A stretch of 64,000 bases of DNA from Acidobacteriota bacterium (GTDB lineage: Bacteria > Acidobacteriota > Terriglobia > Bryobacterales > Bryobacteraceae). Position numbers and translations under genes: made by a program. Shown here piece after piece: positions 1 to 64,000 of this stretch; position 1 is the first letter of the stretch, and each line of letters begins with the position of its first letter. The stretch is taken from contig JAFKEE010000039.1 in NCBI GenBank assembly GCA_017307505.1, forward strand, positions 62,001-126,000, written 5' to 3'. A model generated the notes under the pieces. It was not told the DNA's origin. It worked only from the letters and a program-made list of their open reading frames with translations, and did no database searches.

Positions 1-111
1 CTCGGCGAGATGAACGACTGGTTGAAGAAACGAGCCCGTCGCCAGGGCCGGTCCCAGCACTTCAGAGTCGAGGTAAAGAGGACAACGCCTCTTTCCATCC
101 CTCCGTTTTAA
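1..111 (+). CDS. C-terminal fragment of an unidentified protein (cut by window edge)
   Basis: Frame 1 is open from the first base to a TAA at 109-111 and encodes about 36 residues, starting LGEMNDWLKKRARRQG. The tail is basic (many K/R) and followed by non-coding DNA. I do not recognise the family. The basic tail next to a block of direct repeats would fit the end of a transposase gene, but that is speculation from position only. Confidence 0.4.
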   Translation, partial: LGEMNDWLKKRARRQGRSQHFRVEVKRTTPLSIPPF

Positions 112-205
112 GGACCCCTCGCGAACTGGCCAGTTCAGAAGATTTCTGCCTTGTTGTCAACACATGGAGAAGATGTCTGCGCGCGCGGGGCTAAACTTGT
201 CCTCG

Positions 206-229
206 AGAGCAGGCTGAAATGCCTGCTCT
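206..229 (+). terminator. Possible terminator hairpin
   Basis: AGAGCAGGC (206-214) pairs perfectly with GCCTGCTCT (221-229) around the 6-base loop TGAAAT. It is followed by GGTTCTTTG, a weak T-tract. It could end the transcript of the partial gene at 1-111 or be part of the repeat block. Confidence 0.35.
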
Positions 230-305
230 GGTTCTTTGAAAACTTAATTCTGTTGCTGAATCCCGCGGCTCGGCCGCATCCGGCGGGTGAATGGCGATGT
301 CGAGA

Positions 306-326
306 TTTTGAGGGATCAAACCCATT
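306..326. repeat. Direct repeat copy 1 (TTTTGAGGGATCAAACCCATT-like)
   Basis: First of three copies sharing the core GA-G-GA-CAAACCCA. Preceded by GA, like copy 2. Confidence 0.6.
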
Positions 327-368
327 CGGGGTGCGCCTCGCGGGCGGTCAAGGGGACCCCATCACGAT

Positions 369-389
369 TTTTGAGGGAACAAACCCACT
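369..389. repeat. Direct repeat copy 2
   Basis: Differs from copy 1 at only two positions (GGGAACAAACCCACT against GGGATCAAACCCATT). It starts 63 bases after copy 1. Confidence 0.6.
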
Positions 390-456
390 TGCCCGGCGGT
401 CGTCCGGCACATTGCGCCGGCTTCATCCGGAGCTTTGCGTGGTGAACTTCCTCCAA

Positions 457-477
457 TTCTGAGCGATCAAACCCATT
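457..477. repeat. Direct repeat copy 3
   Basis: Differs from copy 1 at two positions (TTCTGAGCGATCAAACCCATT). It starts 88 bases after copy 2 and ends 26 bases before the start of the DUF1275 gene. Confidence 0.6.
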
Positions 478-503
478 TAAGCCGGGAGAGCTATCCTGAA
501 AAC

Positions 504-1262
504 ATGGGGCAAGGCGCTACGGCGCAGGGGATCCAGCCGGATCAGCCCACCGGCAGCCAACTGGGCAGTGGTAGCGGAGTCTGGGGCAATGCTGCTCACA
601 ACTCCCTGTTCGTCGCGCTCCTGCTGGCGGCTTCGGGCGGATTTCTCGACGCATTCACCTATTTTGGTCATGGCCATGTCTTTGCCAATGCCATGACCGG
701 CAATGTCGTCCTCCTCGGCATCAATGCCGCGGCGGGCGAGACACGGCAGGCTCTCAGTCACCTGTGGCCAATTCTGGCCTTTCTCCTCGGGGTCGCCGTT
801 GCCAGGGCCTTGCGTTTGCCGAGACTCAGCCGTTTCGTGCAGGATCCCTCCCTGCCCGCTCTGAGCCTGGAGATCCTGTTCCTCTGCGGAGCCGGCTGGC
901 TTCCGAGCAGTTTTCCCAGCCAACCCCTGGTGCTGGCTATCTCTTTCGTCGCCGCGCTACAAAGCTCCACCTTCCCGCGGGTGGAAAAGTGGGCTTACAA
1001 CTCGACAATGACCACCGGCAATCTGCGCCAGTTCGGCGAGGCGGCGTTCGCGGCCCTGGTCAACCGGCCCGATCCGGAAAGCAGCCGCAAGGCGAAGCTT
1101 CTGGCTGCGGTTTGCCTCGCGTTCACCGTCGGCGCCGTAGCCGGCGCGGGCGTGACCTCGGCGCTGCACAACCGGGCGTTGGCCGTTTGTGCCCTGCTGT
1201 TGTTCTGTGCGTGGGTCCCGCTGGTCAGGTCAGACCGCCGTCTGCGGAACTCCGGCGGCTAG
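504..1262 (+). CDS. DUF1275 (YoaK-type) integral membrane protein
   Basis: 252 residues. The family signature is clear near residues 35-70: LLLAASGGFLDAFTYF followed by GHVFANAMTGNVVLLG. These are followed by hydrophobic segments, six or so in total, typical of the family, whose transport role is not established. The frame extends upstream to 435, but ATG 504 is chosen because GGGAGAG lies at 484-490 and the upstream part runs into the direct repeats. The stop (1260-1262) overlaps the stop of the convergent M1-like gene in the tetranucleotide CTAG. Confidence 0.85.
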   Translation: MGQGATAQGIQPDQPTGSQLGSGSGVWGNAAHNSLFVALLLAASGGFLDAFTYFGHGHVFANAMTGNVVLLGINAAAGETRQALSHLWPILAFLLGVAVARALRLPRLSRFVQDPSLPALSLEILFLCGAGWLPSSFPSQPLVLAISFVAALQSSTFPRVEKWAYNSTMTTGNLRQFGEAAFAALVNRPDPESSRKAKLLAAVCLAFTVGAVAGAGVTSALHNRALAVCALLLFCAWVPLVRSDRRLRNSGG

Positions 1263-3217
1263 TTCGTATCCTTGCGCTGATAAGGGGTCTGGCGGTACTT
1301 GGCAGCCTCTTCCTGTGCACCCTGTGTATTGTCCTTGGTGCGAATGGCGAGCGTGTACTCATTCACCGCCCGTTCCCGCTGCTGCGTCACATCGAAGATC
1401 TTACCCATGTTGATGTGGCTCCAGACCTCGGTCCACTTGGGTTCATTGTCGCCATTCAGCGCTTCGCGGAACTCGTTCACAGCCGACTGGTAGTTGCCCT
1501 GGAGGAAGAACACTTCCCCTACGCGGTAATGCGCCAGGGAACTCGTCTTCATCACTTCCAGAGCCTTCTGGTACTCGCGCAGCGCCTCGTTGTATTCCGA
1601 GATCTCCACGAACTGTTCGCCCCGCCGGATCGCCACCGCCACCCGCATCGCCGGGCTGAGCCGCAGCATGCGCCCATTCGGGTCGATGATCACCTTACGC
1701 GGCTTGCCGAAGGTGTCCACGGAAAAATCCGTCGTCGGCCCCACCACATCCACGCGTTTGTCTTCCGGATTCCCTTCCGTCTCAATCCGCAGTTCCACCG
1801 GCATCCGGAACGTATCCAGGTCCTGCGTGATCTTGCCCATTACCCGGAACCCCTTCTGGGTCCGGTAGATGGTGTAGTCCATCTTGAACTCGGGCGCGCC
1901 GGTCGACTCCAGCCATTGAATAAAGAATCCCTGCAGGTTCTGCCCGCCGGCCGCCTCGGCCACCTTCCGGAAATCGTCGGTCGAGATCGGCTTGTTGGTG
2001 TACTGGTCCATCACCGACTTCAGCGTCTTCTGGAAAGCCGCGTCGCCGATGATCCAGCGCAGCATATTGTAGGTCGCCGCACCCTTGCTGCCGGTCACCG
2101 CGAAGAACTCCGGCGAGTAGTCGTCATAGCGAGCCGCCTGGCGCACCGGAGCATCGGTTACCGTCAGCGCATCCACATACAGGTCGTGGATCTCCGACTC
2201 CAATGCCGAGGGTCCATTCAGATGCTCCTGGTACATGATCTCGGCGTACCGGGCCATGCCATTCACGATCCAGATGTGGTTCCGGTTCACCGGGGAAATC
2301 AGGTTGCCGAACCACTGGCGGGTAATCTGGTTGCTCAGCAGCCGCTGAGAAGGCTGCTTGCCGATGCCGGCCGGTGAGAGGAACAGGATGCCCGGCGCGG
2401 AGTAACCGTTCGGAGCGCCCTCGCCGCTCTCCACCAGCGTCAGGTTCTTCTGCGGAGGAACCCCGTAGATGCCCGTGAAGAAGTTCATCTGCTTGGCGGT
2501 CTCTTCGCCGATCGCCTGGGCCACACCCTGGCGGTCTCCCTGAAAGTAGATGTCCGTCGTCACCCCTTCCGCACTCACCCGCTTGGCCGTGCCCTTCACC
2601 AGCGCGAGACTGCCGTAGAAGCCAGGCTGCGTGGATCTGAATAAGGTTCCGCCCTGGCCCGGCAGTTCCAACCCGCTGCTGATGGCCTTGAAGCCCGCCG
2701 GCGCCGAAACCGTCAATTCCATCTGATACCGGTCAGTCGTGTAGCCGCTGATGGGGAACCACCGGGCCGGGTACATCAGGTAGGCATGGTCCGTCTTAAT
2801 GGCCGCGAAGTTGATGCCGTATACCGGCGATTCCTCAGTCCCGCCCAGCCGTCCGCTGTAGTCGAACGTCACGCTCGCCGGGGTCCCTTTGGCCAGTGGC
2901 TGGGGGAAGTTCACTTTTACGGAAAAGTCCTGGTTGCCCCGGCTGGTCTGCAGCGTTTGCCCGGTCCCGTCGGTCACGCTGTTCAGGTTCAACGCATTGT
3001 TCAATTCAAAGGTGACCGTGGTGATGCGGTCTTCCTGCGGCGTGAAGGTCACCAGGGCTTTGGCCGACACCGTCTGCTGGGCTGGATCGACCGTGGCCTG
3101 GATCTTGTAGGAGTCCACGTCGATCGCGGCCCGGCGGTCCGGCTGAGCGGAGGCCGACGCGGCCAGAACCAGCAGCCCAACGGCCATCTTGTTGACGAGT
3201 ATTGCGGGGGACTTCAT
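1259..3217 (-). CDS. M1 aminopeptidase-like exported protein with degenerate active site and C-terminal TPR-like region
   Basis: 652 residues: signal peptide (about 1-24), M1-type beta-sandwich (about 30-220), peptidase-like middle (225-450), and a C-terminal part (about 540-640) with TPR-like helices. The fold anchor RQWFGNLI is unmistakable, but the zinc and catalytic residues are gone. The HExxH position reads N296-Q-I-T-R300, and the distal glutamate in NEG reads V-N319-G. The usual GAMEN exopeptidase loop is also absent (GAPNGYSAPG). Known M1 enzymes need all of these, so this is probably a binding or scaffold protein rather than a peptidase. ATGA overlap with the end of lpxB (3214-3217) indicates translational coupling as the second gene of that operon. 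Confidence 0.85.
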   Translation of the reverse strand: MKSPAILVNKMAVGLLVLAASASAQPDRRAAIDVDSYKIQATVDPAQQTVSAKALVTFTPQEDRITTVTFELNNALNLNSVTDGTGQTLQTSRGNQDFSVKVNFPQPLAKGTPASVTFDYSGRLGGTEESPVYGINFAAIKTDHAYLMYPARWFPISGYTTDRYQMELTVSAPAGFKAISSGLELPGQGGTLFRSTQPGFYGSLALVKGTAKRVSAEGVTTDIYFQGDRQGVAQAIGEETAKQMNFFTGIYGVPPQKNLTLVESGEGAPNGYSAPGILFLSPAGIGKQPSQRLLSNQITRQWFGNLISPVNRNHIWIVNGMARYAEIMYQEHLNGPSALESEIHDLYVDALTVTDAPVRQAARYDDYSPEFFAVTGSKGAATYNMLRWIIGDAAFQKTLKSVMDQYTNKPISTDDFRKVAEAAGGQNLQGFFIQWLESTGAPEFKMDYTIYRTQKGFRVMGKITQDLDTFRMPVELRIETEGNPEDKRVDVVGPTTDFSVDTFGKPRKVIIDPNGRMLRLSPAMRVAVAIRRGEQFVEISEYNEALREYQKALEVMKTSSLAHYRVGEVFFLQGNYQSAVNEFREALNGDNEPKWTEVWSHINMGKIFDVTQQRERAVNEYTLAIRTKDNTQGAQEEAAKYRQTPYQRKDTN

Positions 3218-4365
3218 CGTACTTCCTCTTTGATGGACGATAGGATCCGCCCGGCGGATTCTTCCATCGGGTCATGGCCGGTCTCGAGCGCCGAACGCAC
3301 CGCCGCCAGTTCCTCTTTCATCTTCGCCACGGAATCCGGCGAGTCCAGCAGCCGGAGCGTCTCCGTGGCCAGCGCGGGACCCGTCATATCCTGTTGAATC
3401 AACTCGGCCACCACCTTGCGCCCTGCCACCAGGTTGACCATTGAAAAATAAGGGACCTTCACCAGCATCTTGCCGAGCGCCCAGGAGACCGGGGTCACTT
3501 TGTAGAAGGTTACCATCGGCGCACCCAGCAGCGCGGCTTCCATGGTCACCGTCCCGCTGGCCGCCAGGGTGACAGTGGAATGGGCCATCGCATCCCAGGT
3601 CTCGCCTTCCGCCATCTTCACGGCTCCATCGCCGGTGAGCGGGTCAAAGAACCCGGGGCCAAAGCGTTCAGCCGTGCCGGCCGGGGCCGCCAGAAGAAAC
3701 GTGCAGGCGCGCCGGGCCGCAATCCGGCTGACCGCATCGCGCAAGGTGGGCAAATGCCGGCCGATCTCTCCCCGCCGGCTGCCGGGACAAAGTGTGATCA
3801 ATGGACGATCCCCAGGAATCCGATGCTTACGGAAGAACTCCTCCCGGCTGAGCCGCGGCCCGATAACCCTGGCCAGCGGATGACCAATGTAGTACGCGTT
3901 GACGCCGCGCTGCCGGAAGAAACCCTCCTCGAAGGGAAAGATGCAGTGCAGTTCCCTCACGTTTCGTTGGAGTTGCCTCACCCGCCCTTCCCGCCACGCC
4001 CATGCCTGGGGCGCCACCAGATAGTAAACAGGAATTCCGCGCCGGTGGAGTTGCCGTGCCAGGCGAAGGTGAAAGTCGGGACTGTCGGTCAGGATCGCCA
4101 GATCAGGCCGCTCGCTTTCCGCCACCGCAATGAGTTTCCGGTATTCCCCGTAAATCCTTGGTATGTGGTGCAATACCTCGACTAAGCCCACCACGGAGAG
4201 ACTGGCCGCGTCCACCACAGTGCGCACTCCGGCGGCGCGCATCTCCAGCCCGGTGCAGCCGAAAAAGTCGGCCTCCGGGCACTGCCGCCGCAGCGCGGCG
4301 ACCACACCGGCCGCATACCGGTCGCCCGATGCCTCCCCCGCCGACACCAGAATCTTTAAGGGCAC
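3214..4365 (-). CDS. lpxB: Lipid-A-disaccharide synthase
   Basis: 383 residues, normal for the family. LpxB is a GT19 glycosyltransferase that joins UDP-2,3-diacylglucosamine and lipid X to make the lipid A disaccharide at the inner face of the cytoplasmic membrane. The N-terminus ILVSAGEASGDRYAAGV is the diagnostic GEASGD motif. CPGSRRGEI (about 193-201) and the C-terminal ASGTVTMEAALLGAPMV block are also typical. First gene of a two-gene operon with the M1-like gene. Other lpx genes are not in this window. Confidence 0.96.
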   Translation of the reverse strand: MPLKILVSAGEASGDRYAAGVVAALRRQCPEADFFGCTGLEMRAAGVRTVVDAASLSVVGLVEVLHHIPRIYGEYRKLIAVAESERPDLAILTDSPDFHLRLARQLHRRGIPVYYLVAPQAWAWREGRVRQLQRNVRELHCIFPFEEGFFRQRGVNAYYIGHPLARVIGPRLSREEFFRKHRIPGDRPLITLCPGSRRGEIGRHLPTLRDAVSRIAARRACTFLLAAPAGTAERFGPGFFDPLTGDGAVKMAEGETWDAMAHSTVTLAASGTVTMEAALLGAPMVTFYKVTPVSWALGKMLVKVPYFSMVNLVAGRKVVAELIQQDMTGPALATETLRLLDSPDSVAKMKEELAAVRSALETGHDPMEESAGRILSSIKEEVR

Positions 4366-4421
4366 AAGTCATAGTCTAGCGTCAGGTCTTCGCGAATCTC
4401 TCTGGTAGACTGGAGTTGCCA

Positions 4422-5186
4422 GTGAAAATGCCAGCGCAGAATCCCCTGCAAAGACTTAATTTGGGACAGTTCGCCGATCGCTTCCGGAACGAGATGATCC
4501 CGCTCGGAAGCCGATTCTGCTATTTCTGCGCCTCCGTAGCTCTCAGCGAAGAAGATTTGCGCGAGTACCTCGACGAACCGGTAGCCGCCCTGCCGCCCGT
4601 CATTGCCACGCGCCTCCCTGAGATCCGGATCCTGCTTGTTCCCTATCTGGAGAAGGGCGAAACAGCCAAGACCACCCAGACCGATGGCCCCGTGGTTTCC
4701 ACAGAGAAGCCCCAGGACTCCCGGGCTGTCTCGTTCGGCTCGCTGCTCACCGGCGGCGGCGCAGTCTTCGCCTTTGCGGTGAAAGACACCGAAGTCGCCG
4801 ACTATCACTACCGTTTCTATCGCGGCATCGCTGAACTGCTGGCCGGCAAGACCGGCAAGGACATCCCGCAGGGCTACGCCCAGCTGCTTGCCGACGAGTT
4901 GGCGAGGGGTGCACACGGCGAAGTCGACGAAGACTCGTGGCAGTGCAAACTCGAACTCGAGGAAAAAGACAAGAAGGCCCTTCGTCCGACAAAGGCAATG
5001 AAGGCCTACATCCGCCAGAGCTTCGTCGATACGCTCACCTTGTATATGCATGGTGTCTGCTGCGACATCGACGTGGAGACCGGCCCGCGCCAGCTGCCTT
5101 CCAATCTGCTGCGCCGCCGCCTGAAACTGTTCAAGGATCTCTACCCGCCGCCGGTGGGTTACGCTGTGTTCCCCGAGGATCTGTAA
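4422..5186 (+). CDS. Conserved hypothetical protein
   Basis: About 254 residues, soluble, no signal peptide or membrane segment. I do not recognise the family. A phrase SRFCYFCASVALSEEDL near the N-terminus and the C-terminal RRLKLFKDLYPP are the most distinctive parts. Start: GGAG at 4412-4415 is 6 bases before GTG 4422, which is preferred over TTG 4416 (no spacing) or ATG 4428 (spacing 12). It is divergent from lpxB with a 56-base gap that must hold both promoters. Confidence 0.7.
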   Translation: MKMPAQNPLQRLNLGQFADRFRNEMIPLGSRFCYFCASVALSEEDLREYLDEPVAALPPVIATRLPEIRILLVPYLEKGETAKTTQTDGPVVSTEKPQDSRAVSFGSLLTGGGAVFAFAVKDTEVADYHYRFYRGIAELLAGKTGKDIPQGYAQLLADELARGAHGEVDEDSWQCKLELEEKDKKALRPTKAMKAYIRQSFVDTLTLYMHGVCCDIDVETGPRQLPSNLLRRRLKLFKDLYPPPVGYAVFPEDL

Positions 5187-5254
5187 CGAGTCCGGCAGAT
5201 TCTTTGCGCTACAAAGTACTTGACGATTCCGACACCCTGTGATCCAATGGGTCC

Positions 5255-5845
5255 GTGGGACAAGTAGAACCAATCCCCATTCACGATCACGCGCTGGAGA
5301 ACCTGCGCTATATCCGCTCCGCCATGGAGCGGGCCGGCTCGTTTACCGCCGTGCCGGGTCTCGGCGGGATGGTGATGGGTGCCTCGGCGCTACCGGCCGC
5401 CTGGTATGCCCACCGCCAGACGAGCTCGGAAGGGTGGATCACGGTCTGGCTGACGGAAATGGTGCTGGCCGTCGCCATCGGCTCACTGGCCATGGTGCAT
5501 AAGGCGCGGCGTTCCGGCGCTCCGCTGTGGTGCGACGCCGGCCGCAAGTTTGCGCTTGGATTCGCGCCGCCGATTCTGGCCGGCGCGCTGCTCACCTGGC
5601 CGCTTTATCATGCTGGTCTGCTGCACATTGTGGCCGCGGCCTGGCTCATGCTTTACGGCGCGGCCGTGGTGGCCGGCGGAGCGTTCTCAGTGCGCATCAT
5701 CCCGGCCATGGGCGCTGCTTACTTTGCGCTCGGGCTCATTGCCATGCTCGCCCCGCCCGAGATGAAGGATTTACCCCTGGCCGCCGGTTTCGGCGGTCTC
5801 CACCTGGTGTTCGGATTCTGGATCTATAGGAGGTACGGTGGCTAA
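5255..5845 (+). CDS. Small integral membrane protein
   Basis: 196 residues with about five hydrophobic segments (roughly residues 33-50, 65-82, 100-120, 125-145, 150-190). GTG start at 5255. A possible promoter TTGACG (5220-5225), 17-base spacer, TCCAAT (5243-5248) would place the transcript start close to this GTG, so a nearly leaderless message is possible. The 3' end overlaps the next gene by 8 bases, and that gene's SD (TAGGAGG) lies inside this one, so the two are coupled. Similar membrane protein plus winged-helix pairs are common in acidobacteria; no function is known. Confidence 0.75.
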   Translation: MGQVEPIPIHDHALENLRYIRSAMERAGSFTAVPGLGGMVMGASALPAAWYAHRQTSSEGWITVWLTEMVLAVAIGSLAMVHKARRSGAPLWCDAGRKFALGFAPPILAGALLTWPLYHAGLLHIVAAAWLMLYGAAVVAGGAFSVRIIPAMGAAYFALGLIAMLAPPEMKDLPLAAGFGGLHLVFGFWIYRRYGG

Positions 5846-6206
5846 AGCGGCACGCAAGCTCGAACCCTCCGGTGACGACGTCCGCCTGGCGTCGGTGCAG
5901 CAGGACATCCCGCAGCTCGACCGGCTCATCCACGAGAAGCTGCGCCTCGGCATCGTCAGCGCCCTCGCGGCGGCGCCCACGCTCACATTCTCGAACTTAA
6001 AGAAACTGCTCGATACGACCGATGGCAACCTCAGCGTCCACGCCCGGAAGCTGGAGGAGGCCGGCTACATCGTGTGCGAAAAATCATTCGAGGGCCGAGT
6101 GCCCAAGTCGGAATACAAACTGACGGCTGATGGCCGGAAGGCCCTGGAGCGCTATCTGGACCACATGGAAGCCCTGGTGCGGGCCATGCGGGGTGGCCGT
6201 GTCTGA
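5838..6206 (+). CDS. Winged-helix transcriptional regulator (HTH_34/MarR-like)
   Basis: 122 residues. The order is a long linker, then [19 protein letters not shown], then [20 protein letters not shown] as the recognition helix region, then a wing ([19 protein letters not shown]), which is the pattern of the HTH_34 (PF13601-like) family. GTG start with a strong AGGAGG just upstream (about 5828-5834). It probably controls the membrane protein with which it overlaps; its ligand is unknown. Confidence 0.85.
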
Positions 6207-6222
6207 TTTTCCCGGCAAAGCG

Positions 6223-6903
6223 ATGAACGACAAATCCTCGCGGCTGCACGTCGCAATCATCATGGATGGCAATGGCCGCTGGGCCCAGGCGCGCGGCTGG
6301 CCGCGGACCGCCGGCCACCGGGCCGGCGCGGAGACCGTCCGCCGCGTGGTGGAAGCCGCGCCAGATCTCGGCATCGGCACCATCACGCTCTACGCCTTTT
6401 CCGCCGACAACTGGAAGCGCCCACAGTCCGAGGTGTCCACACTCTTCCGCCTGTTTGCGCGCTATATGCGGCAGGAGGCGGAGAAACTCCGCAAGGAAGG
6501 TGTCCGCTTCGAGGTCATAGGCCGCCGCGACCGGCTGGCCGGTCCGCTGGTCTCGCTGATCGAGGAGACCGAGGCCCATACCAGCGGTTGCACGCGTCTG
6601 CACCTGCGGGTGGCCATCGACTACTCCTCCCGGGACGCCATTCTGCGCGCCGTCGAAGCAGGGGCAAGGGACAAGCAAAGCCTGTCGGCGGCGCTCGGTC
6701 CCGACGTCGACCTGCTGATCCGCACCAGCGGGGAGCAGCGCCTCAGCGACTTCCTGTTGTGGGAGTGCGCCTATGCCGAGTTCCACTTCACCGAAGTCGC
6801 GTGGCCGGAACTCACCGCCGCGGACCTGCGCCTGGCGCTGGATGACTTCCGTTCCCGGCAGCGCCGTTTCGGCGCCGTTACTCCGCTGCAAGCCGTGCGA
6901 TAG
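6223..6903 (+). CDS. uppS: Undecaprenyl (polyprenyl) diphosphate synthase
   Basis: 226 residues. Condenses isopentenyl diphosphate units in cis to make the C55 lipid carrier for peptidoglycan and O-antigen. [13 protein letters not shown] with catalytic Asp15, the FSADNWKRP block and [21 protein letters not shown] near the C-terminus are family signatures. ATG 6223 is chosen because the family motif normally starts about 10 residues from the N-terminus. GTG 6199, which would overlap the regulator's 3' end, is an alternative adding 8 residues. Confidence 0.93.
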
Positions 6904-6915
6904 AATCGCGTCATC

Positions 6916-7695
6916 ATGCAACGCCGCAGTTTCGTGGCCGGCGCCGCCGGCGCATCTTTTATGACATCCGCACAGGCTCAATCGAAATCACCCTCCATCC
7001 TCGAGTTGCGCTATTTCCGCCTCCGCAACACGATGGACAACCAGAAGGGCCGGGTCTCCGACTTCCTCAGCAACACCGTCGTGGCCGCACTGCAGCGTGC
7101 GGGGGCGGGGGCGGTGGGCCTCTTCAGCAGCTCCATCGGCCCGGACACGCCATACATCCTGCTGCTGGTCCAACACGCGAACATTGCCGCGTTTGAAACC
7201 TGCTGGGAAAAGATGAACGCCGATGAAAACGTGCTGGCGGCGGCGCGGCCTCTCAACATCAATCCGGCCCTGCCGTTTGAGCGCATGGAGGTCCAACTGC
7301 TCCGCGGCTTCAAGGGTTTCCCGGGTGTCGAACTGCCGTCCGGCGATGCCAAACGCCCCGGCCGCATCTTCGAGCTCCGCACCTACGAGTCCAACACGCC
7401 CGCGTCGCTCGCCAAGAAGATCGGCATGTTCGAGAACGGCGAGATCGAGATCTTCCGCAAGTACGGCCTGCTGCCGGTGTTCTTTGGCGAGACCCTGGTC
7501 GGCCCCAAGATGCCGAACCTCACTTACATGGTGGCGTTCGACAACCTCGCTGCGCGCGAAGCCAACTGGAAGGCTTTTGCCACGAGCCCGGAGTGGGGCA
7601 AGCTGCGTGTGACGCCCGGCCTGAGCGACGGTGAGACTGTCTCGAATATCTCGAACGTCCTGCTGACGCCCATGCCCGGCTCGCAGATCCGCTAA
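6916..7695 (+). CDS. NIPSNAP-family protein with Tat-like signal
   Basis: 259 residues. The N-terminus MQRRSFVAGAAGASF is a twin-arginine-type leader. The mature part contains two ferredoxin-like NIPSNAP halves, each starting with an ELR-Y-x-R/T phrase (LELRYFRLRN and FELRTYESN). Bacterial NIPSNAP proteins have no settled function. It starts 12 bases after uppS on the same strand. Its stop overlaps the stop of the convergent sigma factor gene (CTAA, 7692-7695). Confidence 0.85.
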   Translation: MQRRSFVAGAAGASFMTSAQAQSKSPSILELRYFRLRNTMDNQKGRVSDFLSNTVVAALQRAGAGAVGLFSSSIGPDTPYILLLVQHANIAAFETCWEKMNADENVLAAARPLNINPALPFERMEVQLLRGFKGFPGVELPSGDAKRPGRIFELRTYESNTPASLAKKIGMFENGEIEIFRKYGLLPVFFGETLVGPKMPNLTYMVAFDNLAAREANWKAFATSPEWGKLRVTPGLSDGETVSNISNVLLTPMPGSQIR

Positions 7696-8984
7696 CAGTT
7701 CCCTGCGGCGGCGCCGTCCTGGTGGCCGCCGCACTCACTCAGCTTTCTCCGCAGGAATCGCCGTTCGGGCTCACAGCAGCGGCGCTCCAGGGCCGCCTGG
7801 AAGCACTGCGCGGCGGCAGCGTTCTCTCCCAGCTCCAGCAACAGGTGTCCGCGGACCGCGAGATACAGATGGTAGCTCTGCATCTTCACGTCCTGCGACA
7901 ACGGTTCCAGTGCTGCCAGTCCTTCCGCTGCTCCATGAACCTTGGCAATGGCCACGGCCCGGTTGAGAGCCACGACGGGCGACGAGTTCAATCTGAAAAG
8001 CTGGCCGTAGAGCTGAAGGATCAGAGGCCAGTCGATGGTGTGCATGCCGGCGGCCCGGGCGTGCGTGGCTGCGATCGCTGCCTGCACATGGAACTCGGTG
8101 ACTTCCTCGCCCGCCGTGGAAAGTTCAAATTCTCGGAAACCGAAAGCGATCAGGTGCTGATCCCAACGGCTCCGGTCCTGCTCTTCGAGGAGGATCAGAT
8201 CCCCGGCTTCGTCCGTGCGGGCAGGCAGCCGTGCCGCCTGAAGCGCCATGACAGCCACCAGTGCGTGCACCCGCGGACTGGCGATGGACGACTGCGCCAT
8301 GAGCCAGCCCAGCCGCAGGGCTTCCATACAGAGATCCTGCCGGATCAGGTCCTCGCCCTCATGCGCGGCGTAACCCTCGTTGAACAGGAAATAGATAACG
8401 TCCGTAGCGGCGACGAGCCGTTCCGCCAGCTCCCTGCCGCTGGGGATCTCAAGGGTCAGGCCCTTGTCGCGGATCTGCTTCTTGGCGCGGACCAGGCGTT
8501 GGGCAATGGCCGCTTCTTCGGCCAGGAACGCCCGGGCGATCTCGCGGACACTGAAGCCGCCAGCGATCTTGAGGCTCAGGGCAATGCTGGCGTCGCGGCC
8601 GATTTCGGGATGGCAGCACATGAAGATCAGGCGCAGCTCGTCGTCGCGGAGCTGCTCCTCGAAATCCGGGCCGGTCTCGTTGATCTGCACGGGTCGATCG
8701 AGTTCGGCGGTGAGAATTTCGGCTTTGCCATCGGCCATCCGGCGATGGCGGACCGCATCCAGGGCGGCATTGCGGGCTACGCGAAACAGCCAGGCTTCCG
8801 GATTCTCGGGCAGCCCTTTATAAGGCCAGGACTGCAGGGCCTTCAGCATGGCGTCCTGCACCATTTCCTCGGCGAGATCCAGGTGGGCCGGACCGAGCAG
8901 GCGCACCAAGTGCGCCACGATCCGGCCTGCCTGGTGCCGGAACAGGTGTTCCAGCAGGACTCTGGTCTCCGGGGCGCCGCTCAC
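7692..8984 (-). CDS. ECF RNA polymerase sigma factor, ECF42-like (DUF6596 C-terminus)
   Basis: 430 residues, about twice the length of a simple ECF sigma. Region 2 lies at about 1-90 (LAEEMVQDAMLKAL, WLFRVARNAALD) and region 4 at about 110-180 (SVREIARAFLAEEAAIAQRL). The long helical extension is typical of ECF42 and includes LLEEQDRSRWD and NSSPVVALNRAVA. ECF42 factors lack a classical anti-sigma and are encoded beside DGPF/YCII proteins, as here: the upstream gene overlaps this one by 4 bases (8981-8984). Confidence 0.92.
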   Translation of the reverse strand: MSGAPETRVLLEHLFRHQAGRIVAHLVRLLGPAHLDLAEEMVQDAMLKALQSWPYKGLPENPEAWLFRVARNAALDAVRHRRMADGKAEILTAELDRPVQINETGPDFEEQLRDDELRLIFMCCHPEIGRDASIALSLKIAGGFSVREIARAFLAEEAAIAQRLVRAKKQIRDKGLTLEIPSGRELAERLVAATDVIYFLFNEGYAAHEGEDLIRQDLCMEALRLGWLMAQSSIASPRVHALVAVMALQAARLPARTDEAGDLILLEEQDRSRWDQHLIAFGFREFELSTAGEEVTEFHVQAAIAATHARAAGMHTIDWPLILQLYGQLFRLNSSPVVALNRAVAIAKVHGAAEGLAALEPLSQDVKMQSYHLYLAVRGHLLLELGENAAAAQCFQAALERRCCEPERRFLRRKLSECGGHQDGAAAGNC

Positions 8985-9316
8985 ATCTCGAAGATCTGGC
9001 GGACTTCGATGGTGCCGTGCTCGAGATGGGGGTGATCCATGCTGAGTTGCACCGCCTCTTCGTAGCTGGCGGCCTCGATGGTGTAGAACCCGCCCATCAT
9101 TTCTTTGGTTTCGCTGTAGGGGCCGTCGGTCACACGGGGACCTTCCGGAGTGTAGCGGATGACCTTGCCAGGTTCTTCCGTCAGGCGTTTGCCGCCGCGA
9201 TTGATGGGCTTCTTGGCCCAGGCCATATACTTCTCAATGGCCGTCTGCATCTCCTCCGGGCTGAGCTTGGCCCATCCGGTCGGATCTTCGTGAAGCAATA
9301 GCATGTACTGCGGCAT
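8981..9316 (-). CDS. YCII/DGPF-domain protein
   Basis: 111 residues starting MPQYMLLLHEDPTGW, with the family motif DGPYSETKEMMGGFYTIEA. YCII proteins form small ferredoxin-like dimers; most have no known reaction. An in-frame extension to 9412 exists, but ATG 9316 matches the usual family N-terminus. It is the first gene of the pair with the ECF42-type sigma factor, where DGPF proteins are the conserved partners, so a regulatory or sensory role for the sigma factor is likely. Confidence 0.9.
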   Translation of the reverse strand: MPQYMLLLHEDPTGWAKLSPEEMQTAIEKYMAWAKKPINRGGKRLTEEPGKVIRYTPEGPRVTDGPYSETKEMMGGFYTIEAASYEEAVQLSMDHPHLEHGTIEVRQIFEM

Positions 9317-9447
9317 GTGGTTCTCTGCTGCCTTTCGTCTTAGATCTGAAACCGCGGCGGCCACTCCACCAATGGCTGGAGGCCCGCCGCGTCCGCAGTA
9401 ATAACGGATCAACTTTCGAGGAATCGACAGGCCGGCGGAAGAAATTT

Positions 9448-10302
9448 TCAGCCCAGTTTCTTCCGCGCCAGCGGCACGGCGTAAGCGGCGGGCGGATTGT
9501 GCGACCGCGCCCCGGACGCCTTCCTGTAATACTCCATGGCCTTATCCTTGTCGCCCAGCTTTTCGTAGGTCTGGGCGATGAGGCACTGGATGAAGGCATC
9601 GTTCTGGTTGGCCTTCTGGAGGTCGGCCAGCGCCCTCTGGTAGTCGCCCAGATAGAGCGCCACATAGCCGGTGAGATAAGGGAAGAAAGCTTCCTGCTGG
9701 CGCTTGAGGTCCGTCATGCGATCGAGGGCCGCGCGGGCGGCGGCGATCGCTTTCTCCGCATCGGCTTTCTTGTTGCGGCGGGCAGCCACACGCGCCTCGG
9801 CATGGGCGAGGCGGAATTCCCAGAGTGCCTTACGGTCGGCGGAGATCTCCGGCTCCTTCAGACCCAATTCGGTGCCAAGTTTGTAAAGCCGGGCCGCGGC
9901 GTCGATGTCGCCGGAGTCGATGCAGACGCGGGCCGCTTCATTGGCCATCTCGCCCTGCTGGTAGAACGCGTTCTTCGGCTCCTCGGCTTCGCGCGTTTTC
10001 CAGTAGGCCATGACCATCTGTTCATACTCAGTGGTCTTCCTGCAGTTGCCTTCGAAGGCGTAGGACATCGCCATGGCGCGCTGCGCATTGGCTTTGGCAC
10101 GGGGATCGGAGGCTGAGTCGATCTCTTTCTGGATGAGGTGGCGCGCCTCGGCGTACTTGCCCTCCAGGTCGAGAGCCGTTGCCTGGCGCAGGCCTTCGGA
10201 CATGGAACCGGGTCCGGGTCCGCGTCCTCCAGCGGGAGGCTGAGCGGAGACGGTAAAGCATAGCAGCAACGCTGCGGCAGTCAGGGTCGGGGCGATGCGC
10301 AT
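9448..10302 (-). CDS. Exported TPR-repeat protein
   Basis: 284 residues. Signal peptide (MRIAPTLTAAALLLCFTVSAQ), then a Gly/Pro-rich linker, then helical repeats. The clearest TPR units are LYLGDYQRALADLQKANQN and LGDKDKAMEYYRKA near the C-terminus. Probably periplasmic and used for protein-protein contacts; no partner is apparent. The dienelactone hydrolase gene lies 32 bases upstream on the same strand. Confidence 0.8.
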   Translation of the reverse strand: MRIAPTLTAAALLLCFTVSAQPPAGGRGPGPGSMSEGLRQATALDLEGKYAEARHLIQKEIDSASDPRAKANAQRAMAMSYAFEGNCRKTTEYEQMVMAYWKTREAEEPKNAFYQQGEMANEAARVCIDSGDIDAAARLYKLGTELGLKEPEISADRKALWEFRLAHAEARVAARRNKKADAEKAIAAARAALDRMTDLKRQQEAFFPYLTGYVALYLGDYQRALADLQKANQNDAFIQCLIAQTYEKLGDKDKAMEYYRKASGARSHNPPAAYAVPLARKKLG

Positions 10303-10334
10303 GCCCGCGATTATCGCATAGCCCCCCCTGGATT

Positions 10335-11228
10335 CTAGCCCCGCAAATGCTGGTTGAAGAAGTCGAGCGTACGCTGCCAGGCGAGCTTCGCCGCGGCTTC
10401 GTCATAGCGCGGCGTCGTGTCGTTGTGGAACCCGTGGTTCACACCCTCATAGATGTAGGCTTTGTAGTCCACTTTGTTCGCCTTGAGGGCCTCTTCGTAG
10501 GCGGGCCAGCCGGCGTTGACCCGCGTGTCGAGCCCGGCATACTGCAGCAGCAGTGGCGCCTTGATCTTTGGTACTTCGGCCGCGGGCGGCTGGCCGCCAT
10601 AGAATGGGACGGCCGCAGACAGGTCCGACCCCATGCGCACGGCCAGTTGATTTGAGATACCGCCACCGAAGCAGAACCCGACGACGCCAATCTTGCCGGT
10701 GCAATCCGGCCGCGCTTTCAACCATTTCGCCGCTGCGACGAAGTCGTCCGCCATCTTGGCCCGGTCGACCTGCGCGAAGGCCTTCCCGCCCGCTTCGTCG
10801 TTGCCGGGGTAGCCGCCGACGCTCGTCAATCCGTCGGGGGCAAAGGCGATGAAGTTCGAAGTGCCCAGGCGGCGGGCCACATCTTCGATGTAGGGATTCA
10901 GACCGCGATTCTCGTGCACCACGAGCACACCGGGGAGCTTACCCTTGGCCCCGGCGGGCTTGACGAGGTAGCCCTTGATGCTGCCGTTGCCTTGCGGGGA
11001 CTCCACTGTCGCGTATTCGGTGGTGATGCGCTTGTCGTCCTTGGGCACCTGTTGCGCCCAGGCGTAGTTCGGCTTCAGGCTTTCCCAAATCGCCGTCGCC
11101 GTGATGCCGCCCACGGCGTACTTCTTGGCCCCTTCCAGGAATTCCCGGCGCTCGATGTCGCCGTGGACGTAGCGGTCGAACAGGTTCAACAGCTCCTGCG
11201 GATAGTCGGATGCTTTCTTACGTTCCAT
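10335..11228 (-). CDS. Dienelactone hydrolase family protein with internal Tat-type segment
   Basis: 297 residues. The alpha/beta hydrolase domain (about 70-297) carries the DLH residues: Cys186 in GFCFGGG, Asp234 in GLDTR, His265 in NHGFH, and Glu106 in HENRG, which in DLH holds the Cys. The N-terminus is a 25-residue soluble extension followed by [16 protein letters not shown] and a hydrophobic stretch, an offset Tat-like leader, so the enzyme is probably periplasmic. Real substrates of these exported DLH proteins are unknown. AAGGGA lies 8-9 bases upstream of the ATG. Confidence 0.9.
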
Positions 11229-11267
11229 CCCGGTAGTCCCTTTCGTGGAGCAAGAATAACACAGGCT

Positions 11268-12866
11268 TCAGGAAGCGCCCGGCCGTCGAATTCCGAGGGC
11301 TTTCATCCGGGAAGTGAGGGTGGCGGGGTTCAATTCGAGCAGCTCAGCCGCCCCGCCGGGACCCGAGACCCGGTAACTGGTCCGCATGAGGGCAGCCGTG
11401 AGGTTCGCCTTTTCCATCTCGCGCCAGCGAGGCTCCGGCACAACGTCCGTCACATCCACCGGAATCTTGGCAGGTTCGGACTGAGCCCCATCCGGGAGGT
11501 CGAGTTCGAGGCGTCCGTCTCGTGCGAGGATGACCGCCCGATCGACGGCGTTTTGCAGCTCGCGGATGTTGCCGGGCCAGTCGTAGCGCATCGCCCGCTG
11601 CAACTCGCGGTGGCTGAGGCGCGGCTCGGCCACATGGAAGCGGGCCGCGGACTGCCGGACGAACTGGGCGGCGAGTTCGGGGATGTCTTCCCGGCGGTCC
11701 CGCAGCGGAGGCATCTCCAGGGGGAACACGGCCAGACGGTAGTAGAGATCCAGGCGGAAGCGCCCTTTGGCCACCTCTTCCTTCAGATCGCGATTGGTCG
11801 CGGCGACCACGCGTACGTCCACTTTGCGCGTCACGTTCTCGCCTACCCGTTCGAACTCACCCTCCTGGAGCACGCGCAGAAGCTTGGCCTGCAAGTCCAT
11901 GGGGATCTCGCCGGCCTCGTCGAGGAAGAGCGTTCCGCCGTCGGCCAACTGGAAGCGGCCCAAGCGATCGCTGACAGCGCTGGTGAAGGCTCCACGCACG
12001 TGGCCGAAGAACTCGCTTTCGAAAAGCTCATGCGGGATGGAGCCGCAGTTCACTTTGACGAGTGGCTTGCGGGCGCGGGCGCTGCGCTGGTGGATGGCAC
12101 GGGCGATGAGTTCCTTCCCGGTGCCGCTCTCGCCCAGGATGAGGACAGTCGCCTCGGTCGCGGCAACCATCTCGACCTGACGCAGCACCCGCTGCAGCGC
12201 GGCGCTGTGGCCCAGGATTTCCCCGAACGAGCCCACTTCGCGGACCTCTTCCCGCAGGTAGTCGCGCTCCAATTGCAGCTCTTTCTGAAGCCGTTCCGCC
12301 TCTTCGAACGCGCGCGCATTGGCCACGGCGACAGCAGCGGCGTCGGCCAGAACGCGAAGCCACTCCCAGCAGTCGTCATCGGCCACGACACGCCGGAACA
12401 CTGCGAGAACGCCCAGGACTTCTCCATGAAAGACCATCGGATGCGCGGCGAAGCTGACCAACTGTTCCCGCCTGACCCACTCGGGCTCAGCCACCCACTG
12501 GGAATCGGCCGCGAGGTCCTGGATGCGCACGCCGCGGCCTGTCACGGCGATCTGGGCCACCTTGAGCTGGGAGTCCAGCGGCAACCGGTGAAAGCGTCCG
12601 GTGGTGTAGCCCCAATCGACTCCGGCCTCGAACGGTTTGCCTCCGCTGGCCCGCATGTGGAGCGCGACTTCAGGGGATCCGTCGCAGGAGGGACAGGAGG
12701 CGCCGTTCTCCTTCAGCCAGATGCGGGCCAGGCCCACACCAGACTGCTGGACAATCGCCTGAATGATGGAGTTGAGGACGGCGTCCAGAGAGCGCTGCTG
12801 GGCGATGGCAAGGATGATCGACGGCAGCGAGGAGATGTCCATGGACAATGGATGTGGAAACTTCAC
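11268..12866 (-). CDS. Sigma-54-dependent activator (GAF-AAA+-Fis)
   Basis: 532 residues. GAF sensor domain at about 25-190 with a CPSC pair (Cys58, Cys61); a linker coiled coil (190-210); AAA+ domain with Walker A GESGTGKE (245-252), the sigma-54 contact loop GAFTSA (292-297, standard GAFTGA) and Walker B GGTLFLDE (310-317); C-terminal Fis-type helix-turn-helix. It activates RNA polymerase holding sigma-54 by ATP hydrolysis. GTG start at 12866; ATG 12842 is an alternative. It is divergent from the AhpD-like gene, whose upstream region has nested dyads and a -24/-12 promoter, so that gene is the probable target. GAF ligand unknown. Confidence 0.93.
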   Translation of the reverse strand: MKFPHPLSMDISSLPSIILAIAQQRSLDAVLNSIIQAIVQQSGVGLARIWLKENGASCPSCDGSPEVALHMRASGGKPFEAGVDWGYTTGRFHRLPLDSQLKVAQIAVTGRGVRIQDLAADSQWVAEPEWVRREQLVSFAAHPMVFHGEVLGVLAVFRRVVADDDCWEWLRVLADAAAVAVANARAFEEAERLQKELQLERDYLREEVREVGSFGEILGHSAALQRVLRQVEMVAATEATVLILGESGTGKELIARAIHQRSARARKPLVKVNCGSIPHELFESEFFGHVRGAFTSAVSDRLGRFQLADGGTLFLDEAGEIPMDLQAKLLRVLQEGEFERVGENVTRKVDVRVVAATNRDLKEEVAKGRFRLDLYYRLAVFPLEMPPLRDRREDIPELAAQFVRQSAARFHVAEPRLSHRELQRAMRYDWPGNIRELQNAVDRAVILARDGRLELDLPDGAQSEPAKIPVDVTDVVPEPRWREMEKANLTAALMRTSYRVSGPGGAAELLELNPATLTSRMKALGIRRPGAS

Positions 12867-12870
12867 TATC

Positions 12871-12909
12871 GACTCATGAAATATCGCGATTCGTGAGATT
12901 TCACGAGTC
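12871..12909. promoter_or_regulatory. Nested inverted repeats, probable activator-binding site
   Basis: Arms GACTCATGAAAT (12871-12882) and ATTTCACGAGTC (12898-12909) match with one mismatch around a 15-base centre. Inside the right half is a second dyad, TCGTGA (12891-12896) and TCACGA (12901-12906). So the TCRTGA half-site occurs three times in 39 bases. It lies 43-81 bases upstream of the -24 box at 12952, a usual place for sigma-54 activator sites, and just upstream of the activator's own start. Confidence 0.55.
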
Positions 12910-12951
12910 TACTGAAGCCATTAAGCTGTTTATATTCAATAAGATATTCCT

Positions 12952-12967
12952 TGGCCACCGAGTTGCC
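12952..12967 (+). promoter_or_regulatory. Sigma-54 (-24/-12) promoter
   Basis: TGGCCACCGAGTTGCC fits the TGGCACG-N4-TTGCW form: TGGC and TTGC are exact and the GG-to-GC spacing is exactly right. The expected start at about 12978 is one base before the ATG at 12979, so the transcript would be nearly leaderless, and the GGGGAGG at 12971-12977 would not be in it. An additional promoter in the AT-rich stretch 12921-12950 is possible. Confidence 0.55.
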
Positions 12968-12978
12968 ATTGGGGAGGC

Positions 12979-13491
12979 ATGTCACGAATCACTGCAGTAG
13001 ACCCGAACGCGGCCAGCCGGGCCAAAGAGCTTCTCGATGGCGTCAAGGCCCAACTGGGCCGCGTCCCGAACATGATGCGAGTGATGGCGCAATCGCCCGC
13101 GGTGCTGAGCGGTGCCCTGAGCCTCAGCACTGCACTGGCCGGAGGCACCCTGAAACCGCAACTGCGCGAGCAGATTGCCATCGCCGTGTCTCAAGCGAAC
13201 AGTTGTGAGTACTGTCTCTCCGCCCACACGACGATTGGCAAACTCCATGGCTTACCGCCCGAAGAACTGAACGCCGCGCGCACGGGCAAATCGGCTGACA
13301 TGAAGACCCAGGCCGCGCTGGAGTTCGCACTGGCGATTGTCGCGGCCAACGGCAGAGTCACCGATGGGGCCTTCACGGACATTCGCGAAGCCGGCTACGG
13401 TGATGAGGAGATTGCGGAGATCGTGGCGAATGTGGCCCTGACTACGTTCACGAACTACTTCAACAACGTCGCCCAGACAAAGCTGGACTGA
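12979..13491 (+). CDS. Carboxymuconolactone decarboxylase / AhpD-like protein
   Basis: 170 residues. The AhpD-type redox motif is complete: SCEYCLSAH with Cys76, Cys79 and His83. Proteins of this kind act as alkylhydroperoxidase-like disulfide reductases rather than decarboxylases. The N-terminus MSRITAVDPNAASRAKELL matches the usual start of the family, which supports ATG 12979 despite the promoter position. It stands alone, divergent from the sigma-54 activator, and is the likely target of that regulator. Confidence 0.92.
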   Translation: MSRITAVDPNAASRAKELLDGVKAQLGRVPNMMRVMAQSPAVLSGALSLSTALAGGTLKPQLREQIAIAVSQANSCEYCLSAHTTIGKLHGLPPEELNAARTGKSADMKTQAALEFALAIVAANGRVTDGAFTDIREAGYGDEEIAEIVANVALTTFTNYFNNVAQTKLD

Positions 13492-13554
13492 CCCGCGGTC
13501 CCCTTGGCCCAGCCAGGATGGATCGGCAATGGAGCGGCTGGAACTGCTGCTGGT

Positions 13555-14388
13555 TTAAATCACGCGATTGAATAACGTCCCGATGCCGCTGATCTCGACT
13601 TCGACCGTGTCGCCCGGGCTCATCCTCTGGGTTGAGCCCGGTGTGCCGGTGTAGATGAGATCGCCCGGCAGCAGGGTGACGTAGCGGCTGATGAAGCTGA
13701 CGATGGTGGGGCAGTCGAACAGCAGATCCGACGTATTCGAGTGCTGGACCACCTTCCCGTTGAGCTTGGTGGAGAGTTCCAGGTTGGCGTAGTCGAGGCC
13801 ACGCACAATGCCAGGACCGAGCGGGCCAAACGTGTCCGCACCCTTTGCCCGCCACCACTGGAGGTCTTTCTGCGGGCCGTTCTGCCAGTCCCGCTCGCTG
13901 ACGTCGTTGCCGCAGGTGACGCCGAAGATCGCGTCCTTGGCGTCGGCCGCGGATGCGTTGCGGGTGTGTTTCCCGATGACGATGACGAGTTCGCCCTCGT
14001 AGTGGGTGTTCTTTGAATCCTTGGGAATGACGATGTCGGCGCCCGGGTGCTGCAGGCAGGTGATGGGCTTATAGAAGATCTCGGGATTTGCGGGCGGCGT
14101 GCGGGTGCCGATGTGCGATTTGTAGTTCAGGCCCACGGCCAGCACTTTGGACGGCTGCACCGGGTAGAGCAGCTTCTGGGTGCTGAGCTTTGCGGTTTCC
14201 TTGGTCGTCTTGAACGTTCCGAAGAGATCGCCGGTGATACGCCGGATGAGGTCGCCTTCGACGATGCCGTGGGTGGGTTCGTTCCCTTTCAGGTAGCGCA
14301 CAAACTGCGTGACGCCGGTGGGCGCCGGAGCGGCCGAAGCCAGAACGGGCGCCGCGGCCAGAAGCGTACGACGGGTGATGCGTGCCAT
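13555..14388 (-). CDS. Fumarylacetoacetate hydrolase family protein with Tat-like leader
   Basis: 277 residues. The FAH fold is shown by AVGLNYKSH (84-92), the metal-binding acids in HYEGELVIVIG (Glu131, Glu133) and GNDVSERDWQ (Asp162), and YTGTPGS near the C-terminus. FAH-family enzymes cleave C-C bonds or decarboxylate 2-oxo acids and are normally cytoplasmic. Here the N-terminus MARITRRTLLAAAPVLASAA looks like a secretion leader, which is unusual. It lies 17 bases downstream of the Gfo/Idh/MocA gene on the same strand, so they are probably cotranscribed. Confidence 0.88.
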   Translation of the reverse strand: MARITRRTLLAAAPVLASAAPAPTGVTQFVRYLKGNEPTHGIVEGDLIRRITGDLFGTFKTTKETAKLSTQKLLYPVQPSKVLAVGLNYKSHIGTRTPPANPEIFYKPITCLQHPGADIVIPKDSKNTHYEGELVIVIGKHTRNASAADAKDAIFGVTCGNDVSERDWQNGPQKDLQWWRAKGADTFGPLGPGIVRGLDYANLELSTKLNGKVVQHSNTSDLLFDCPTIVSFISRYVTLLPGDLIYTGTPGSTQRMSPGDTVEVEISGIGTLFNRVI

Positions 14389-14405
14389 GGGCCTGATTGT
14401 ATCCC

Positions 14406-15428
14406 TTACATATGGGAGGCTTCGAGCAGCACCTGCTGAAGCAGGAAGTCCTGGTCCAGCGTTACGGACAAGGGTTTGTGCTCGGTGACGCAGCGGGCGA
14501 GTTCGGCGAAGTCACCCTCATAACGGCGGAAGGGCGGCAGGTCCACTTTCTGGCGGCCGGCCTTGTAGGGCCCGGCGGGTTTGGCGAGATCGATCTCAAG
14601 TACCGGCTGTTCGATGGGCCGCAGGACCGCGGTGCCGTTCGTCCCGAAGATCTCCAGGCAGCGGTACGGGTTCGCGGCGGGCTGCAGGACGGCGGTGGTG
14701 ATGACAGCGACCGCTCGGGGGTATTCCAGGACGGCCAATGTGTTGTCCTTGAGGGTGTCCTTAAAGTCTCCGCTGGTTTTGAGGACGGAACTGATCTTCG
14801 CGGGCCGCCCCAGCAGACGCACGATGGGGTCGAGCAGGTGGCAACCCTGCTCGAACATCTGGCCGCCTGGGAAGAGGTTCCATTCCGGGCGCTGCTCCGC
14901 CGTGATGAGCGTGTTCATCGTGCCCTTGATGAGGTAGATGTCGCCGAGCCAGCCCTGGCGGGCCGCGTCGAGCATCAGGTTCATGCCCGGGTGGTGCCGC
15001 CACATGTAGCCGAGTTGCAGCAACCGCTGCTTGCGGCGGGCCGTCTCAATGACCGTGCGGGTCTCGGCCATGTTGTCGGCGGGCGGCTTCTCGAGATGGA
15101 CGTGCTTGCCGGCATTCAAGGCAGCGAAGCCATCGCGGGCATGGCGTTTCACCTCGGACTCGACGGCGATGACTTCGATGGAGGGATCGGAGAGCACCTG
15201 CTCGCGCGAGAGCAGCGGCAGTCCGGCCGCCTCGTAGCGGGCGCGAAACTTGGGATCGTCCTCCACAATGCCGGCCAGGGCGAAGGCGGGATTGGCTCGC
15301 ACAACGGCGATTTTTCCTTCGGCATGGGAGTGGGCGGCGCCCAGGAACGCGATGCTGATTTTGCGGGCCGGAGGCTGGGCCAGGGCCGGAGCAGCGGCCA
15401 GGAAGGTCCGGCGGGTGAGAGAGGTCAT
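14406..15428 (-). CDS. Gfo/Idh/MocA-family oxidoreductase with Tat-like leader
   Basis: 340 residues. Leader MTSLTRRTFLAAAPALAQ, then a Rossmann domain (IAFLGAAHSH, about 25-34), the family EKP motif in HLEKPPADN with its catalytic Lys, and the C-terminal alpha/beta domain with GGQMFEQGCHLLD. Members oxidise or rearrange sugars with a tightly held NAD(P), which is why Tat export of the folded protein makes sense. Substrate unknown. First gene of a pair with the FAH-family gene. Confidence 0.9.
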   Translation of the reverse strand: MTSLTRRTFLAAAPALAQPPARKISIAFLGAAHSHAEGKIAVVRANPAFALAGIVEDDPKFRARYEAAGLPLLSREQVLSDPSIEVIAVESEVKRHARDGFAALNAGKHVHLEKPPADNMAETRTVIETARRKQRLLQLGYMWRHHPGMNLMLDAARQGWLGDIYLIKGTMNTLITAEQRPEWNLFPGGQMFEQGCHLLDPIVRLLGRPAKISSVLKTSGDFKDTLKDNTLAVLEYPRAVAVITTAVLQPAANPYRCLEIFGTNGTAVLRPIEQPVLEIDLAKPAGPYKAGRQKVDLPPFRRYEGDFAELARCVTEHKPLSVTLDQDFLLQQVLLEASHM

Positions 15429-15486
15429 GGCGTCGACGATTTTATCGTGGCGGGGCCATCCTCCAGTAGATAGACTGACCCCTAGG

Positions 15487-16794
15487 ATGACCCCACGAAT
15501 CGTAGCCGTCGACCGGCTTGGAGATCCCGCTCACGTTTCTCCCTTGAAACTGCACGAGGCCGACCCCGAACACCCGAATGTTTTCGTGAAAGACAGCCAG
15601 TTTATTCCGTTGCAGATCACCTATGACCTGGAGCAGCAGCGCGAAGGCAATCTGCTGTTCGAAAAGGCCGGACCCCGCGAGTCCATCTTCTTCGACGCGG
15701 CCCAGACCCGTGCGGCCATCGTGACGTGCGGAGGGCTGTGTCCGGGGCTCAACAACGTGATCCGCTCACTGGTGCTGAGCCTGCGCTGCCACTACGGTGT
15801 GCAGCGGGTGCTGGGGATCCGCTATGGCTATCACGGCCTGAACCCGGCGCACGGCTACCCTCCGATGGAGCTGGATGTGGACGATGTCAGTGATATTCAC
15901 GAGATCGGCGGCACGATCATCGGGACTTCGCGCGGGCCGGAGGATCCGGCCGTCATGCTGGACTACCTGCGCAACCTGGGCGTGCAGATGCTGTTCACCA
16001 TCGGTGGAGACGGCACGCAGCGCGGGGCGTTGAAACTGCATGCGGAGGCCCGGAAGCAGGGCTACCCGCTGGCGGTGGTGGGCGTACCAAAGACGGTGGA
16101 CAACGACATTCAGTACGTCTCGCGGACCTTCGGCTACGGTACGGCCGTGGACCGCGCCCGCGGCATCATCGACATTGCGCATACCGAGGCGCGGGCGGTG
16201 CTGAACGGTGTGGGCCTGGTGCGGCTGATGGGCCGCGACTCGGGCTTCATCGCGGCCGGCGCCACGCTGGCCAGCGGCGAAGTGAACTACTGCCTGATTC
16301 CGGAGCAGGAGTTCACACTGGAGGGCGAACGCGGGCTGCTGGCGGTGCTGGAGAAGCGGCTGGAACGGAAGCGCCATGCGGTGGTCGTTGTGGCGGAGGG
16401 TACGGGCCAGAACATCCTTGCGAAGGACTCGCTGGAGGTGGATGCCTCAGGCAATGTGAAGTTCGCCGATATCGGCGTCTACCTGAAGGACCGCATCACG
16501 GCGCACTTCAAAGCCCGGGGGCAGACGATCAACGTGCGCTATATCGACCCGAGCTACGCGATCCGAGGCCTGGCGGCCAATACCGAGGATGCGGTGCTGT
16601 GCGACCTGCTGGCGCGGAATGCGGCTCACGCGGCGATGGCCGGACGGTCGGGGCTGATCATCGGGTATGTGCACAACCGCATGGTGCATGTGCCGATGGA
16701 GATGGCTACGAATGGGCGGAAGAAGGTGGAGTTGGAAGGGGCTCTCTGGAAGGGCGTCCTGGCGGTGACGGGACAACCGGCAAGCTGGCTGTAG
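15487..16794 (+). CDS. ATP-dependent 6-phosphofructokinase (long clade, TP0108/trypanosome type)
   Basis: 435 residues. Converts fructose 6-phosphate to the 1,6-bisphosphate in glycolysis. Motifs: VTCGGLCPGLNNVIR, FTIGGDGTQRG, VPKTVDNDI, RLMGRDSGFIA. The donor-specificity positions read Gly in GGDGT with Lys in PKTVDND. That G/K pairing is seen in the long ATP-using clade; PPi enzymes have Asp in the first motif. Start: ATG 15487 directly after CCTAGG; upstream in-frame sequence overlaps the divergent Gfo/Idh/MocA gene and is not coding. Confidence 0.93.
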   Translation: MTPRIVAVDRLGDPAHVSPLKLHEADPEHPNVFVKDSQFIPLQITYDLEQQREGNLLFEKAGPRESIFFDAAQTRAAIVTCGGLCPGLNNVIRSLVLSLRCHYGVQRVLGIRYGYHGLNPAHGYPPMELDVDDVSDIHEIGGTIIGTSRGPEDPAVMLDYLRNLGVQMLFTIGGDGTQRGALKLHAEARKQGYPLAVVGVPKTVDNDIQYVSRTFGYGTAVDRARGIIDIAHTEARAVLNGVGLVRLMGRDSGFIAAGATLASGEVNYCLIPEQEFTLEGERGLLAVLEKRLERKRHAVVVVAEGTGQNILAKDSLEVDASGNVKFADIGVYLKDRITAHFKARGQTINVRYIDPSYAIRGLAANTEDAVLCDLLARNAAHAAMAGRSGLIIGYVHNRMVHVPMEMATNGRKKVELEGALWKGVLAVTGQPASWL

Positions 16795-16797
16795 AAA

Positions 16798-16833
16798 CGA
16801 AACTGGGGAGCCCCGCCGGCTCCCCCTGTTTCG
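16798..16833. terminator. Bidirectional terminator hairpin
   Basis: GGGGAGCC (16805-16812) pairs with GGCTCCCC (16818-16825) around CCGCC. Outside this, CGAAAC (16798-16803) pairs with GTTTCG (16828-16833). It sits between the convergent phosphofructokinase and FecR-domain genes, and the A/T-containing outer stem gives a short T-tract in both directions. Confidence 0.65.
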
Positions 16834-16848
16834 CGCTGCGGATCGTAT

Positions 16849-17694
16849 TTAGCGGCGATGCCAGCCGCCGCCACCACGCACAATCACCGTAGGCCGGTAG
16901 AAGCCGTAGCCGCCCCAATAGGGACCCCATAGAGGATCGCCCCAATACGATCCCCAGTAGGGGTAACCACCCCAGCCAACGCCGAGATGCACGCGGCCGG
17001 GATACCAGGGTCCGCCGGCGTAGCGGCCACGCCCGTCGTCCAGCATCTTGTCTCGCCGTTGCGCCCATTCGTCGAAGGTGTCCTTATCCGGCGCCGAGAC
17101 GATCTCCTGGCGGGCACCATGTTCGTACTCACGGACCACGAAGCTCTTGCCCTTCTTCACATGGAGGTTCTGCGCTGGCGTCAGCACTTCGGCATCGCCG
17201 TTCCGCACGATCAGTTTGCTCTCCTTAGGACCCATCACCTCGATGCGGTAGGTGCCGTCCTTCTGCGGGACCACGTTCGCGTTGGGCGTACGCAGGTCCA
17301 CGTCGGCCTCGCCATACTTCATCATCGTGTACGATACGGAGCCATTCACGATGTTGATCTGGAAGGCTCGCTGGCCGAGCTGCTTCAGCAGGATCTCGCT
17401 GTTGGAGTCGAGGCGAATGTAGTTCGAATCATCCAGACGAAGCTCCGCCCGGGAGGCAGGCCCGGTGGAGAGGGAATCGCCGCTTACCAGGGGCATGCCG
17501 GATTCGGCGGTCATGGTATCGCGGCCGTGGCGCCGGCTGGCATCGCCGGCCACCATACTGACGCGAGCGACACCCACGCCGCTGTCGTCCGAAGTAGTAC
17601 GCCTGCCCGTTTGGGCAGAAAGGGATACGGGCATAGCCAGTAAGGCTACCGCGGCAACACCCAGCCACGTTGGTTTCATCATTGGGGCACGCAT
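16849..17694 (-). CDS. Exported FecR-domain (DUF6600-like) protein
   Basis: 281 residues. Signal peptide (LGVAAVALLAMPVSLSAQ), FecR-type beta domain at about 35-150 (VSGDSLSTGPASRAELRL, FQINIVNGSVSYT), then a DEWAQRRDKML helix. It ends in a tail rich in Tyr, Trp and Gly (repeating YWG, residues about 240-270) that ends GGGGWHRR. FecR domains outside iron regulation are common in acidobacterial envelope proteins. Start fixed at ATG 17694 by AGGAGAG five bases upstream; the open frame reaches 17835 without another good start. Confidence 0.8.
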   Translation of the reverse strand: MRAPMMKPTWLGVAAVALLAMPVSLSAQTGRRTTSDDSGVGVARVSMVAGDASRRHGRDTMTAESGMPLVSGDSLSTGPASRAELRLDDSNYIRLDSNSEILLKQLGQRAFQINIVNGSVSYTMMKYGEADVDLRTPNANVVPQKDGTYRIEVMGPKESKLIVRNGDAEVLTPAQNLHVKKGKSFVVREYEHGARQEIVSAPDKDTFDEWAQRRDKMLDDGRGRYAGGPWYPGRVHLGVGWGGYPYWGSYWGDPLWGPYWGGYGFYRPTVIVRGGGGWHRR

Positions 17695-17813
17695 TGGTTG
17701 CTCTCCTAAACTTTCACTGCCATCGGTAGTGCAATTCGGCAGCCAAACTGTAAGCACTCTGAAATCAGTGAGATTGCGAAATGGCTGCAGCCGCATCTGG
17801 TGGCTGAATTTCA

Positions 17814-17839
17814 GCAGGTGGCCCACATGCACCACCTGC
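17814..17839. promoter_or_regulatory. Inverted repeat in divergent intergenic region
   Basis: GCAGGTGG (17814-17821) and CCACCTGC (17832-17839) form a perfect 8-bp dyad with a 10-base centre. It lies between the divergent FecR gene and the GH18-NodB-GT2 gene, about 105 bases upstream of the latter. It may be an operator; no matching second copy was noticed. Confidence 0.35.
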
Positions 17840-17944
17840 CCTGTTCATTCACAACCAACCGTGGCAGGATGAGGAAGCAGCCGCAATTTGGCCTCTTCCG
17901 CAGGTGGTTCCCATGGGGACCGCCCAGGTTTCAGGTTGGCCCGA

Positions 17945-20900
17945 ATGCAACGCAGAATCGTCTTTCACGACCCCACAGGACGGCGCCGGGCGCGCTTCCG
18001 CCGGATGCTGGGCACCGGAGCTGTTGTGCTGGCCATGATGGTGGTCCTGCTGGGCCTGGCTGCGTTTTCGAGTCCGCAGTTGCCGGTACTCGGGCTGCCC
18101 GCGGTGCAGCACATCACCAGCTTCGGCGAGGTGCCGAGCATCATCCGTGGGGAGCGGGCCGAGAAGAACATCCCGTTCAAGATGCGGAAGGCAGCGAAGA
18201 ACCTGAAGTATGTCCGCAGCGCCTCGCCGGTTGCCCGGCCGGTGCGGGCCGCGCGCGTGGCGGAGGGCAAACCCATTGTGGTCGGCTACTACGTCAACTG
18301 GGACCGGGCCAGCCTGGTATCGCTGAGGCTGAACGCTCGGCACCTCACCCACCTGGCTCCGGAGTGGCTGGTGCTGAAGAATGCCCGCGGCGACATCGAC
18401 GACGAGTCCGACCCCACCGTCATCGAGATCGCGCGGCAGGCCGACCTGCCGGTGCTGGCCATGCTTACCAACTTCCGCGACGGCTGGCGGGCCGACGACC
18501 TCCACAAACTGCTGAACAACAAGGCGGCGCGCGAGAACCTCGTCGACAACATCTACAGCAATGTCGTCGAGCACAAGCTGGCCGGAGTGATGATCGATCT
18601 CGAGATGGCGAAGCGGGCGGACCGCGCCCGTCTCGTCGAGTTCGTCGCCCAGGTGAGGGACAAGCTCAAGCCGGCCGGATTGATGGTCACGCAGGCAGTG
18701 CCTACGGAAGATGAAGCGTACGACCTGCGCCGCCTGGCGGCCCTGTGCGACTTCATTGTGCCGATGGTCTACGACGAGCACTACCAGAGTGGCCCGCCGG
18801 GTCCGGTGGCTTCGCAGGAGTGGTTCGAGAAGCAGCTCGACCGGCTGTTGACGCAGGCGCCGGCGAATAAGCTCGTCATCGGGGTCGGGAACTACGGCTA
18901 CGACTGGGTGATCGGGGGACGCGGCGCCGCCGAGGTGGCGTTCAACGACGTGATGGCGGCAGCGGTCTCGAACAAGACCAGCGTGCAATGGGATGCCGAC
19001 ACGGACAACCCGGTGCTGCGCTACACGCTGGCCGGGGCGCAGCACGAGGTCTGGTTCCTGGATGCCATCACGGCCCTGAACCATGCAGTAGAAGTGGCCG
19101 ACCGCGGCTTCCGCGGCGTGGGGATCTGGCGCCTGGGCGGCGAGGATCCCGGCATGTGGCACGTCCTCTCCCACGCCAACTGGCCCACGCACACGTTCGA
19201 CACCGCAAGCCTGGCCGCCCTGGGCGTGCAACAGAGCGTCAACCAGTATGGCGAGGGGGAGATCATCCGGATCACGGAAACACCGCACGAGGGCCGGCGC
19301 CGCGTGTGGAAGGATCAGGATGGCTCGTTCGCCGAGCAGTATCTCTCCGCGCCGACCTATTACGTCATGGAGAGCTACGGCAAAGCGAAGGACAAGCGGC
19401 TCTGCATCACATTCGACGACGGGCCGGACAGTACTTTCACGCCGGCGATGCTGGACATCCTGAAGAGCAGGCAGGTTCACGCAACCTTCTTCGTCGTAGG
19501 GGCCAACGCCGAGGCGGAGCCCTCGCTGCTACGCCGCATCTATGCCGAGGGCCACGAGATTGGCAACCACAGCTACTCTCACCCCAACATTGCGCTGACC
19601 TCGCCGGAGCGCACAAGGCTGGAACTGGATGCGACCCAGCGGATCATCGAACACGCCGTGGGGCGTTCCACTATCCTCTTCAGGCCGCCCTACAACGCGG
19701 ACAGCGAGCCACAGACGCCGCAGGAGATCGAGCCTGTCCGGCGCGCCCAGGAGATGGGCTACCTCACTGTCGGGGAGCGAATCGATCCCCGGGACTGGCA
19801 GAAGGGCATCACGGCCGAGGCCATTCTCCAGGAAGTGATGGACGAGAAGGAGAACGGAAGCGTCATTCTGCTGCACGATGCCGGTGGAAACCGCTCTGCG
19901 ACGCTGCTGGCCCTGCCGCGCCTCATCGACAGCTTCCGGGCCCAGGGCTACCGGTTCGTGACTATCGGCGAACTGCTGGGCAAGTCGCGGGACGAGATCA
20001 TGCCAAAGCCGGCGAGGGACGAGAGCGGGTGGGCCCTGATCGAAGGCCAGGCGCTCGATTTCAAGGGCCTGCTGGGTTACCTGCTGGGCGTGGCATTTCT
20101 CTCTGTCATTTTTCTTACACTCCTGCGCAGCCTCGCCTATGCCACCATGGCCGTGATCGAAAAACGGCAGATCCGCCGGCGCGTCTTCGATGAGTCCTGG
20201 CAGCCCCCGGTCAGCGTACTGATCGCCGCCTATAACGAGGAGAAGGTGATCCGCCGCACAGTGGAGTCGGTGCTGGCCAACGGTTATCCGAACCTCGAAG
20301 TGCTGGTAGTGGACGACGGCTCGCGCGATGAGACGTTGAAGGTTTTGCAGGACGCGTTCGGAACCGATGCCCGCGTCACCTTGCTGAGCCAGGAGAATGC
20401 CGGCAAGTCCGCGGCGCTGAACCGTGCCATTGCCGCGGCCCGGCATGAGATCCTGGTGGCCGTCGACGCGGACACGATCTTCGGCAAAAATACGATCGCG
20501 CATCTGGTGCGTCATTTTGCGTCGGAGAAGGTGGGCGCCGTGTCGGGGAATGCCAAGGTGGGCAACCGTCACAACTGGCTCACGCGCTTCCAGTCGATCG
20601 AGTACATATACGGATTTAATCTCGACCGCCGCGCACTCGACCTGGTCAACGCTATTCCCGTAGTGCCTGGTGCCGTCGGCGCCTGGCGGAGATCCCTGAT
20701 CCAGGAGGCGGGCGGGTTCAGTCACGACACCTCGGCGGAGGACACCGACCTGACGCTGGCGATCCGCAAGCTGGGCTACGAGATTCGTTATGAGGAGAGC
20801 GCGGTGGCCTACACCGAGGCTCCGGAGGATATCCGCAGCCTGGCCAAGCAGCGCTTCCGCTGGTCGTTCGGCACCATGCAGGCAGCCTGGAAGCACCGCG

Positions 20901-21268
20901 ACGCGCTGTTCAACTACTCCTACGGCTCGCTCGGATTCATTGCCCTGCCCAGCATCTGGATCTTCCAGGTGCTGCTGGGCGCGATCTCGCCCCTGGCCGA
21001 TCTGGCCATGGTCGCGACGCTCTTCGCCGGCAACTGGCAGGTGGTCCTGCTTTACTACTTCGCCTTCCTGGGCGTGGAATTGCTCACGGGCTTCCTCGCC
21101 TACCACCTGGAAGGGGAGAGCCCGCGAGACCTGGTGCTGCTGTTCCCGCAACGGCTGTTTTACCGGCAGCTGATGAACTACGTCATCGGGAAGTCGGTGC
21201 TTTATGCCATCCAGGGCCGCCTTGTGGGCTGGGGCAAGCTGGAGCGGAAAGCCACGGTCGGCCCATAG
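17945..21268 (+). CDS. Three-domain polysaccharide enzyme: GH18-like, NodB deacetylase, GT2 synthase
   Basis: 1107 residues. One N-terminal membrane segment (about 22-41). GH18-like barrel (about 110-415) with GVMIDLE, where Asp218 and Glu220 keep the catalytic end of DxxDxDxE. NodB polysaccharide deacetylase (about 483-680) with TFDDGPD (Asp491, Asp492), HSYSH (His542, His546) and RPPYN. One or more membrane segments (about 708-735). Family 2 glycosyltransferase (about 755-1000) with DDGS, DAD (841-843), EDTD and the processive QRFRW motif, then further membrane helices. It looks like PgaB and PgaC functions fused: synthesis and export of a beta-linked N-acetylhexosamine polymer inside, deacetylation or trimming outside. 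The frame opens at TTG 17888, but ATG 17945 is the sensible start. Confidence 0.9.
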   Translation: MQRRIVFHDPTGRRRARFRRMLGTGAVVLAMMVVLLGLAAFSSPQLPVLGLPAVQHITSFGEVPSIIRGERAEKNIPFKMRKAAKNLKYVRSASPVARPVRAARVAEGKPIVVGYYVNWDRASLVSLRLNARHLTHLAPEWLVLKNARGDIDDESDPTVIEIARQADLPVLAMLTNFRDGWRADDLHKLLNNKAARENLVDNIYSNVVEHKLAGVMIDLEMAKRADRARLVEFVAQVRDKLKPAGLMVTQAVPTEDEAYDLRRLAALCDFIVPMVYDEHYQSGPPGPVASQEWFEKQLDRLLTQAPANKLVIGVGNYGYDWVIGGRGAAEVAFNDVMAAAVSNKTSVQWDADTDNPVLRYTLAGAQHEVWFLDAITALNHAVEVADRGFRGVGIWRLGGEDPGMWHVLSHANWPTHTFDTASLAALGVQQSVNQYGEGEIIRITETPHEGRRRVWKDQDGSFAEQYLSAPTYYVMESYGKAKDKRLCITFDDGPDSTFTPAMLDILKSRQVHATFFVVGANAEAEPSLLRRIYAEGHEIGNHSYSHPNIALTSPERTRLELDATQRIIEHAVGRSTILFRPPYNADSEPQTPQEIEPVRRAQEMGYLTVGERIDPRDWQKGITAEAILQEVMDEKENGSVILLHDAGGNRSATLLALPRLIDSFRAQGYRFVTIGELLGKSRDEIMPKPARDESGWALIEGQALDFKGLLGYLLGVAFLSVIFLTLLRSLAYATMAVIEKRQIRRRVFDESWQPPVSVLIAAYNEEKVIRRTVESVLANGYPNLEVLVVDDGSRDETLKVLQDAFGTDARVTLLSQENAGKSAALNRAIAAARHEILVAVDADTIFGKNTIAHLVRHFASEKVGAVSGNAKVGNRHNWLTRFQSIEYIYGFNLDRRALDLVNAIPVVPGAVGAWRRSLIQEAGGFSHDTSAEDTDLTLAIRKLGYEIRYEESAVAYTEAPEDIRSLAKQRFRWSFGTMQAAWKHRDALFNYSYGSLGFIALPSIWIFQVLLGAISPLADLAMVATLFAGNWQVVLLYYFAFLGVELLTGFLAYHLEGESPRDLVLLFPQRLFYRQLMNYVIGKSVLYAIQGRLVGWGKLERKATVGP

Positions 21269-21373
21269 CCGATCCTTTACTCCTGCTACTTGTGACATCC
21301 TGTCTTCGAATAGGATCCGCTCCCCTTCAGGAGCCGGACCCGCATTTCACCTCGACACAAGGACAAGCAGCCC

Positions 21374-22525
<1,152 letters not shown>

Positions 22526-22537
22526 CAACTGCAGCAG

Positions 22538-22573
22538 CCGGGTGGCTGGCCGGGCGCCGGCCACCCGGTTGTT
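22538..22573 (+). terminator. Probable terminator of the GH172 gene
   Basis: CCGGGTGGC (22538-22546) pairs perfectly with GCCACCCGG (22560-22568), followed by TTGTTG. Strong stem, weak T-tract, 12 bases after the stop codon. Confidence 0.5.
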
Positions 22574-22688
22574 GACGCCGGGAACCGGCCCGCCGGAGAA
22601 GGCGTCAAACAGTGTGGACAGACCCTAAGACCCTGTTTTTCAGAACCATTCGTAAAGATGGGGCCGCCCAGTCTACCCGGAGCCGGCC

Positions 22689-23276
22689 GTGCACCTCGTC
22701 CATCTTTGCGAAAACTCGTCCGCCCGCCTTCTGCTGGCAGCTTCCCTGCTGACCGGCCTCTCCTGCAAAAGCCATCCTCCCCTGGAGTTTGGCGCGGGCC
22801 TCGACGTGCCCTATGTCCAGACGGCGCCCGGCGTCGTCACAGCCATGTTGCGGATGGCGGAGGTGCATCCAGGCGACGTTGTGATGGACCTCGGCTGCGG
22901 AGACGGCCGCATCTCCATTGCCGCCGTGCGCGAGTTTGGCGCGGAGGGCATCGGCTACGACATCGATCCCCAGCGCATCGCCGAGGCGCGCCGGAACGCC
23001 GTCTCGGCGGGCGTCGCGCGTCATACACAGTTCTTCGAGCAGAACTTCTTCCAGGCCGACATCTCCCGCGCGAGCGTCATTACGGTATTCCTGATGCCCG
23101 CCGTTCTCGAGCAGTTCCGAGGACACTTCCTGCATGACCTAGCACCGGGCACCCGCATCGTGTCGCACAGCTTTCCGCTGCGCGACTGGCCGCCGCAGCG
23201 CAAGATCATTGTGGAAGGCCGCACGCTTTACCTTTTCATCGTGCCTCCGGCGTCGGCGGAAAGGCCGCCGGCTTAG
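22689..23276 (+). CDS. Class I SAM-dependent methyltransferase with N-terminal signal/anchor
   Basis: 195 residues. Motif I VMDLGCGDGR and the following GIGYDIDPQRI are standard SAM-binding features. The first 25 residues (LLLAASLLTGLSC) look like a signal peptide or anchor ending in a Cys (Cys26); the -3 position is Gly, so it is not a good lipobox. Exported class I methyltransferases of this type occur in several soil phyla without known substrate. GTG start at 22689; no strong SD seen. Confidence 0.8.
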   Translation: MHLVHLCENSSARLLLAASLLTGLSCKSHPPLEFGAGLDVPYVQTAPGVVTAMLRMAEVHPGDVVMDLGCGDGRISIAAVREFGAEGIGYDIDPQRIAEARRNAVSAGVARHTQFFEQNFFQADISRASVITVFLMPAVLEQFRGHFLHDLAPGTRIVSHSFPLRDWPPQRKIIVEGRTLYLFIVPPASAERPPA

Positions 23277-23329
23277 AAATCGCTTCCGCCCTGATCGATT
23301 CCGGCCATCTAGCGCGCTTTAGTCTGTGG

Positions 23330-24013
23330 ATGTCACGAATACTTCTCAGCGGCTTTGGCGGGTTGGTCACAGCGTTCGCCCTGTGGGGGTTGTTCGCCGT
23401 CTGGTCAGCCTCGATTCTCGTGAGGACCTCCAGCGGGACCCGGGAAGACTCAGTGGGGATGACCGGCGCCTTCGTCATCGGCCCCATGACCGCGATGACT
23501 GGACTGGCAGGCGGCAGTTACCTCATCTGGACCACGCTGGCCGATGCGGCCCGCACGGGCTCAGTAGCATTGTCTGTGGTCGGCGCGCTGGTGGTAGCCG
23601 CCATCGGCCTGGTCTATCTGCTCTCCCCCACCTTGGTGCAGCGGGAGGACTTCGGACCAGGAGTACGCCCGGACTTCGAGATTGAAGTCCGTTTTCCCTC
23701 CTCTGAAATCGAAAGGCTGGACACCAACGCGCGGATCGCCTATCAACTGCGCAGCGCCGAAGGCACGGTGGAAGCAGAGGGCAGGCGCGAGAGGATTCGC
23801 CACGAAGAGGGCCACGCCATCGTTCCGGCCTCGTTCCGGATTCGCGAATTCCCGCGCTGTAAGCTCTTCGCCCTCATGATGAACGAGCGCCAGCGGGTGA
23901 CGGCCACCATCGATGTAGAGTCCGATCCGAATCCGCAGCCAACCTGGAGCGATTGGCAGCCCTTGAATACGGGGCTGCAACTGCGGCACCGCATCGTGAT
24001 GCCCGGCCGCTGA
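23330..24013 (+). CDS. Hypothetical membrane protein
   Basis: 227 residues: about three hydrophobic segments in the first 100 (roughly 8-30, 48-68, 78-98), then a soluble C-terminal domain of mostly beta character (DFEIEVRFPSSEIERLD). I do not recognise the family. It ends one base before the stop of the convergent DUF1552 gene. Confidence 0.65.
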   Translation: MSRILLSGFGGLVTAFALWGLFAVWSASILVRTSSGTREDSVGMTGAFVIGPMTAMTGLAGGSYLIWTTLADAARTGSVALSVVGALVVAAIGLVYLLSPTLVQREDFGPGVRPDFEIEVRFPSSEIERLDTNARIAYQLRSAEGTVEAEGRRERIRHEEGHAIVPASFRIREFPRCKLFALMMNERQRVTATIDVESDPNPQPTWSDWQPLNTGLQLRHRIVMPGR

Positions 24014-24014
24014 A

Positions 24015-25373
24015 CTACACGTCGTGGGACCAAAGGTCCGGCAGCCGCTTGTCGGTGTCGCCGAACCGGTCGAGCTTCACGCCCATTCGATCCATCAGCG
24101 ACAGGTAGAGACTGCACGCCCGGCGGTTGTCGTCGCCGGCTTCCAGAAAGTCGAGAATCCGGCCGGTCTTCAGGGCTCCGCCGGCCTGTCCGGCCAACAG
24201 CAGAGGCATCTGGTCCGCACCGTGGGTGTCGCCATCGAAGAGGTTCGACCCGCTGAGCAGGATCGAGTTGTGCAGCAGCGACTGCCCACCCTCGTCGATG
24301 GACTTCAGCCGGTTCACCAGATAGGCGAACTGGGCGAGGTGGAACTGGTTGGTCTTGAGGTACATCGCCTCGGCCGCCGGAGCGTGGCCGTTGTGCGTTA
24401 GATCCAGGTGCAACGCGCCCTGCACGCCCTTCAGGAACTTGAAGTTCATCTGCGACAGGTCGTTGTTCAACATGCAGGTGGCGATGCGGGTCTTGTCCAT
24501 CTGGAACGCGAGGACGATGAGGTCGAGCATCAGCTTCATGTGGTCCGGCACATCCTGCGGCAGTTGATCGGCAGGCCGCGGCATGTTCGGTTCCTTGAGG
24601 GTGGGACGCCAGCCTTCCAGGCGTTCGTCCTTTGCGGCGCGATCGATGCGCTTCTCGATATCGCGGATCGACTCAAGATACTCGCCCAGCTTCTGCTTGT
24701 CGCTGCCGCTGATGCGCGGCTGCAGGTCGTGCGAGTCCTTCAGCACCGCGTCCAGGATGCTGCGATCCAGCCGGCGTCCGCGCGGATCGCCCACCAGGGC
24801 ATCGAAGACGCGCGCGGGGTAAATCTCCTTGGTCGCGGGCTTCGAGGGCGAGGTCCACGAGAGCGAGGATCCATAGATCATCGACAGCCCGTCTTCCAGA
24901 CGAAGCTCGTTTGGCTCGATACCCAGCACCAAGCTTGGCAACGCGGTCTGATGGCCGATCTGCTGGGCCAACACCTGGTCCATCGACGTCCCGACTCGAA
25001 TCACTGCGGGGTCCAGGCTCACCGTTGCTCCGGAGAGCATGTTGGGCATGCGGCCCAGGTGCGGGCTGGTCGACTTGAACGCCTGCTGGTTGAAGAGCCC
25101 GCGCAGGAAGACGATATCTTCCCGCAGCGGTTTCAGCGACTCGAGCACCGGTCCCAACTCCATCGAGGCGCCGCTGCCCTTGGCCCACCAATGGATGGGC
25201 TCGACACCATTGGAGTAGTAAAGGCAGGCAAACCGCAGAGGAGGTCCGGAGGCGGCCTGTGCGCCCTTGAGTTGCAGCGACTCCAACCACGGCAGGGACA
25301 GCGCGACGCCGGCCCCACGCAGGAAATTGCGCCGTGACGGCCTGCGTCCGGCTTTCGTGATCGTGCCTCTCAT
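24015..25373 (-). CDS. DUF1552 protein with Tat signal
   Basis: 452 residues. Tat leader [19 protein letters not shown] (13-31). The body has typical DUF1552 phrases ([42 protein letters not shown]), a sulfatase/phosphatase-like fold distantly related to DUF1501. Always found beside DUF1592-type cytochromes in Planctomycetes and Acidobacteria, as here. The 4-base overlap with the upstream gene (25370-25373) shows coupling. Function unknown. Confidence 0.92.
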
Positions 25374-28300
25374 TGCGCACCTGCTTTCGCGGACAGGATG
25401 TCATTGCGGGAGCCGCGGGGCAGCGTCCCGGCCGAAGCCGTGTTGGTCGCTGCCGGCCGCGCCGGGGCGGGTTCGGGGCCGCGGCGGTATCGGAACTGTT
25501 TGCTCGATACTACTTCGTTGACGAGTTGGGAGAACGTCGCATTGGGTCCTTCGTGGCTCAGGCGCTCCACCAGCGACTGGTCCGAAGCCAGAATCGTCCG
25601 GCCCAACGCATAGCCAATCAGCTTGCGGGCCATGGTGCGATTCACCAACTCCTGCTGCGTGTCGAGGTACTTCAGCAGGCCGTCGACCCCGGAGATCTGC
25701 GTGCCATCCCCGGTCGCACTGGAATCCTCGACGGGCTTGCCGTCGTTGTACTTCGTACGCACGCGGCCCACGGCATCGAAGCGCTCAAACGGGAAGCCGA
25801 GAGGATCGATTCGAGTGTGGCATCCGGCACAGGAGGCGTTCCGTTGATGGGCCTTCAGCTTCTCGCGCAGGGTCAGGCCACCGAAGGCCTTCTCGTCCGC
25901 CGGAATCGAGCCGGCGTCGGCCGGCGGCGGCGGCGTAGGCGTGCCCAGGATGCGGCGCAGGACCCAGTCTCCGCGCTTCACGGGGCTGGTCCGCAATGGC
26001 GCGGAGGTCACGGTCAGCATCGTACCGAGGCGCAGCGCTCCGCCGCGTCCGAATGCCGTGGCCCCTTCCAACAGCTCCATGTCGTCTTTCGACTTGATCT
26101 CCTTCTGGATCCCGTAGTGCTTGGCCAGAGGCTGGTTGAGGAAGGTGTAATCGGCGTGCAGAATCTCGCGCACCGGGCGGTCCTTGCGGATGATGTGTTC
26201 GAAGAACGAGATCGACTCATCGTACATGGCCGACTTCACTTCGTCGCTGAACTCAGGGAAGCGCGTCGTGTCCACGCCGCGATGCTCATCGAAGCGGTAG
26301 AAGCCGAGCCATTGGCCGAAGAACTCGGTCGCCATGCGGCGCGCCTTTTCGTCGGCCAGCATCCGCTTGACCTGCTTGTTCAGCAGGGCCGGATTTGAGA
26401 GCTCACCGGCGCCGGCAGCTCGCCGGAGTTCTTCGTCCGGCATCGACGACCAGAGGAAGTAGCTCAGCCTGCTGGCCAGTTCCCAGTTGCTCAGCGGCCG
26501 CAGGCCCGCCTGCTGGGGCGCCTGCTCCACGCGGTAGAGGAAGGCGGGGGACACCAGGATGCGAGTGAGCAGAGCCCGGATCGCCTTCTGGTGATCCAGC
26601 TCCTCTTCCTTGCGCAGCCGCGTATAGAAGGCGCTCAGTTCCTGTTTCTCGGGCTCCGTCAGCGGACGGCGCCAGGCTTTACTGGCGAAGCGCAGGCAGT
26701 CGTTCAGGTGCCCGGCCCGTCCCGCGGTTTGGGCGGCCATGACCGTACCGTAGTGTGCGAAGACGGGGCGCACATACTTGCGCAGCGGCTCCGGCATGGC
26801 CTCGACATCGGCCTTCGACATCTTCGCCATGGACAGGCCCTTGAGGTCGTACTTGAACTTGGCGGCCAGCAACTGCATGTAGGAGTCGTGGTAATCAAAG
26901 GAGGCGTAGAGGTCGCTCCACGCCTGGTCCAGCCGTGTGCGGGTGGCCGCATCCAGCACGTGGTTCACAAGGAAGTTGTCGTCGCGGATGTACTTCACCT
27001 TGATCACGAAGTCGTCGTGCTCCGGGACGTTATAGGTGTTGTCGAACGGTTCAGGGATGGGATCCTTGTCCGCCGGAGTGGCTTCCCCGTTGGAGTTCGG
27101 CGGCAGCAGCCGCGCGAACTCGAGCACGCCGGCTTTCCAGGACTGGTACCCCTTGCTCTTGGGATCGCCCACCAGACCCCACACCGGCACGCCGCGCGTG
27201 CTGCCATCTGCGCGATCGGAGAAGGTGACGCGCAGAACCTGCTCATGGTCGCCGCCAATTTCGGCGTCCACCTGCAGTTCAAAGACAGAGATGCCATCCG
27301 GCACCTTCACATCGAAGAACGTCGAGCCGAGGCTCGCAAAATCAGACGGCCCGACTTCCGTGCCATCCAGACTCTTCCCGAAACCGAGCTTCGCGGCGAA
27401 CTCGTCCGTGATCACGCTTTGCAGCGGCAGCCGCGGCAGCTTGTCCGCTCCGACAAACTTCGGGTTGGCAAGCTGGAGGTCCGTCACGCCCGGAGCCGAC
27501 GTCTTCTGGGAGCCGCCGGCGGTCTGGCTGGAGGTCGACTCGGTGGCGGGCGGCGCAGGCGGCGCCGCGGCCGGAGGAATCATCCGCGCCGAACGGAACT
27601 GAATGGTCGGGTTCCGCCAGACGATGGAAGGTTTCTCGTCCCCTTTGGGATTGACAAGGACGACGTTGAGGTAGATGCGGGCGATCCCTCCGGTGACAGG
27701 CGGCGGCCCTTTGGGTCCACCGCGCCGGCCCAGCCGGACGAACCGGAACTTCTGCCGGACCTCGGCCTTCAACGATTCGTCGTTGAACATCAGCGGCCGC
27801 TCGTCTCCTGCACCGCCCGCGGCCACATCGCCGCGCGCGAAGAGCCAGCTGGGCCAGGTGGTGAGGTACTTCTGAATCTCTTCGCAATTCTTGCGGATGC
27901 CCACGAGGTCGGCCGGTTTGCCGGCCACCGCCGGAGGCAGCTTGCGCCACCGTTCCGCGACGTCGGAGGAGGGGTGCATCAGGGCCGGCGTGTTCATCAC
28001 CGTCCAGATGTGCTCCGCAAACCGGGGCGTGATGCCCTCGCGCTCCGCCAGCGTTTTGAGGGTTGCCGCGGGTTGGCCCAGCGCGGCGCGGTTCTTGTAG
28101 CTCCAGGCCACGAACAGCGCCTTGCCATAGCGCTCCAATCCGAAGGGCTGGCCGCCCTCGCCGGAGACCGTGCGGAATCCGTTGTCCTGGTAGATCTTCT
28201 GGATGCGGTGAATGGCCGACATCTCAAAGCCGGTCTTGCCGGGGTCCTGGTAGAAACTGAGGGGACCCGCACCGAGCACAGCGCGGTCGGCCACGCTCTT

Positions 28301-28894
28301 GGCCACTTCCAGGTAGCGCTCAATGTTCGCATCCTGAGTGAACTGCACGTCCGCGAAGTTGGTGAAGCCTTCGCCGCCCACCTCGTCGTTGACCAGGTTC
28401 CTGGCCACGTTCAGTTCCAGGCCCGTGAGGTCCTGAATCGTATAACCGTGTTCGCCGGAGGTCAGCCGCCGGACCGTGACGCGGCCGGGGTCGCCATCGT
28501 GCTTCCTGGCGTAGTCTTTCAGGCTGGAACGAACCCAATTGATGACTTCCGCGCGTTGCGTGTCGTCGGGCTGCGGCATCCGCGCCGGGGGCATGCGCTT
28601 CTGCTCCAGAACCGTGGCCACCTTTTCCCACTTCTCGAAGCTGGCGCCAATGTCGGCCTGCGCAGTCATCTCCTGGAGATTGATGCCGGCCGTATGATTG
28701 GCCTGGTTGTGGCAGACAAAGCAGTTCTTTTTGAGGATTGCCGCGGCGGGACTGGAGGGTGGTTCCGCGGCCTGCAGAGAGGCACACACACCTAGCGCGC
28801 TCAGGCCGAGCAATCCAACAATGTGGCGGGTGCCGCTCCATCCAGGGAGCAAACGGATCCGCAGAGGTCGACCGACGTCATCGGGGACAGCCAT
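25370..28894 (-). CDS. Planctomycete-type cytochrome (DUF1587/1592/1588/1585/1595 domains)
   Basis: 1174 residues. N-terminal leader or anchor (about 25-43), then a c-type heme site C58-F-V-C61-H62 of the PSCyt1 kind, the DUF1587 and DUF1595-like parts, DUF1592, DUF1588 with a second CxxCH (Cys1022, Cys1025, His1026 in [14 protein letters not shown]), and DUF1585 at the C-terminus. A middle insert (about 430-460) is rich in Ala, Pro, Thr and Ser. Such proteins are envelope cytochromes thought to act on large organic matter, but no reaction is proven. First gene of the pair with the DUF1552 gene. Confidence 0.92.
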
Positions 28895-28985
28895 CCCAGC
28901 CTCCTGCTTTGGTAAGAGTTTATCAGAGGATGGGCGTCAAGTTTAGCCTGAATCGATCCAATCCAGGCGGATGCAGGGCAAACAA

Positions 28986-29031
28986 AAGGGGAGCGGACTG
29001 CCCGCCCAAACAGGCCGGCGCCGCTCCCCTT
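28986..29031 (-). terminator. Intrinsic terminator after guaB
   Basis: AAGGGGAGCGG (28986-28996) and CCGCTCCCCTT (29021-29031) form a perfect 11-bp stem with a 24-base loop. Read on the minus strand the stem is followed by TTTTGTTT, so it ends the yggS-cocE-guaB transcript 25 bases after the guaB stop. Confidence 0.8.
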
Positions 29032-29056
29032 CCTAGTTCAAAGCGGGCTCGAAAGT

Positions 29057-30526
<1,470 letters not shown>

Positions 30527-30552
30527 TTATGGTAACAGCCCCGCCCAATCTG

Positions 30553-32226
30553 TTACTGAACCACGGGCAGCAGAACGTGCGAATCCCACTCCTGGCCGTG
30601 GCGGATCTCCTGCCGCGCGGTGCGCATGATTTTCTCGTCGGCCTGCGACCCGCCCGTGTTCAGGTTCCGGTCGTACTTCGGGAAATTGCTGGAGGAGATG
30701 TCCACGCGAATCCGGTGGCCGGGCTTGAAGAGATTGCTGGTCACGCCGGCGTCGATTTCGATTCGCTCCACCGCGCCAGGGACGTATTTCACTGTCTTTT
30801 CAATGCCTTGCCGGTAACGCAGGCGAAGGATGCCATCGCACAGGATGCTGGCCCGGCCGTCCGGCGCCACATCGACGAGCTTCGCTGTGAAATCAGTATC
30901 TTCCGCGCTGCTCACCACGTGAAGGATCACCTTGATGGGCCCGGACACCTCCATGGCCTTCTTCAATGGCTCGCTGGTGTAGACAAGGACGTCGTGCCGC
31001 CCTTCCGCCCGGCGCTGGTCCACCGGCCCCCAGGGAAGGATCTTGTTGTTGCAGCAGAGCGCTCCACCCAGAGTGGGCACGGCATTGCGAGGGTCATAAG
31101 TGAAGAAATCAGACGATCCCTTCTTCTGCTGCTTCGCCTGCAGCTTGCCGTCCCCGTTCAGAGAGTTGGCTCCCTTCTTGCTGGTTAAATAGAGCGCCGT
31201 CAATATGTTAGGCTTGGGCGGCCAGCTCTCGCTCTCTTTCCACTCGTTGGCGCCCATCAGGAAGTAGCGCACCGCCGACGCCGGAGCCGGGGCGGTCTGC
31301 TTCACAAACGCATCGAACCACTCGATCTCCATGCGGCGCAGCGGCTGGTTGGCGATATCCCCGAATTGGGCCTCGGGCATCACGGGGCTCAGGTTGTGGC
31401 CCCAGGGCCCAACGATGATCCGCGCCGGGCGGCCCAGCGCGCGCAGGCCGCTCCACATTTCCAGATCGCTTTGCGCGTAGTTGTCATACCAGCCTGCTTC
31501 GATGAACGCCGGAATGTGGATCTGCTCCAGGTGCTCCAACGTACTGAGCCTGCGCCAGTATTCGTCGTAACCCGGGTGATTCAGAACGGTCTGGAAGAAC
31601 TCCAGGATGCGCCCGCTGACAAAACGGTCGGCGCGCCGCAACGGCAGGTAGGTGACCATCCGTTGGAAGTCGACGACCGGCGTCTCGGCCGGCTTGTAAT
31701 TCTCAGCGATCCAGCGCAGCCGGTGGCCGAGTTTGAAGGCGCCCCCGCGGGAGTAGTAGCGATCCATGTACTCGTCGCCCCCGGCCACCGCCGGGGTGAT
31801 TGCCTTCAACGCCGGATTCCCGCTCAGCGCGGTGCGCCATTGCGAAAGCCCGACGTAGGATCCGCCAAACATGCCCACCCGCCCATCGCTCCATGACTGG
31901 CGGGCCACCCACGAGATCGTGTCGTCGCCGTCGTTCATCTCCTGGTTGTATTGATTGAACTCCCCGTCACTGTCGTAGCGGCCTCGCACATCCTGGGTGA
32001 TGACCGCGTAGCCGCGCCGCAGGAAGGCCTGCAGGCCAGGCGTGAGTTCGGAAACCTTGCGATACGGGGTGCGCTGGATGACGACCGGGAAGCGGCCGGT
32101 GGGCGCAGGCCGGAAGACATTCGTGCACAAGCGGATCCCGTCCCGCATTGGAATCTTGACGTGCAGGGTCAGTAGCGGCTCAGCAGCGCAACCGGCCAAC
32201 CACAGCAACGGCAGAATCCAGCGCAT
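30553..32226 (-). CDS. CocE/NonD-family (S15-like) lipoprotein hydrolase
   Basis: 557 residues. Lipoprotein signal with lipobox LAGC (Cys13). Alpha/beta hydrolase domain with nucleophile Ser123 in GMFGGSYVG, acid Asp248 in AGWYDNY and His277 in GPWGHNLSP, followed by a C-terminal jelly-roll domain (about 350-557). Family members are X-Pro dipeptidyl-peptidase-like or acyl ester/amide hydrolases; the substrate cannot be read here. It lies 6 bases after yggS and 35 before guaB on the same strand, an odd mix of envelope and core metabolism genes. Confidence 0.92.
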   Translation of the reverse strand: MRWILPLLWLAGCAAEPLLTLHVKIPMRDGIRLCTNVFRPAPTGRFPVVIQRTPYRKVSELTPGLQAFLRRGYAVITQDVRGRYDSDGEFNQYNQEMNDGDDTISWVARQSWSDGRVGMFGGSYVGLSQWRTALSGNPALKAITPAVAGGDEYMDRYYSRGGAFKLGHRLRWIAENYKPAETPVVDFQRMVTYLPLRRADRFVSGRILEFFQTVLNHPGYDEYWRRLSTLEHLEQIHIPAFIEAGWYDNYAQSDLEMWSGLRALGRPARIIVGPWGHNLSPVMPEAQFGDIANQPLRRMEIEWFDAFVKQTAPAPASAVRYFLMGANEWKESESWPPKPNILTALYLTSKKGANSLNGDGKLQAKQQKKGSSDFFTYDPRNAVPTLGGALCCNNKILPWGPVDQRRAEGRHDVLVYTSEPLKKAMEVSGPIKVILHVVSSAEDTDFTAKLVDVAPDGRASILCDGILRLRYRQGIEKTVKYVPGAVERIEIDAGVTSNLFKPGHRIRVDISSSNFPKYDRNLNTGGSQADEKIMRTARQEIRHGQEWDSHVLLPVVQ

Positions 32227-32232
32227 GGCAAT

Positions 32233-32898
32233 CTAGGCTTTCCTGCGCTTTCCAAAAAGGGCCGTTCCCACGCGCACCATGGTGGAGCCCTCCTGGATCG
32301 CCACTTCCAGATCATGCGACATGCCCATGGAAAGCCCGGGAAGCCCGTGCTGCTGAGCGAGTTCGCGCAAGCGGCGGAAATAGGGCCGTGAGAGCTCGAC
32401 GTTTTCCGACCACGGCGGCATAGTCATGAGGCCGGTCAGAGTGAGGTGGGGCAGTTCGCGGATGGCGGCCACCAGGGAAGGAAGATCCTCCGGCGCGCAG
32501 CCATGTTTGGAATCTTCCTCGGAGAGCTTTACTTCGATCATGACTTCGAGCGGCTTCTCCAACTCCGACAGACGGCGCGCCAGTTTGGCGGAATCCACCG
32601 TCTGGATGACCTGGAAGAGCTCCCCCGCCTTGCGGCTTTTGTTCGACTGCAGGTGGCCGATCAGATGAAAGCGAGCGCCGGGCAGTGCGCCAAGCTGCGG
32701 AGCCTTGCCCTCAAACTCCTGCACGTAGTTCTCGCCGAACTCGCGCAGGCCCGCCGCATAGGCATCCAGAAGCACCTGAGCGGGAAAGACTTTCGTCACC
32801 GCGAGAAGCGTCACATCGCCGCGGTTCCGGCCGGCCGCCCGGCACGTGGCGGCAATGCGCCCTTCCACTTCGGTCAACCGGTCTGCCAGCGTCTCCAA
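32233..32898 (-). CDS. yggS: Pyridoxal-phosphate homeostasis protein (YggS/PLPBP)
   Basis: 221 residues. Binds PLP on Lys36 (LLAVTKVFPA) in a TIM barrel without known catalysis, buffering cellular PLP. FGENYVQE, HLIGHLQSNK and GLSMGMSHD are conserved family blocks. The start codon is TTG at 32898, supported by AAGGAG five bases upstream. First gene of the yggS-cocE-guaB transcript and divergent from the PD-(D/E)XK-like gene. Confidence 0.95.
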   Translation of the reverse strand: METLADRLTEVEGRIAATCRAAGRNRGDVTLLAVTKVFPAQVLLDAYAAGLREFGENYVQEFEGKAPQLGALPGARFHLIGHLQSNKSRKAGELFQVIQTVDSAKLARRLSELEKPLEVMIEVKLSEEDSKHGCAPEDLPSLVAAIRELPHLTLTGLMTMPPWSENVELSRPYFRRLRELAQQHGLPGLSMGMSHDLEVAIQEGSTMVRVGTALFGKRRKA

Positions 32899-32983
32899 TC
32901 TCGCTCCTTGTTTTACCCGCTCAGCTCGAGCCTATACCCATACGAATGAGTGGGGTAATAGCTACAGCCACTTCCAGACATTC

Positions 32984-32989
32984 TATAAT
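32984..32989 (+). promoter_or_regulatory. Perfect -10 box overlapping a start codon
   Basis: TATAAT is an exact sigma-70 -10 hexamer whose last two bases belong to ATG 32988. The -35 region 17 bases upstream (GCTACA) is poor. If used, the transcript starts at about 32996, so translation would begin on a leaderless message, for example at GTG 32997. Confidence 0.35.
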
Positions 32990-34505
32990 GGCCATGGTGC
33001 CCGCTCAGAAGAAAGCGGCCCGCCCAACGCCTGTCCCCGCGCTGCGCGAGCAGATCGAGAGTTTTCTCGCTGGCTGCCGTCAACCCGCCGCCCTGGAACC
33101 TGGGGAAGCCCCGTTCGAACTCACGCCTTCCTCGTTCCAATTCACCGTCTTTCCGAAGCATCTCCAATTCGAAATCTGGGATGAGCAGCGCACCCTGATG
33201 CGGCGGATTACCGCGATCCACCAGCGCCGCACGGCGCGGCTCACGGTGGAAACAACAAGGTTCGGCGGCAAACCCGGGCTGCTGACCTTCACGGACCTGG
33301 CCATGCCTCAGTCGGCCGCGCCGCTGCTGGAGAGTTCGAGATCGGTCCTGAGAGAGCTGCTACGGCGCTGGCTGGCCCGGCAGTTTCCAGGCTGGACGCT
33401 CGAGCAGATTTCGTCGGGCGCCGATCTGGAGCACACGCTGTCACCCGCTTGTCCTCGCGCCTGTCTGACAAAGGGGGAGCGGCGCATTGCGGCGCTGGCG
33501 GTGGCGGAACCGCACGCACCCGACGCCTTGACGCATGCGCTGCTGTGGCTGGCCTACCTGCGCCGCCGCCACCCCGTGCAGGAAATCGCTTTGTTTCTGC
33601 CCTGCGGGACGGAAACCACCACACTGCTGCGCTTACGCCACCTGAATGTCGTCTGCCGGCCGTTCCGGTATGACGAGAGCGGCTTCGAGGCGCCCATCGA
33701 TCCACACGATCACGGCAACCTGATCACCAGGCTCGAGCCGTGGCAGGAGGGTCCGCCGGAACCGGTGAATGAGGCGCAATCGTGGGCGCGGCAGCTGGAA
33801 CTCCAGCCAAACGTCCGAGGTGTCCAACTCACCGGCGGCATTCGCAGCCTGCGCGTCAATGGCCTGGAGTTCGCGCGTTACGAGTCCGGGATGCTCTGGT
33901 CGGGCGTGTTTCGCAAGGAACCGGCGCAGAGCCTGGAGTCGGTAGAGGCCCTGGCGCGGGAAGTCGCCATGTTTCGCCATGCGGGCGGTCCGGTGCCCGA
34001 CCACCCCTGGCTGCTGCAACAGCCCGAGTCGTGGATCGAGTCAGAGATCCGCGAGCAGGTGACCCTTCTGGACGCCAGCCTGCTGCCTCAGCCGGTGTAT
34101 GGCCAGGTGCCGGCGCTGACGGGCTGCGAACGGTCGTGCCTGGACCTTCTGGCCATCGAACGAAGCGGACGGCTGGCCGTGATCGAACTCAAGGCGTCAG
34201 AAGACCCCAATCTCCCTCTGCAGGCGCTGGATTACTGGATTCGGGTGGCCCATCACGCGGCCCGCGCGGATTTTCGTGCCAATGGCTACTTCCCTGGTTT
34301 ACCAGTCAGTTGCAGACCACCGCGGCTGCTCCTCGTGGCGCCGGCCCTGCAGTTCCATCCCACCACCGAAACTTTGTTGCAGTTCTTCCCCTCTAACATA
34401 CAGGTGGAGAGAATCGGCCTTGGCGTAGAATGGCAAAGGATGCCCCGCGTCGTTTTGCGTGCCCTGGGCGCGCAGAGCCCGGAGTGGGATCAGACGGACT
34501 ACTAA
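32988..34505 (+). CDS. PD-(D/E)XK nuclease-like protein
   Basis: 505 residues. The C-terminal part (about 375-425) has the restriction-endonuclease-like core: Asp386 in CLDLLAIE, then Glu400 and Lys402 in AVIELKAS, and a QxxxY motif (Gln412, Tyr416 in LQALDYW). The N-terminal 350 residues are unrecognised and arginine-rich. By analogy it could cut or bind DNA, but no helicase or methylase is nearby. The start is uncertain: ATG 32988, ATG 32994 or GTG 32997, all without SD. It leads an operon; the next gene starts 3 bases after its stop. Confidence 0.7.
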   Translation: MAMVPAQKKAARPTPVPALREQIESFLAGCRQPAALEPGEAPFELTPSSFQFTVFPKHLQFEIWDEQRTLMRRITAIHQRRTARLTVETTRFGGKPGLLTFTDLAMPQSAAPLLESSRSVLRELLRRWLARQFPGWTLEQISSGADLEHTLSPACPRACLTKGERRIAALAVAEPHAPDALTHALLWLAYLRRRHPVQEIALFLPCGTETTTLLRLRHLNVVCRPFRYDESGFEAPIDPHDHGNLITRLEPWQEGPPEPVNEAQSWARQLELQPNVRGVQLTGGIRSLRVNGLEFARYESGMLWSGVFRKEPAQSLESVEALAREVAMFRHAGGPVPDHPWLLQQPESWIESEIREQVTLLDASLLPQPVYGQVPALTGCERSCLDLLAIERSGRLAVIELKASEDPNLPLQALDYWIRVAHHAARADFRANGYFPGLPVSCRPPRLLLVAPALQFHPTTETLLQFFPSNIQVERIGLGVEWQRMPRVVLRALGAQSPEWDQTDY

Positions 34506-34508
34506 ATC

Positions 34509-35390
34509 ATGTCCCTCCGCTTCCTTGATCAGGTGCGCACCGCCGTATCGCGCATCAATCCGAACGATATCCGTCAGTCCGCTGAGCGGCCTGTGCGGGT
34601 GCTGATGCTCGGGTCCTCCAGCGGGTTTTACGCACAGCTGGAAGATTTCCTGGCCCCGGCCGATGTTTCGCGGGAGAAGCGCATGGAGATCGCGCTCACG
34701 CTCACCCGTGCCGGCGACGCCGATCCCGATGGCCGCTACCACATGATTGTGGCCGAGTCGGCTTCCGCCATTCCGTCGGGCTGGGACCTGAACAAAGACG
34801 CGTTTCTATTTGACCCGGCCCACCCAAACCGCCTGGTTCACAATGTCATAGAGAACTTTGACGAGGCCACCCTGCCGCTGGCCCGGCTGTTCACTCCGTT
34901 CCGGCAGGCCGCCATTCACAAAACCATCCACACGGTCTCGAAGGAGAACGCGCTGTTCTCCATCCTGACTGCCCTGCCCAACGTGATTCCGAGCCTGGCC
35001 GAACTGCCCTGGATGGTGGGCGAATTCGCCTCCGACACCGCGGTTCTCACCACCAATCAGATCCGCATGGCCTTCCTGCTGGCCGCGGCCAGCGACCGCG
35101 AGGTGGGTTTCCGGGAGCAGCGTTCCGAGATCGGCTCCATTGTCGCCGGAGCCTGGGGCTGGCGCGCCGCCGCCCGGGAACTTGTCGGTAAAATTCCCTT
35201 TGGCGGTGGGATTGTCCCCAAAGCGGCCATCGCCTATGCAGGCACCTTTGTTGTCGGCCTTTCGCTGGAGCGGATCTACCGCATCGGCTACGGCCTGACG
35301 CGGGCGGAGCGATCTGAGGCCTATGAGGCCGCGCTCGCCAAAGGCAAGGACGTCGCCGCAGGGCTGCTGGACAGGGTACGCCGGAAATGA
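34509..35390 (+). CDS. DUF697-like membrane-associated protein
   Basis: 293 residues. The C-terminal half (about 140-285) resembles DUF697, the part that follows the GTPase domain in YcjF-type and dynamin-like proteins: LTALPNVIPSLAEL, TTNQIRMAFLLAAASDREVG and a Gly-rich hydrophobic hairpin IPFGGGIVPKAAIAYAGTFVVG. The N-terminal half has no P-loop (VLMLGSSSGFYAQ in the place where one might stand), so it is not a GTPase by itself. Overlaps the next gene by 4 bases. Confidence 0.65.
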   Translation: MSLRFLDQVRTAVSRINPNDIRQSAERPVRVLMLGSSSGFYAQLEDFLAPADVSREKRMEIALTLTRAGDADPDGRYHMIVAESASAIPSGWDLNKDAFLFDPAHPNRLVHNVIENFDEATLPLARLFTPFRQAAIHKTIHTVSKENALFSILTALPNVIPSLAELPWMVGEFASDTAVLTTNQIRMAFLLAAASDREVGFREQRSEIGSIVAGAWGWRAAARELVGKIPFGGGIVPKAAIAYAGTFVVGLSLERIYRIGYGLTRAERSEAYEAALAKGKDVAAGLLDRVRRK

Positions 35391-35965
35391 ACCCGGTTTT
35401 TGTGGCCGCTGTATTCGCCATTTCTATGTCTGCTCAACAGCGTCTGGTGGAGGGGAAGGCCGAGAGTCCCGTCCGTGTCCTGATTTTCGAAGATCTCCAG
35501 TGCTCCGACTGCGCCGTATTCCGGGCCATGCTGGATGAGAAACTGCTGCCAAAATACGGCGGCAAAGTGGCGTTCGAGCACCGCGATTTTCCGCTGGCCA
35601 AGCACGCCTGGGCCCGCCCCGCCGCCATCGCAGCGCGTTATCTCCAAACCGTCGACCTGGCCAAAGCCGTAAAGTTTCGCCAGCAGGCGATGATGTCGCA
35701 ATCGGAGATCAATCCGGAGAACTTCCAGGCCTGGCTGGCGAAGTTCTGCGAGGCCAATGGCTTGGATTCGGGCAAGGCGCTGGCCGCGCTGCAGGACCCG
35801 AAGCTGGAAGCCCTTGTCCAGAAAGATTTCGAGGATGGAGTGGCGCGCGGCATCGCCCACACGCCCACCGCCCTGGTCAATGGCGCCCCTTATATTGAGA
35901 CCTTCACCGTGGAAGAGATCTCCAAGGGAATCGACGCCGCTTTGAAAGAAAATCGAATCCAATGA
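35387..35965 (+). CDS. DsbA-family thioredoxin-fold protein
   Basis: 192 residues. Short signal-like N-terminus (MNPVFVAAVFAISMSAQ). Thioredoxin-fold with redox motif C39-S-D-C42, and a cis-proline region HTPTALVNG near 157-165, as in DsbA/DsbG-like oxidoreductases. Probably forms or isomerises disulfides in the periplasm. It overlaps both neighbours by 4 bases, so it is translated together with the DUF697-like protein and the SDR. Confidence 0.88.
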   Translation: MNPVFVAAVFAISMSAQQRLVEGKAESPVRVLIFEDLQCSDCAVFRAMLDEKLLPKYGGKVAFEHRDFPLAKHAWARPAAIAARYLQTVDLAKAVKFRQQAMMSQSEINPENFQAWLAKFCEANGLDSGKALAALQDPKLEALVQKDFEDGVARGIAHTPTALVNGAPYIETFTVEEISKGIDAALKENRIQ

Positions 35966-36702
35966 GTACCAAACCTGTCGCCATTGTGACCGGTGCCTCG
36001 CGGGGCATCGGCCGCGGCATCGCGCTGGAACTGGCGCGCACCCACACCGTCATCGGGACCTATCGCGGACGCCGCGATGCGGCCGAATCACTCCAGGCTG
36101 AATGCGGAGCGGACATCGTGCAGTGCGACATCGGGAGTCCTGCCGACCGCGCCGCGCTGATTGCGTACGCCATCGACAAGTATGGCCGCATTGACCTGCT
36201 GGTCAACAATGCCGGGATCGCGCCCCGCGAGCGGAAGGATATTCTCGAAGCGAGCGAGGAGATCTTCGACGAGGTCCTGGACACGAATCTGAAAGGTCCG
36301 TACTTCCTGACCCAACTGGCCGCCCGCCAGATGGTGGCGCAGGGCTCGGGCCGGGTGGTGTTCGTCACTTCGATCTCCGCGTACACCGCCTCCGTCCTAC
36401 GCGGCGAGTACTGCGTTTCCAAGGCCGGGCTGAGCATGGCCGTGCAGTTGTGGGCAGCCCGGCTGGCTCCGCACAACGTGCAGGTGTTCGAGGTGCGGCC
36501 CGGCATCATCCGCACCGACATGATTGAGAAGGTGAAGGACATTTACGAAGAGAAAGCCAAAAACGGACTGCTGCCGCAGAACCGCCTGGGCGATCCGGCA
36601 GACGTCGCAAAGCCGATCCGCGCGATCGCGGACGGCCTGATCGATTACGGCACGGGCACGGTGATCAACGCCGACGGCGGTTTCCACCTGCGCATTCTCT
36701 AG
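35962..36702 (+). CDS. 3-ketoacyl-ACP reductase-like short-chain dehydrogenase
   Basis: 246 residues, classical SDR. Cofactor loop TGASRGIG (10-17), NNAG (82-85), catalytic Ser137, Tyr150 and Lys154 (YCVSK), and NADGG near the C-terminus. Reduces a carbonyl with NAD(P)H; annotated members of this subgroup are often FabG-like, but the substrate is open. Last gene of the four-gene operon beginning at 32988; 120 bases separate it from the next transcription unit. Confidence 0.92.
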   Translation: MSTKPVAIVTGASRGIGRGIALELARTHTVIGTYRGRRDAAESLQAECGADIVQCDIGSPADRAALIAYAIDKYGRIDLLVNNAGIAPRERKDILEASEEIFDEVLDTNLKGPYFLTQLAARQMVAQGSGRVVFVTSISAYTASVLRGEYCVSKAGLSMAVQLWAARLAPHNVQVFEVRPGIIRTDMIEKVKDIYEEKAKNGLLPQNRLGDPADVAKPIRAIADGLIDYGTGTVINADGGFHLRIL

Positions 36703-36752
36703 ACGGTTGCGTCCACCCGCCTGGAATCATCCGGGGCTGGGACCCTATCGTG

Positions 36753-36761
36753 TGATATAAC
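36753..36761 (+). promoter_or_regulatory. Extended -10 promoter of the MFS-OYE operon
   Basis: TGATATAAC is an extended -10 (TGn plus TATAAC, 5 of 6). The start would be near 36768, giving a leader of about 55 bases before ATG 36823. No good -35 is seen, as is allowed for extended -10 promoters. Confidence 0.45.
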
Positions 36762-36822
36762 TGGCATTTCACATTGCCGTCCCGCGCTTTCGCGGGCCGT
36801 GCGCCAGGAGCCTCGCACTCGA

Positions 36823-38055
36823 ATGAAGAAATCCTTCTACGGCTGGTGGATCGTCGCCGCCGCCTGCTTCACTTTCGGCCTTTCCACGGGGATCCCGTAC
36901 TACAACATCGGGTTTTTCTACGACTACATCGCCCGCGACTTCGGTTGGACCCGCGAGCAGATCACCCTCGGCTTTCCCCTGGCCGCGGCACTGACGATCT
37001 GGATCGGTCCGCTGGTCATCCACCGCTTCAGCCCGCGCAAGCTGATCCTCATCGGTACGGCCTTAACGTGTGTCGCGCTAGTGGGCTTCGGCAAGATGCC
37101 CGGCATCTTGTGGATGTACTACGGCTTCTGGGTGCTCTACACCATCGGCTACTTCCTGTCCGGCCCGCCGCCGCATCAGATCATGGTTTCCCAGTGGTTC
37201 CGCCGCAATCGCGGCAAAGCCATGGCCATCGTGTATGTCGGTGTCGGACTGATGGGCTCGCTGGGCAGCTACCTGGTGAAGCCGCTGACAGAGAAGTTCG
37301 GCTACCACACGGCGTTGATGATCCTAGGCGGAATGCTGTTCCTGTCCTGGCCGCTGGTTCTCTTCGTATTGAAGGACCGGCCGTCGGACATCGGCCAGAA
37401 TCCGGACGGTGATGAGCAGCCCGGCGCCGAAGCCGCTGTCGTCTCCAAAACCTTTAAAGAGCTCGCCGCCAGCAAGGCCTTCTGGCTTCTGCTCATCGGC
37501 AGCCTCTGCTCCATCGGTTCGATCGGCGCGGTGAACTTCCACATGAAGTTCGTGTTCCTGGACGAGGGTTTCGGCAAGGGCGGCGAGGTCGACGGCGCGT
37601 GGCGTACCGCTTCGATTCTGATCCTGTGGTCCTCCATTGCCGGCCGCCTGTCGATCGGCTACTTTTCTGACCGCTTCTCGAAGAAGTGGGTCATGTTCGC
37701 CACCTACTTCATCGTGGCCGCCACCATCCCGCTGCTGCTGCAGGTGAAGCCGGGCGCCGACTTCTTCCTCTACGCCTTCGCCATCCTCTTCGGCTTCGGC
37801 ATGGGCGCCGACTACATGATGATTCCGCTGATGGCGGCCGATCAGTTCGGTGTCAATTCCCTGGCCCGGGCGATGGCGGTCATCCTGCCCGTGAACACCA
37901 TCGGCCAGACGTGGTTCCCGTTCTTCGTCTCCGTGCTGCGGCGCGAAATGGGCTCCTATCAGGGCGCCATGGGCGTGGTGCTGGGCGTGGCATTTGTCGG
38001 CGCAATCGCAATCGCCCTGCTGCCCCGTCACAAGTCATTCAGCCAGGCCAATTAA
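36823..38055 (+). CDS. MFS transporter (oxalate/formate antiporter-like or monocarboxylate-like)
   Basis: 410 residues, about 12 membrane helices in two halves with a central loop near residues 185-210. The N-terminus KSFYGWWIVAAACFTFGLS and the first-helix FYDYIARDFGW are typical of the OFA/MCT-like MFS group. Substrate probably a carboxylate, not determinable here. GTG 36799 is in frame, but ATG 36823 starts directly before the first helix. It is followed after 14 bases by the OYE-like gene, so import and reduction of one compound is likely. Confidence 0.88.
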   Translation: MKKSFYGWWIVAAACFTFGLSTGIPYYNIGFFYDYIARDFGWTREQITLGFPLAAALTIWIGPLVIHRFSPRKLILIGTALTCVALVGFGKMPGILWMYYGFWVLYTIGYFLSGPPPHQIMVSQWFRRNRGKAMAIVYVGVGLMGSLGSYLVKPLTEKFGYHTALMILGGMLFLSWPLVLFVLKDRPSDIGQNPDGDEQPGAEAAVVSKTFKELAASKAFWLLLIGSLCSIGSIGAVNFHMKFVFLDEGFGKGGEVDGAWRTASILILWSSIAGRLSIGYFSDRFSKKWVMFATYFIVAATIPLLLQVKPGADFFLYAFAILFGFGMGADYMMIPLMAADQFGVNSLARAMAVILPVNTIGQTWFPFFVSVLRREMGSYQGAMGVVLGVAFVGAIAIALLPRHKSFSQAN

Positions 38056-38069
38056 ACTAGTTACTACGG

Positions 38070-39488
38070 ATGCGTCATTTCATCTACCGTTCTCTTGCTG
38101 AGCTCGAAGCCGGCGCTCGGGATCTCGGCACACAACACGTACGCTTTGAGCCCGACCCCGCCAAGGTGCAGCAGGCCTTGCTGCGCAAGGTGCCCGTGGG
38201 CGATCGGATCGCCGGCAACTCCATGGCGATTCACCCCATGGAGGGCTGCGACGGGACGCTGGAAGGCCATCCGGACGAGTTGACGTGGCGGCGGTATGAA
38301 CGCTTCGCGCGCGGCGGCTGCAAGCTGATCTGGTTTGAGGCCACGGCCGTGCACGAGGGCGGCCGCGCCAACCCACGCCAGATCTGGCTGAACGAGAACA
38401 CCTACGATTCGTTCGCGCGACTGTACGAGATGATGATCCGGTCCCACACCGAAGTGTGGGGCACGACGGACGACCTGCTGATCCCAATCCAGCTCACCTC
38501 CTCGGGCCGCTACTCCGTGCCGACGCGGACGATCGCTTATCACAATCCGCTGATCGACCAGAAGAACGGCGTGCCGGCGGACTATCCGGTCATCACCGAC
38601 GACGAACTGGAGCGGCTGGAAGATTCCTACGTCGAGACTGCAGCCTTGGCACAGCGCGCGGGTTTCACGGCGCTCGACCTGAAGGCGACGCACGGCTACC
38701 TGCTGGCGGAGCTTCTGGGGGCCAAAACGCGCGAAGGCCGCTATGGCGGATCTCTGGAGAACCGCACTCGGTTCCTCAAAAACGTCCTGGGCAAGATGCG
38801 CGCCCGGTTCGGCGACAAGATGCTGCTCTGCATGCGTCTGGGCTGCTTCGACAGTGTGCCGTTCGTGCGCGACGAAGAGACGGGCCTGGGCCGGCCGTTG
38901 CCCTTCCCCACCCCCTACCCCTGGGGCTGGGGCGTGAATCCTAACAATCCTCTGGAAGAGGACCTCACCGAAGTGAAGCAGGCCATCACCTGGTTCCAGG
39001 AGTGGGGCATCCAGCTGCTGAACGTCTCTCTCGGCAGCCCTTATTACAACCCGCACATCGGCCGCCCCTTCGAAAAGCCCGATGACGGGAACTACGAACA
39101 GCCGGAGCATCCCTTCCACGGAGTCGACCGCCACTTCCGCATTGCCGGTGAACTGCAGCGGACGTTCCCGAAGCTTCCGATTGTGGGCACGGGGTATAGC
39201 TGGCTGCAGAAGTACGCCATCAACGCGGGCGCGGCGAATGTGGAAGATGGCAATGTCACGTTCCTCGGCCTGGGCCGGGGCGTGCTGTCCTACCCTGACT
39301 TCGCGAAAGACGTCATCGAGAAGGGCGAACTGGACGAGATCCGGGTGTGCAAGACGCTGACGTATTGCACCTTCCTGATGCGCCAGAAATCCAACGAGCT
39401 AGGGCAGTACCCCGCAGGGTGCCCGCCCTTCGACAAGCTAGTGTACGGGCCCATCATGAAGGAAGCCCGGCACGCGAAGAAGAGCTAA
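38070..39488 (+). CDS. NADH:flavin oxidoreductase / old yellow enzyme-like protein
   Basis: 472 residues. FMN-dependent TIM barrel: GNSMAIHPMEGCDG near the N-terminus, TAVHEGGRANPRQIWL, FTALDLKATHGYLLAELL (His-Gly motif of the family), GGSLENRTRFL and GVGRGxLSYPDFA-like GLGRGVLSYPDFA near 410. It lacks the C-terminal NAD domain of 2,4-dienoyl-CoA reductases. A Cys-bearing tail (CKTLTYC, GCPP) resembles the Fe-S region of longer family members. Reduces alpha,beta-unsaturated carbonyls in general. Second gene of an operon with the MFS gene. Its stop overlaps the convergent BNR gene (CTAA, 39485-39488). Confidence 0.9.
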   Translation: MRHFIYRSLAELEAGARDLGTQHVRFEPDPAKVQQALLRKVPVGDRIAGNSMAIHPMEGCDGTLEGHPDELTWRRYERFARGGCKLIWFEATAVHEGGRANPRQIWLNENTYDSFARLYEMMIRSHTEVWGTTDDLLIPIQLTSSGRYSVPTRTIAYHNPLIDQKNGVPADYPVITDDELERLEDSYVETAALAQRAGFTALDLKATHGYLLAELLGAKTREGRYGGSLENRTRFLKNVLGKMRARFGDKMLLCMRLGCFDSVPFVRDEETGLGRPLPFPTPYPWGWGVNPNNPLEEDLTEVKQAITWFQEWGIQLLNVSLGSPYYNPHIGRPFEKPDDGNYEQPEHPFHGVDRHFRIAGELQRTFPKLPIVGTGYSWLQKYAINAGAANVEDGNVTFLGLGRGVLSYPDFAKDVIEKGELDEIRVCKTLTYCTFLMRQKSNELGQYPAGCPPFDKLVYGPIMKEARHAKKS

Positions 39489-40531
39489 TCCAGCCGCTTC
39501 GATTCGACACCTTTCGGCGTCTCCCAGGCGGCCAGCACGGCCCCATCGGGCAATGCCGTCAGATTGACAAACGAGCCGTCCGGAGAAAGAACCTGCGGCT
39601 GGCTGGAGCCGGGCGTGAGGAGTTCGACGCCGCCGGTCCCGCGGGTCCAGGCCACGAAGGCACCCTTTCGGCCCTTCGCAATGGAGCTGTCCTTGCCCGC
39701 GGCAATGCGCCGCTCCGGCTTGCCTGGTTCAACCACAAAGACGTCGGACTCGCGCCGCCAGGAAGACGTGACCTTGCCGTTCTCGACATAGAAGCCGCCG
39801 CCGTCCATCGGGCAGGCATCCAGCTTCCAGGTCGCCTCGCCCTGCTTGGCGGCTGCTTCGAAATGCACGCCATCGGTGGACTTCGCCACGTACAGATCGC
39901 GCGAGCCGTCCAGTGCATTCCGCCACATCACCCAAACGGTGCCCTGCGCGTCGATCAACGCGGAAGGATGGCAGCACTGGCAGATGGTCCCGCCGGGCGA
40001 CTCGTAGACCAGCACGTTCTTTGACCAGGTCTTGCCGCCATCCGCCGACTGGGAACCATAGAGCTTCGTGCCCTTCGTGCGGAGGTCGAGCCAGACCGCA
40101 AAAACCTTGCCGTTGGGACCGGCGGCCATCGCATGGAGCCCTTCCCGCGCCGAGCCGGGTTCATCGTTCACCGTGCCCGCGTAGTTCCAGGTCTTCCCCT
40201 TGTCGGTGGAACGCCAGGCGAGGAGATTCCCGGGCTGCTTCCCTGCCTCGGCGCCAGGATCGGCCACGGCAGTGATGACCATGGCGGAATCGGTGATGGC
40301 GAGACGTGGGCCACGGTGCCGCCCCAGCGCCAGGGCGGGCGTCGCGGCTACCTTTACGGGAGCACCGAAGGTCCTGCCCTGATCCGATGACGCGGCAAAA
40401 TAAACGGCACCGGGACCGCCAAACGTCATGGCCACCTGACCGTGAGCCGCCGCTGCCTGCGGCTGCCGCATGGGTCCAGCCGCCGCGGGTCCGTCCACGG
40501 GCATCATCATCAGCAACGCGAGTAGTAGCAT
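39485..40531 (-). CDS. Exported BNR/sialidase-fold protein with CxCCH motif
   Basis: 348 residues. Signal peptide (MLLLALLMMMPVDGPAAA). Three Asp-boxes, SSDQGRTF (48-55), STDKGKTW (108-115) and SADGGKTW (162-169), mark a sialidase-type beta-propeller. The arginine triad of true sialidases is not evident. A striking motif TICQCCHPS holds Cys184, Cys186, Cys187 and His188, with a further Cys240, which suggests a bound metal rather than sugar cleavage. AGGAG seven bases before the ATG; it follows the TonB receptor gene by 13 bases and is the last gene of that operon. Confidence 0.82.
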   Translation of the reverse strand: MLLLALLMMMPVDGPAAAGPMRQPQAAAAHGQVAMTFGGPGAVYFAASSDQGRTFGAPVKVAATPALALGRHRGPRLAITDSAMVITAVADPGAEAGKQPGNLLAWRSTDKGKTWNYAGTVNDEPGSAREGLHAMAAGPNGKVFAVWLDLRTKGTKLYGSQSADGGKTWSKNVLVYESPGGTICQCCHPSALIDAQGTVWVMWRNALDGSRDLYVAKSTDGVHFEAAAKQGEATWKLDACPMDGGGFYVENGKVTSSWRRESDVFVVEPGKPERRIAAGKDSSIAKGRKGAFVAWTRGTGGVELLTPGSSQPQVLSPDGSFVNLTALPDGAVLAAWETPKGVESKRLD

Positions 40532-40544
40532 GTTCGACTCCTGT

Positions 40545-43358
40545 CTAGAACGAGAACCGCAGCGCCAGTTGCACCGTGCGTGGATCGGCCACGGAAGTCA
40601 CCTGGCGAAATGAGGCCGAAGGACTGGTTGGATAAGCGCCCGCTCCGAATACTCCATTCAGGGTAACGCCGTTTGTCCGGTTCAGCGAGTTGAAGCTCTC
40701 AGCGATCGCTTCCATCCGCAGATGCTCTGTGAACTGAAAGGCACGGCTGAGACGCACGTTCAGGTTGAAGAGGTCGAAGCCCTGGCCGGCGTTGCGCTGA
40801 ATGAACGCACCGTTCACCATGGGCCGGGCCGCCGTGCCCTGCACCGTGTTGCTGCCTGCGGTGATGTTGAAGGGCAGCGCCGAGTAATACTGCAGCATGC
40901 CACCCAGTTGGAAGCCGTGGCTCACCAGTTGCCAGCGTGTCTTCGCCGCTGCCATCGGGGTATGGATGGTGCCGTTGAAAACGATACGGTGGCGCTGGTC
41001 ATCATCGGAGCGCCCCCAGTCCTGCCAGATGTTGTACTGGTCAACCGGCGAACTGAAAAAGAACTCGCCGACGTTGGCAAGCGCCTTGGAGTAGGTGTAC
41101 GAGATCCGGTAACTGCCCCACCGCGAAGGCCGCTGGACGAATGAGACGTGCAGCCCGTCGTAACGGGAATCGGCCTGCGGAGCGTACTGGGTGTTATTCG
41201 CGTAGTTGGAATTCGGCCGGCAGCCGTTGTTCGTGCCCGCCGCCACGCAGGTGGGCACGTTCTGATTGATGGACACGATCAGGTGCAGGCCGCGCAGGTG
41301 TTCGTAGCCTACGCTCAGGGTGCTGTGTGCGCCCAGTTGCTGCTCCACTTCCAGGCTGCCTTGCGTGGAATACGCGTTCTGCATGTTGACGTCCATCGTG
41401 GAGAAGTTTGGCAGCACGGAGGCAGGCAGTGCTCCGATGACATTCGGAAACACCGGTGCGCCGGCCTGCGTGGGGCTCAAGCTGACGCTGATCTGGCTGG
41501 CCGGCATAACGGTGGTGGAGTTGCCGCTGGAAAGCAGAGCGTTGGCCAGGGCGCGCAGGGGCACACGATCGTAGAAGAGTCCGAAGCTGCCACGAACCAC
41601 TGTCCGGCGGGACGCGAAAGGCGACCACGCGAAGCCGCCGCGTGGCGAGACGTTGTTGGTGTCGGTGTGGATGGACTCGAGAAACTGCAGGTCGTAGCGA
41701 ACGCCCAGATTCAGCGTGAAGCGGGGCGTGACCTTCCATTCGTCCTGAACGTAGAAGCCGGCGTTCGGGTTGGTTTGTGAGTTGACAGCATTGCCGAAGG
41801 TCTGGGTGAAGCCGGCGTTGTTATAGACCCCGCCGAGGAAGTTGGCGAGGGACGAGAACGAATAGCTGCCGCGCAGAGTGCGGGGATAAGTGATGGTGGT
41901 GGAGTTGTAGAGGAAGTTGCCCCCCGCGCGAAGGGCGTGCGTACCGGCCTGGTACGAGACGTTGTCCACCAGTTCGATCAGCTTGTTCTTCCGTCCGGTG
42001 GGCGAGCCCGAAAGGCGGCCGAAGGTAGCGACACCGGCGATGCTGACCGAGGGGCCGTAGAGGTCATTGGGCTCGGCCGACAGACTGCTGGCCGTGAGCT
42101 GGCCGCGGGTCTCATTCACCAGACGCGGCGAGAGAGTGAGGATGTTGCTGGCGGCGAGATTGTAGTCGGTATTCTCCAGGCCCGCCGCAGCGGTGGTGGC
42201 ACTCAGCCCACCGGCGCCCCGGGTGTTGCTGCTGCTGACGTCATAGAGGCTGAACCGCAGGCTGAACTGGTCGGCCGGACGAAACTGATGATCCAGCTTG
42301 CCGATGACATTGGTCAGCCGGACGGGATTCGAGTAGAGGCCGGTAGCGAGGCGCGGCCCCTGATAGCCCGTGGCATCCAGGCGCGAATTGATGATGGCAA
42401 CGTTGGCGGGTGAGATCGTAACCAGCCCGGACTGATTCAGATTGCGCTGCTCGAAGTTCGCGAAGTAGAACGTGCGGTCGGCCACGAGGGGCCCGCCCAG
42501 GCTGGCTCCGTATTGCGCCTGGGTCAGCGGCAGTCTGGTGCCGGACAGAGCATTGCTGGCATTGAAACGCTGGTTGCGGAAGTAGCCGTAAAGATCCCCG
42601 TGCATCCGGTTTGTGCCGCTTTTGGTAAGCACGTTGATATACCCGCCCAGCGCCCGGCCGAACTCCGCCTGTCCGCCGGACGTGACCACCTGGAAGTTGT
42701 TGACCGCGTCGACACTGTACAACATGCCGCCCAGGCCGGCCGCGTCGTCGTTGGCGCTGAGGCCGTCGACGATGAAGCTGTTCGAGAAGTTCCGCTGGCT
42801 GGCGATGGAGATGCCCTGGCCCGGCACGGCCGAGGTTTCGGGAAAGAGTTGGGTGCTGGCGGTATTCGTTGGGGAAACACCGGGCACCAGCAGGGCGATG
42901 TCGGTAAAGTTGCGGCCGTTCAGCGGGAGATTGGCCACCTCGGCCTGGGCGACAGTGCCCGCCACCTGGCTTCGTCCGGCCTCCACCAGGCTCGCTTCGG
43001 AGGCGACTTCCACCGCTGTCTGCGCCCCGCTCACCCGCAGTTCGAACGGGAGTTCGAAGGCAGCGCCGACCGTGAGGGTGACCCTCTGCGTGTTGGGGGT
43101 GAAGCCCGGTTGCGTGACGAGAACCTCATACGGCCCGGGACGCAGATAAGGAAAGCGGAACCGTCCTTCGCGGCTGGTCGTCGTATAGCTTGTCTGGTTC
43201 GTTTCGAGCTGCCGTGCCTGCACGGCGGCCCCTTGTACCACCAGCCCGGAGGAGTCAGTCACACGGCCGCTGACGCTGGCATGGCTCATCGTCTCCTGCG
43301 CGGAGGCGAAAAGACAGATAAAAAGCGGAAAAACTGGCGCAATCGGGCGCAATCGCAT
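40545..43358 (-). CDS. Oar-like TonB-dependent receptor with CarboxypepD_reg domain
   Basis: 937 residues. Signal peptide (IAPVFPLFICLFASAQ), an N-terminal carboxypeptidase-regulatory beta domain (about 28-110: VSGRVTDSSGLVVQGAAV), a plug (about 120-250, LPLNGRNFTDIALLVPGVSP), and a large barrel ending in aromatic LRFSF. Outer membrane uptake or export of a bulky or metal-bound ligand. Start set at ATG 43358 because AGGGAG lies six bases upstream; the open frame reaches 43592 and overlaps the upstream Cys-rich gene in another frame. Its partners are a Cys-rich exported protein and a CxCCH BNR protein. Confidence 0.9.
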   Translation of the reverse strand: MRLRPIAPVFPLFICLFASAQETMSHASVSGRVTDSSGLVVQGAAVQARQLETNQTSYTTTSREGRFRFPYLRPGPYEVLVTQPGFTPNTQRVTLTVGAAFELPFELRVSGAQTAVEVASEASLVEAGRSQVAGTVAQAEVANLPLNGRNFTDIALLVPGVSPTNTASTQLFPETSAVPGQGISIASQRNFSNSFIVDGLSANDDAAGLGGMLYSVDAVNNFQVVTSGGQAEFGRALGGYINVLTKSGTNRMHGDLYGYFRNQRFNASNALSGTRLPLTQAQYGASLGGPLVADRTFYFANFEQRNLNQSGLVTISPANVAIINSRLDATGYQGPRLATGLYSNPVRLTNVIGKLDHQFRPADQFSLRFSLYDVSSSNTRGAGGLSATTAAAGLENTDYNLAASNILTLSPRLVNETRGQLTASSLSAEPNDLYGPSVSIAGVATFGRLSGSPTGRKNKLIELVDNVSYQAGTHALRAGGNFLYNSTTITYPRTLRGSYSFSSLANFLGGVYNNAGFTQTFGNAVNSQTNPNAGFYVQDEWKVTPRFTLNLGVRYDLQFLESIHTDTNNVSPRGGFAWSPFASRRTVVRGSFGLFYDRVPLRALANALLSSGNSTTVMPASQISVSLSPTQAGAPVFPNVIGALPASVLPNFSTMDVNMQNAYSTQGSLEVEQQLGAHSTLSVGYEHLRGLHLIVSINQNVPTCVAAGTNNGCRPNSNYANNTQYAPQADSRYDGLHVSFVQRPSRWGSYRISYTYSKALANVGEFFFSSPVDQYNIWQDWGRSDDDQRHRIVFNGTIHTPMAAAKTRWQLVSHGFQLGGMLQYYSALPFNITAGSNTVQGTAARPMVNGAFIQRNAGQGFDLFNLNVRLSRAFQFTEHLRMEAIAESFNSLNRTNGVTLNGVFGAGAYPTSPSASFRQVTSVADPRTVQLALRFSF

Positions 43359-43414
43359 ACACATCTCCCTGACATGACGGCGCGTAGGCCGCACGGCTGC
43401 TTCTTTGGCAAGAG

Positions 43415-43807
43415 TCAGGCGAAGGTCAGGGGTGGTGGGCGTTGTTGCAGGCTGTAGGCCGAGACGGCGGTGACGATTCGAACGTCGCTGCAGGCAACCA
43501 GATCCGCGGCGGGCCAGTCCTGGGCATCTTCCGGAAGCGCGGGATGGAACAGCTCCACCGCAAGCTTGGTGGCAGAAGCCGTCTGGCCGCACTGGCCGCC
43601 ACAGGACTTATCGGAAAGGATCGCATTCGCGGGGCTGGTCTTACGGCAGCAGCACTTCTTGCCGGTGCGGCAGCAGGCCATGCCGGACATGGAGCGCTCA
43701 GGCGAGGCGGCCGCCAGCGGCAACAGCAGAAGCAGCGAATACAGGAGGAGCAGAGTTCCGGCAACGACACGTTGCCCCCAGCGACTGAGGTGTGTGGAAC
43801 CCAGCAT
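43415..43807 (-). CDS. Small Cys-rich exported protein
   Basis: 130 residues. One hydrophobic signal or anchor (about 15-34), then Cys45-Cys46, a triple Cys52-53-54 in CRTGKKCCCRK, Cys69 and Cys73 in SCGGQCGQ, and Cys106. No known domain recognised. The pattern suggests binding of a soft metal such as copper, as inference only. ATG 43807 is preferred; GTG 43846 in the same frame is possible. It is 56 bases upstream of the TonB receptor gene on the same strand and should lead that operon, with xseA 58 bases upstream of it. Confidence 0.7.
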   Translation of the reverse strand: MLGSTHLSRWGQRVVAGTLLLLYSLLLLLPLAAASPERSMSGMACCRTGKKCCCRKTSPANAILSDKSCGGQCGQTASATKLAVELFHPALPEDAQDWPAADLVACSDVRIVTAVSAYSLQQRPPPLTFA

Positions 43808-43865
43808 CCCTGGGCGCCAATATAGCACGCGTCCCTTGAGAGACACGCATCATTTCGGCCTGGGA

Positions 43866-45236
43866 TTAGGCCGGCGGCAGGTCCTCGGCAACTCCGCCAT
43901 CGACGGTGGCGCGTAGTTGCCCGGATCTCAGACGGATGTCGAGAGCCGTGCCCGGCGGCGCATCGGCGGGCGACTTCACGATGCGCCCGGAATCGGTCTG
44001 GACGATGGCGTAGCCCCGGTCCAGGACCCCCAGCGGGCTCAGCGCCTGGAGTTGCGCAGCGAGAGGATTCAAGCGAAGCGACGCCGCATTGAGACGCCGC
44101 CGCATGAGCTCCGGCAGCGGCTGTGTCGCGCCCTGGAGACGCTGACCCACGGCGAGCAGGCGACGGCGCATGCGGTCGTCCAAAGCGTGCACAGCGTTAT
44201 CGAGGCGCCTCCGCCCGGCCGCCAGGCGGGTACGAGGATCGTGCTGGCGCAGCCGCTGATCCACATCGTCGAGGCGCTGACCCAGACGAGCAATGCGGCG
44301 CTGCAGCAGGCTGGCGGCGTGTTGAATCCCCTGCTCGTGCAGGCGGCGGCCCGCCTGAGAGAGCCGGAAGTGGATGGCGCGCTCCACACGATGCGTTGTC
44401 GTTTCGAGGGCAGCGAGGATGTCCGCGCGATTGCGAACAACCAGCTCAGCGGCAGCCGAAGGAGTGGGCGCCCGCAGATCGGCGACGAAGTCTGCGATGG
44501 TGAAGTCGGTCTCGTGTCCGACAGCGGAAATCACGGGCATCGGGCACTCCACGATGCAGCGCGCGACAGCCTCCTCATTGAAGGTCCAGAGGTCTTCGAT
44601 GGATCCACCGCCGCGGCCCACGATGATGACGTCGGGCCAGCCGGATTCCGCGAAATAGAGCAGCCCTTCGCAGATGCCGTCGATGGAGCCTTCGCCTTGG
44701 ACTGGCGTCGGGAAGAGCCGGATGTGCAAACCGGGAAAGCGGCGGCGCAGGACAGTCAGCATGTCCCGGATGACGGCTCCGCGCGGCGAGGTCACGATCC
44801 CGATGCGGCGCGGAAAAGTGGGGAGAGGACGCTTCCTCTCTGCGGCGAACAGACCTTCCGCGGCCAGCCGCGCTTTGAGCTGCTCGAAGGCGAGCTGCAG
44901 CGCGCCCACGCCTTGGGGCTCCAGCGACGAAACGATGAGCTGATATTCGCCCCGCTCCTGCCGGACCTCGATGGAGCCGCGAGCCACCACCGCAATCCCG
45001 TCGTTGGGCTTGAATCGCAGGTAGCGGAGGGTGTTCTTGAATAGGACGCAACGAAGCTGCGCGCCGGAGTCTTTCAGCGTGAAGTACGCGTGTCCGGAGG
45101 TCCACACCTTGTACCCCGAGATCTCCCCCGTGATGCGGACATCGTCAAACTGATTGGTCAACAACCGGTGAATGGCGGCGGTGACTTCCGTGACGGTGAA
45201 GACGGAGGGCGCGGAGTCGAAGGTGAGTTGTTCCAT
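43866..45236 (-). CDS. xseA: Exodeoxyribonuclease VII large subunit
   Basis: 456 residues, normal length. Cleaves single-stranded DNA processively with XseB. N-terminal OB domain (VTEVTAAIHRLL, ITGEISGYKVWTSGHAYFTLKD), the catalytic domain with RIGIVTSPRGAVIRDM, VIIVGRGGGSIEDLWTFNEE and AVGHETDFTIADFVAD, then a long coiled coil (about 270-400). The small subunit gene xseB is not next to it in this window. Same strand as the Cys-rich protein downstream. Confidence 0.96.
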   Translation of the reverse strand: MEQLTFDSAPSVFTVTEVTAAIHRLLTNQFDDVRITGEISGYKVWTSGHAYFTLKDSGAQLRCVLFKNTLRYLRFKPNDGIAVVARGSIEVRQERGEYQLIVSSLEPQGVGALQLAFEQLKARLAAEGLFAAERKRPLPTFPRRIGIVTSPRGAVIRDMLTVLRRRFPGLHIRLFPTPVQGEGSIDGICEGLLYFAESGWPDVIIVGRGGGSIEDLWTFNEEAVARCIVECPMPVISAVGHETDFTIADFVADLRAPTPSAAAELVVRNRADILAALETTTHRVERAIHFRLSQAGRRLHEQGIQHAASLLQRRIARLGQRLDDVDQRLRQHDPRTRLAAGRRRLDNAVHALDDRMRRRLLAVGQRLQGATQPLPELMRRRLNAASLRLNPLAAQLQALSPLGVLDRGYAIVQTDSGRIVKSPADAPPGTALDIRLRSGQLRATVDGGVAEDLPPA

Positions 45237-45326
45237 CCGTAGGATTAGGGTCGCATAGGAGGGCCGGCGGAGGCTGAGATTGCGTTGGCACCGCAGGCCC
45301 AGGCCCTCCGCGTTGCTACGATCGGC

Positions 45327-45725
45327 CTACTTCATCTTGTAGCTGCCGTCCGCCGCCTTCTCACGGTGCGCCTCGTGACAGCCCTTGCACGTGCCACCGA
45401 GGGTCCCGAAGGCGGCCGAGGCCTTATCGAAATCGCCGGCCTGCGCGAACTTGGCAATATCGGCGGCAGCGGCCTTAGCGGTAGCCGCGCCCTGCTCGGC
45501 GTCGGCAACCGACTTTGCCTTGTAGAAGCCGTGCACCTTGTCGAAGGCATCCGCCACCTTCTGCGCGGAAACTGCGGCATCAGCCGACTTCGCTTCCAGC
45601 GCCTTCTTCGTGGCGCCCATGTTGCCGCCGACCGTCTTCATCCACCCGGGAAACTGGGCCTCGTCCTGACCCAGCAGGGCGCCCATGGAAAGGACCGCCA
45701 GCAGCAGCCCGATTCGCATCTTCAT
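45327..45725 (-). CDS. Cytochrome c'-like (class II) c-type cytochrome
   Basis: 132 residues. Signal peptide (MRIGLLLAVLSMGALLGQ), a helical body rich in Ala and Lys, and a single C-terminal heme site C113-K-G-C116-H117, the arrangement of class II cytochromes c. Periplasmic electron carrier or gas-binding protein. GAGGTG lies about 8 bases before ATG 45725. It stands 90 bases downstream of the xseA start on the same strand and is a separate unit. Confidence 0.88.
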   Translation of the reverse strand: MKMRIGLLLAVLSMGALLGQDEAQFPGWMKTVGGNMGATKKALEAKSADAAVSAQKVADAFDKVHGFYKAKSVADAEQGAATAKAAAADIAKFAQAGDFDKASAAFGTLGGTCKGCHEAHREKAADGSYKMK

Positions 45726-46160
45726 TCGCTAACACCTCTTCGCGCGGCTGAACCGCAGATTCTGAACTGTCTGGTCATTTTACGCACCCGCTCCGGCTTT
45801 GTCATCGGAAAGCGTCGCAACCGAGCCGGACGCCACACGCCTCGGGCGGCAAATCCGCTGACCGGCCCACGAGCAGATCCCGGCTGGAGTCTCTTCCTGG
45901 ACCCGACATCCAGCCGTAAGTGCTTCCACGTCGAGGCATTGGCCCAGTGAGCGGCACGAGACCGCCAACCGGCAGGTAGGAACCCGTCGCCCATTTCAGA
46001 GGGCTTACTCTGCTTTACAAGTGCCGCTGTGTATCGTTACTAATTCTATCGTTTGATTTCTTTTTAGCTTGTGTTTTGATTTCGCGCATGGTATCACTTT
46101 CGTATCATCTCGCAGGGGCAAGTTGCCCCAAGGAGAAGTCTTGTAGGGTAGGAGAGTTTT
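45726..46160. other. 435-base intergenic region with AT-rich promoter zone
   Basis: No credible gene. The first 280 bases show nothing. The last 140 are AT-rich compared with the rest of the window and hold tandem GTATCA direct repeats (46091-46096, 46102-46107; the second gives TATCAT, a good -10 box), the palindrome at 46115-46129, and a strong SD TAGGAGAG (46149-46156) for the TonB receptor at 46161. Confidence 0.55.
46115..46129. promoter_or_regulatory. 15-bp palindrome upstream of TonB receptor gene
   Basis: GGGGCAA-G-TTGCCCC, 7-bp perfect arms with a one-base centre, 31 bases before the start codon and just after the TATCAT box at 46103-46108. Its size and position fit a repressor operator near the transcript start; as RNA the one-base loop would not allow the full hairpin. 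Confidence 0.45.
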
Positions 46161-49100
46161 ATGCTGCAACTGAATCGACGCCTGATCTCGAGTCTCATCC
46201 TCGTGGTCGCGGCCTGCGTCGCACCAGCGGCTCTTTGGGGACAAGGGACTGATTTAGCAGGGATTCGCGGCACAGTCACCGACATCTCCGGCGCGCGAGT
46301 ACCCAATGCCAAAGTTACGATCACGGACCTGGGCACACAGGCCGTGAGGATTCTCGAAACAAATGCGGAAGGGGAGTACGAAGCCACCGGTCTCAAATCC
46401 GGCAGCTACAAGGTCTCCTTCTCGGCCACCGGCTTCAACACGCTGGAGTTCAGCGGAGTCGTGTTGCGCACGAGCGAAACCGCGCGACTGGATGGCCATC
46501 TGGAAATCGGCCGCGCCAACGAGGTGGTGGTCATCAAGGAAGAAGCGCCCATGGTCCAGACCGACAACCCGACCGTGGGCGGCTCGCTGAACAATGAGCA
46601 GGTCACAGCCCTGCCCCGCGACAGCCGCGACTATACCTCGTTTCTGTACTTGAGCCCGAACGTCACGCAGAGCAGTACGGACGGGAGCTTCAAGTTCCTG
46701 GGCGCACAGAGCTATGGAGCCAGTTTCTCGGTGGACGGCCAGCGTACCAATGGCGGCGTCTTTGGCGGCCCCACTTCCAGCCAGCCTTCGCTCGAGACCG
46801 TCGGCGAGGTCACCGTGCTTTCGAACAACTTCACGGCCGAGTATGCCGGTATCGCCAACATCCGCGTCAGCACCCGCCGCGGCGACGCCACTTACCATGG
46901 CTCGGCTTTCTGGGATAACAAGAACTCCGCTTTGGCGGCCTGGGACATCCGGGACAAGAATGGCCAGGCCAGTTTCGTCCCCACGCCCGCCACCGACAGA
47001 TACCCGAATCCGTATTTCAACCTCAACGAGTTCGGCGGTTCCTTTGGCGGCCCGCTGCCGAAGATCAAGAACACCTACTTCTTCGCGGCCTATGAACGAC
47101 GCTATCTAAACAGTCCGGTCTACATCCGCAACACACGGCTGCCGCACCCTTCGTTGCTGGCTGGTGACTTCACTAAGGTGGCCGATTCAGTCAAGCCGCT
47201 GGTGCCGTCTGGTGTTGCGCTGACCCCTACGGAGATCGCGCAGAACACGGTGGATGGCGCCGGCGAGCGGTTTACAACGATCCCGCAACGGCTGCTGAAT
47301 CCGACCACCGCCAAACTGGTGCAGAGCTATTTCCCGCAGATCAGCACCAGCGCGCCCATCAATGCTTCGAACGGCCGGCTGGTGGAGTATTCGACCAATG
47401 TGCCCGGCACGTTGGTGCGCAACCTGGGCACCATACGTGTCGACCACGACTTTCGCGAAGCCGATCGCATGTACGTCGTCTATAACGCGCAGAGCCTGGA
47501 CTCAGCCAACAGCGCAGTGGTGGCGCCGTTCCTACCTCTGGGCCTGACACAGAACAACAGCCGCAATGACACGGTCTCCATCTCGGAGATCCACATGTTC
47601 GCGCCGACCGTGATCAATGAAGCGCGCGGCGGCTTCAACCGTGTGCCCAGCTTCCGGCGCTCGAACAACACTCTGCGGGAAGTCCTGCAGAACATCGGTT
47701 TTAACGATGCAGACATAAAGGCCTACGGCGACGTGATCACACCGTCGGCGCTGGACACCTTTGGTCATCCCGCCGTGAACCTGGGTACGAACTTCCAGGC
47801 GCTGACCAACGGCGGCCGCAATACCTACCGGCCGTTGGATCAGACGCTCGTGACGTTCGGCGACACCATCACCTGGCTGAAGGGCCGGCACACGATCAAG
47901 GCCGGCGCCGATGCGGTCTACAATGCCGCGAAAGACGGCTTCACCAGCGGCCGCGGCAACCCTCGCGGTCTCATCAACTACAGCGGAGCCGGCACCGATC
48001 CCCTGGCCCGCTTCCTCATGGGCCTGCCCGCCAACACGGTCAGCTACGTGAACCAGTTCCGTCCCCCCATGGACGTGCACAACTGGGAGCAGGGCTACTT
48101 CGTCCAGGACGATTTCAAAGTCCATCCACGCCTGACCCTCAATCTGGGCCTGCGCTATGAGATCGTCACCCCGTTCACCGAGAACAACGACCTGATGGTG
48201 AACTTCGACCCCGACTTCGTCGGCAACGGCAAGCGAGGCCGCTATGTCGTGCCATCGCAAAAGACCCTCGCCTATGTGGACCCCCGCTACATCGCCTTCG
48301 GCGTCGTCACGGCGGACAAACTTGATCTGCCGCGCTCGCTCGTCCGGACCGACTACGGAAACATCGCGCCGCGCATCGGTGTGGCCTGGCGGGTCACTGA
48401 AAAGTTCGTGCTCCGCGGCGGCTATGGCATGTTCTACCCCACCTCGGCCGCACAGGGCATTCGTGATCCTCTGGCGACCAACTCCTTCCAGGTGAGCCTG
48501 ACGAAGACCAACACCGCGGATGCGCCACTTTCCGGTTGGCCGGGCGCCACGCATGGCAGCAGCCCGATGTCCGGCGGCGCGCTCAGTGCCCTCAGCGGCA
48601 TTACCTCCGGCAATTGGGTCCCATTTAACCTGAAGCAGCCCCGCATCCATCAGTACAATGTGACCCTCGAACGGGAGCTAGGCTGGCAGACCGGCATCCG
48701 CGTGTCCTACCTCGGCACCCTGATGCGGCGCCTCATCTCCGGCGCTGACGCCAACCTGATTCCGCCCAGCGACCAGCCGTTCGGCACCACTACCGGCGAC
48801 GGCGTCACGGCCTGCTCGCCCGACGACGGCAACTGCGATTACTCCGACGCCGATAAGAAGCGCCTGCCTTATCCGGACCTCGGTAACTATCTCACCGGCT
48901 TCGGCAACCTCGGCCATGGCCGCAGTCACGCGTTCCAGACCGAGGTGAACCGCCGCTTCGCCGGCGGCTTCACGCTGAACGCGTCCTACACCTTCCTGGA
49001 TCAGAAATCGACCGCGCCCGACACAGGCAACTCCAGCCTGGGCGGCACGGCCTACAACCAGTTCAATCCCGAAGCGGATTACGGCATGGACGCCTTCACC

Positions 49101-49781
49101 TCCCGCCACCGCTTCATCACCTACGGTGTGGCGCAGGTGCCGTTCGGGCGCAACGCCCGCTTCGGCTCCGGCATGTCCCGCCTCGCTGACACCTTCGTCG
49201 GTGGCTGGCAGCTCTCCTGGCAGGCGTTCGCCAAAACCGGCACGGGCTTCTCCCCATTCTGGCTGTGCGACAACTGCGACCCCATCACGCCCGGCAACCT
49301 GGCCTCCGGCTCGGTGGACGCCACCGGCGGCTTCTACGGCACTGCCTTCCGTCCGCTAGTCACCGGCAACCCGAACGTCAAGAGTGGCGATCGCATCTGG
49401 GATCCCTCCGCCTTCGGCCTCATGCCTCTGGGCGCGGATCTCTTCACCAACCCGAAAGTCGCGGTCCGCAACCTGCTCACCGGACCCGGCACCTATGGCC
49501 TGAACCTCGGCGTCCACAAATCGTTCCGCTTCGGCGAGCGCATTAAGGCCGAACTCGGCGCCGACGCCAATAACGTCCTCAACCATCCCCTGAAGTCGCC
49601 CAACAACTATGACATCGGCTCACTGGGCAATTTCACCATGAAGGTGAACCCCACGACACTCAAGCCGGAGATCCAGGATGTCCAACCGAATCCTGATTTC
49701 GGCCGGCTGCTCACCAGCTACACGCAGGACGGCGTCGACAGCCGCCGCGCCATCCGCCTGCGGCTGAGAATCACGTTCTAG
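46161..49781 (+). CDS. Oar-like TonB-dependent receptor with CarboxypepD_reg domain
   Basis: 1206 residues. Signal peptide (LISSLILVVAACVAPAALWG), regulatory beta domain (about 32-115, IRGTVTDISGARVPNAKVT), plug (about 120-250, with VTALPRDSRDYTSFLYLSP), then a very large barrel with many RYDL/RYEI-type strands and a final LRLRITF. Outer membrane transporter of unknown ligand. SD TAGGAGAG lies a few bases upstream of ATG 46161. It has its own long promoter region and ends at a strong terminator, so it is a single-gene unit. Confidence 0.92.
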   Translation: MLQLNRRLISSLILVVAACVAPAALWGQGTDLAGIRGTVTDISGARVPNAKVTITDLGTQAVRILETNAEGEYEATGLKSGSYKVSFSATGFNTLEFSGVVLRTSETARLDGHLEIGRANEVVVIKEEAPMVQTDNPTVGGSLNNEQVTALPRDSRDYTSFLYLSPNVTQSSTDGSFKFLGAQSYGASFSVDGQRTNGGVFGGPTSSQPSLETVGEVTVLSNNFTAEYAGIANIRVSTRRGDATYHGSAFWDNKNSALAAWDIRDKNGQASFVPTPATDRYPNPYFNLNEFGGSFGGPLPKIKNTYFFAAYERRYLNSPVYIRNTRLPHPSLLAGDFTKVADSVKPLVPSGVALTPTEIAQNTVDGAGERFTTIPQRLLNPTTAKLVQSYFPQISTSAPINASNGRLVEYSTNVPGTLVRNLGTIRVDHDFREADRMYVVYNAQSLDSANSAVVAPFLPLGLTQNNSRNDTVSISEIHMFAPTVINEARGGFNRVPSFRRSNNTLREVLQNIGFNDADIKAYGDVITPSALDTFGHPAVNLGTNFQALTNGGRNTYRPLDQTLVTFGDTITWLKGRHTIKAGADAVYNAAKDGFTSGRGNPRGLINYSGAGTDPLARFLMGLPANTVSYVNQFRPPMDVHNWEQGYFVQDDFKVHPRLTLNLGLRYEIVTPFTENNDLMVNFDPDFVGNGKRGRYVVPSQKTLAYVDPRYIAFGVVTADKLDLPRSLVRTDYGNIAPRIGVAWRVTEKFVLRGGYGMFYPTSAAQGIRDPLATNSFQVSLTKTNTADAPLSGWPGATHGSSPMSGGALSALSGITSGNWVPFNLKQPRIHQYNVTLERELGWQTGIRVSYLGTLMRRLISGADANLIPPSDQPFGTTTGDGVTACSPDDGNCDYSDADKKRLPYPDLGNYLTGFGNLGHGRSHAFQTEVNRRFAGGFTLNASYTFLDQKSTAPDTGNSSLGGTAYNQFNPEADYGMDAFTSRHRFITYGVAQVPFGRNARFGSGMSRLADTFVGGWQLSWQAFAKTGTGFSPFWLCDNCDPITPGNLASGSVDATGGFYGTAFRPLVTGNPNVKSGDRIWDPSAFGLMPLGADLFTNPKVAVRNLLTGPGTYGLNLGVHKSFRFGERIKAELGADANNVLNHPLKSPNNYDIGSLGNFTMKVNPTTLKPEIQDVQPNPDFGRLLTSYTQDGVDSRRAIRLRLRITF

Positions 49782-49801
49782 TCACCAGCTATCGCGAAAG
49801 G

Positions 49802-49840
49802 AAGAAGCCGCAGCCCCACCGGGTTGCGGCTTCTTTCGTT
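49802..49840. terminator. Intrinsic terminator between TonB receptor and PQQ-propeller genes
   Basis: AAGAAGCCGCA (49802-49812) and TGCGGCTTCTT (49825-49835) form a perfect 11-bp stem with a 12-base loop, followed by TCGTTT on the plus strand. The A-rich left flank means it can also serve the convergent minus-strand gene ending at 49853. Confidence 0.8.
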
Positions 49841-49852
49841 TCGGCTGCCAGA

Positions 49853-51085
49853 TTACTGCAGTTTCACCAGGGCCTGGTAGGAATCCACCCACAGCCCGCC
49901 GTCCACTGGCGTGACGCTTCCAAAAGACCAGTTGGCCTCAGCGGTCTTGCGCGAGTAAGACCACAGGATCGCGCGGGTATCGAGATCCAGTGCATAGAGA
50001 GTCCCGCGCGGCGAGGGCGCAGGTTGGCTCGCGACGCTGCCCTGGAAATACAGGACCCGCCCAGCCACCGCCGTGGAGGGCGCTCTCTCCGTGAATTGCC
50101 CGGCCAGTTCCCAGGAAGTCCGGCCGGAATCCTTCTCAAAGGCAATCAGGTACCCCGTGGTGATCCCAACCAGAACGGAGCCGGCATCGACGAGACCGAA
50201 TACGGACACCTGCCGCTCGCGTCCCTCCACGACACGGCGAATCTCCACCGGCTTCCATTGATCCCGGCCCGTGTCGCGCGCGATTGCGTAAAGATACGAG
50301 TCGCCGGCGCCGTAGATCGTCGTCGCCGTGACCACCGGTTGCCCCAAGCAGACGCCCTGATGGACGTAGGGCGCCTCCGCCCGATACCGCCAGCGCTCCT
50401 GGCCGGTGGCTGCGTCGAGGGCGAACAGGTAGTTGCCGGCCGGCTTCTTCGGATCGCCTGCCACCGCGTCGGCGCTGGAGGTCAGGTAGATGTTGTTATC
50501 CATCACGATGGGCCGGGAGGTACAGCCAGGGCGGGACGCGCTGAGGGCCACTTTCCAACGCTCCTTACCGGTAGCCAGGTCCAGGGCGTGAAACGCTCCG
50601 TCCTTCGCCAGGATGTAGGCCAGGTCGCCACGGATCACAACGGCCGCATCCAGCACAGGATCCGGACCGCGCCAAAGCTCCTTGCCTGTCGCCAGCGAAA
50701 GTGCCACGACGGCTCCAGGATAAGCAGCGGCATAGGGCACCACCACGGTTCCACCCGAGACTGCGGGTGGTGTCGAGACCGACCCTGTACCGGACTTGAA
50801 GGCTGGGCGGTGCGACCACTTCACCTTCCCCGTGAGAGTGTCCACTGCAAAGAGGCCGCCTGCCCCGGTGGGACTACCTGCCAGGATGACGTTGCCGGCC
50901 AGCGTGGAAGGCCCCCAATCGCGGAAGCCCGCATTCACAGCAAATTTCTCCACAGGCGCAGTCCGCAGGGCTTTGAGCGCGGACTGGTCAGCCTGCGCAA
51001 AGGCCACACACCCGCAGAACATCGCGATCGCAGTGGAAATGACAGGGACAATGCCCGGAAGCGGACGTACCCTCGGCTCAATCAT
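49853..51085 (-). CDS. Exported PQQ-like beta-propeller (quinoprotein-type) protein
   Basis: 410 residues. Signal peptide (IVPVISTAIAMFCGCVAFAQ), then about seven propeller blades marked by repeated LFAVDTLTGKVKW, VALSLATGKELW, FHALDLATGKERW, LFALDAATGQERW, LYALDLDTRAILW phrases. The PQQ-binding acids of alcohol dehydrogenases are not evident, so it is more like a binding or scaffold propeller. The frame can start at GTG 51091 or ATG 51085; the ATG is preferred. Confidence 0.85.
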   Translation of the reverse strand: MIEPRVRPLPGIVPVISTAIAMFCGCVAFAQADQSALKALRTAPVEKFAVNAGFRDWGPSTLAGNVILAGSPTGAGGLFAVDTLTGKVKWSHRPAFKSGTGSVSTPPAVSGGTVVVPYAAAYPGAVVALSLATGKELWRGPDPVLDAAVVIRGDLAYILAKDGAFHALDLATGKERWKVALSASRPGCTSRPIVMDNNIYLTSSADAVAGDPKKPAGNYLFALDAATGQERWRYRAEAPYVHQGVCLGQPVVTATTIYGAGDSYLYAIARDTGRDQWKPVEIRRVVEGRERQVSVFGLVDAGSVLVGITTGYLIAFEKDSGRTSWELAGQFTERAPSTAVAGRVLYFQGSVASQPAPSPRGTLYALDLDTRAILWSYSRKTAEANWSFGSVTPVDGGLWVDSYQALVKLQ

Positions 51086-51148
51086 GTGCACTTACTATCG
51101 CACGGGCGGACGGGCTGCGTTGACTGAGTCTCACCGGCTCACTGGGGT

Positions 51149-52318
51149 TCAGGCGCCTTCGGGACGGCTGTCGAGCATGCTCGGTGCCGGCTGCGGAGAA
51201 ATCACCGGCAGCCTGCGCGGATATCTGCGGCCATTCAACAGCACGCCGATCCACGTGGGGCGCACCATCAGGTCATACGAGGCAAGGAGTATCGCCACGG
51301 AGAGGGCTAGAACGATGGGCACCTTGGCCAGCGCGGGCAACGGCAGCGGCATCAGCGCCACCTGCAGGCCGACAACCACAGGCATGTGCATGATGAACAG
51401 CCAGTACGACGCGTCGGACATGTAACGCCACCGCGGACTCGGTTCGCTGCACAATTTCAGGAACAATCCGGTGCAGACGAAGATGTTGAACCAGCAGAGC
51501 AGCACGTTGCCCGCCGCTTTGATGTAAGGATGAGTGCCGCCGGGCACCAGGCCATACACCAGGAAAGCTGGCACGGCCAGTGTCAGGTAGATCCAGACAT
51601 GCCGCTTGAACCTGTCCAGCAAATCCCGATTCGTGTACAGCAGCCACCCGAAAGTAAAGGGAGGAATGTAAGCAAGCAGGATCGGCAGTTCCGGCGTGAA
51701 TCCGTCGCAGTCCTTCAGATTCCCGCGCATGGAGGCCAGTTGCAGCCAGGAGAACAGGGCAAACAGAGCCGGCGCATAGGGCTTCTGTAGAGCCCAGCGG
51801 TAGGCGGTGTGAATGCGCTCGATCAGCCCGGCCGGAAACCAGCGGGACAACCAGGCAACCGCCCCGCCGATCGCGTAGAGAATAAGCAGGTACTCGAGGA
51901 ACCACAGATGAAGCGGATGCAACCGCTGTAGCACAGCCCCGCCCAGGAAGGCCGGAATGACGAACTGAGTGCCCTTCTCCAGACTGATCACGATGGTCGC
52001 CATCAGGGGAAACAAAAAGGCCCAGAAGACAGCGAACGGGATGAGGACTCGCTTCACGCGGTTATTGACGAAGGAAGCCGGACCGCGGCCATTCCAAAGC
52101 AGCGCCCCGAAGAAGCCGGCCATGACATAAAACGCCGGCATCCGGAAAGAATGGATGATGCCCAGGGTGAACGATAATGCGGTGCTCGGATGAGGATCGA
52201 TATAGGGCCAGTGCCCGTCGCCGGAATACCCGACGACCACATGCAGGTAAATCCCCATCAGCATCATGGACGCGCGCATGCTGTCCAGGGCGTGGTAGCG
52301 GACATTCGATGGATTCAT
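51149..52318 (-). CDS. Acyltransferase 3 family membrane protein (OpgC/MdoC-like)
   Basis: 389 residues, about ten membrane helices. The N-terminus RYHALDSMRASMMLMGIYLHVVVGY has the family pattern (LDxLRxxxxxxxVxxH), with HSFRMPAFYVMAGFF as the second conserved block. Such proteins O-acetylate or O-succinylate sugars of glucans, O-antigens or antibiotics using a cytoplasmic acyl donor. Neighbours give no clue to the acceptor. Ends 63 bases before the start of the PQQ-propeller gene on the same strand. Confidence 0.9.
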   Translation of the reverse strand: MNPSNVRYHALDSMRASMMLMGIYLHVVVGYSGDGHWPYIDPHPSTALSFTLGIIHSFRMPAFYVMAGFFGALLWNGRGPASFVNNRVKRVLIPFAVFWAFLFPLMATIVISLEKGTQFVIPAFLGGAVLQRLHPLHLWFLEYLLILYAIGGAVAWLSRWFPAGLIERIHTAYRWALQKPYAPALFALFSWLQLASMRGNLKDCDGFTPELPILLAYIPPFTFGWLLYTNRDLLDRFKRHVWIYLTLAVPAFLVYGLVPGGTHPYIKAAGNVLLCWFNIFVCTGLFLKLCSEPSPRWRYMSDASYWLFIMHMPVVVGLQVALMPLPLPALAKVPIVLALSVAILLASYDLMVRPTWIGVLLNGRRYPRRLPVISPQPAPSMLDSRPEGA

Positions 52319-52648
52319 GATCTGCTTGAAGCGGGGTTCGGCGCGTAGCGGCGCCCACCAGCTTCTCTCTCCAAACTACGAGCCGTCGCCCGGCCGGGTT
52401 CATAAAACTTCAACCAGCATGCACATTATTTAATCAGCTATTCAGCTACCAGTATCTGATCGTCCTGTGACGAATACCGAACGCCCATAAACAGATGCAG
52501 GGAAAGCCAGGACGCCATACACCCCCTCCCACCGCCATCCAGGGAAGCGATTCGCGCGCGGCTCTTCCGCCCCGGCCGGAACGCAGAGGGGAGGGATGTA
52601 TTCGGCGATCTGAGTGTGTATGATTGTGCTGTCCGGAGGTATGGACTA
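52319..52648. other. 330-base divergent intergenic region
   Basis: Between the acyltransferase gene (minus) and the lipoprotein gene (plus). It holds an AT-rich patch (52401-52450) with a tandem AGCTA repeat that may be the minus-strand promoter, TATGAT (52619-52624) as a possible -10 for the lipoprotein, and its SD GGAGGT (52635-52640). Nothing else seen. Confidence 0.5.
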
Positions 52649-53278
52649 ATGGGTATGAAACTCTTCTCTGCCGCAACCGTGACAGTTGCCGCGATCCTAT
52701 TGTCGAGCTGCTCTGAGGCTCCACCGCCAAGCACCAAAGCCGAAACCGAAGCCAAGAAGGAAGCCGCGAAGCCCACCGGGCCTGTCGCCGCCCGTCTGGC
52801 CTACTTCGAGATGTATAAGGTGGCCCGGACCTGGGCACCTGACCTGCTGACGCTCAACCTGAAGAGCGGCGATGTCACAGACGTCAAGAACGAAGAAGGC
52901 AAGGCTGGCCTTTGGACGGCGGTCTTCGTTTCTCCCAGTAAGAAGGAAGCGCGGACCTTTAGTTGGGCAGTGGCCGACAGCGGAACCGATATCCATAAGG
53001 GCATGAACATTAGTGACAAGCAGACCTGGGGCGGAGCCACTCCCACCAGCAAGGCCTTCGTCAACGGCGAGTTTCTTGTCGATTCCGATGCAGCTTTCAA
53101 GACCGCCAGTGAAAAGGCAGCCGGCTGGCTGAAGACTCATCCTGGCATGAAGTGGACGATGACGCTCGGCAATTCGTCCCGCTTCCCGGCTCCCGTGTGG
53201 TACATCATGTGGGGCAGCGCAAAGGATGGCTACTTCACCTACGTGAACGCCACCACAGGCGCCGTTGTCACCGATTGA
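52649..53278 (+). CDS. Hypothetical lipoprotein
   Basis: 209 residues. Lipobox LLSSC with Cys21, a charged Ala/Lys/Glu linker (about 25-50), then a mixed alpha/beta domain (ARLAYFEMYKVARTWAPDL, FSWAVADSGTDIHKGM, WYIMWGSAKDGYFTYVNATTG). The last phrase resembles PepSY-like domains, which end in a similar Y-V-D-A-TG strand. I do not assign a function. ATG 52649 with GGAGGT eight bases upstream is clear; the frame extends to 52616. An ATG-GAC-TAA mini-frame sits between SD and start (52641-52649). Confidence 0.78.
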   Translation: MGMKLFSAATVTVAAILLSSCSEAPPPSTKAETEAKKEAAKPTGPVAARLAYFEMYKVARTWAPDLLTLNLKSGDVTDVKNEEGKAGLWTAVFVSPSKKEARTFSWAVADSGTDIHKGMNISDKQTWGGATPTSKAFVNGEFLVDSDAAFKTASEKAAGWLKTHPGMKWTMTLGNSSRFPAPVWYIMWGSAKDGYFTYVNATTGAVVTD

Positions 53279-53480
53279 TTCGGGATTGGAATTGAGTCCC
53301 CGATGGCGGCGGACGCGGTCTGTCCGGCGCCATCGGGCCGTGCCCGAGTGAGCGAGAGATGATCCGGGGCGGCCTGGCAGGGCCGGCCACCTCTTCTGCG
53401 ATTGGTGTCCCGCCGGTAGGGAACAGCTGAACCCGGCAGGCGGCGAGAACAATTGGAGCCTCTCCGTGCCCGCCCAGGTC

Positions 53481-54278
53481 CTACGCCATCCTGCGCGCCG
53501 TTCCAATCTGCCGGCGCACATCGTCCAGAATGTCGCCTTCCTTCTCGTACTCCAAGGCCACCAACCCCTTGAACCTGACCTTGTGCAGTTCCTTCATCAC
53601 CTCCGGAATCCGGCACAACCCCTGGCCCAGCGGCACATTCACTTCCCCGCCCCGCGCCTGAATATCCTTCAGGTGCACCAGCTTCAACCGCGAACCCAGC
53701 TTCCGCACCGCATCCACCGTGTCGTAACCGCACGACACAATATGGCCGACATCCAGCGTGCAGCCCACAGTCTCTGACAGGCCATCCAGCGCCTTCAGAA
53801 TGTCCTCCGGACTCTCGTAGTCGAACTTGCGGTTCTTAAAGTAGTGGTTGTGGATGCCGAAGGTCAGGCCCTCGGCACTCATGCGCTCATCCACGTACTT
53901 AAGCACGGTCCCGGTCGGGTCGCCCGTGATATGGGAACACCCCAGGATCCGCGCGAAGCGGATCGCTCCATCCAGATCCGCTTTGTCTTTGATCGTCGGT
54001 GCGTAGTAGGACACACAGCGGATCCCGGCCGCGTCAATCTTGCTGCGGAAACTCGCGAACAGGCCGGCCGGCGGCTTGTTGAAGTTCATGAACTCGCCGC
54101 GAGACATCTCGATCTCGGTCACCTTCAGGGCGCGCAACTGCTCGATCATCGCGTCTGTCGAAATGGCGTGATACGTGTACGCGCCGATCCCAATCCTCAG
54201 TCGCCGCTCCGCCATCAGTGGAACGGAGACACCCCCTGCGCAAAGGGCTCTGGCAAAGTCGCGCCGCGAGTAGCTCAT
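53481..54278 (-). CDS. Sugar phosphate isomerase/epimerase-type TIM-barrel protein with Tat leader
   Basis: 265 residues. Tat-type leader MSYSRRDFARALCAGG. AP endonuclease 2-like barrel (PF01261): metal ligands expected in FGIHNHYF, GCTLDVGHIVSCG and LVALEYEKEGD are present. Family members epimerise or isomerise free sugars. The open frame extends to 54404, but ATG 54278 follows AGGA in the 14-base gap after the ThuA gene, so the two form an operon. Export together with ThuA suggests periplasmic sugar work. Confidence 0.88.
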   Translation of the reverse strand: MSYSRRDFARALCAGGVSVPLMAERRLRIGIGAYTYHAISTDAMIEQLRALKVTEIEMSRGEFMNFNKPPAGLFASFRSKIDAAGIRCVSYYAPTIKDKADLDGAIRFARILGCSHITGDPTGTVLKYVDERMSAEGLTFGIHNHYFKNRKFDYESPEDILKALDGLSETVGCTLDVGHIVSCGYDTVDAVRKLGSRLKLVHLKDIQARGGEVNVPLGQGLCRIPEVMKELHKVRFKGLVALEYEKEGDILDDVRRQIGTARRMA

Positions 54279-54292
54279 GCCCGGGAATCCTG

Positions 54293-55183
54293 CTACTTTC
54301 TGGAGGCCGCCGGCAGCGGCCGCGGCGCTGTTTCGGCGTCCACCTGCCTCGTCGCCCACCGGATCGCCCCGATGATCATCGCCTGCATATCCGGCCTGTC
54401 CCAATTCGCCGGTACGTGGCCCAACGTTGTATAGAACACGCGGCCCTGCCCATAGTTCTTCACCCAGCTCACCGCGAAGTCGCGATCCGCCCGTTTCACC
54501 TTCTTGTTGGAGAGGTCCACCTTCGACGCATCCAGCCGCATCAACACCCGGGTGTTCTCGCGCGAGTAGTTCTTCATCTGGTAGATCTCATCCGTCATCT
54601 GGAACGCCGCGGGCCACTTCTGCATCCCGGGGAAATCCGGATCCTCGACAACGATCGGCGCGTCGAAGGTGCCCCATGGATGCTCGTCGAAGTATCCGCC
54701 CAGCATCTCTCCGTACGCCGGCCACTGCACAAAGGTGATGGCCGCGCTATGGATGCCCAGAAACCCCTTCCCGTCTTCCTGCACGAAAGAGAGCAGGTCC
54801 GCCTTCTGTTGCTCGTCCATCTGAAGCGTCCCGCCCGTATAGAAAATCACCGCGTCAAAATCGTTCAGGTTCTTCGCGTTGTACTCGAGCTTCTTCTTCG
54901 TCAGCGGTTCCGTATCGGTTCTCAGATGAGTGGCCCACAATCCGGTCTCCCGGCCCAACCGCTCCACCGTCGCCATCGCGTGCGAAATGGCCTCATGCCG
55001 GTAGCCCTTCTCATCGCCGATGAACAACACCTGCTTCAGCCGTTTCACAGGCACAGCCCCACCGGCCTGTGTCTGGCTGAAACCGGGCCCGCCCGCCAGC
55101 AACCCCAGGCAGACGGCGACCAGGGCCTGGGCGCTCATCACCTCCGCGGCAAGGCGGCTAAGACGGTGCAATGAACTGTGCAT
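54293..55183 (-). CDS. ThuA-like (trehalose utilisation) exported protein
   Basis: 296 residues. Signal peptide (MSAQALVAVCLGLLAGGPGFSQ), then the ThuA class I glutamine amidotransferase-like domain: VLFIGDEKGYRHEAISHAM, FDAVIFYTGG, GKGFLGIHSAAITF, YGEMLGGYFDEHPWGTF, VSWVKNYGQGRVFYTTLGH. ThuA proteins are linked to sugar (trehalose-like) oxidation, and in this phylum they accompany isomerase-like and Gfo/Idh proteins. ATG 55183 is preferred over TTG 55219. Leads the operon with the TIM-barrel gene. Confidence 0.9.
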   Translation of the reverse strand: MHSSLHRLSRLAAEVMSAQALVAVCLGLLAGGPGFSQTQAGGAVPVKRLKQVLFIGDEKGYRHEAISHAMATVERLGRETGLWATHLRTDTEPLTKKKLEYNAKNLNDFDAVIFYTGGTLQMDEQQKADLLSFVQEDGKGFLGIHSAAITFVQWPAYGEMLGGYFDEHPWGTFDAPIVVEDPDFPGMQKWPAAFQMTDEIYQMKNYSRENTRVLMRLDASKVDLSNKKVKRADRDFAVSWVKNYGQGRVFYTTLGHVPANWDRPDMQAMIIGAIRWATRQVDAETAPRPLPAASRK

Positions 55184-55260
55184 GCAGGGCGGCTTCCTTC
55201 GCTCCGGGTAACTGATCAACTCCTCAGTGTATTGCAGTGCGTGAAAACCCGCGTTGATGC

Positions 55261-55295
55261 GAAAAAGGCGCCCGCGTTTTCCGCGCGCGGGCGCC
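55261..55295 (-). terminator. Intrinsic terminator of the TonB-sialidase operon
   Basis: GGCGCCCGCG (55267-55276) and CGCGGGCGCC (55286-55295) form a perfect 10-bp GC stem with a 9-base loop. On the minus strand it is followed by TTTTTC, 30 bases after the stop of the BNR/LamG gene. Confidence 0.85.
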
Positions 55296-55325
55296 CATTG
55301 TGACTACATCCTGTGGATTTGCGGC

Positions 55326-57140
55326 TCAGGCATCCATGCCGGCGCGATGATTCCCAACCGCCTCTGACGTGCGCAACGCGCGGCTGTAGACCCGCAGCTT
55401 GCGAATCTCGCCGAAGATCTTCGGACCCACCTTTGCCTGGGCCTCGCCGTTCACGTCACCAAGCTCGGGAGCAAACCGCCCCCAGCCGTAGTCCCGCACC
55501 GCTCCGCCGTCATTCAGGATCCCGTCAATCACCACGGAGAGGATCTTCGGCCCGCCGTCGACGATAAACACGACATGCTGCCACACCCCGGTCCGCATCG
55601 TACCCGCATGCGTTCCGGGATCACTGTCCCACTGGGCGCGAGTCCGCCCGTCATTCAGCGTCAGCGCCAGCGTGAACCGGTCGCTGGTCCGCACCGACAC
55701 GCCCTGCCCGGCCGGCGTCACCGTGTCGAACAGCACCTGCCCCTCCGACAACTCGCTCAGCTTGACCCAAAACTCCAACGAGAAGCCGCCGCCGGACGAA
55801 AGCTCCGCGAGTTTGGGCAGCGCCACGGTCGCCGTCCCGCCCGCCACCGCCGCCACCAGGCCCGCTTTCGCCACCGTCTTGTTGCCGAGCTGATTCCACA
55901 CACCATCCAACAGCGTCTGGTCGATGGGATGGACCCGAGCGTAGGTCTTCACCGTCTCGGTGATGTAGTAACGGCCCTTGTCCTCCACGAAATCCGGGTA
56001 GCTGATGCGTGTATCCGGGTTGTCGTCGTACAGCAGGATCTCCGGCTGGCTCCAGTGAATGTACCCGTTCTTCTCCACGCCGCCGCTGATCCAGCCCGGA
56101 TTCCGGCCCGTGTAATACGGCCACTTCTGAGCATGGACGGCCTCGCCGGCATGATTGTGGTACCACAGCAGGAACTTCCCGTTGCTGAACTTGCGCACGA
56201 AGTTCGCCGCCCTCGGATGCTTGATCGGCCGGCCGCCTGGTGTATACGTCGCATACCCCGGCGGAGTCCACGTCTTCCCGCCGTTCCTGCTGTACGCCGC
56301 GCAGTTGTAGCCATCGATGCTGCGGTACGTGCAATACAGGCTGCCGTCGCTCAACTCCACCAGATTCGCTTCGTCCGAAACCGGATTCTTCGGCGCCCGC
56401 AGACCCTCGTCACCCTCCGGCAACAACTCCCAATGCAGCTTCGCCGGATCCTTCTCCGTGGCGATATTCGAGCTCTTCAGGAAGACACCCTGCGACGTCA
56501 CCATGCCGCCCGGATCGCCCCACTTCCCCACCTTGGCATAGCCGAAGATCATCTCTTTCTTGCTGGTCAGGATGGGCTTGCCCACCCCCCAGAAGTACAT
56601 GAGCTTCCCTTCCCAGGCATTCTCCCGGTCGATCCGCATCGGCCGCATGGGAATGAAATAACGATCCTTCGACCACGTGTGCCCGTGATCGTCCGAGTAC
56701 TTGTACGCGTACTTGCCCAGCGTATCCACGCGCCGCCCCACCTTGGGATTGTTGCTGCGCGTGTCCAGCCGCAGATTCTCCGAGTTGTAGGTATAGAAGA
56801 CGTACACCCGCCCGCCCGGAGCAATGAACGGCATCACCCACGACGCCTCCGGCCCGTCTGCCGGCTCGATGTCGATCGGCGTCGACCACGTCCGCCCCTG
56901 GTCCGTGCTGATCGTCGAAATGATGTGCTGGCCCGGCTCGCCTTCCACGCCCCGGCCCGTCGTCAGCACACAAAGCCAGTTGCCGTCACGCGTCACCACC
57001 ACGTAAGGCTGGTCGCTGTAGCCCTCCCGCGGAATCTGCCATCCGTTCTTGACGTTGCGCCAGTCCGGCTGGCCGGCTTCCGCCGCATGAACCGGCACAC
57101 CCAGAACCGCGGCCGTCGCAAAGAAGTCTCGTCTCGTCAT
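55326..57140 (-). CDS. BNR/sialidase-like enzyme with C-terminal LamG-type domain
   Basis: 604 residues. Tat-type leader MTRRDFFATAAVLG. Six-bladed sialidase-type propeller (about 25-430) with Asp-boxes STDQGRTWS, SDDHGHTWS and SRNGGKTWT, and an early arginine-like phrase GWQIPREGYSDQPYVV. A concanavalin/LamG-type beta-sandwich (about 440-600, FSLEFWVKLSELSEGQVLFD; LRVYSRALRTSEA) probably binds sugar. Secreted or periplasmic glycan hydrolase; exact linkage unknown. It is 15 bases downstream of the TonB receptor gene and ends at a strong terminator, so both belong to the operator-flanked promoter at 60609-60637. Confidence 0.88.
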   Translation of the reverse strand: MTRRDFFATAAVLGVPVHAAEAGQPDWRNVKNGWQIPREGYSDQPYVVVTRDGNWLCVLTTGRGVEGEPGQHIISTISTDQGRTWSTPIDIEPADGPEASWVMPFIAPGGRVYVFYTYNSENLRLDTRSNNPKVGRRVDTLGKYAYKYSDDHGHTWSKDRYFIPMRPMRIDRENAWEGKLMYFWGVGKPILTSKKEMIFGYAKVGKWGDPGGMVTSQGVFLKSSNIATEKDPAKLHWELLPEGDEGLRAPKNPVSDEANLVELSDGSLYCTYRSIDGYNCAAYSRNGGKTWTPPGYATYTPGGRPIKHPRAANFVRKFSNGKFLLWYHNHAGEAVHAQKWPYYTGRNPGWISGGVEKNGYIHWSQPEILLYDDNPDTRISYPDFVEDKGRYYITETVKTYARVHPIDQTLLDGVWNQLGNKTVAKAGLVAAVAGGTATVALPKLAELSSGGGFSLEFWVKLSELSEGQVLFDTVTPAGQGVSVRTSDRFTLALTLNDGRTRAQWDSDPGTHAGTMRTGVWQHVVFIVDGGPKILSVVIDGILNDGGAVRDYGWGRFAPELGDVNGEAQAKVGPKIFGEIRKLRVYSRALRTSEAVGNHRAGMDA

Positions 57141-57155
57141 GGTTCGTTGCTCCGA

Positions 57156-60100
57156 TTAGAACAGGAACTTCAGGGCGAGTTGCAACTGCCGCGGCGAGTT
57201 CGCCTGGCTGCTGATGACACCCGCACTGGTGGAGCCGATCGACGTGCTCGGCATCCCGAACCACACCCGGTTCATGGCATTGAACGTCTCGAACCGGAAC
57301 TGCGCCTTCAGCCGTTCATAGATGGCGAACGTCTTGAACAGCGACAGATCGTAGTTTGCGATGCCCGGCCCCCGCAGGTCCGGAGCCGTCCTGGAGCTGT
57401 TGCCCAAAGTGAACGCAGCCGGCACCTGAAACGCATTCGTGTCGAAGTAGCGCAGCAGCCGGCTCTGCGTCGGACCACTCAACTCGCCGCTCTGCTGCAG
57501 CCGGATCGGACGCGAGCCCGAGATGGCGCTCATCACCAGCGGCTCCCCCTTCTGGAAGCTCGCAATCCCGTTCAACTGCCATCCGCCAAACAGCATGTCC
57601 ACGCCGCGATTCCAATGCGAACCCATCCACCGGCCGCGGCCGAAAGGAAGTTCATACACACCGCTCAACACCAGCCGGTGCGGCACGTCCTGCGAATCCA
57701 ACGACCGCTCCAGCCGCAGGTTATACGGATCCATCACGCCCGTCGTCGAGCCCACTGCCGCGTTCGAGAAGTCCGTAATGTTCTTCGACCAGGTGTAAGC
57801 CGCCAGCAGCGTATAGCCCTTGCTGAAGCGCTTCTCCACCCGGGCCTGCATCGAGTGATAGTTCGAGTTGCCGATCGAGGGGTTCACCAGATTGATCGCT
57901 CCATACTGCGGATAGGGCCGCAGCAACTGCCCGCGCTGCACGGTCGGCAGCGAGAGCGAGCTGGTCGGATCCGTGATGATTCCATAGAACGGGTTCGGCA
58001 CCAGTTGCTGATTCACAGTGCCCAGGGCATTCTGCGCCTGCGTCAGGGTATTCGGGTTGAAGTTCGTGTACGGCACATGCGTGCCCTTGTTCGCCGTATA
58101 CGCGATCTCCGCAATCAGGTTCTGCCCCAGCGAACGCTGCACCGAGAAGTTCCACTGTTGGAAGTAAGGCGTCGCTAGCGAGAGCAATCCCGATGTGTTC
58201 GACTGCCCCAGCAGCGAACGGTCCGTCAGCTGGCTGCGGGACAACGGCTGGTTGAAGCCGTTCGGAAACGGATTCGAAAGACTTGCAATCGGCGTAGTTC
58301 CATCCAGCGACGTGACGATGCTCGTGGTCGCCTGGAACCCGTCGACAAAGCCGCCTGCAGCGCCGGCCGCGTCCGTCGAGGACAGTCCGAAGAAGATGCC
58401 GTATCCACCGCGGATCACCGTGTCCTTCGTCATCTGGTACGCGAAGCCAAACCGCGGAGCCCAGTTGTTCTTATCGGCCGGGATCAACTGCCGGTTGTCC
58501 GCATCGCGAAACGCCATCGCCCCGCGCAGCCCCGGAATCGAGGGAACCTGAGCGGCAATGGGCGACACCGCGCCGACATCGAAGATGCTGATGCGGTCGA
58601 AGCGCTCCGTGCGCGGGACGTTGACTTCATACCGCAGGCCGAGGTTCAACGTCAGCTTGCGGGTCATCCGCCAGTCGTCCTGCACGAATCCGGCCCAATA
58701 CCGGCTGGCCGAAGCAATCGCCGGCTGGTTCACCAGCGAGCCGCCAGGAATCCCCAACAGCAGCGAAGCAATCCCATTGCCGGCCGTCGTACTCGCCTGA
58801 TTCGGATTCGGACCCTGCGTCCAGGCCGAACTGATCGAGAGGCTGCCCTGTGCCGAAGGATTCTGGAGCTGATTGTCGAAGTACACGCGGTAGTCGGCCC
58901 CGGCCTTCAACGTGTGCGACCCCTGAATCCGCGTCACCGTCGCCTGCAGGATGTGCGACATCTGCGAGCTATAGTTCTGGTTGCCGTTCCCCAGGCCGGA
59001 AAACCCGCTGATCGAAAACGTCGGCAGCGCGCTCACCTGCTGGTTGGCCCGGAAGTTTTCCGGGAACCCAAGCTGCGTGATGTCATATCCATCACCCCAC
59101 GCCGTGCGCGTGCCATACTGCCGCGACAGCCCGTAGTTGAAGTTCACAATTGTGGTCGGCGTCAGCGTCCAGATGTCCTGCAGCGCGGCCGACCGCCGGT
59201 GCTGCGTCAGGGAAGGATTGCCCGGATTCGCAATGTTGTTGAAGTAATTCGGCTCGCCCGTGAACGGCTCCTGTCGCGAAACCCGGCCGAAGATCTTGTG
59301 GCTCGTCCCGATGTAGTGGTCGATGCGAACGTCAAAGGTATCGTCCCGGTTCACACGCGCGGCGCCGATGTCCAGATTCGCCGTCAGCCGCCCGTTCGTC
59401 GGCAGCGGGTAGAACTTCACCAGGTTGTTGCCCACCGTGTTGATCCGGTTCGCCGGAATCACATTGCCTGGAAAGGCATCGCGCACCAGAGTCCCGCCGG
59501 ATCCGGCTCTCGTCGTGGTGGGGTCGAACACCAGCACCGGAGCGCCCGCGGCATTCACCGTCTTCGAGAAATCGCCCGCCCGCTCCAGCGCCGTCGGCAC
59601 CGTGTAGTTCGCCGACGCCACCGTGCTCTCCCGGAACGCCTCGTAGTCGAAGAAGAAGAAGGTCTTGTCCTTCCCGTTATAGAGCTTCGGCAGCACCACC
59701 GGCCCGCCAATCGCGCCGCCCGCCTGGTTCCGCCGCAGGGCGCCCAACGGGATGCCCGCCCGGTTGTTGAAGAACGTGTTGGCGTCGAAATACGAGTTGC
59801 GATGGAATTCGTAAGCCGTCCCGTGCAGCTCGTTCGTCCCGGACTTCGTCACCACACTGATCACCCCGCCATTGAAGCGGCCATACTCGGCGCTCATCGA
59901 ATTGGTCTGCACTTTGAACTCGCTCACCGCATCCACCGATGGCGTGTAGATCAGGAAGTTGAACCGGCCCTGATTCCGCGGAGCCGTGTTCGGAATCCCA
60001 TCAATCGTCACCTCACTCGTGAAGTTCGCTGCTCCGCTGATGCTCGGCACCGACCCGCCCTGGTGCTGTGCCGTGTTGTTCGGCGTCGGCAGGACTCCCG

Positions 60101-60572
60101 GAGCCAGAGTCGCCAGCGCAAACGGCTCGCGGCCATTCAGCGGCAGGTCGATAATGCGCCGGTTCTCGATCACCTGGCCCAGCGTGTTCGTCACCGCGTT
60201 CACCAGCGGCGTCGCAGCCTCCACCGTCACCTGATCGACCATCTGGCCGATCTCCAGGTGGAAGTCGATCGTCAGCCGGTCCGCCACCCGTACCGTCAGG
60301 CCGGACTGGTTGTACTTCTTGAAACCCGTCGCTTCCACCGTGATCGCATATTGGCCCGGGTCGAGAAACGGCACGACGTACTCGCCGGCCGCACTTGTCG
60401 TAAAGGTGCGCGCCGTCTTCTTGGCAATGTCCGTAACCGTGACGACGGCTCCGGGAATCACCGCATCCTGACTGTCGCGAACCGTTCCGAGGATAGTTCC
60501 AGAACTGGATTGTGCGTGGGCGATGGCCGTTGCGGCGACGAGGGCGAGCAGTAGCTGGTGAGCTTTCGACAT
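57156..60572 (-). CDS. Oar-like TonB-dependent receptor with CarboxypepD_reg domain
   Basis: 1138 residues. Signal peptide (HQLLLALVAATAIAHAQ), regulatory domain (about 25-110, ILGTVRDSQDAVIPGAVVTV), plug (about 115-240, IIDLPLNGREPFALATLAPG), then a barrel ending LQLALKFLF. ATG 60572 has AAAGGG six bases upstream. Transcribed from a TTGACA/TAAAGT promoter bounded by two copies of the 12-bp GntR-type element. Cotranscribed with the BNR/LamG enzyme: together a binding, uptake and cleavage pair for one glycan. Confidence 0.92.
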   Translation of the reverse strand: MSKAHQLLLALVAATAIAHAQSSSGTILGTVRDSQDAVIPGAVVTVTDIAKKTARTFTTSAAGEYVVPFLDPGQYAITVEATGFKKYNQSGLTVRVADRLTIDFHLEIGQMVDQVTVEAATPLVNAVTNTLGQVIENRRIIDLPLNGREPFALATLAPGVLPTPNNTAQHQGGSVPSISGAANFTSEVTIDGIPNTAPRNQGRFNFLIYTPSVDAVSEFKVQTNSMSAEYGRFNGGVISVVTKSGTNELHGTAYEFHRNSYFDANTFFNNRAGIPLGALRRNQAGGAIGGPVVLPKLYNGKDKTFFFFDYEAFRESTVASANYTVPTALERAGDFSKTVNAAGAPVLVFDPTTTRAGSGGTLVRDAFPGNVIPANRINTVGNNLVKFYPLPTNGRLTANLDIGAARVNRDDTFDVRIDHYIGTSHKIFGRVSRQEPFTGEPNYFNNIANPGNPSLTQHRRSAALQDIWTLTPTTIVNFNYGLSRQYGTRTAWGDGYDITQLGFPENFRANQQVSALPTFSISGFSGLGNGNQNYSSQMSHILQATVTRIQGSHTLKAGADYRVYFDNQLQNPSAQGSLSISSAWTQGPNPNQASTTAGNGIASLLLGIPGGSLVNQPAIASASRYWAGFVQDDWRMTRKLTLNLGLRYEVNVPRTERFDRISIFDVGAVSPIAAQVPSIPGLRGAMAFRDADNRQLIPADKNNWAPRFGFAYQMTKDTVIRGGYGIFFGLSSTDAAGAAGGFVDGFQATTSIVTSLDGTTPIASLSNPFPNGFNQPLSRSQLTDRSLLGQSNTSGLLSLATPYFQQWNFSVQRSLGQNLIAEIAYTANKGTHVPYTNFNPNTLTQAQNALGTVNQQLVPNPFYGIITDPTSSLSLPTVQRGQLLRPYPQYGAINLVNPSIGNSNYHSMQARVEKRFSKGYTLLAAYTWSKNITDFSNAAVGSTTGVMDPYNLRLERSLDSQDVPHRLVLSGVYELPFGRGRWMGSHWNRGVDMLFGGWQLNGIASFQKGEPLVMSAISGSRPIRLQQSGELSGPTQSRLLRYFDTNAFQVPAAFTLGNSSRTAPDLRGPGIANYDLSLFKTFAIYERLKAQFRFETFNAMNRVWFGMPSTSIGSTSAGVISSQANSPRQLQLALKFLF

Positions 60573-60594
60573 GGAGACCCTTTCGGATGACAAC

Positions 60595-60608
60595 TCTGAG
60601 ATATCAGA
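60595..60608. promoter_or_regulatory. Operator A (TCTGAGATATCAGA)
   Basis: Arms TCTGA and TCAGA around GATA. It lies immediately downstream of the -10 box of the TonB receptor promoter, covering the expected start point. Shares 12 bases (TGAGATATCAGA) with operator C at 62765-62776. Confidence 0.7.
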
Positions 60609-60637
60609 ACTTTATCACCGGAATTGGTGTCTGTCAA
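60609..60637 (-). promoter_or_regulatory. Sigma-70 promoter of the TonB-sialidase operon
   Basis: On the minus strand: -35 TTGACA (60632-60637, perfect), 17-base spacer, -10 TAAAGT (60609-60614, 4 of 6). It sits exactly between operators A and B, with 2 bases or fewer on each side. Confidence 0.7.
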
Positions 60638-60638
60638 T

Positions 60639-60652
60639 TGTGATATCTCAGA
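60639..60652. promoter_or_regulatory. Operator B (TGTGATATCTCAGA)
   Basis: Reverse orientation copy of operator A with one mismatch. It is 1 base upstream of the -35 box; its centre is 44 bases from that of A, about four helical turns, so both lie on one face of the DNA. Confidence 0.7.
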
Positions 60653-60657
60653 AAACA

Positions 60658-61938
60658 TCAATCGATCGACCGGGAGGCATCCACCCACACCCAACACACC
60701 GCGCCCGCCAGGTACAGCGCCCCTGTCAGGTACAACGGACCCATCCAACCGCCATAATGATCCACGCCATAAGCCAGGATGATCGGGCTCAGGAATCCGC
60801 CAATCTGGCCCGATGTGTTCATCGCCGCCGACACCATGCCCGCGTGCGGCCCCCCAATGTCCACCGCCGCGCCCCAACTCGCCCCCAGCAGGAAGTTCGA
60901 CGAAGCCGCCGCCAGCGCAATGAACGTGGCGCCCACCACCGGATTCGGCGCCATCGTTCCGGCAATCAGGAAGAACCCGGCGCAGGCCAGCGACACGCCG
61001 CCTACCACCGCCCGGCCCAGTCGCAGCCCCAGCTTCGCCGTCAGCCGGTCCGTCGTGATCCCACCAAACAGGTCCGCCAGCACGCTCAGCGTCAGGGGCA
61101 GCCCGGCAAAGATCCCCAACAGCCCGGCGGAAAATCCCCGGGACGACTCCAGGTAAGTCGGCAGCCACGTGACGTAGAAGGTGAACCCGTACGTCTGCGT
61201 GAAGTACATGGCGCACAGCGCCAACACGCTGGGATTCAACAGCAGCCGCTGCCAGCCGCCCCCTTCCAGCGAATGCCCGGCCGAGATCGCCCGGCCCGCT
61301 TCAATGTACTCGCGTTCCCCGGCACTCACAGCCTGGTGCTCATGCGGCTCGTCCCGGAACCAGTACCGCCACGCAATCGCCCAAAGGAACCCGATCGAGC
61401 CGAAGATCAGGAACAGCGTCCGCCAGTGAAAGTGGACCAGCAGCGCCGTCACCAGCAGCGGCGTCACCCCGCCCCCCAGATGGGCGCCCATAAAGAAGAT
61501 GCCCTGGGCCGTCCCTCGTTCCCGTTGCGGAAACCAGCGAGACAGCGTCCGCGCCACGTTCGGCCACGCCCCGGCCTCTCCGGCGCCGAACAGAAAGCGG
61601 GTTCCCAGCAGAGACGGGAAACTGAATACCCCAGCGGTCAGCATGGTGAACGAGGACCACCAGGTCACGATGCGCGTCAGAACCCGCCGCGTCCCCACCT
61701 TATCGCCCCACAACCCCGTTGGAATCTCAAAGATGGCGTAGGCCAGCGTAAACGCCCCAAACACGAAACTCATCTGCATCCGGCTCAGCCCGAGATCCGC
61801 GCTCATCCTCGGCGCCGTCACCGAAATACAGACCCGGTCCAGATAGGTGATGCCGGCCAGCAACACGAGCATAGCCAGCACCCGGAATCGAACCTTTGTC
61901 TGAACGCCAGAGGCCGAGGACGCCCCCAGGCCCATCAT
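60658..61938 (-). CDS. MFS transporter, anion:cation symporter (ACS, hexuronate/galactonate-like)
   Basis: 426 residues, twelve membrane helices. The first-helix phrase GITYLDRVCISVTAPRMSADLGLS and the loop GLWGDKVGTRRVL are typical of the ACS family, which takes up hexuronates, glucarate, galactonate or phthalate with protons. Overlaps the 3' end of gntR by 4 bases (ATGA, 61935-61938), so it is translated with the regulator. The likely substrate is the acidic sugar released by the secreted enzymes of this island, which is inference. Confidence 0.9.
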   Translation of the reverse strand: MMGLGASSASGVQTKVRFRVLAMLVLLAGITYLDRVCISVTAPRMSADLGLSRMQMSFVFGAFTLAYAIFEIPTGLWGDKVGTRRVLTRIVTWWSSFTMLTAGVFSFPSLLGTRFLFGAGEAGAWPNVARTLSRWFPQRERGTAQGIFFMGAHLGGGVTPLLVTALLVHFHWRTLFLIFGSIGFLWAIAWRYWFRDEPHEHQAVSAGEREYIEAGRAISAGHSLEGGGWQRLLLNPSVLALCAMYFTQTYGFTFYVTWLPTYLESSRGFSAGLLGIFAGLPLTLSVLADLFGGITTDRLTAKLGLRLGRAVVGGVSLACAGFFLIAGTMAPNPVVGATFIALAAASSNFLLGASWGAAVDIGGPHAGMVSAAMNTSGQIGGFLSPIILAYGVDHYGGWMGPLYLTGALYLAGAVCWVWVDASRSID

Positions 61939-62714
61939 TCCGCACCTTCAGGTTGAGAAGGAGTCTCCGGAGCCGCCGCGGCCTGCTGCCCCTGCCGCCG
62001 CGAACGCTTGGAAAACGTCTGCACGTGGGACTCATTCCACCCGAAGTACGGCTCCATCTGGGCCAGCACCTCTTCCATCCGGTATCGCGTGTGCCGCCGC
62101 ATGGCAGCATCCGCCTGCTCCGGCCCACCGGAGACCAGGACCTCCGCCAGTTGCGAGTGCCAGGCCGCGGGCGGCGGCTGGTTCCCCAACGCGGTATCGT
62201 ACAGCCAGTTGAAGATCAAAACCTGATTCTTTTCAACGGCCTGGCAGAGCTCATCGCAGCCCGTGCACTCTGCAATCCGCATATGGAACCGCATGTGGAA
62301 CCGGTGGATCTCAAACAGCCGGTCCCGGCCGGAATCATCCTCCGGAATCTGCAGCACATGCAGCCCGTCGAGCTGATGCGCCATCCGCAGAATCTCGTCC
62401 CGCTCCTCCGGACTCGCCTTCTCCGCGAAAATCCGCGCCGCCTGCGTCTCCAGCGCTTCCCTGAGAATGTAGTGGCCCCGGATCGAACGAGCCGTCGGGA
62501 TCCGCACCCGCGTGCCCACCCTCGGCCGGCTCTCCACCAGCCCGTCGCTCTCCAGGCGCTGCAGCGCATCCCCCACCGGAACAATGCTGACGCCCAGCTC
62601 TTCGGCCAGGACACGGCGCGAAAGCCCCGTCCCAAAACGGAGTTCCCCACGCAGGATGCGGTTGCGGATGGTCGTGTAGACCTGCTCGGTCAGGTTGCCG
62701 GCAAAGGAGTTCAT
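61935..62714 (-). CDS. GntR-family regulator with FCD domain
   Basis: 259 residues. Winged helix at about 6-75 (LTEQVYTTIRNRILRGEL; LAEELGVSIVPVGDALQRLESDGLV) and an all-helical FCD effector domain at about 80-225 with candidate metal ligands His140, His144, His186 and His208. The C-terminal tail (235-259) is Arg/Gln/Ala-rich. FCD regulators respond to carboxylates or sugar acids. ATG 62714 is chosen; the frame continues to TTG 62759. Operators C and D lie upstream of this gene and A and B upstream of the TonB operon, so it probably represses itself and both other units. Confidence 0.93.
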   Translation of the reverse strand: MNSFAGNLTEQVYTTIRNRILRGELRFGTGLSRRVLAEELGVSIVPVGDALQRLESDGLVESRPRVGTRVRIPTARSIRGHYILREALETQAARIFAEKASPEERDEILRMAHQLDGLHVLQIPEDDSGRDRLFEIHRFHMRFHMRIAECTGCDELCQAVEKNQVLIFNWLYDTALGNQPPPAAWHSQLAEVLVSGGPEQADAAMRRHTRYRMEEVLAQMEPYFGWNESHVQTFSKRSRRQGQQAAAAPETPSQPEGAE

Positions 62715-62762
62715 GGAATCACCAGGAGCTAGTTTACGCCCGATCCGCACGATGGGCAAGCT

Positions 62763-62776
62763 ATTGAGATATCAGA
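62763..62776. promoter_or_regulatory. Operator C (ATTGAGATATCAGA)
   Basis: Carries the 12-base core TGAGATATCAGA at 62765-62776, identical to operator A. Lies in the divergent region between gntR and the hydroxyacid dehydrogenase gene, on the gntR side. Confidence 0.7.
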
Positions 62777-62793
62777 AAACATGAATTCCGTGC

Positions 62794-62822
62794 TTGTCAC
62801 CAGTCAACTATTGAAGTATTCT
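62794..62822 (+). promoter_or_regulatory. Sigma-70 promoter of the hydroxyacid dehydrogenase operon
   Basis: -35 TTGTCA (62794-62799, 5 of 6), 17-base spacer, -10 TATTCT (62817-62822, 4 of 6). The -10 overlaps operator D. On the other strand TTGACT starts just inside the same region and may be the -35 for gntR, with a poor -10. Confidence 0.6.
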
Positions 62823-62831
62823 GATATCTCA
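62818..62831. promoter_or_regulatory. Operator D (ATTCTGATATCTCA)
   Basis: The exact reverse complement TCTGATATCTCA of the core in A and C, at 62820-62831. Its centre is 55 bases from that of C, about five helical turns. It overlaps the -10 box and the expected start of the plus-strand transcript. Confidence 0.7.
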
Positions 62832-62834
62832 ATT

Positions 62835-63827
62835 GTGCCGACCATCATAGTCACAGAACCCGAATTCTCCAAAGGCGCCCACATCTTCCACGCCTCCGGC
62901 CTCCCCTGCATCCCATCCCCCGCCCCGGAAGCCGACCTCTGCGCCGCCATTCGACAGCACGGCGCCCGCCACGCCATCGTCGGCATCCAGCCCTACCGCT
63001 CTTCTTTATATGAGACGCTGCAGCCCGGAGCCGTCCTCGCCCGCTTCGGAGTCGGCCACGACGGCATCGACAAAGCCCAGGCCACCCAGGCCCGCGTCCT
63101 CTGCACCAATACCCCCGGAGTCCTGAACGACTCCGTCGCCGAGCACACCATCTCCCTGCTTCTCGCCGCCGCCCGCCACACCACGAAAGTCGCCGCCTCC
63201 ATGACCCAGGGCGCCTGGGCCCCCGTCGGCGGCCGCGAACTCCGAGGCAAAACCCTCGTCCTCATCGGCTGCGGACCCATCGGCTCCGCCGTAGCCCGCA
63301 TCGCCACCGCCGCCTTTGACATGCGCGTCATCGGCGTCATCCAGCACACTCCACCACGCGAACCCGGCTACTTTACTCAACTCACGAACGACCCCGCCCA
63401 GGCTCTCCCCCAAGCCGACTTCGTCAGCCTCCACATCCCCGCCACGCCGGCCAACGCCCACTACATCAACCAGCAGCGCCTCGCCTTGCTCCCACCCGGA
63501 GCCTGGCTCATCAACACCGCCCGCGGAGCCGTCGTCGACGAAGCCGCCCTGTACGACGCGCTCGCCCACGGCGCCCTCGGCGGCGCAGCCCTCGACGTCT
63601 TCGAAACCGAGCCCTACGTCCCGGTCCATCCGGCCAAGGACCTCCGCCCTCTCCCCAACACAGTCCTGACGCCCCACATCGGCAGCAACACCGCCGATGC
63701 CAACACCCGCATGGCGCAGCATTCTCTCCGCAACGTCCTCCTGGGGGAACAGGGCGCCTACGGCCAGATGAATCTGCTCAACCCTGAAGTCCTTCCATCT
63801 CTGCCGCGCAACGGCAGCGAACACTAG
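62835..63827 (+). CDS. D-2-hydroxyacid dehydrogenase
   Basis: 330 residues. NAD(P)-dependent reduction of a 2-oxo acid. Rossmann motif GCGPIG (145-150), catalytic Arg230 in NTARGAVVDE, Glu259 in DVFETEP and His281 in TPHIGS. The frame opens at ATG 62781, but that ATG lies upstream of the promoter and inside the operator region. GTG 62835 gives the usual N-terminus MPTIIVTEPEF and lies about 6 bases after the expected transcript start, so the message may be nearly leaderless. First gene of the plus-strand arm of the GntR island. Confidence 0.88.
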   Translation: MPTIIVTEPEFSKGAHIFHASGLPCIPSPAPEADLCAAIRQHGARHAIVGIQPYRSSLYETLQPGAVLARFGVGHDGIDKAQATQARVLCTNTPGVLNDSVAEHTISLLLAAARHTTKVAASMTQGAWAPVGGRELRGKTLVLIGCGPIGSAVARIATAAFDMRVIGVIQHTPPREPGYFTQLTNDPAQALPQADFVSLHIPATPANAHYINQQRLALLPPGAWLINTARGAVVDEAALYDALAHGALGGAALDVFETEPYVPVHPAKDLRPLPNTVLTPHIGSNTADANTRMAQHSLRNVLLGEQGAYGQMNLLNPEVLPSLPRNGSEH

Positions 63828-63836
63828 GTGACCACG

Positions 63837-64000
63837 ATGCTGCCCCGCCGTTCTTTCCTGACCCTCCCCTTAGCCGCCTGCCTCCAGGGCGCCGAAGACC
63901 AGCCCTGGGCCGTCTCCCGGCCCGACCTCAAGGTCTACATTCCGGAGAAGCCCGGCGGCGCCGACAATACCAATCAGCACTTCCAGGTAGTCGCCCTGCC
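63837..64000 (+). CDS. Exported BNR/sialidase-like protein (N-terminal part, cut by window edge)
   Basis: 54 codons to the window end. Leader MLPRRSFLTLPLAACLQGA is Tat-like. The mature start, VSRPDLKVYIPEKPGG then DNTNQHFQVVAL, resembles the N-terminus of exo-sialidase-like BNR proteins (DNxHF motif), a tentative call on little sequence. AGGTG lies six bases before the ATG and only 9 bases follow the dehydrogenase stop, so the two are cotranscribed. Confidence 0.6.
   Translation, partial: MLPRRSFLTLPLAACLQGAEDQPWAVSRPDLKVYIPEKPGGADNTNQHFQVVAL

Follow-up and report, generated by a model that had tools for sequence, protein, structure and literature searches.

A GntR/FCD regulator gene among four mirrored dyads: candidate operators of a TonB-receptor and sialidase-fold gene cluster

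Close to one end of the 64,000-nucleotide stretch of DNA analysed here (the window), a gene for a GntR/FCD regulator is embedded in a cluster of transport and putative glycan-related genes. The longest frame of gntR spans 61935–62759 on the minus strand and opens with TTG, the likely start being the ATG at 62714; its stop is overlapped by 4 bases by the start of an MFS transporter gene (60658–61938, minus strand), and from this overlap the two likely form one operon. On the same strand follow genes for a TonB-dependent outer-membrane receptor (57156–60593 as the longest frame, likely ATG at 60572) and a sialidase-fold (BNR) protein with a C-terminal LamG-like domain (55326–57140), while the plus strand carries a D-2-hydroxyacid dehydrogenase gene (62781–63827 as the longest frame, likely start GTG at 62835) and the start of a gene for a second BNR_2 protein (63828–64000; locus L039), which runs past the window to position 65144. 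The gene calls match Pfam (GntR plus FCD, MFS_1, an OMP_b-brl_4 receptor, BNR_2 plus Laminin_G_3, 2-Hacid_dh and BNR_2). By an AF2 model only (pLDDT 89.9), the BNR/LamG protein has a sialidase fold, and sialidases are its best Foldseek matches; they share the BNR propeller, with a TM-score of about 0.7 by target length for catalytic domains of 360 residues, but identity is 12–18% among the 50 matches listed, and for longer targets the alignment drops to TM 0.4 and the rmsd exceeds 12. ThuA (54293–55219) and TIM-barrel (53481–54404) genes were rejected as operon members, neither being matched in loci L073 and L074, where the comparison covered about 1.3 kb and 0.9 kb past the BNR gene.

Four copies of the exact 10-mer TGAGATATCA lie in the window, at 60597–60606 (+), 60641–60650 (−), 62765–62774 (+) and 62822–62831 (−), against a mean of 0.04 and a largest count of 1 in 100 dinucleotide shuffles. 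All four copies sit in the two intergenic gaps named by the original prediction, and the near-identical mirrored copies that it described there are real. Unrelated loci seldom carry the element: six exact copies occur in the 9.39-Mb genome, so that only two lie outside the window. When up to two mismatches are allowed the window holds no excess (25 matches versus 22.5 expected), and a genome-wide excess at one mismatch (95 versus 43 in a reversed control) was dropped as evidence since it partly reflects palindromic matches counted twice. At 14 bp the sites are S1 (TCTGAGATATCAGA, 60595–60608, +), a perfect TCTGA-N4-TCAGA dyad; S2 (TGTGATATCTCAGA on the plus strand; 60639–60652, −); S3 (ATTGAGATATCAGA, 62763–62776, +), 48 bases ahead of the likely gntR ATG; and S4 (TCTGATATCTCAAT on the plus strand; 62820–62833, −), which ends one base ahead of the in-frame GTG at 62835. 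One of the positions first given needs correcting: the reverse 12-mer of the first pair is TGTGATATCTCA at 60639–60650 and not at 60641–60652.

Eight same-genus relatives were searched, and three of them (G202, G208 and G204, the last being locus L028) have a GntR orthologue of at least 80% identity. All four sites, S1 among them, are kept in each of the three, and the dyad spacings are 44 and 57 bp without exception; their presence at orthologous clusters speaks for the original prediction. G203 and G207 gave GntR matches below 50% identity only, and G205, G206 and G209 gave no GntR match. Of 28 operator columns, 23 are invariant in the four genomes, versus 45 of 92 columns off the sites (p 0.0014); the companion count gives 26 of 28 versus 34 of 60 (p 0.0004).

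Measured from dyad to dyad, S1 and S2 are 44 bp apart and S3 and S4 57 bp, or 4.2 and 5.4 turns at 10.5 bp per turn. The centre distances had been reported as 44 and 55, of which the first stands and the second does not, two conventions having been mixed (12-mer midpoints give 42 and 55). The spacing of the second pair is therefore not close to whole turns, and the argument from helical phase fails. A promoter scan placed a predicted sigma-70-type promoter for the TonB receptor (60609–60637, minus strand; TTGACA-17-TAAAGT, 10/12 matches, TG before the −10) in the space between S2 and S1, within a gap that is not divergent, as the MFS and receptor genes share one direction. S2 lies one base 5′ of the predicted −35, and S1 immediately 3′ of the predicted −10, 22 bases ahead of the likely receptor ATG; the TTGACA is invariant in the four genomes. 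A second predicted promoter, that of the dehydrogenase unit (62794–62822, plus strand; TTGTCA-17-TATTCT, 9/12 matches), runs into S4, which overlaps its −10. No gntR promoter was found by the scan.

A predicted promoter that fills the 44-bp gap suggests promoter occlusion rather than the looping put forward originally, which is not needed, 44 bp being the room that a sigma-70-type promoter with a site at either end takes up. We regard it as unlikely that the paired mirrored sites work by forming a loop or by binding cooperatively side by side on the same helix face. The exact retention of both spacings and of the mirrored orientation in four genomes favours such a scheme, as does the tetrameric FCD regulator Atu1419/VanR, described as looping 190 bp between two palindromes (PMC7797058), and with the pairs 2.2 kb apart a longer pair-to-pair loop would be possible; against it stand the 5.4 turns of the second pair and a predicted promoter that accounts for the first gap, and in most distant loci the neighbourhood of gntR holds at most a single site, so the clade does not need pairing. 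The promoter positions also bear on the sign of control. Activation by GntR from the same sites, or mixed roles in which S2 activates from upstream of the −35 and S1 represses, is quite unlikely in our judgement: S2, just 5′ of the predicted −35, occupies an activator-like place, but a protein bound at S4, over a predicted −10, or at S1, immediately after one, would be expected to block initiation.

The gntR product belongs to the FCD type of the FadR subfamily, with Pfam matches to GntR (2.8e-17) and FCD (9.5e-14) both over cut-off, and GntR-family structures are the best Foldseek matches of its AF2 model (pLDDT 82.6). Sixteen NCBIfam models of named GntR regulators matched at E 0.001, all under their cut-offs (best phnR_burk, 58.7 versus 271.5). 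With the correspondence to FadR set by eye, arginine is found at the FadR Arg45 and Arg49 positions in none of 53 aligned homologues, the Arg45 position being I, L, V, A, F, T, S, Q or P in all 53. An arginine there is a typical feature (PMC7797058), not a requirement of the domain. The operator likewise is of the WCTGA-N4-TCAGW type and without the GT...AC core (TKGT...ACMA) reported for GntR operators (PMC4494728), which is no bar to membership of the superfamily because the same source itself includes exceptions such as NanR and BioR. The missing arginine of the recognition helix is the residue that reads the G of this core. The FCD metal-ligand histidines H155, H159, H201 and H223 are invariant in 53 of 53, with steps of 4, 42 and 22 residues versus the 4, 44 and 22 that PMC7674646 quotes for Ps5454.

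Sites of this kind are also found next to distant homologues of this regulator. Among 52 upstream regions of GntR homologues below 75% identity, which are related and so not independent and include four same-genus paralogues (L080, L081, L107, L166), 25 match WCTGA-N4-TCAGW at 9 or 10 of 10 positions (null mean 1.1, maximum 4, in 100 shuffle sets) and 13 at all 10 (null 0.05, maximum 1). These counts come from a selection, not from every match (30 loci of best matches, 11 others, and loci chosen for adjoining GntR and BNR genes), and rest on a scoring fixed after the sites in L028–L072 and L149–L166 were known, with arms based on S1 and W flanks based on the wider set. The 300 bp upstream were counted from the aligned protein start (at or before query residue 20) rather than from a mapped start codon, and rows were excluded when they had less than 150 bp upstream or when the alignment began beyond residue 60. 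Without seven distant named loci (L032–L038), the counts are 18 of 45 at 9 or more and 8 of 45 at 10.

Four Verrucomicrobiota loci are among the 25. The operator class stands beside clade homologues in Acidobacteriota, Verrucomicrobiota and one Bacteroidota-labelled contig, and its recurrence in other families and phyla contradicts the first view of it as local. The dyad form TGA-N4-TCA proposed originally is borne out by these distant loci, and the reading of the sites as operators gains from both the phylogenetic footprint and this association. A clear site is missing from 27 of the 52 upstream stretches examined, including those of the nearest homologues outside the genus (L047, L048 and L049; 67–71% identity); a perfect site lies instead at the TonB gene of L030, which is the contig of L048, a one-mismatch site lies about 2 kb from gntR on L029, the contig of L047, and the 4.5 kb of L031, the contig of L049, hold no site. 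Site presence takes 10–11 gains or losses on the tree (shuffled mean 18.7), and the motif is therefore patchy. Of the 46 genomes having both a GntR and a BNR/LamG homologue, 21 carry the two on the same contig no more than 10 kb apart, and 13 of 18 linked loci have the operator at 9 or more.

Elsewhere in the genome, one exact copy, C25:94128, precedes a TonB gene by about 255 bp and recurs in G202; it was considered as a remote regulon member and left out because the orthologue flanks examined in G208, G206 and G203 lack a site of 12 or more of 14 positions. The other, C57:262080, falls within a long open frame. A site at C17:478165 is kept in G208. Besides the window GntR the genome encodes four FCD regulators. 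The flanks of one locus, L103, show TGGTACTACCA, a dyad of the GT...AC type, plus the half-like CTGATATATAG, and the clade paralogue L107 matches 7 of 10 operator positions. A paralogue at C57:352274 belongs to the same clade as the window GntR, and could bind related sites. The presence of related sites elsewhere in the genome gives some room for a regulator other than the window GntR using the four dyads, a reading that we hold to be very improbable, as the operator class accompanies clade GntR homologues across the three groups named above while the other genes differ. Chance, or mere similarity among close relatives without function, is barely credible: same-genus intergenic DNA is indeed also conserved off the sites (the 45 of 92 and 34 of 60 columns), but rarity, excess conservation and above all the association with distant homologues, which by itself already contradicts it, stand against this.

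The window regulator is best read as an autorepressor of the FCD GntR type that controls a TonB/sialidase-fold/sugar-acid-type cluster and comes from a clade whose DNA code is its own. We put at roughly 0.8 the probability that the four sites are operators of the regulator encoded between them, which would repress by steric occlusion, be released by a sugar-acid-like ligand and use an older clade code, ACTGA-N4-TCAGT; binding, repression rather than activation, the ligand class and one dimer per site are what we infer. Each 14-bp dyad (core TGA-N4-TCA, best form WCTGA-N4-TCAGW) would be bound by one dimer. At the TonB-receptor promoter, dimers just 5′ of the −35 and just 3′ of the −10 would occlude it sterically; at the dehydrogenase promoter, S4 would cover the −10 and start region; and S3, which lies between the dehydrogenase promoter and the start of gntR, would provide autoregulation. 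A sugar-acid-like ligand in the four-histidine metal site of the FCD domain may then release the regulator, leading to joint expression of the receptor, the MFS carrier, the sialidase-fold proteins and the 2-hydroxyacid dehydrogenase; DgoR is a precedent for an FCD regulator that senses a sugar acid in a metal-dependent way (PMC7674646). The clade's recognition helix has lost the arginines by which the GT...AC core is usually read, and its older operator would be ACTGA-N4-TCAGT.

Three known FCD regulators are the closest counterparts. DgoR of E. coli, a FadR-subfamily regulator responding to D-galactonate, likewise pairs a metal-dependent sugar-acid pocket with two inverted repeats overlapping a promoter (PMC7674646), and the best NCBIfam match of the window MFS protein is the D-galactonate transporter model TIGR00893 (242.6 bits, under the cut-off of 395); however, DgoR-type sites carry GT and AC 3 nt apart (PMC4494728), a core that the window operator lacks, and no galactonate enzyme is among the cluster's Pfam matches. 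Atu1419/VanR of Agrobacterium fabrum shares the FCD fold and has palindromes that overlap −10 regions, one of these lying in the promoter region of its own gene, but its operator ATGTATACAT is read by Arg45 (PMC7797058), a residue never found there in the window clade (53/53). AlkR (GntR/VanR) of Pseudomonas aeruginosa is an FCD repressor with a site over a −10, and its structure 9isw is among the Foldseek matches, whereas its operator ATTGTCAGACAAT has a GT...AC core and it responds to alkane/acyl-CoA (PMC12042122). Among the papers listed by searches of the open-licence literature we found none with this operator, and logo-only, supplementary and RegPrecise motifs would escape such searches; the hit CTGATATATCAG in PMC13050008 is part of a PCR primer.

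Prediction of operators for GntR regulators, a common family, usually relies on the GT...AC rule. We think it rather probable that a clade of FCD GntR regulators spanning at least two phyla has replaced arginine-to-GT recognition with another code (helix 2 carrying SRR, helix 3 carrying S-x-x-P-V-x-[E/D]-A-L), reads ACTGA-N4-TCAGT and serves general control of sugar-acid and glycan genes, the member in the window genus having multiplied the operator to four promoter-framing sites. A clade in which both the rule and the residue that explains it are broken offers a natural test of DNA-specificity change in the GntR family. The motif allows regulons to be read from sequence in poorly studied Acidobacteriota and Verrucomicrobiota, with their TonB receptors, sialidase-fold proteins and sugar-acid dehydratases, and the question of the substrate becomes open to experiment, as the ligand sensed by the regulator is expected among the substrates or products of the cluster enzymes.

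Exact search recovered the four mirrored operator copies of the original prediction: TGAGATATCA matches four times in the 64 kb of the window, against a mean of 0.04 and a maximum of 1 in 100 dinucleotide shuffles, and has six exact copies in the whole genome (9.39 Mb, 75 contigs). As 14-mers the sites are S1 (TCTGAGATATCAGA, 60595–60608), S2 (TGTGATATCTCAGA, 60639–60652), S3 (ATTGAGATATCAGA, 62763–62776) and S4 (TCTGATATCTCAAT, 62820–62833), with dyad centres 44 bp (S1–S2) and 57 bp (S3–S4) apart. Of the spacings first proposed, 44 and 55 bp, the former stands as a dyad-centre value, though it came from a site set two bases off, and the latter is a distance between 12-mer midpoints; a single convention gives 44 and 57 bp (dyad centres) or 42 and 55 bp (12-mer midpoints). 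With a helical repeat of 10.5 bp, the 57-bp spacing corresponds to 5.4 turns, and the claim of near-whole-turn spacing thus fails for the second pair. The observation of four sites is confirmed with corrected geometry, and the interpretation placed on it is partly supported.

By Pfam, the minus strand carries a GntR regulator with an FCD domain (61935–62759), an MFS transporter (60658–61938), a TonB-type receptor (57156–60593) and a BNR_2 and LamG protein (55326–57140); the plus strand carries a D-2-hydroxyacid dehydrogenase (62781–63827), and a second BNR_2 protein ends at 65144 (locus L039). The gntR and MFS genes overlap by 4 bases. The MFS and receptor genes share one direction, so the gap at 60.6 kb represents an additional same-strand promoter and not a divergon. 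The AF2 model of the regulator (pLDDT 82.6) matches GntR-family structures (7u5q, VanR 6za3/6za7, TM0439, AlkR). The BNR/LamG model (pLDDT 89.9) matches sialidases, with TM about 0.7 by target length and 12–18% identity to their catalytic domains and poor rmsd over longer targets, suggesting a sialidase-fold protein. The N-terminus of this protein, MTRRDFF, resembles a twin-arginine signal.

Reading of the sequence together with a four-genome alignment gives as likely translation starts ATG 62714 (gntR), ATG 60572 (receptor) and GTG 62835 (dehydrogenase). A sigma-70-type promoter scan of 60540–62900 returned three matches (shuffle mean 0.3), with no gntR promoter called in that interval. The predicted promoter TTGACA-17-TAAAGT (60637 to 60609, minus strand), with a TG before the -10, spans the interval from S2 to S1 with no more than one base to spare; the 44-bp spacing is thus about the room needed for a 29-bp promoter and two half-operators. 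The second, TTGTCA-17-TATTCT (62794 to 62822, plus strand), has a -10 running into S4, and the third (62871 to 62844, minus strand) matches no recognised gene start. The dehydrogenase has its in-frame GTG one base past S4 and 12 bases past the predicted -10 (62820–62837), which may make the dehydrogenase mRNA close to leaderless; in the same-genus genome G204 an ATG stands close behind the site at the matching place.

A search of eight other genomes of the genus found GntR orthologues in G202 (96% identity), G208 (95%) and G204 (80%); all matches in G203 and G207 were below 50%, and G205, G206 and G209 gave none. The gntR-MFS-TonB-BNR order and divergent dehydrogenase are kept in all three orthologue-bearing genomes, the G204 contig (JACQZS010000264.1) stopping within the dehydrogenase side; in G204 a short BNR copy precedes a full-length one of 39% identity. 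All four sites are present in these three genomes, with start-to-start spacings that remain exactly 44 and 57 bp. In the four-genome alignment, invariant columns make up 23/28 operator versus 45/92 other positions (Fisher p 0.0014) and 26/28 versus 34/60 (p 0.0004).

PMC4494728 gives the FadR-subfamily consensus as TKGT/ACMA, with GT and AC 2–3 nt apart and exceptions that include NanR and BioR. In Atu1419, according to PMC7797058, Arg45 reads the G, alteration of which abolishes binding. Among 53 aligned GntR homologues, with FadR correspondence aligned by eye, residue 59, at the Arg45 position, varies among I, L, V, A, F, T, S, Q and P but is never Arg, and residue 63, at the Arg49 position, is G, S, A, T or M, again with Arg in 0/53; helix 2 instead has R48 (52/53) and R49 (53/53). 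The lost arginines would account for the lost GT...AC core. H155, H159, H201 and H223 are invariant (53/53), in a spacing resembling the metal-ligand spacing quoted for Ps5454 in PMC7674646.

Most likely, independent GntR dimers would occlude the promoters, and a metal-bound sugar acid would relieve that occlusion. DNA looping between sites is possible: an FCD tetramer loops DNA (PMC7797058), but the site spacing gives no argument for it. Both cooperative pairs at constant spacing and independent sites near their own operon are described (PMC4494728), and a spacing fixed in only four close genomes cannot decide between them.

The looser pattern WCTGANATNTCAGW, with at most one mismatch, has 28 sites in the genome, four of them S1–S4. 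Fourteen of the other 24 were picked by eye and inspected with their flanks; eight lie inside called frames and six outside. For three of these six, G202 and G208 carry the site at the same gene. ATTGACATTTCAGT precedes an MFS gene by 12 bases (C56:69436) and, reversed, a LarA-like gene on a different contig by 19 bases (C59:264200); ACTGATATATCTGT precedes a GH106 alpha-L-rhamnosidase gene by 50–51 bases (C24:21314). In-frame 14-mers of similar kind likewise recur between these genomes, which makes recurrence by itself weak evidence. A second GntR/FCD gene of the same clade (C57:352274) is a candidate regulator of the three sites, and ATTGACATTTCAGT at the MFS and LarA-like genes is perhaps a second small regulon of this paralogue. 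At locus L066, a 40%-identical relative of the ATTGACATTTCAGT-linked MFS adjoins a gntR whose grouping with the paralogue is weakly supported on the tree of homologues. A further FCD regulator gene (C57:330126) has TTATCGATAACAACATCGATAA upstream, likely an operator of another type.

A scan of named genomes with the window GntR gave 11 loci, and the distant ones carry (A)CTGATATATCAG(T), or a close variant of it, upstream of gntR: in Opitutia (L033), Akkermansiaceae (L034), Limisphaerales (L035, L037), Acidobacteria (L032), a contig labelled Bacteroidetes (L036) and, with a mismatch, L038. The L036 GntR groups with Verrucomicrobiota proteins and its gene set is similar, reflecting either gene transfer or a binning error. 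GntR matches occur in 80 of 257 genomes of the order. The upstream regions (about 300 bp) of the distinct homologues collected were scored for WCTGA-N4-TCAGW, with arms taken from S1; among the 52 homologues below 75% identity, 25 matched at 9 or 10 of 10 positions (mean 1.1, maximum 4 in 100 shuffled sets) and 13 at all 10 (shuffles 0.05), with variable N4 spacers. The element is thus not local, contrary to the original prediction. In a maximum-likelihood tree built from 56 homologues, rows with the operator fall to either side of the midpoint root (12/19 and 17/37), but the label needs 10–11 changes (shuffles 18.7), which makes the operator's occurrence patchy. Outside the genus, the nearest homologues differ among themselves: L030 carries a perfect site at its TonB gene but lacks one at gntR, L029 has a one-mismatch site about 2 kb from gntR, and L031 no operator on its 4.5-kb contig. 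The operator is old and belongs to a wider, non-canonical class.

Order-wide, 46 genomes have both a GntR homologue and a BNR/LamG protein, and in 21 of these the two gene starts are no more than 10 kb apart on a single contig. Among 18 linked loci examined (L149–L166, one with the genes 16 kb apart), gntR faces TonB-BNR in 13 and BNR directly in three, and the operator scores at least 9 of 10 in 13. Facing gntR in L033–L037 are an MFS carrier and a dehydratase of the enolase superfamily, to which some loci add beta-propeller, GguC/AraD1, 3-hydroxyisobutyrate-dehydrogenase-like and aldehyde-dehydrogenase-like proteins. At L034 the GguC/AraD1 protein scores above its NCBIfam cut-off and GH28 is also present; the L034 dehydratase has 3sqs, 3ssz and 3stp as its best PDB relatives, of which 3stp is titled putative galactonate dehydratase. 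These gene sets suggest that the loci share sugar acids as a theme, at a level too general to name the window's own substrate.
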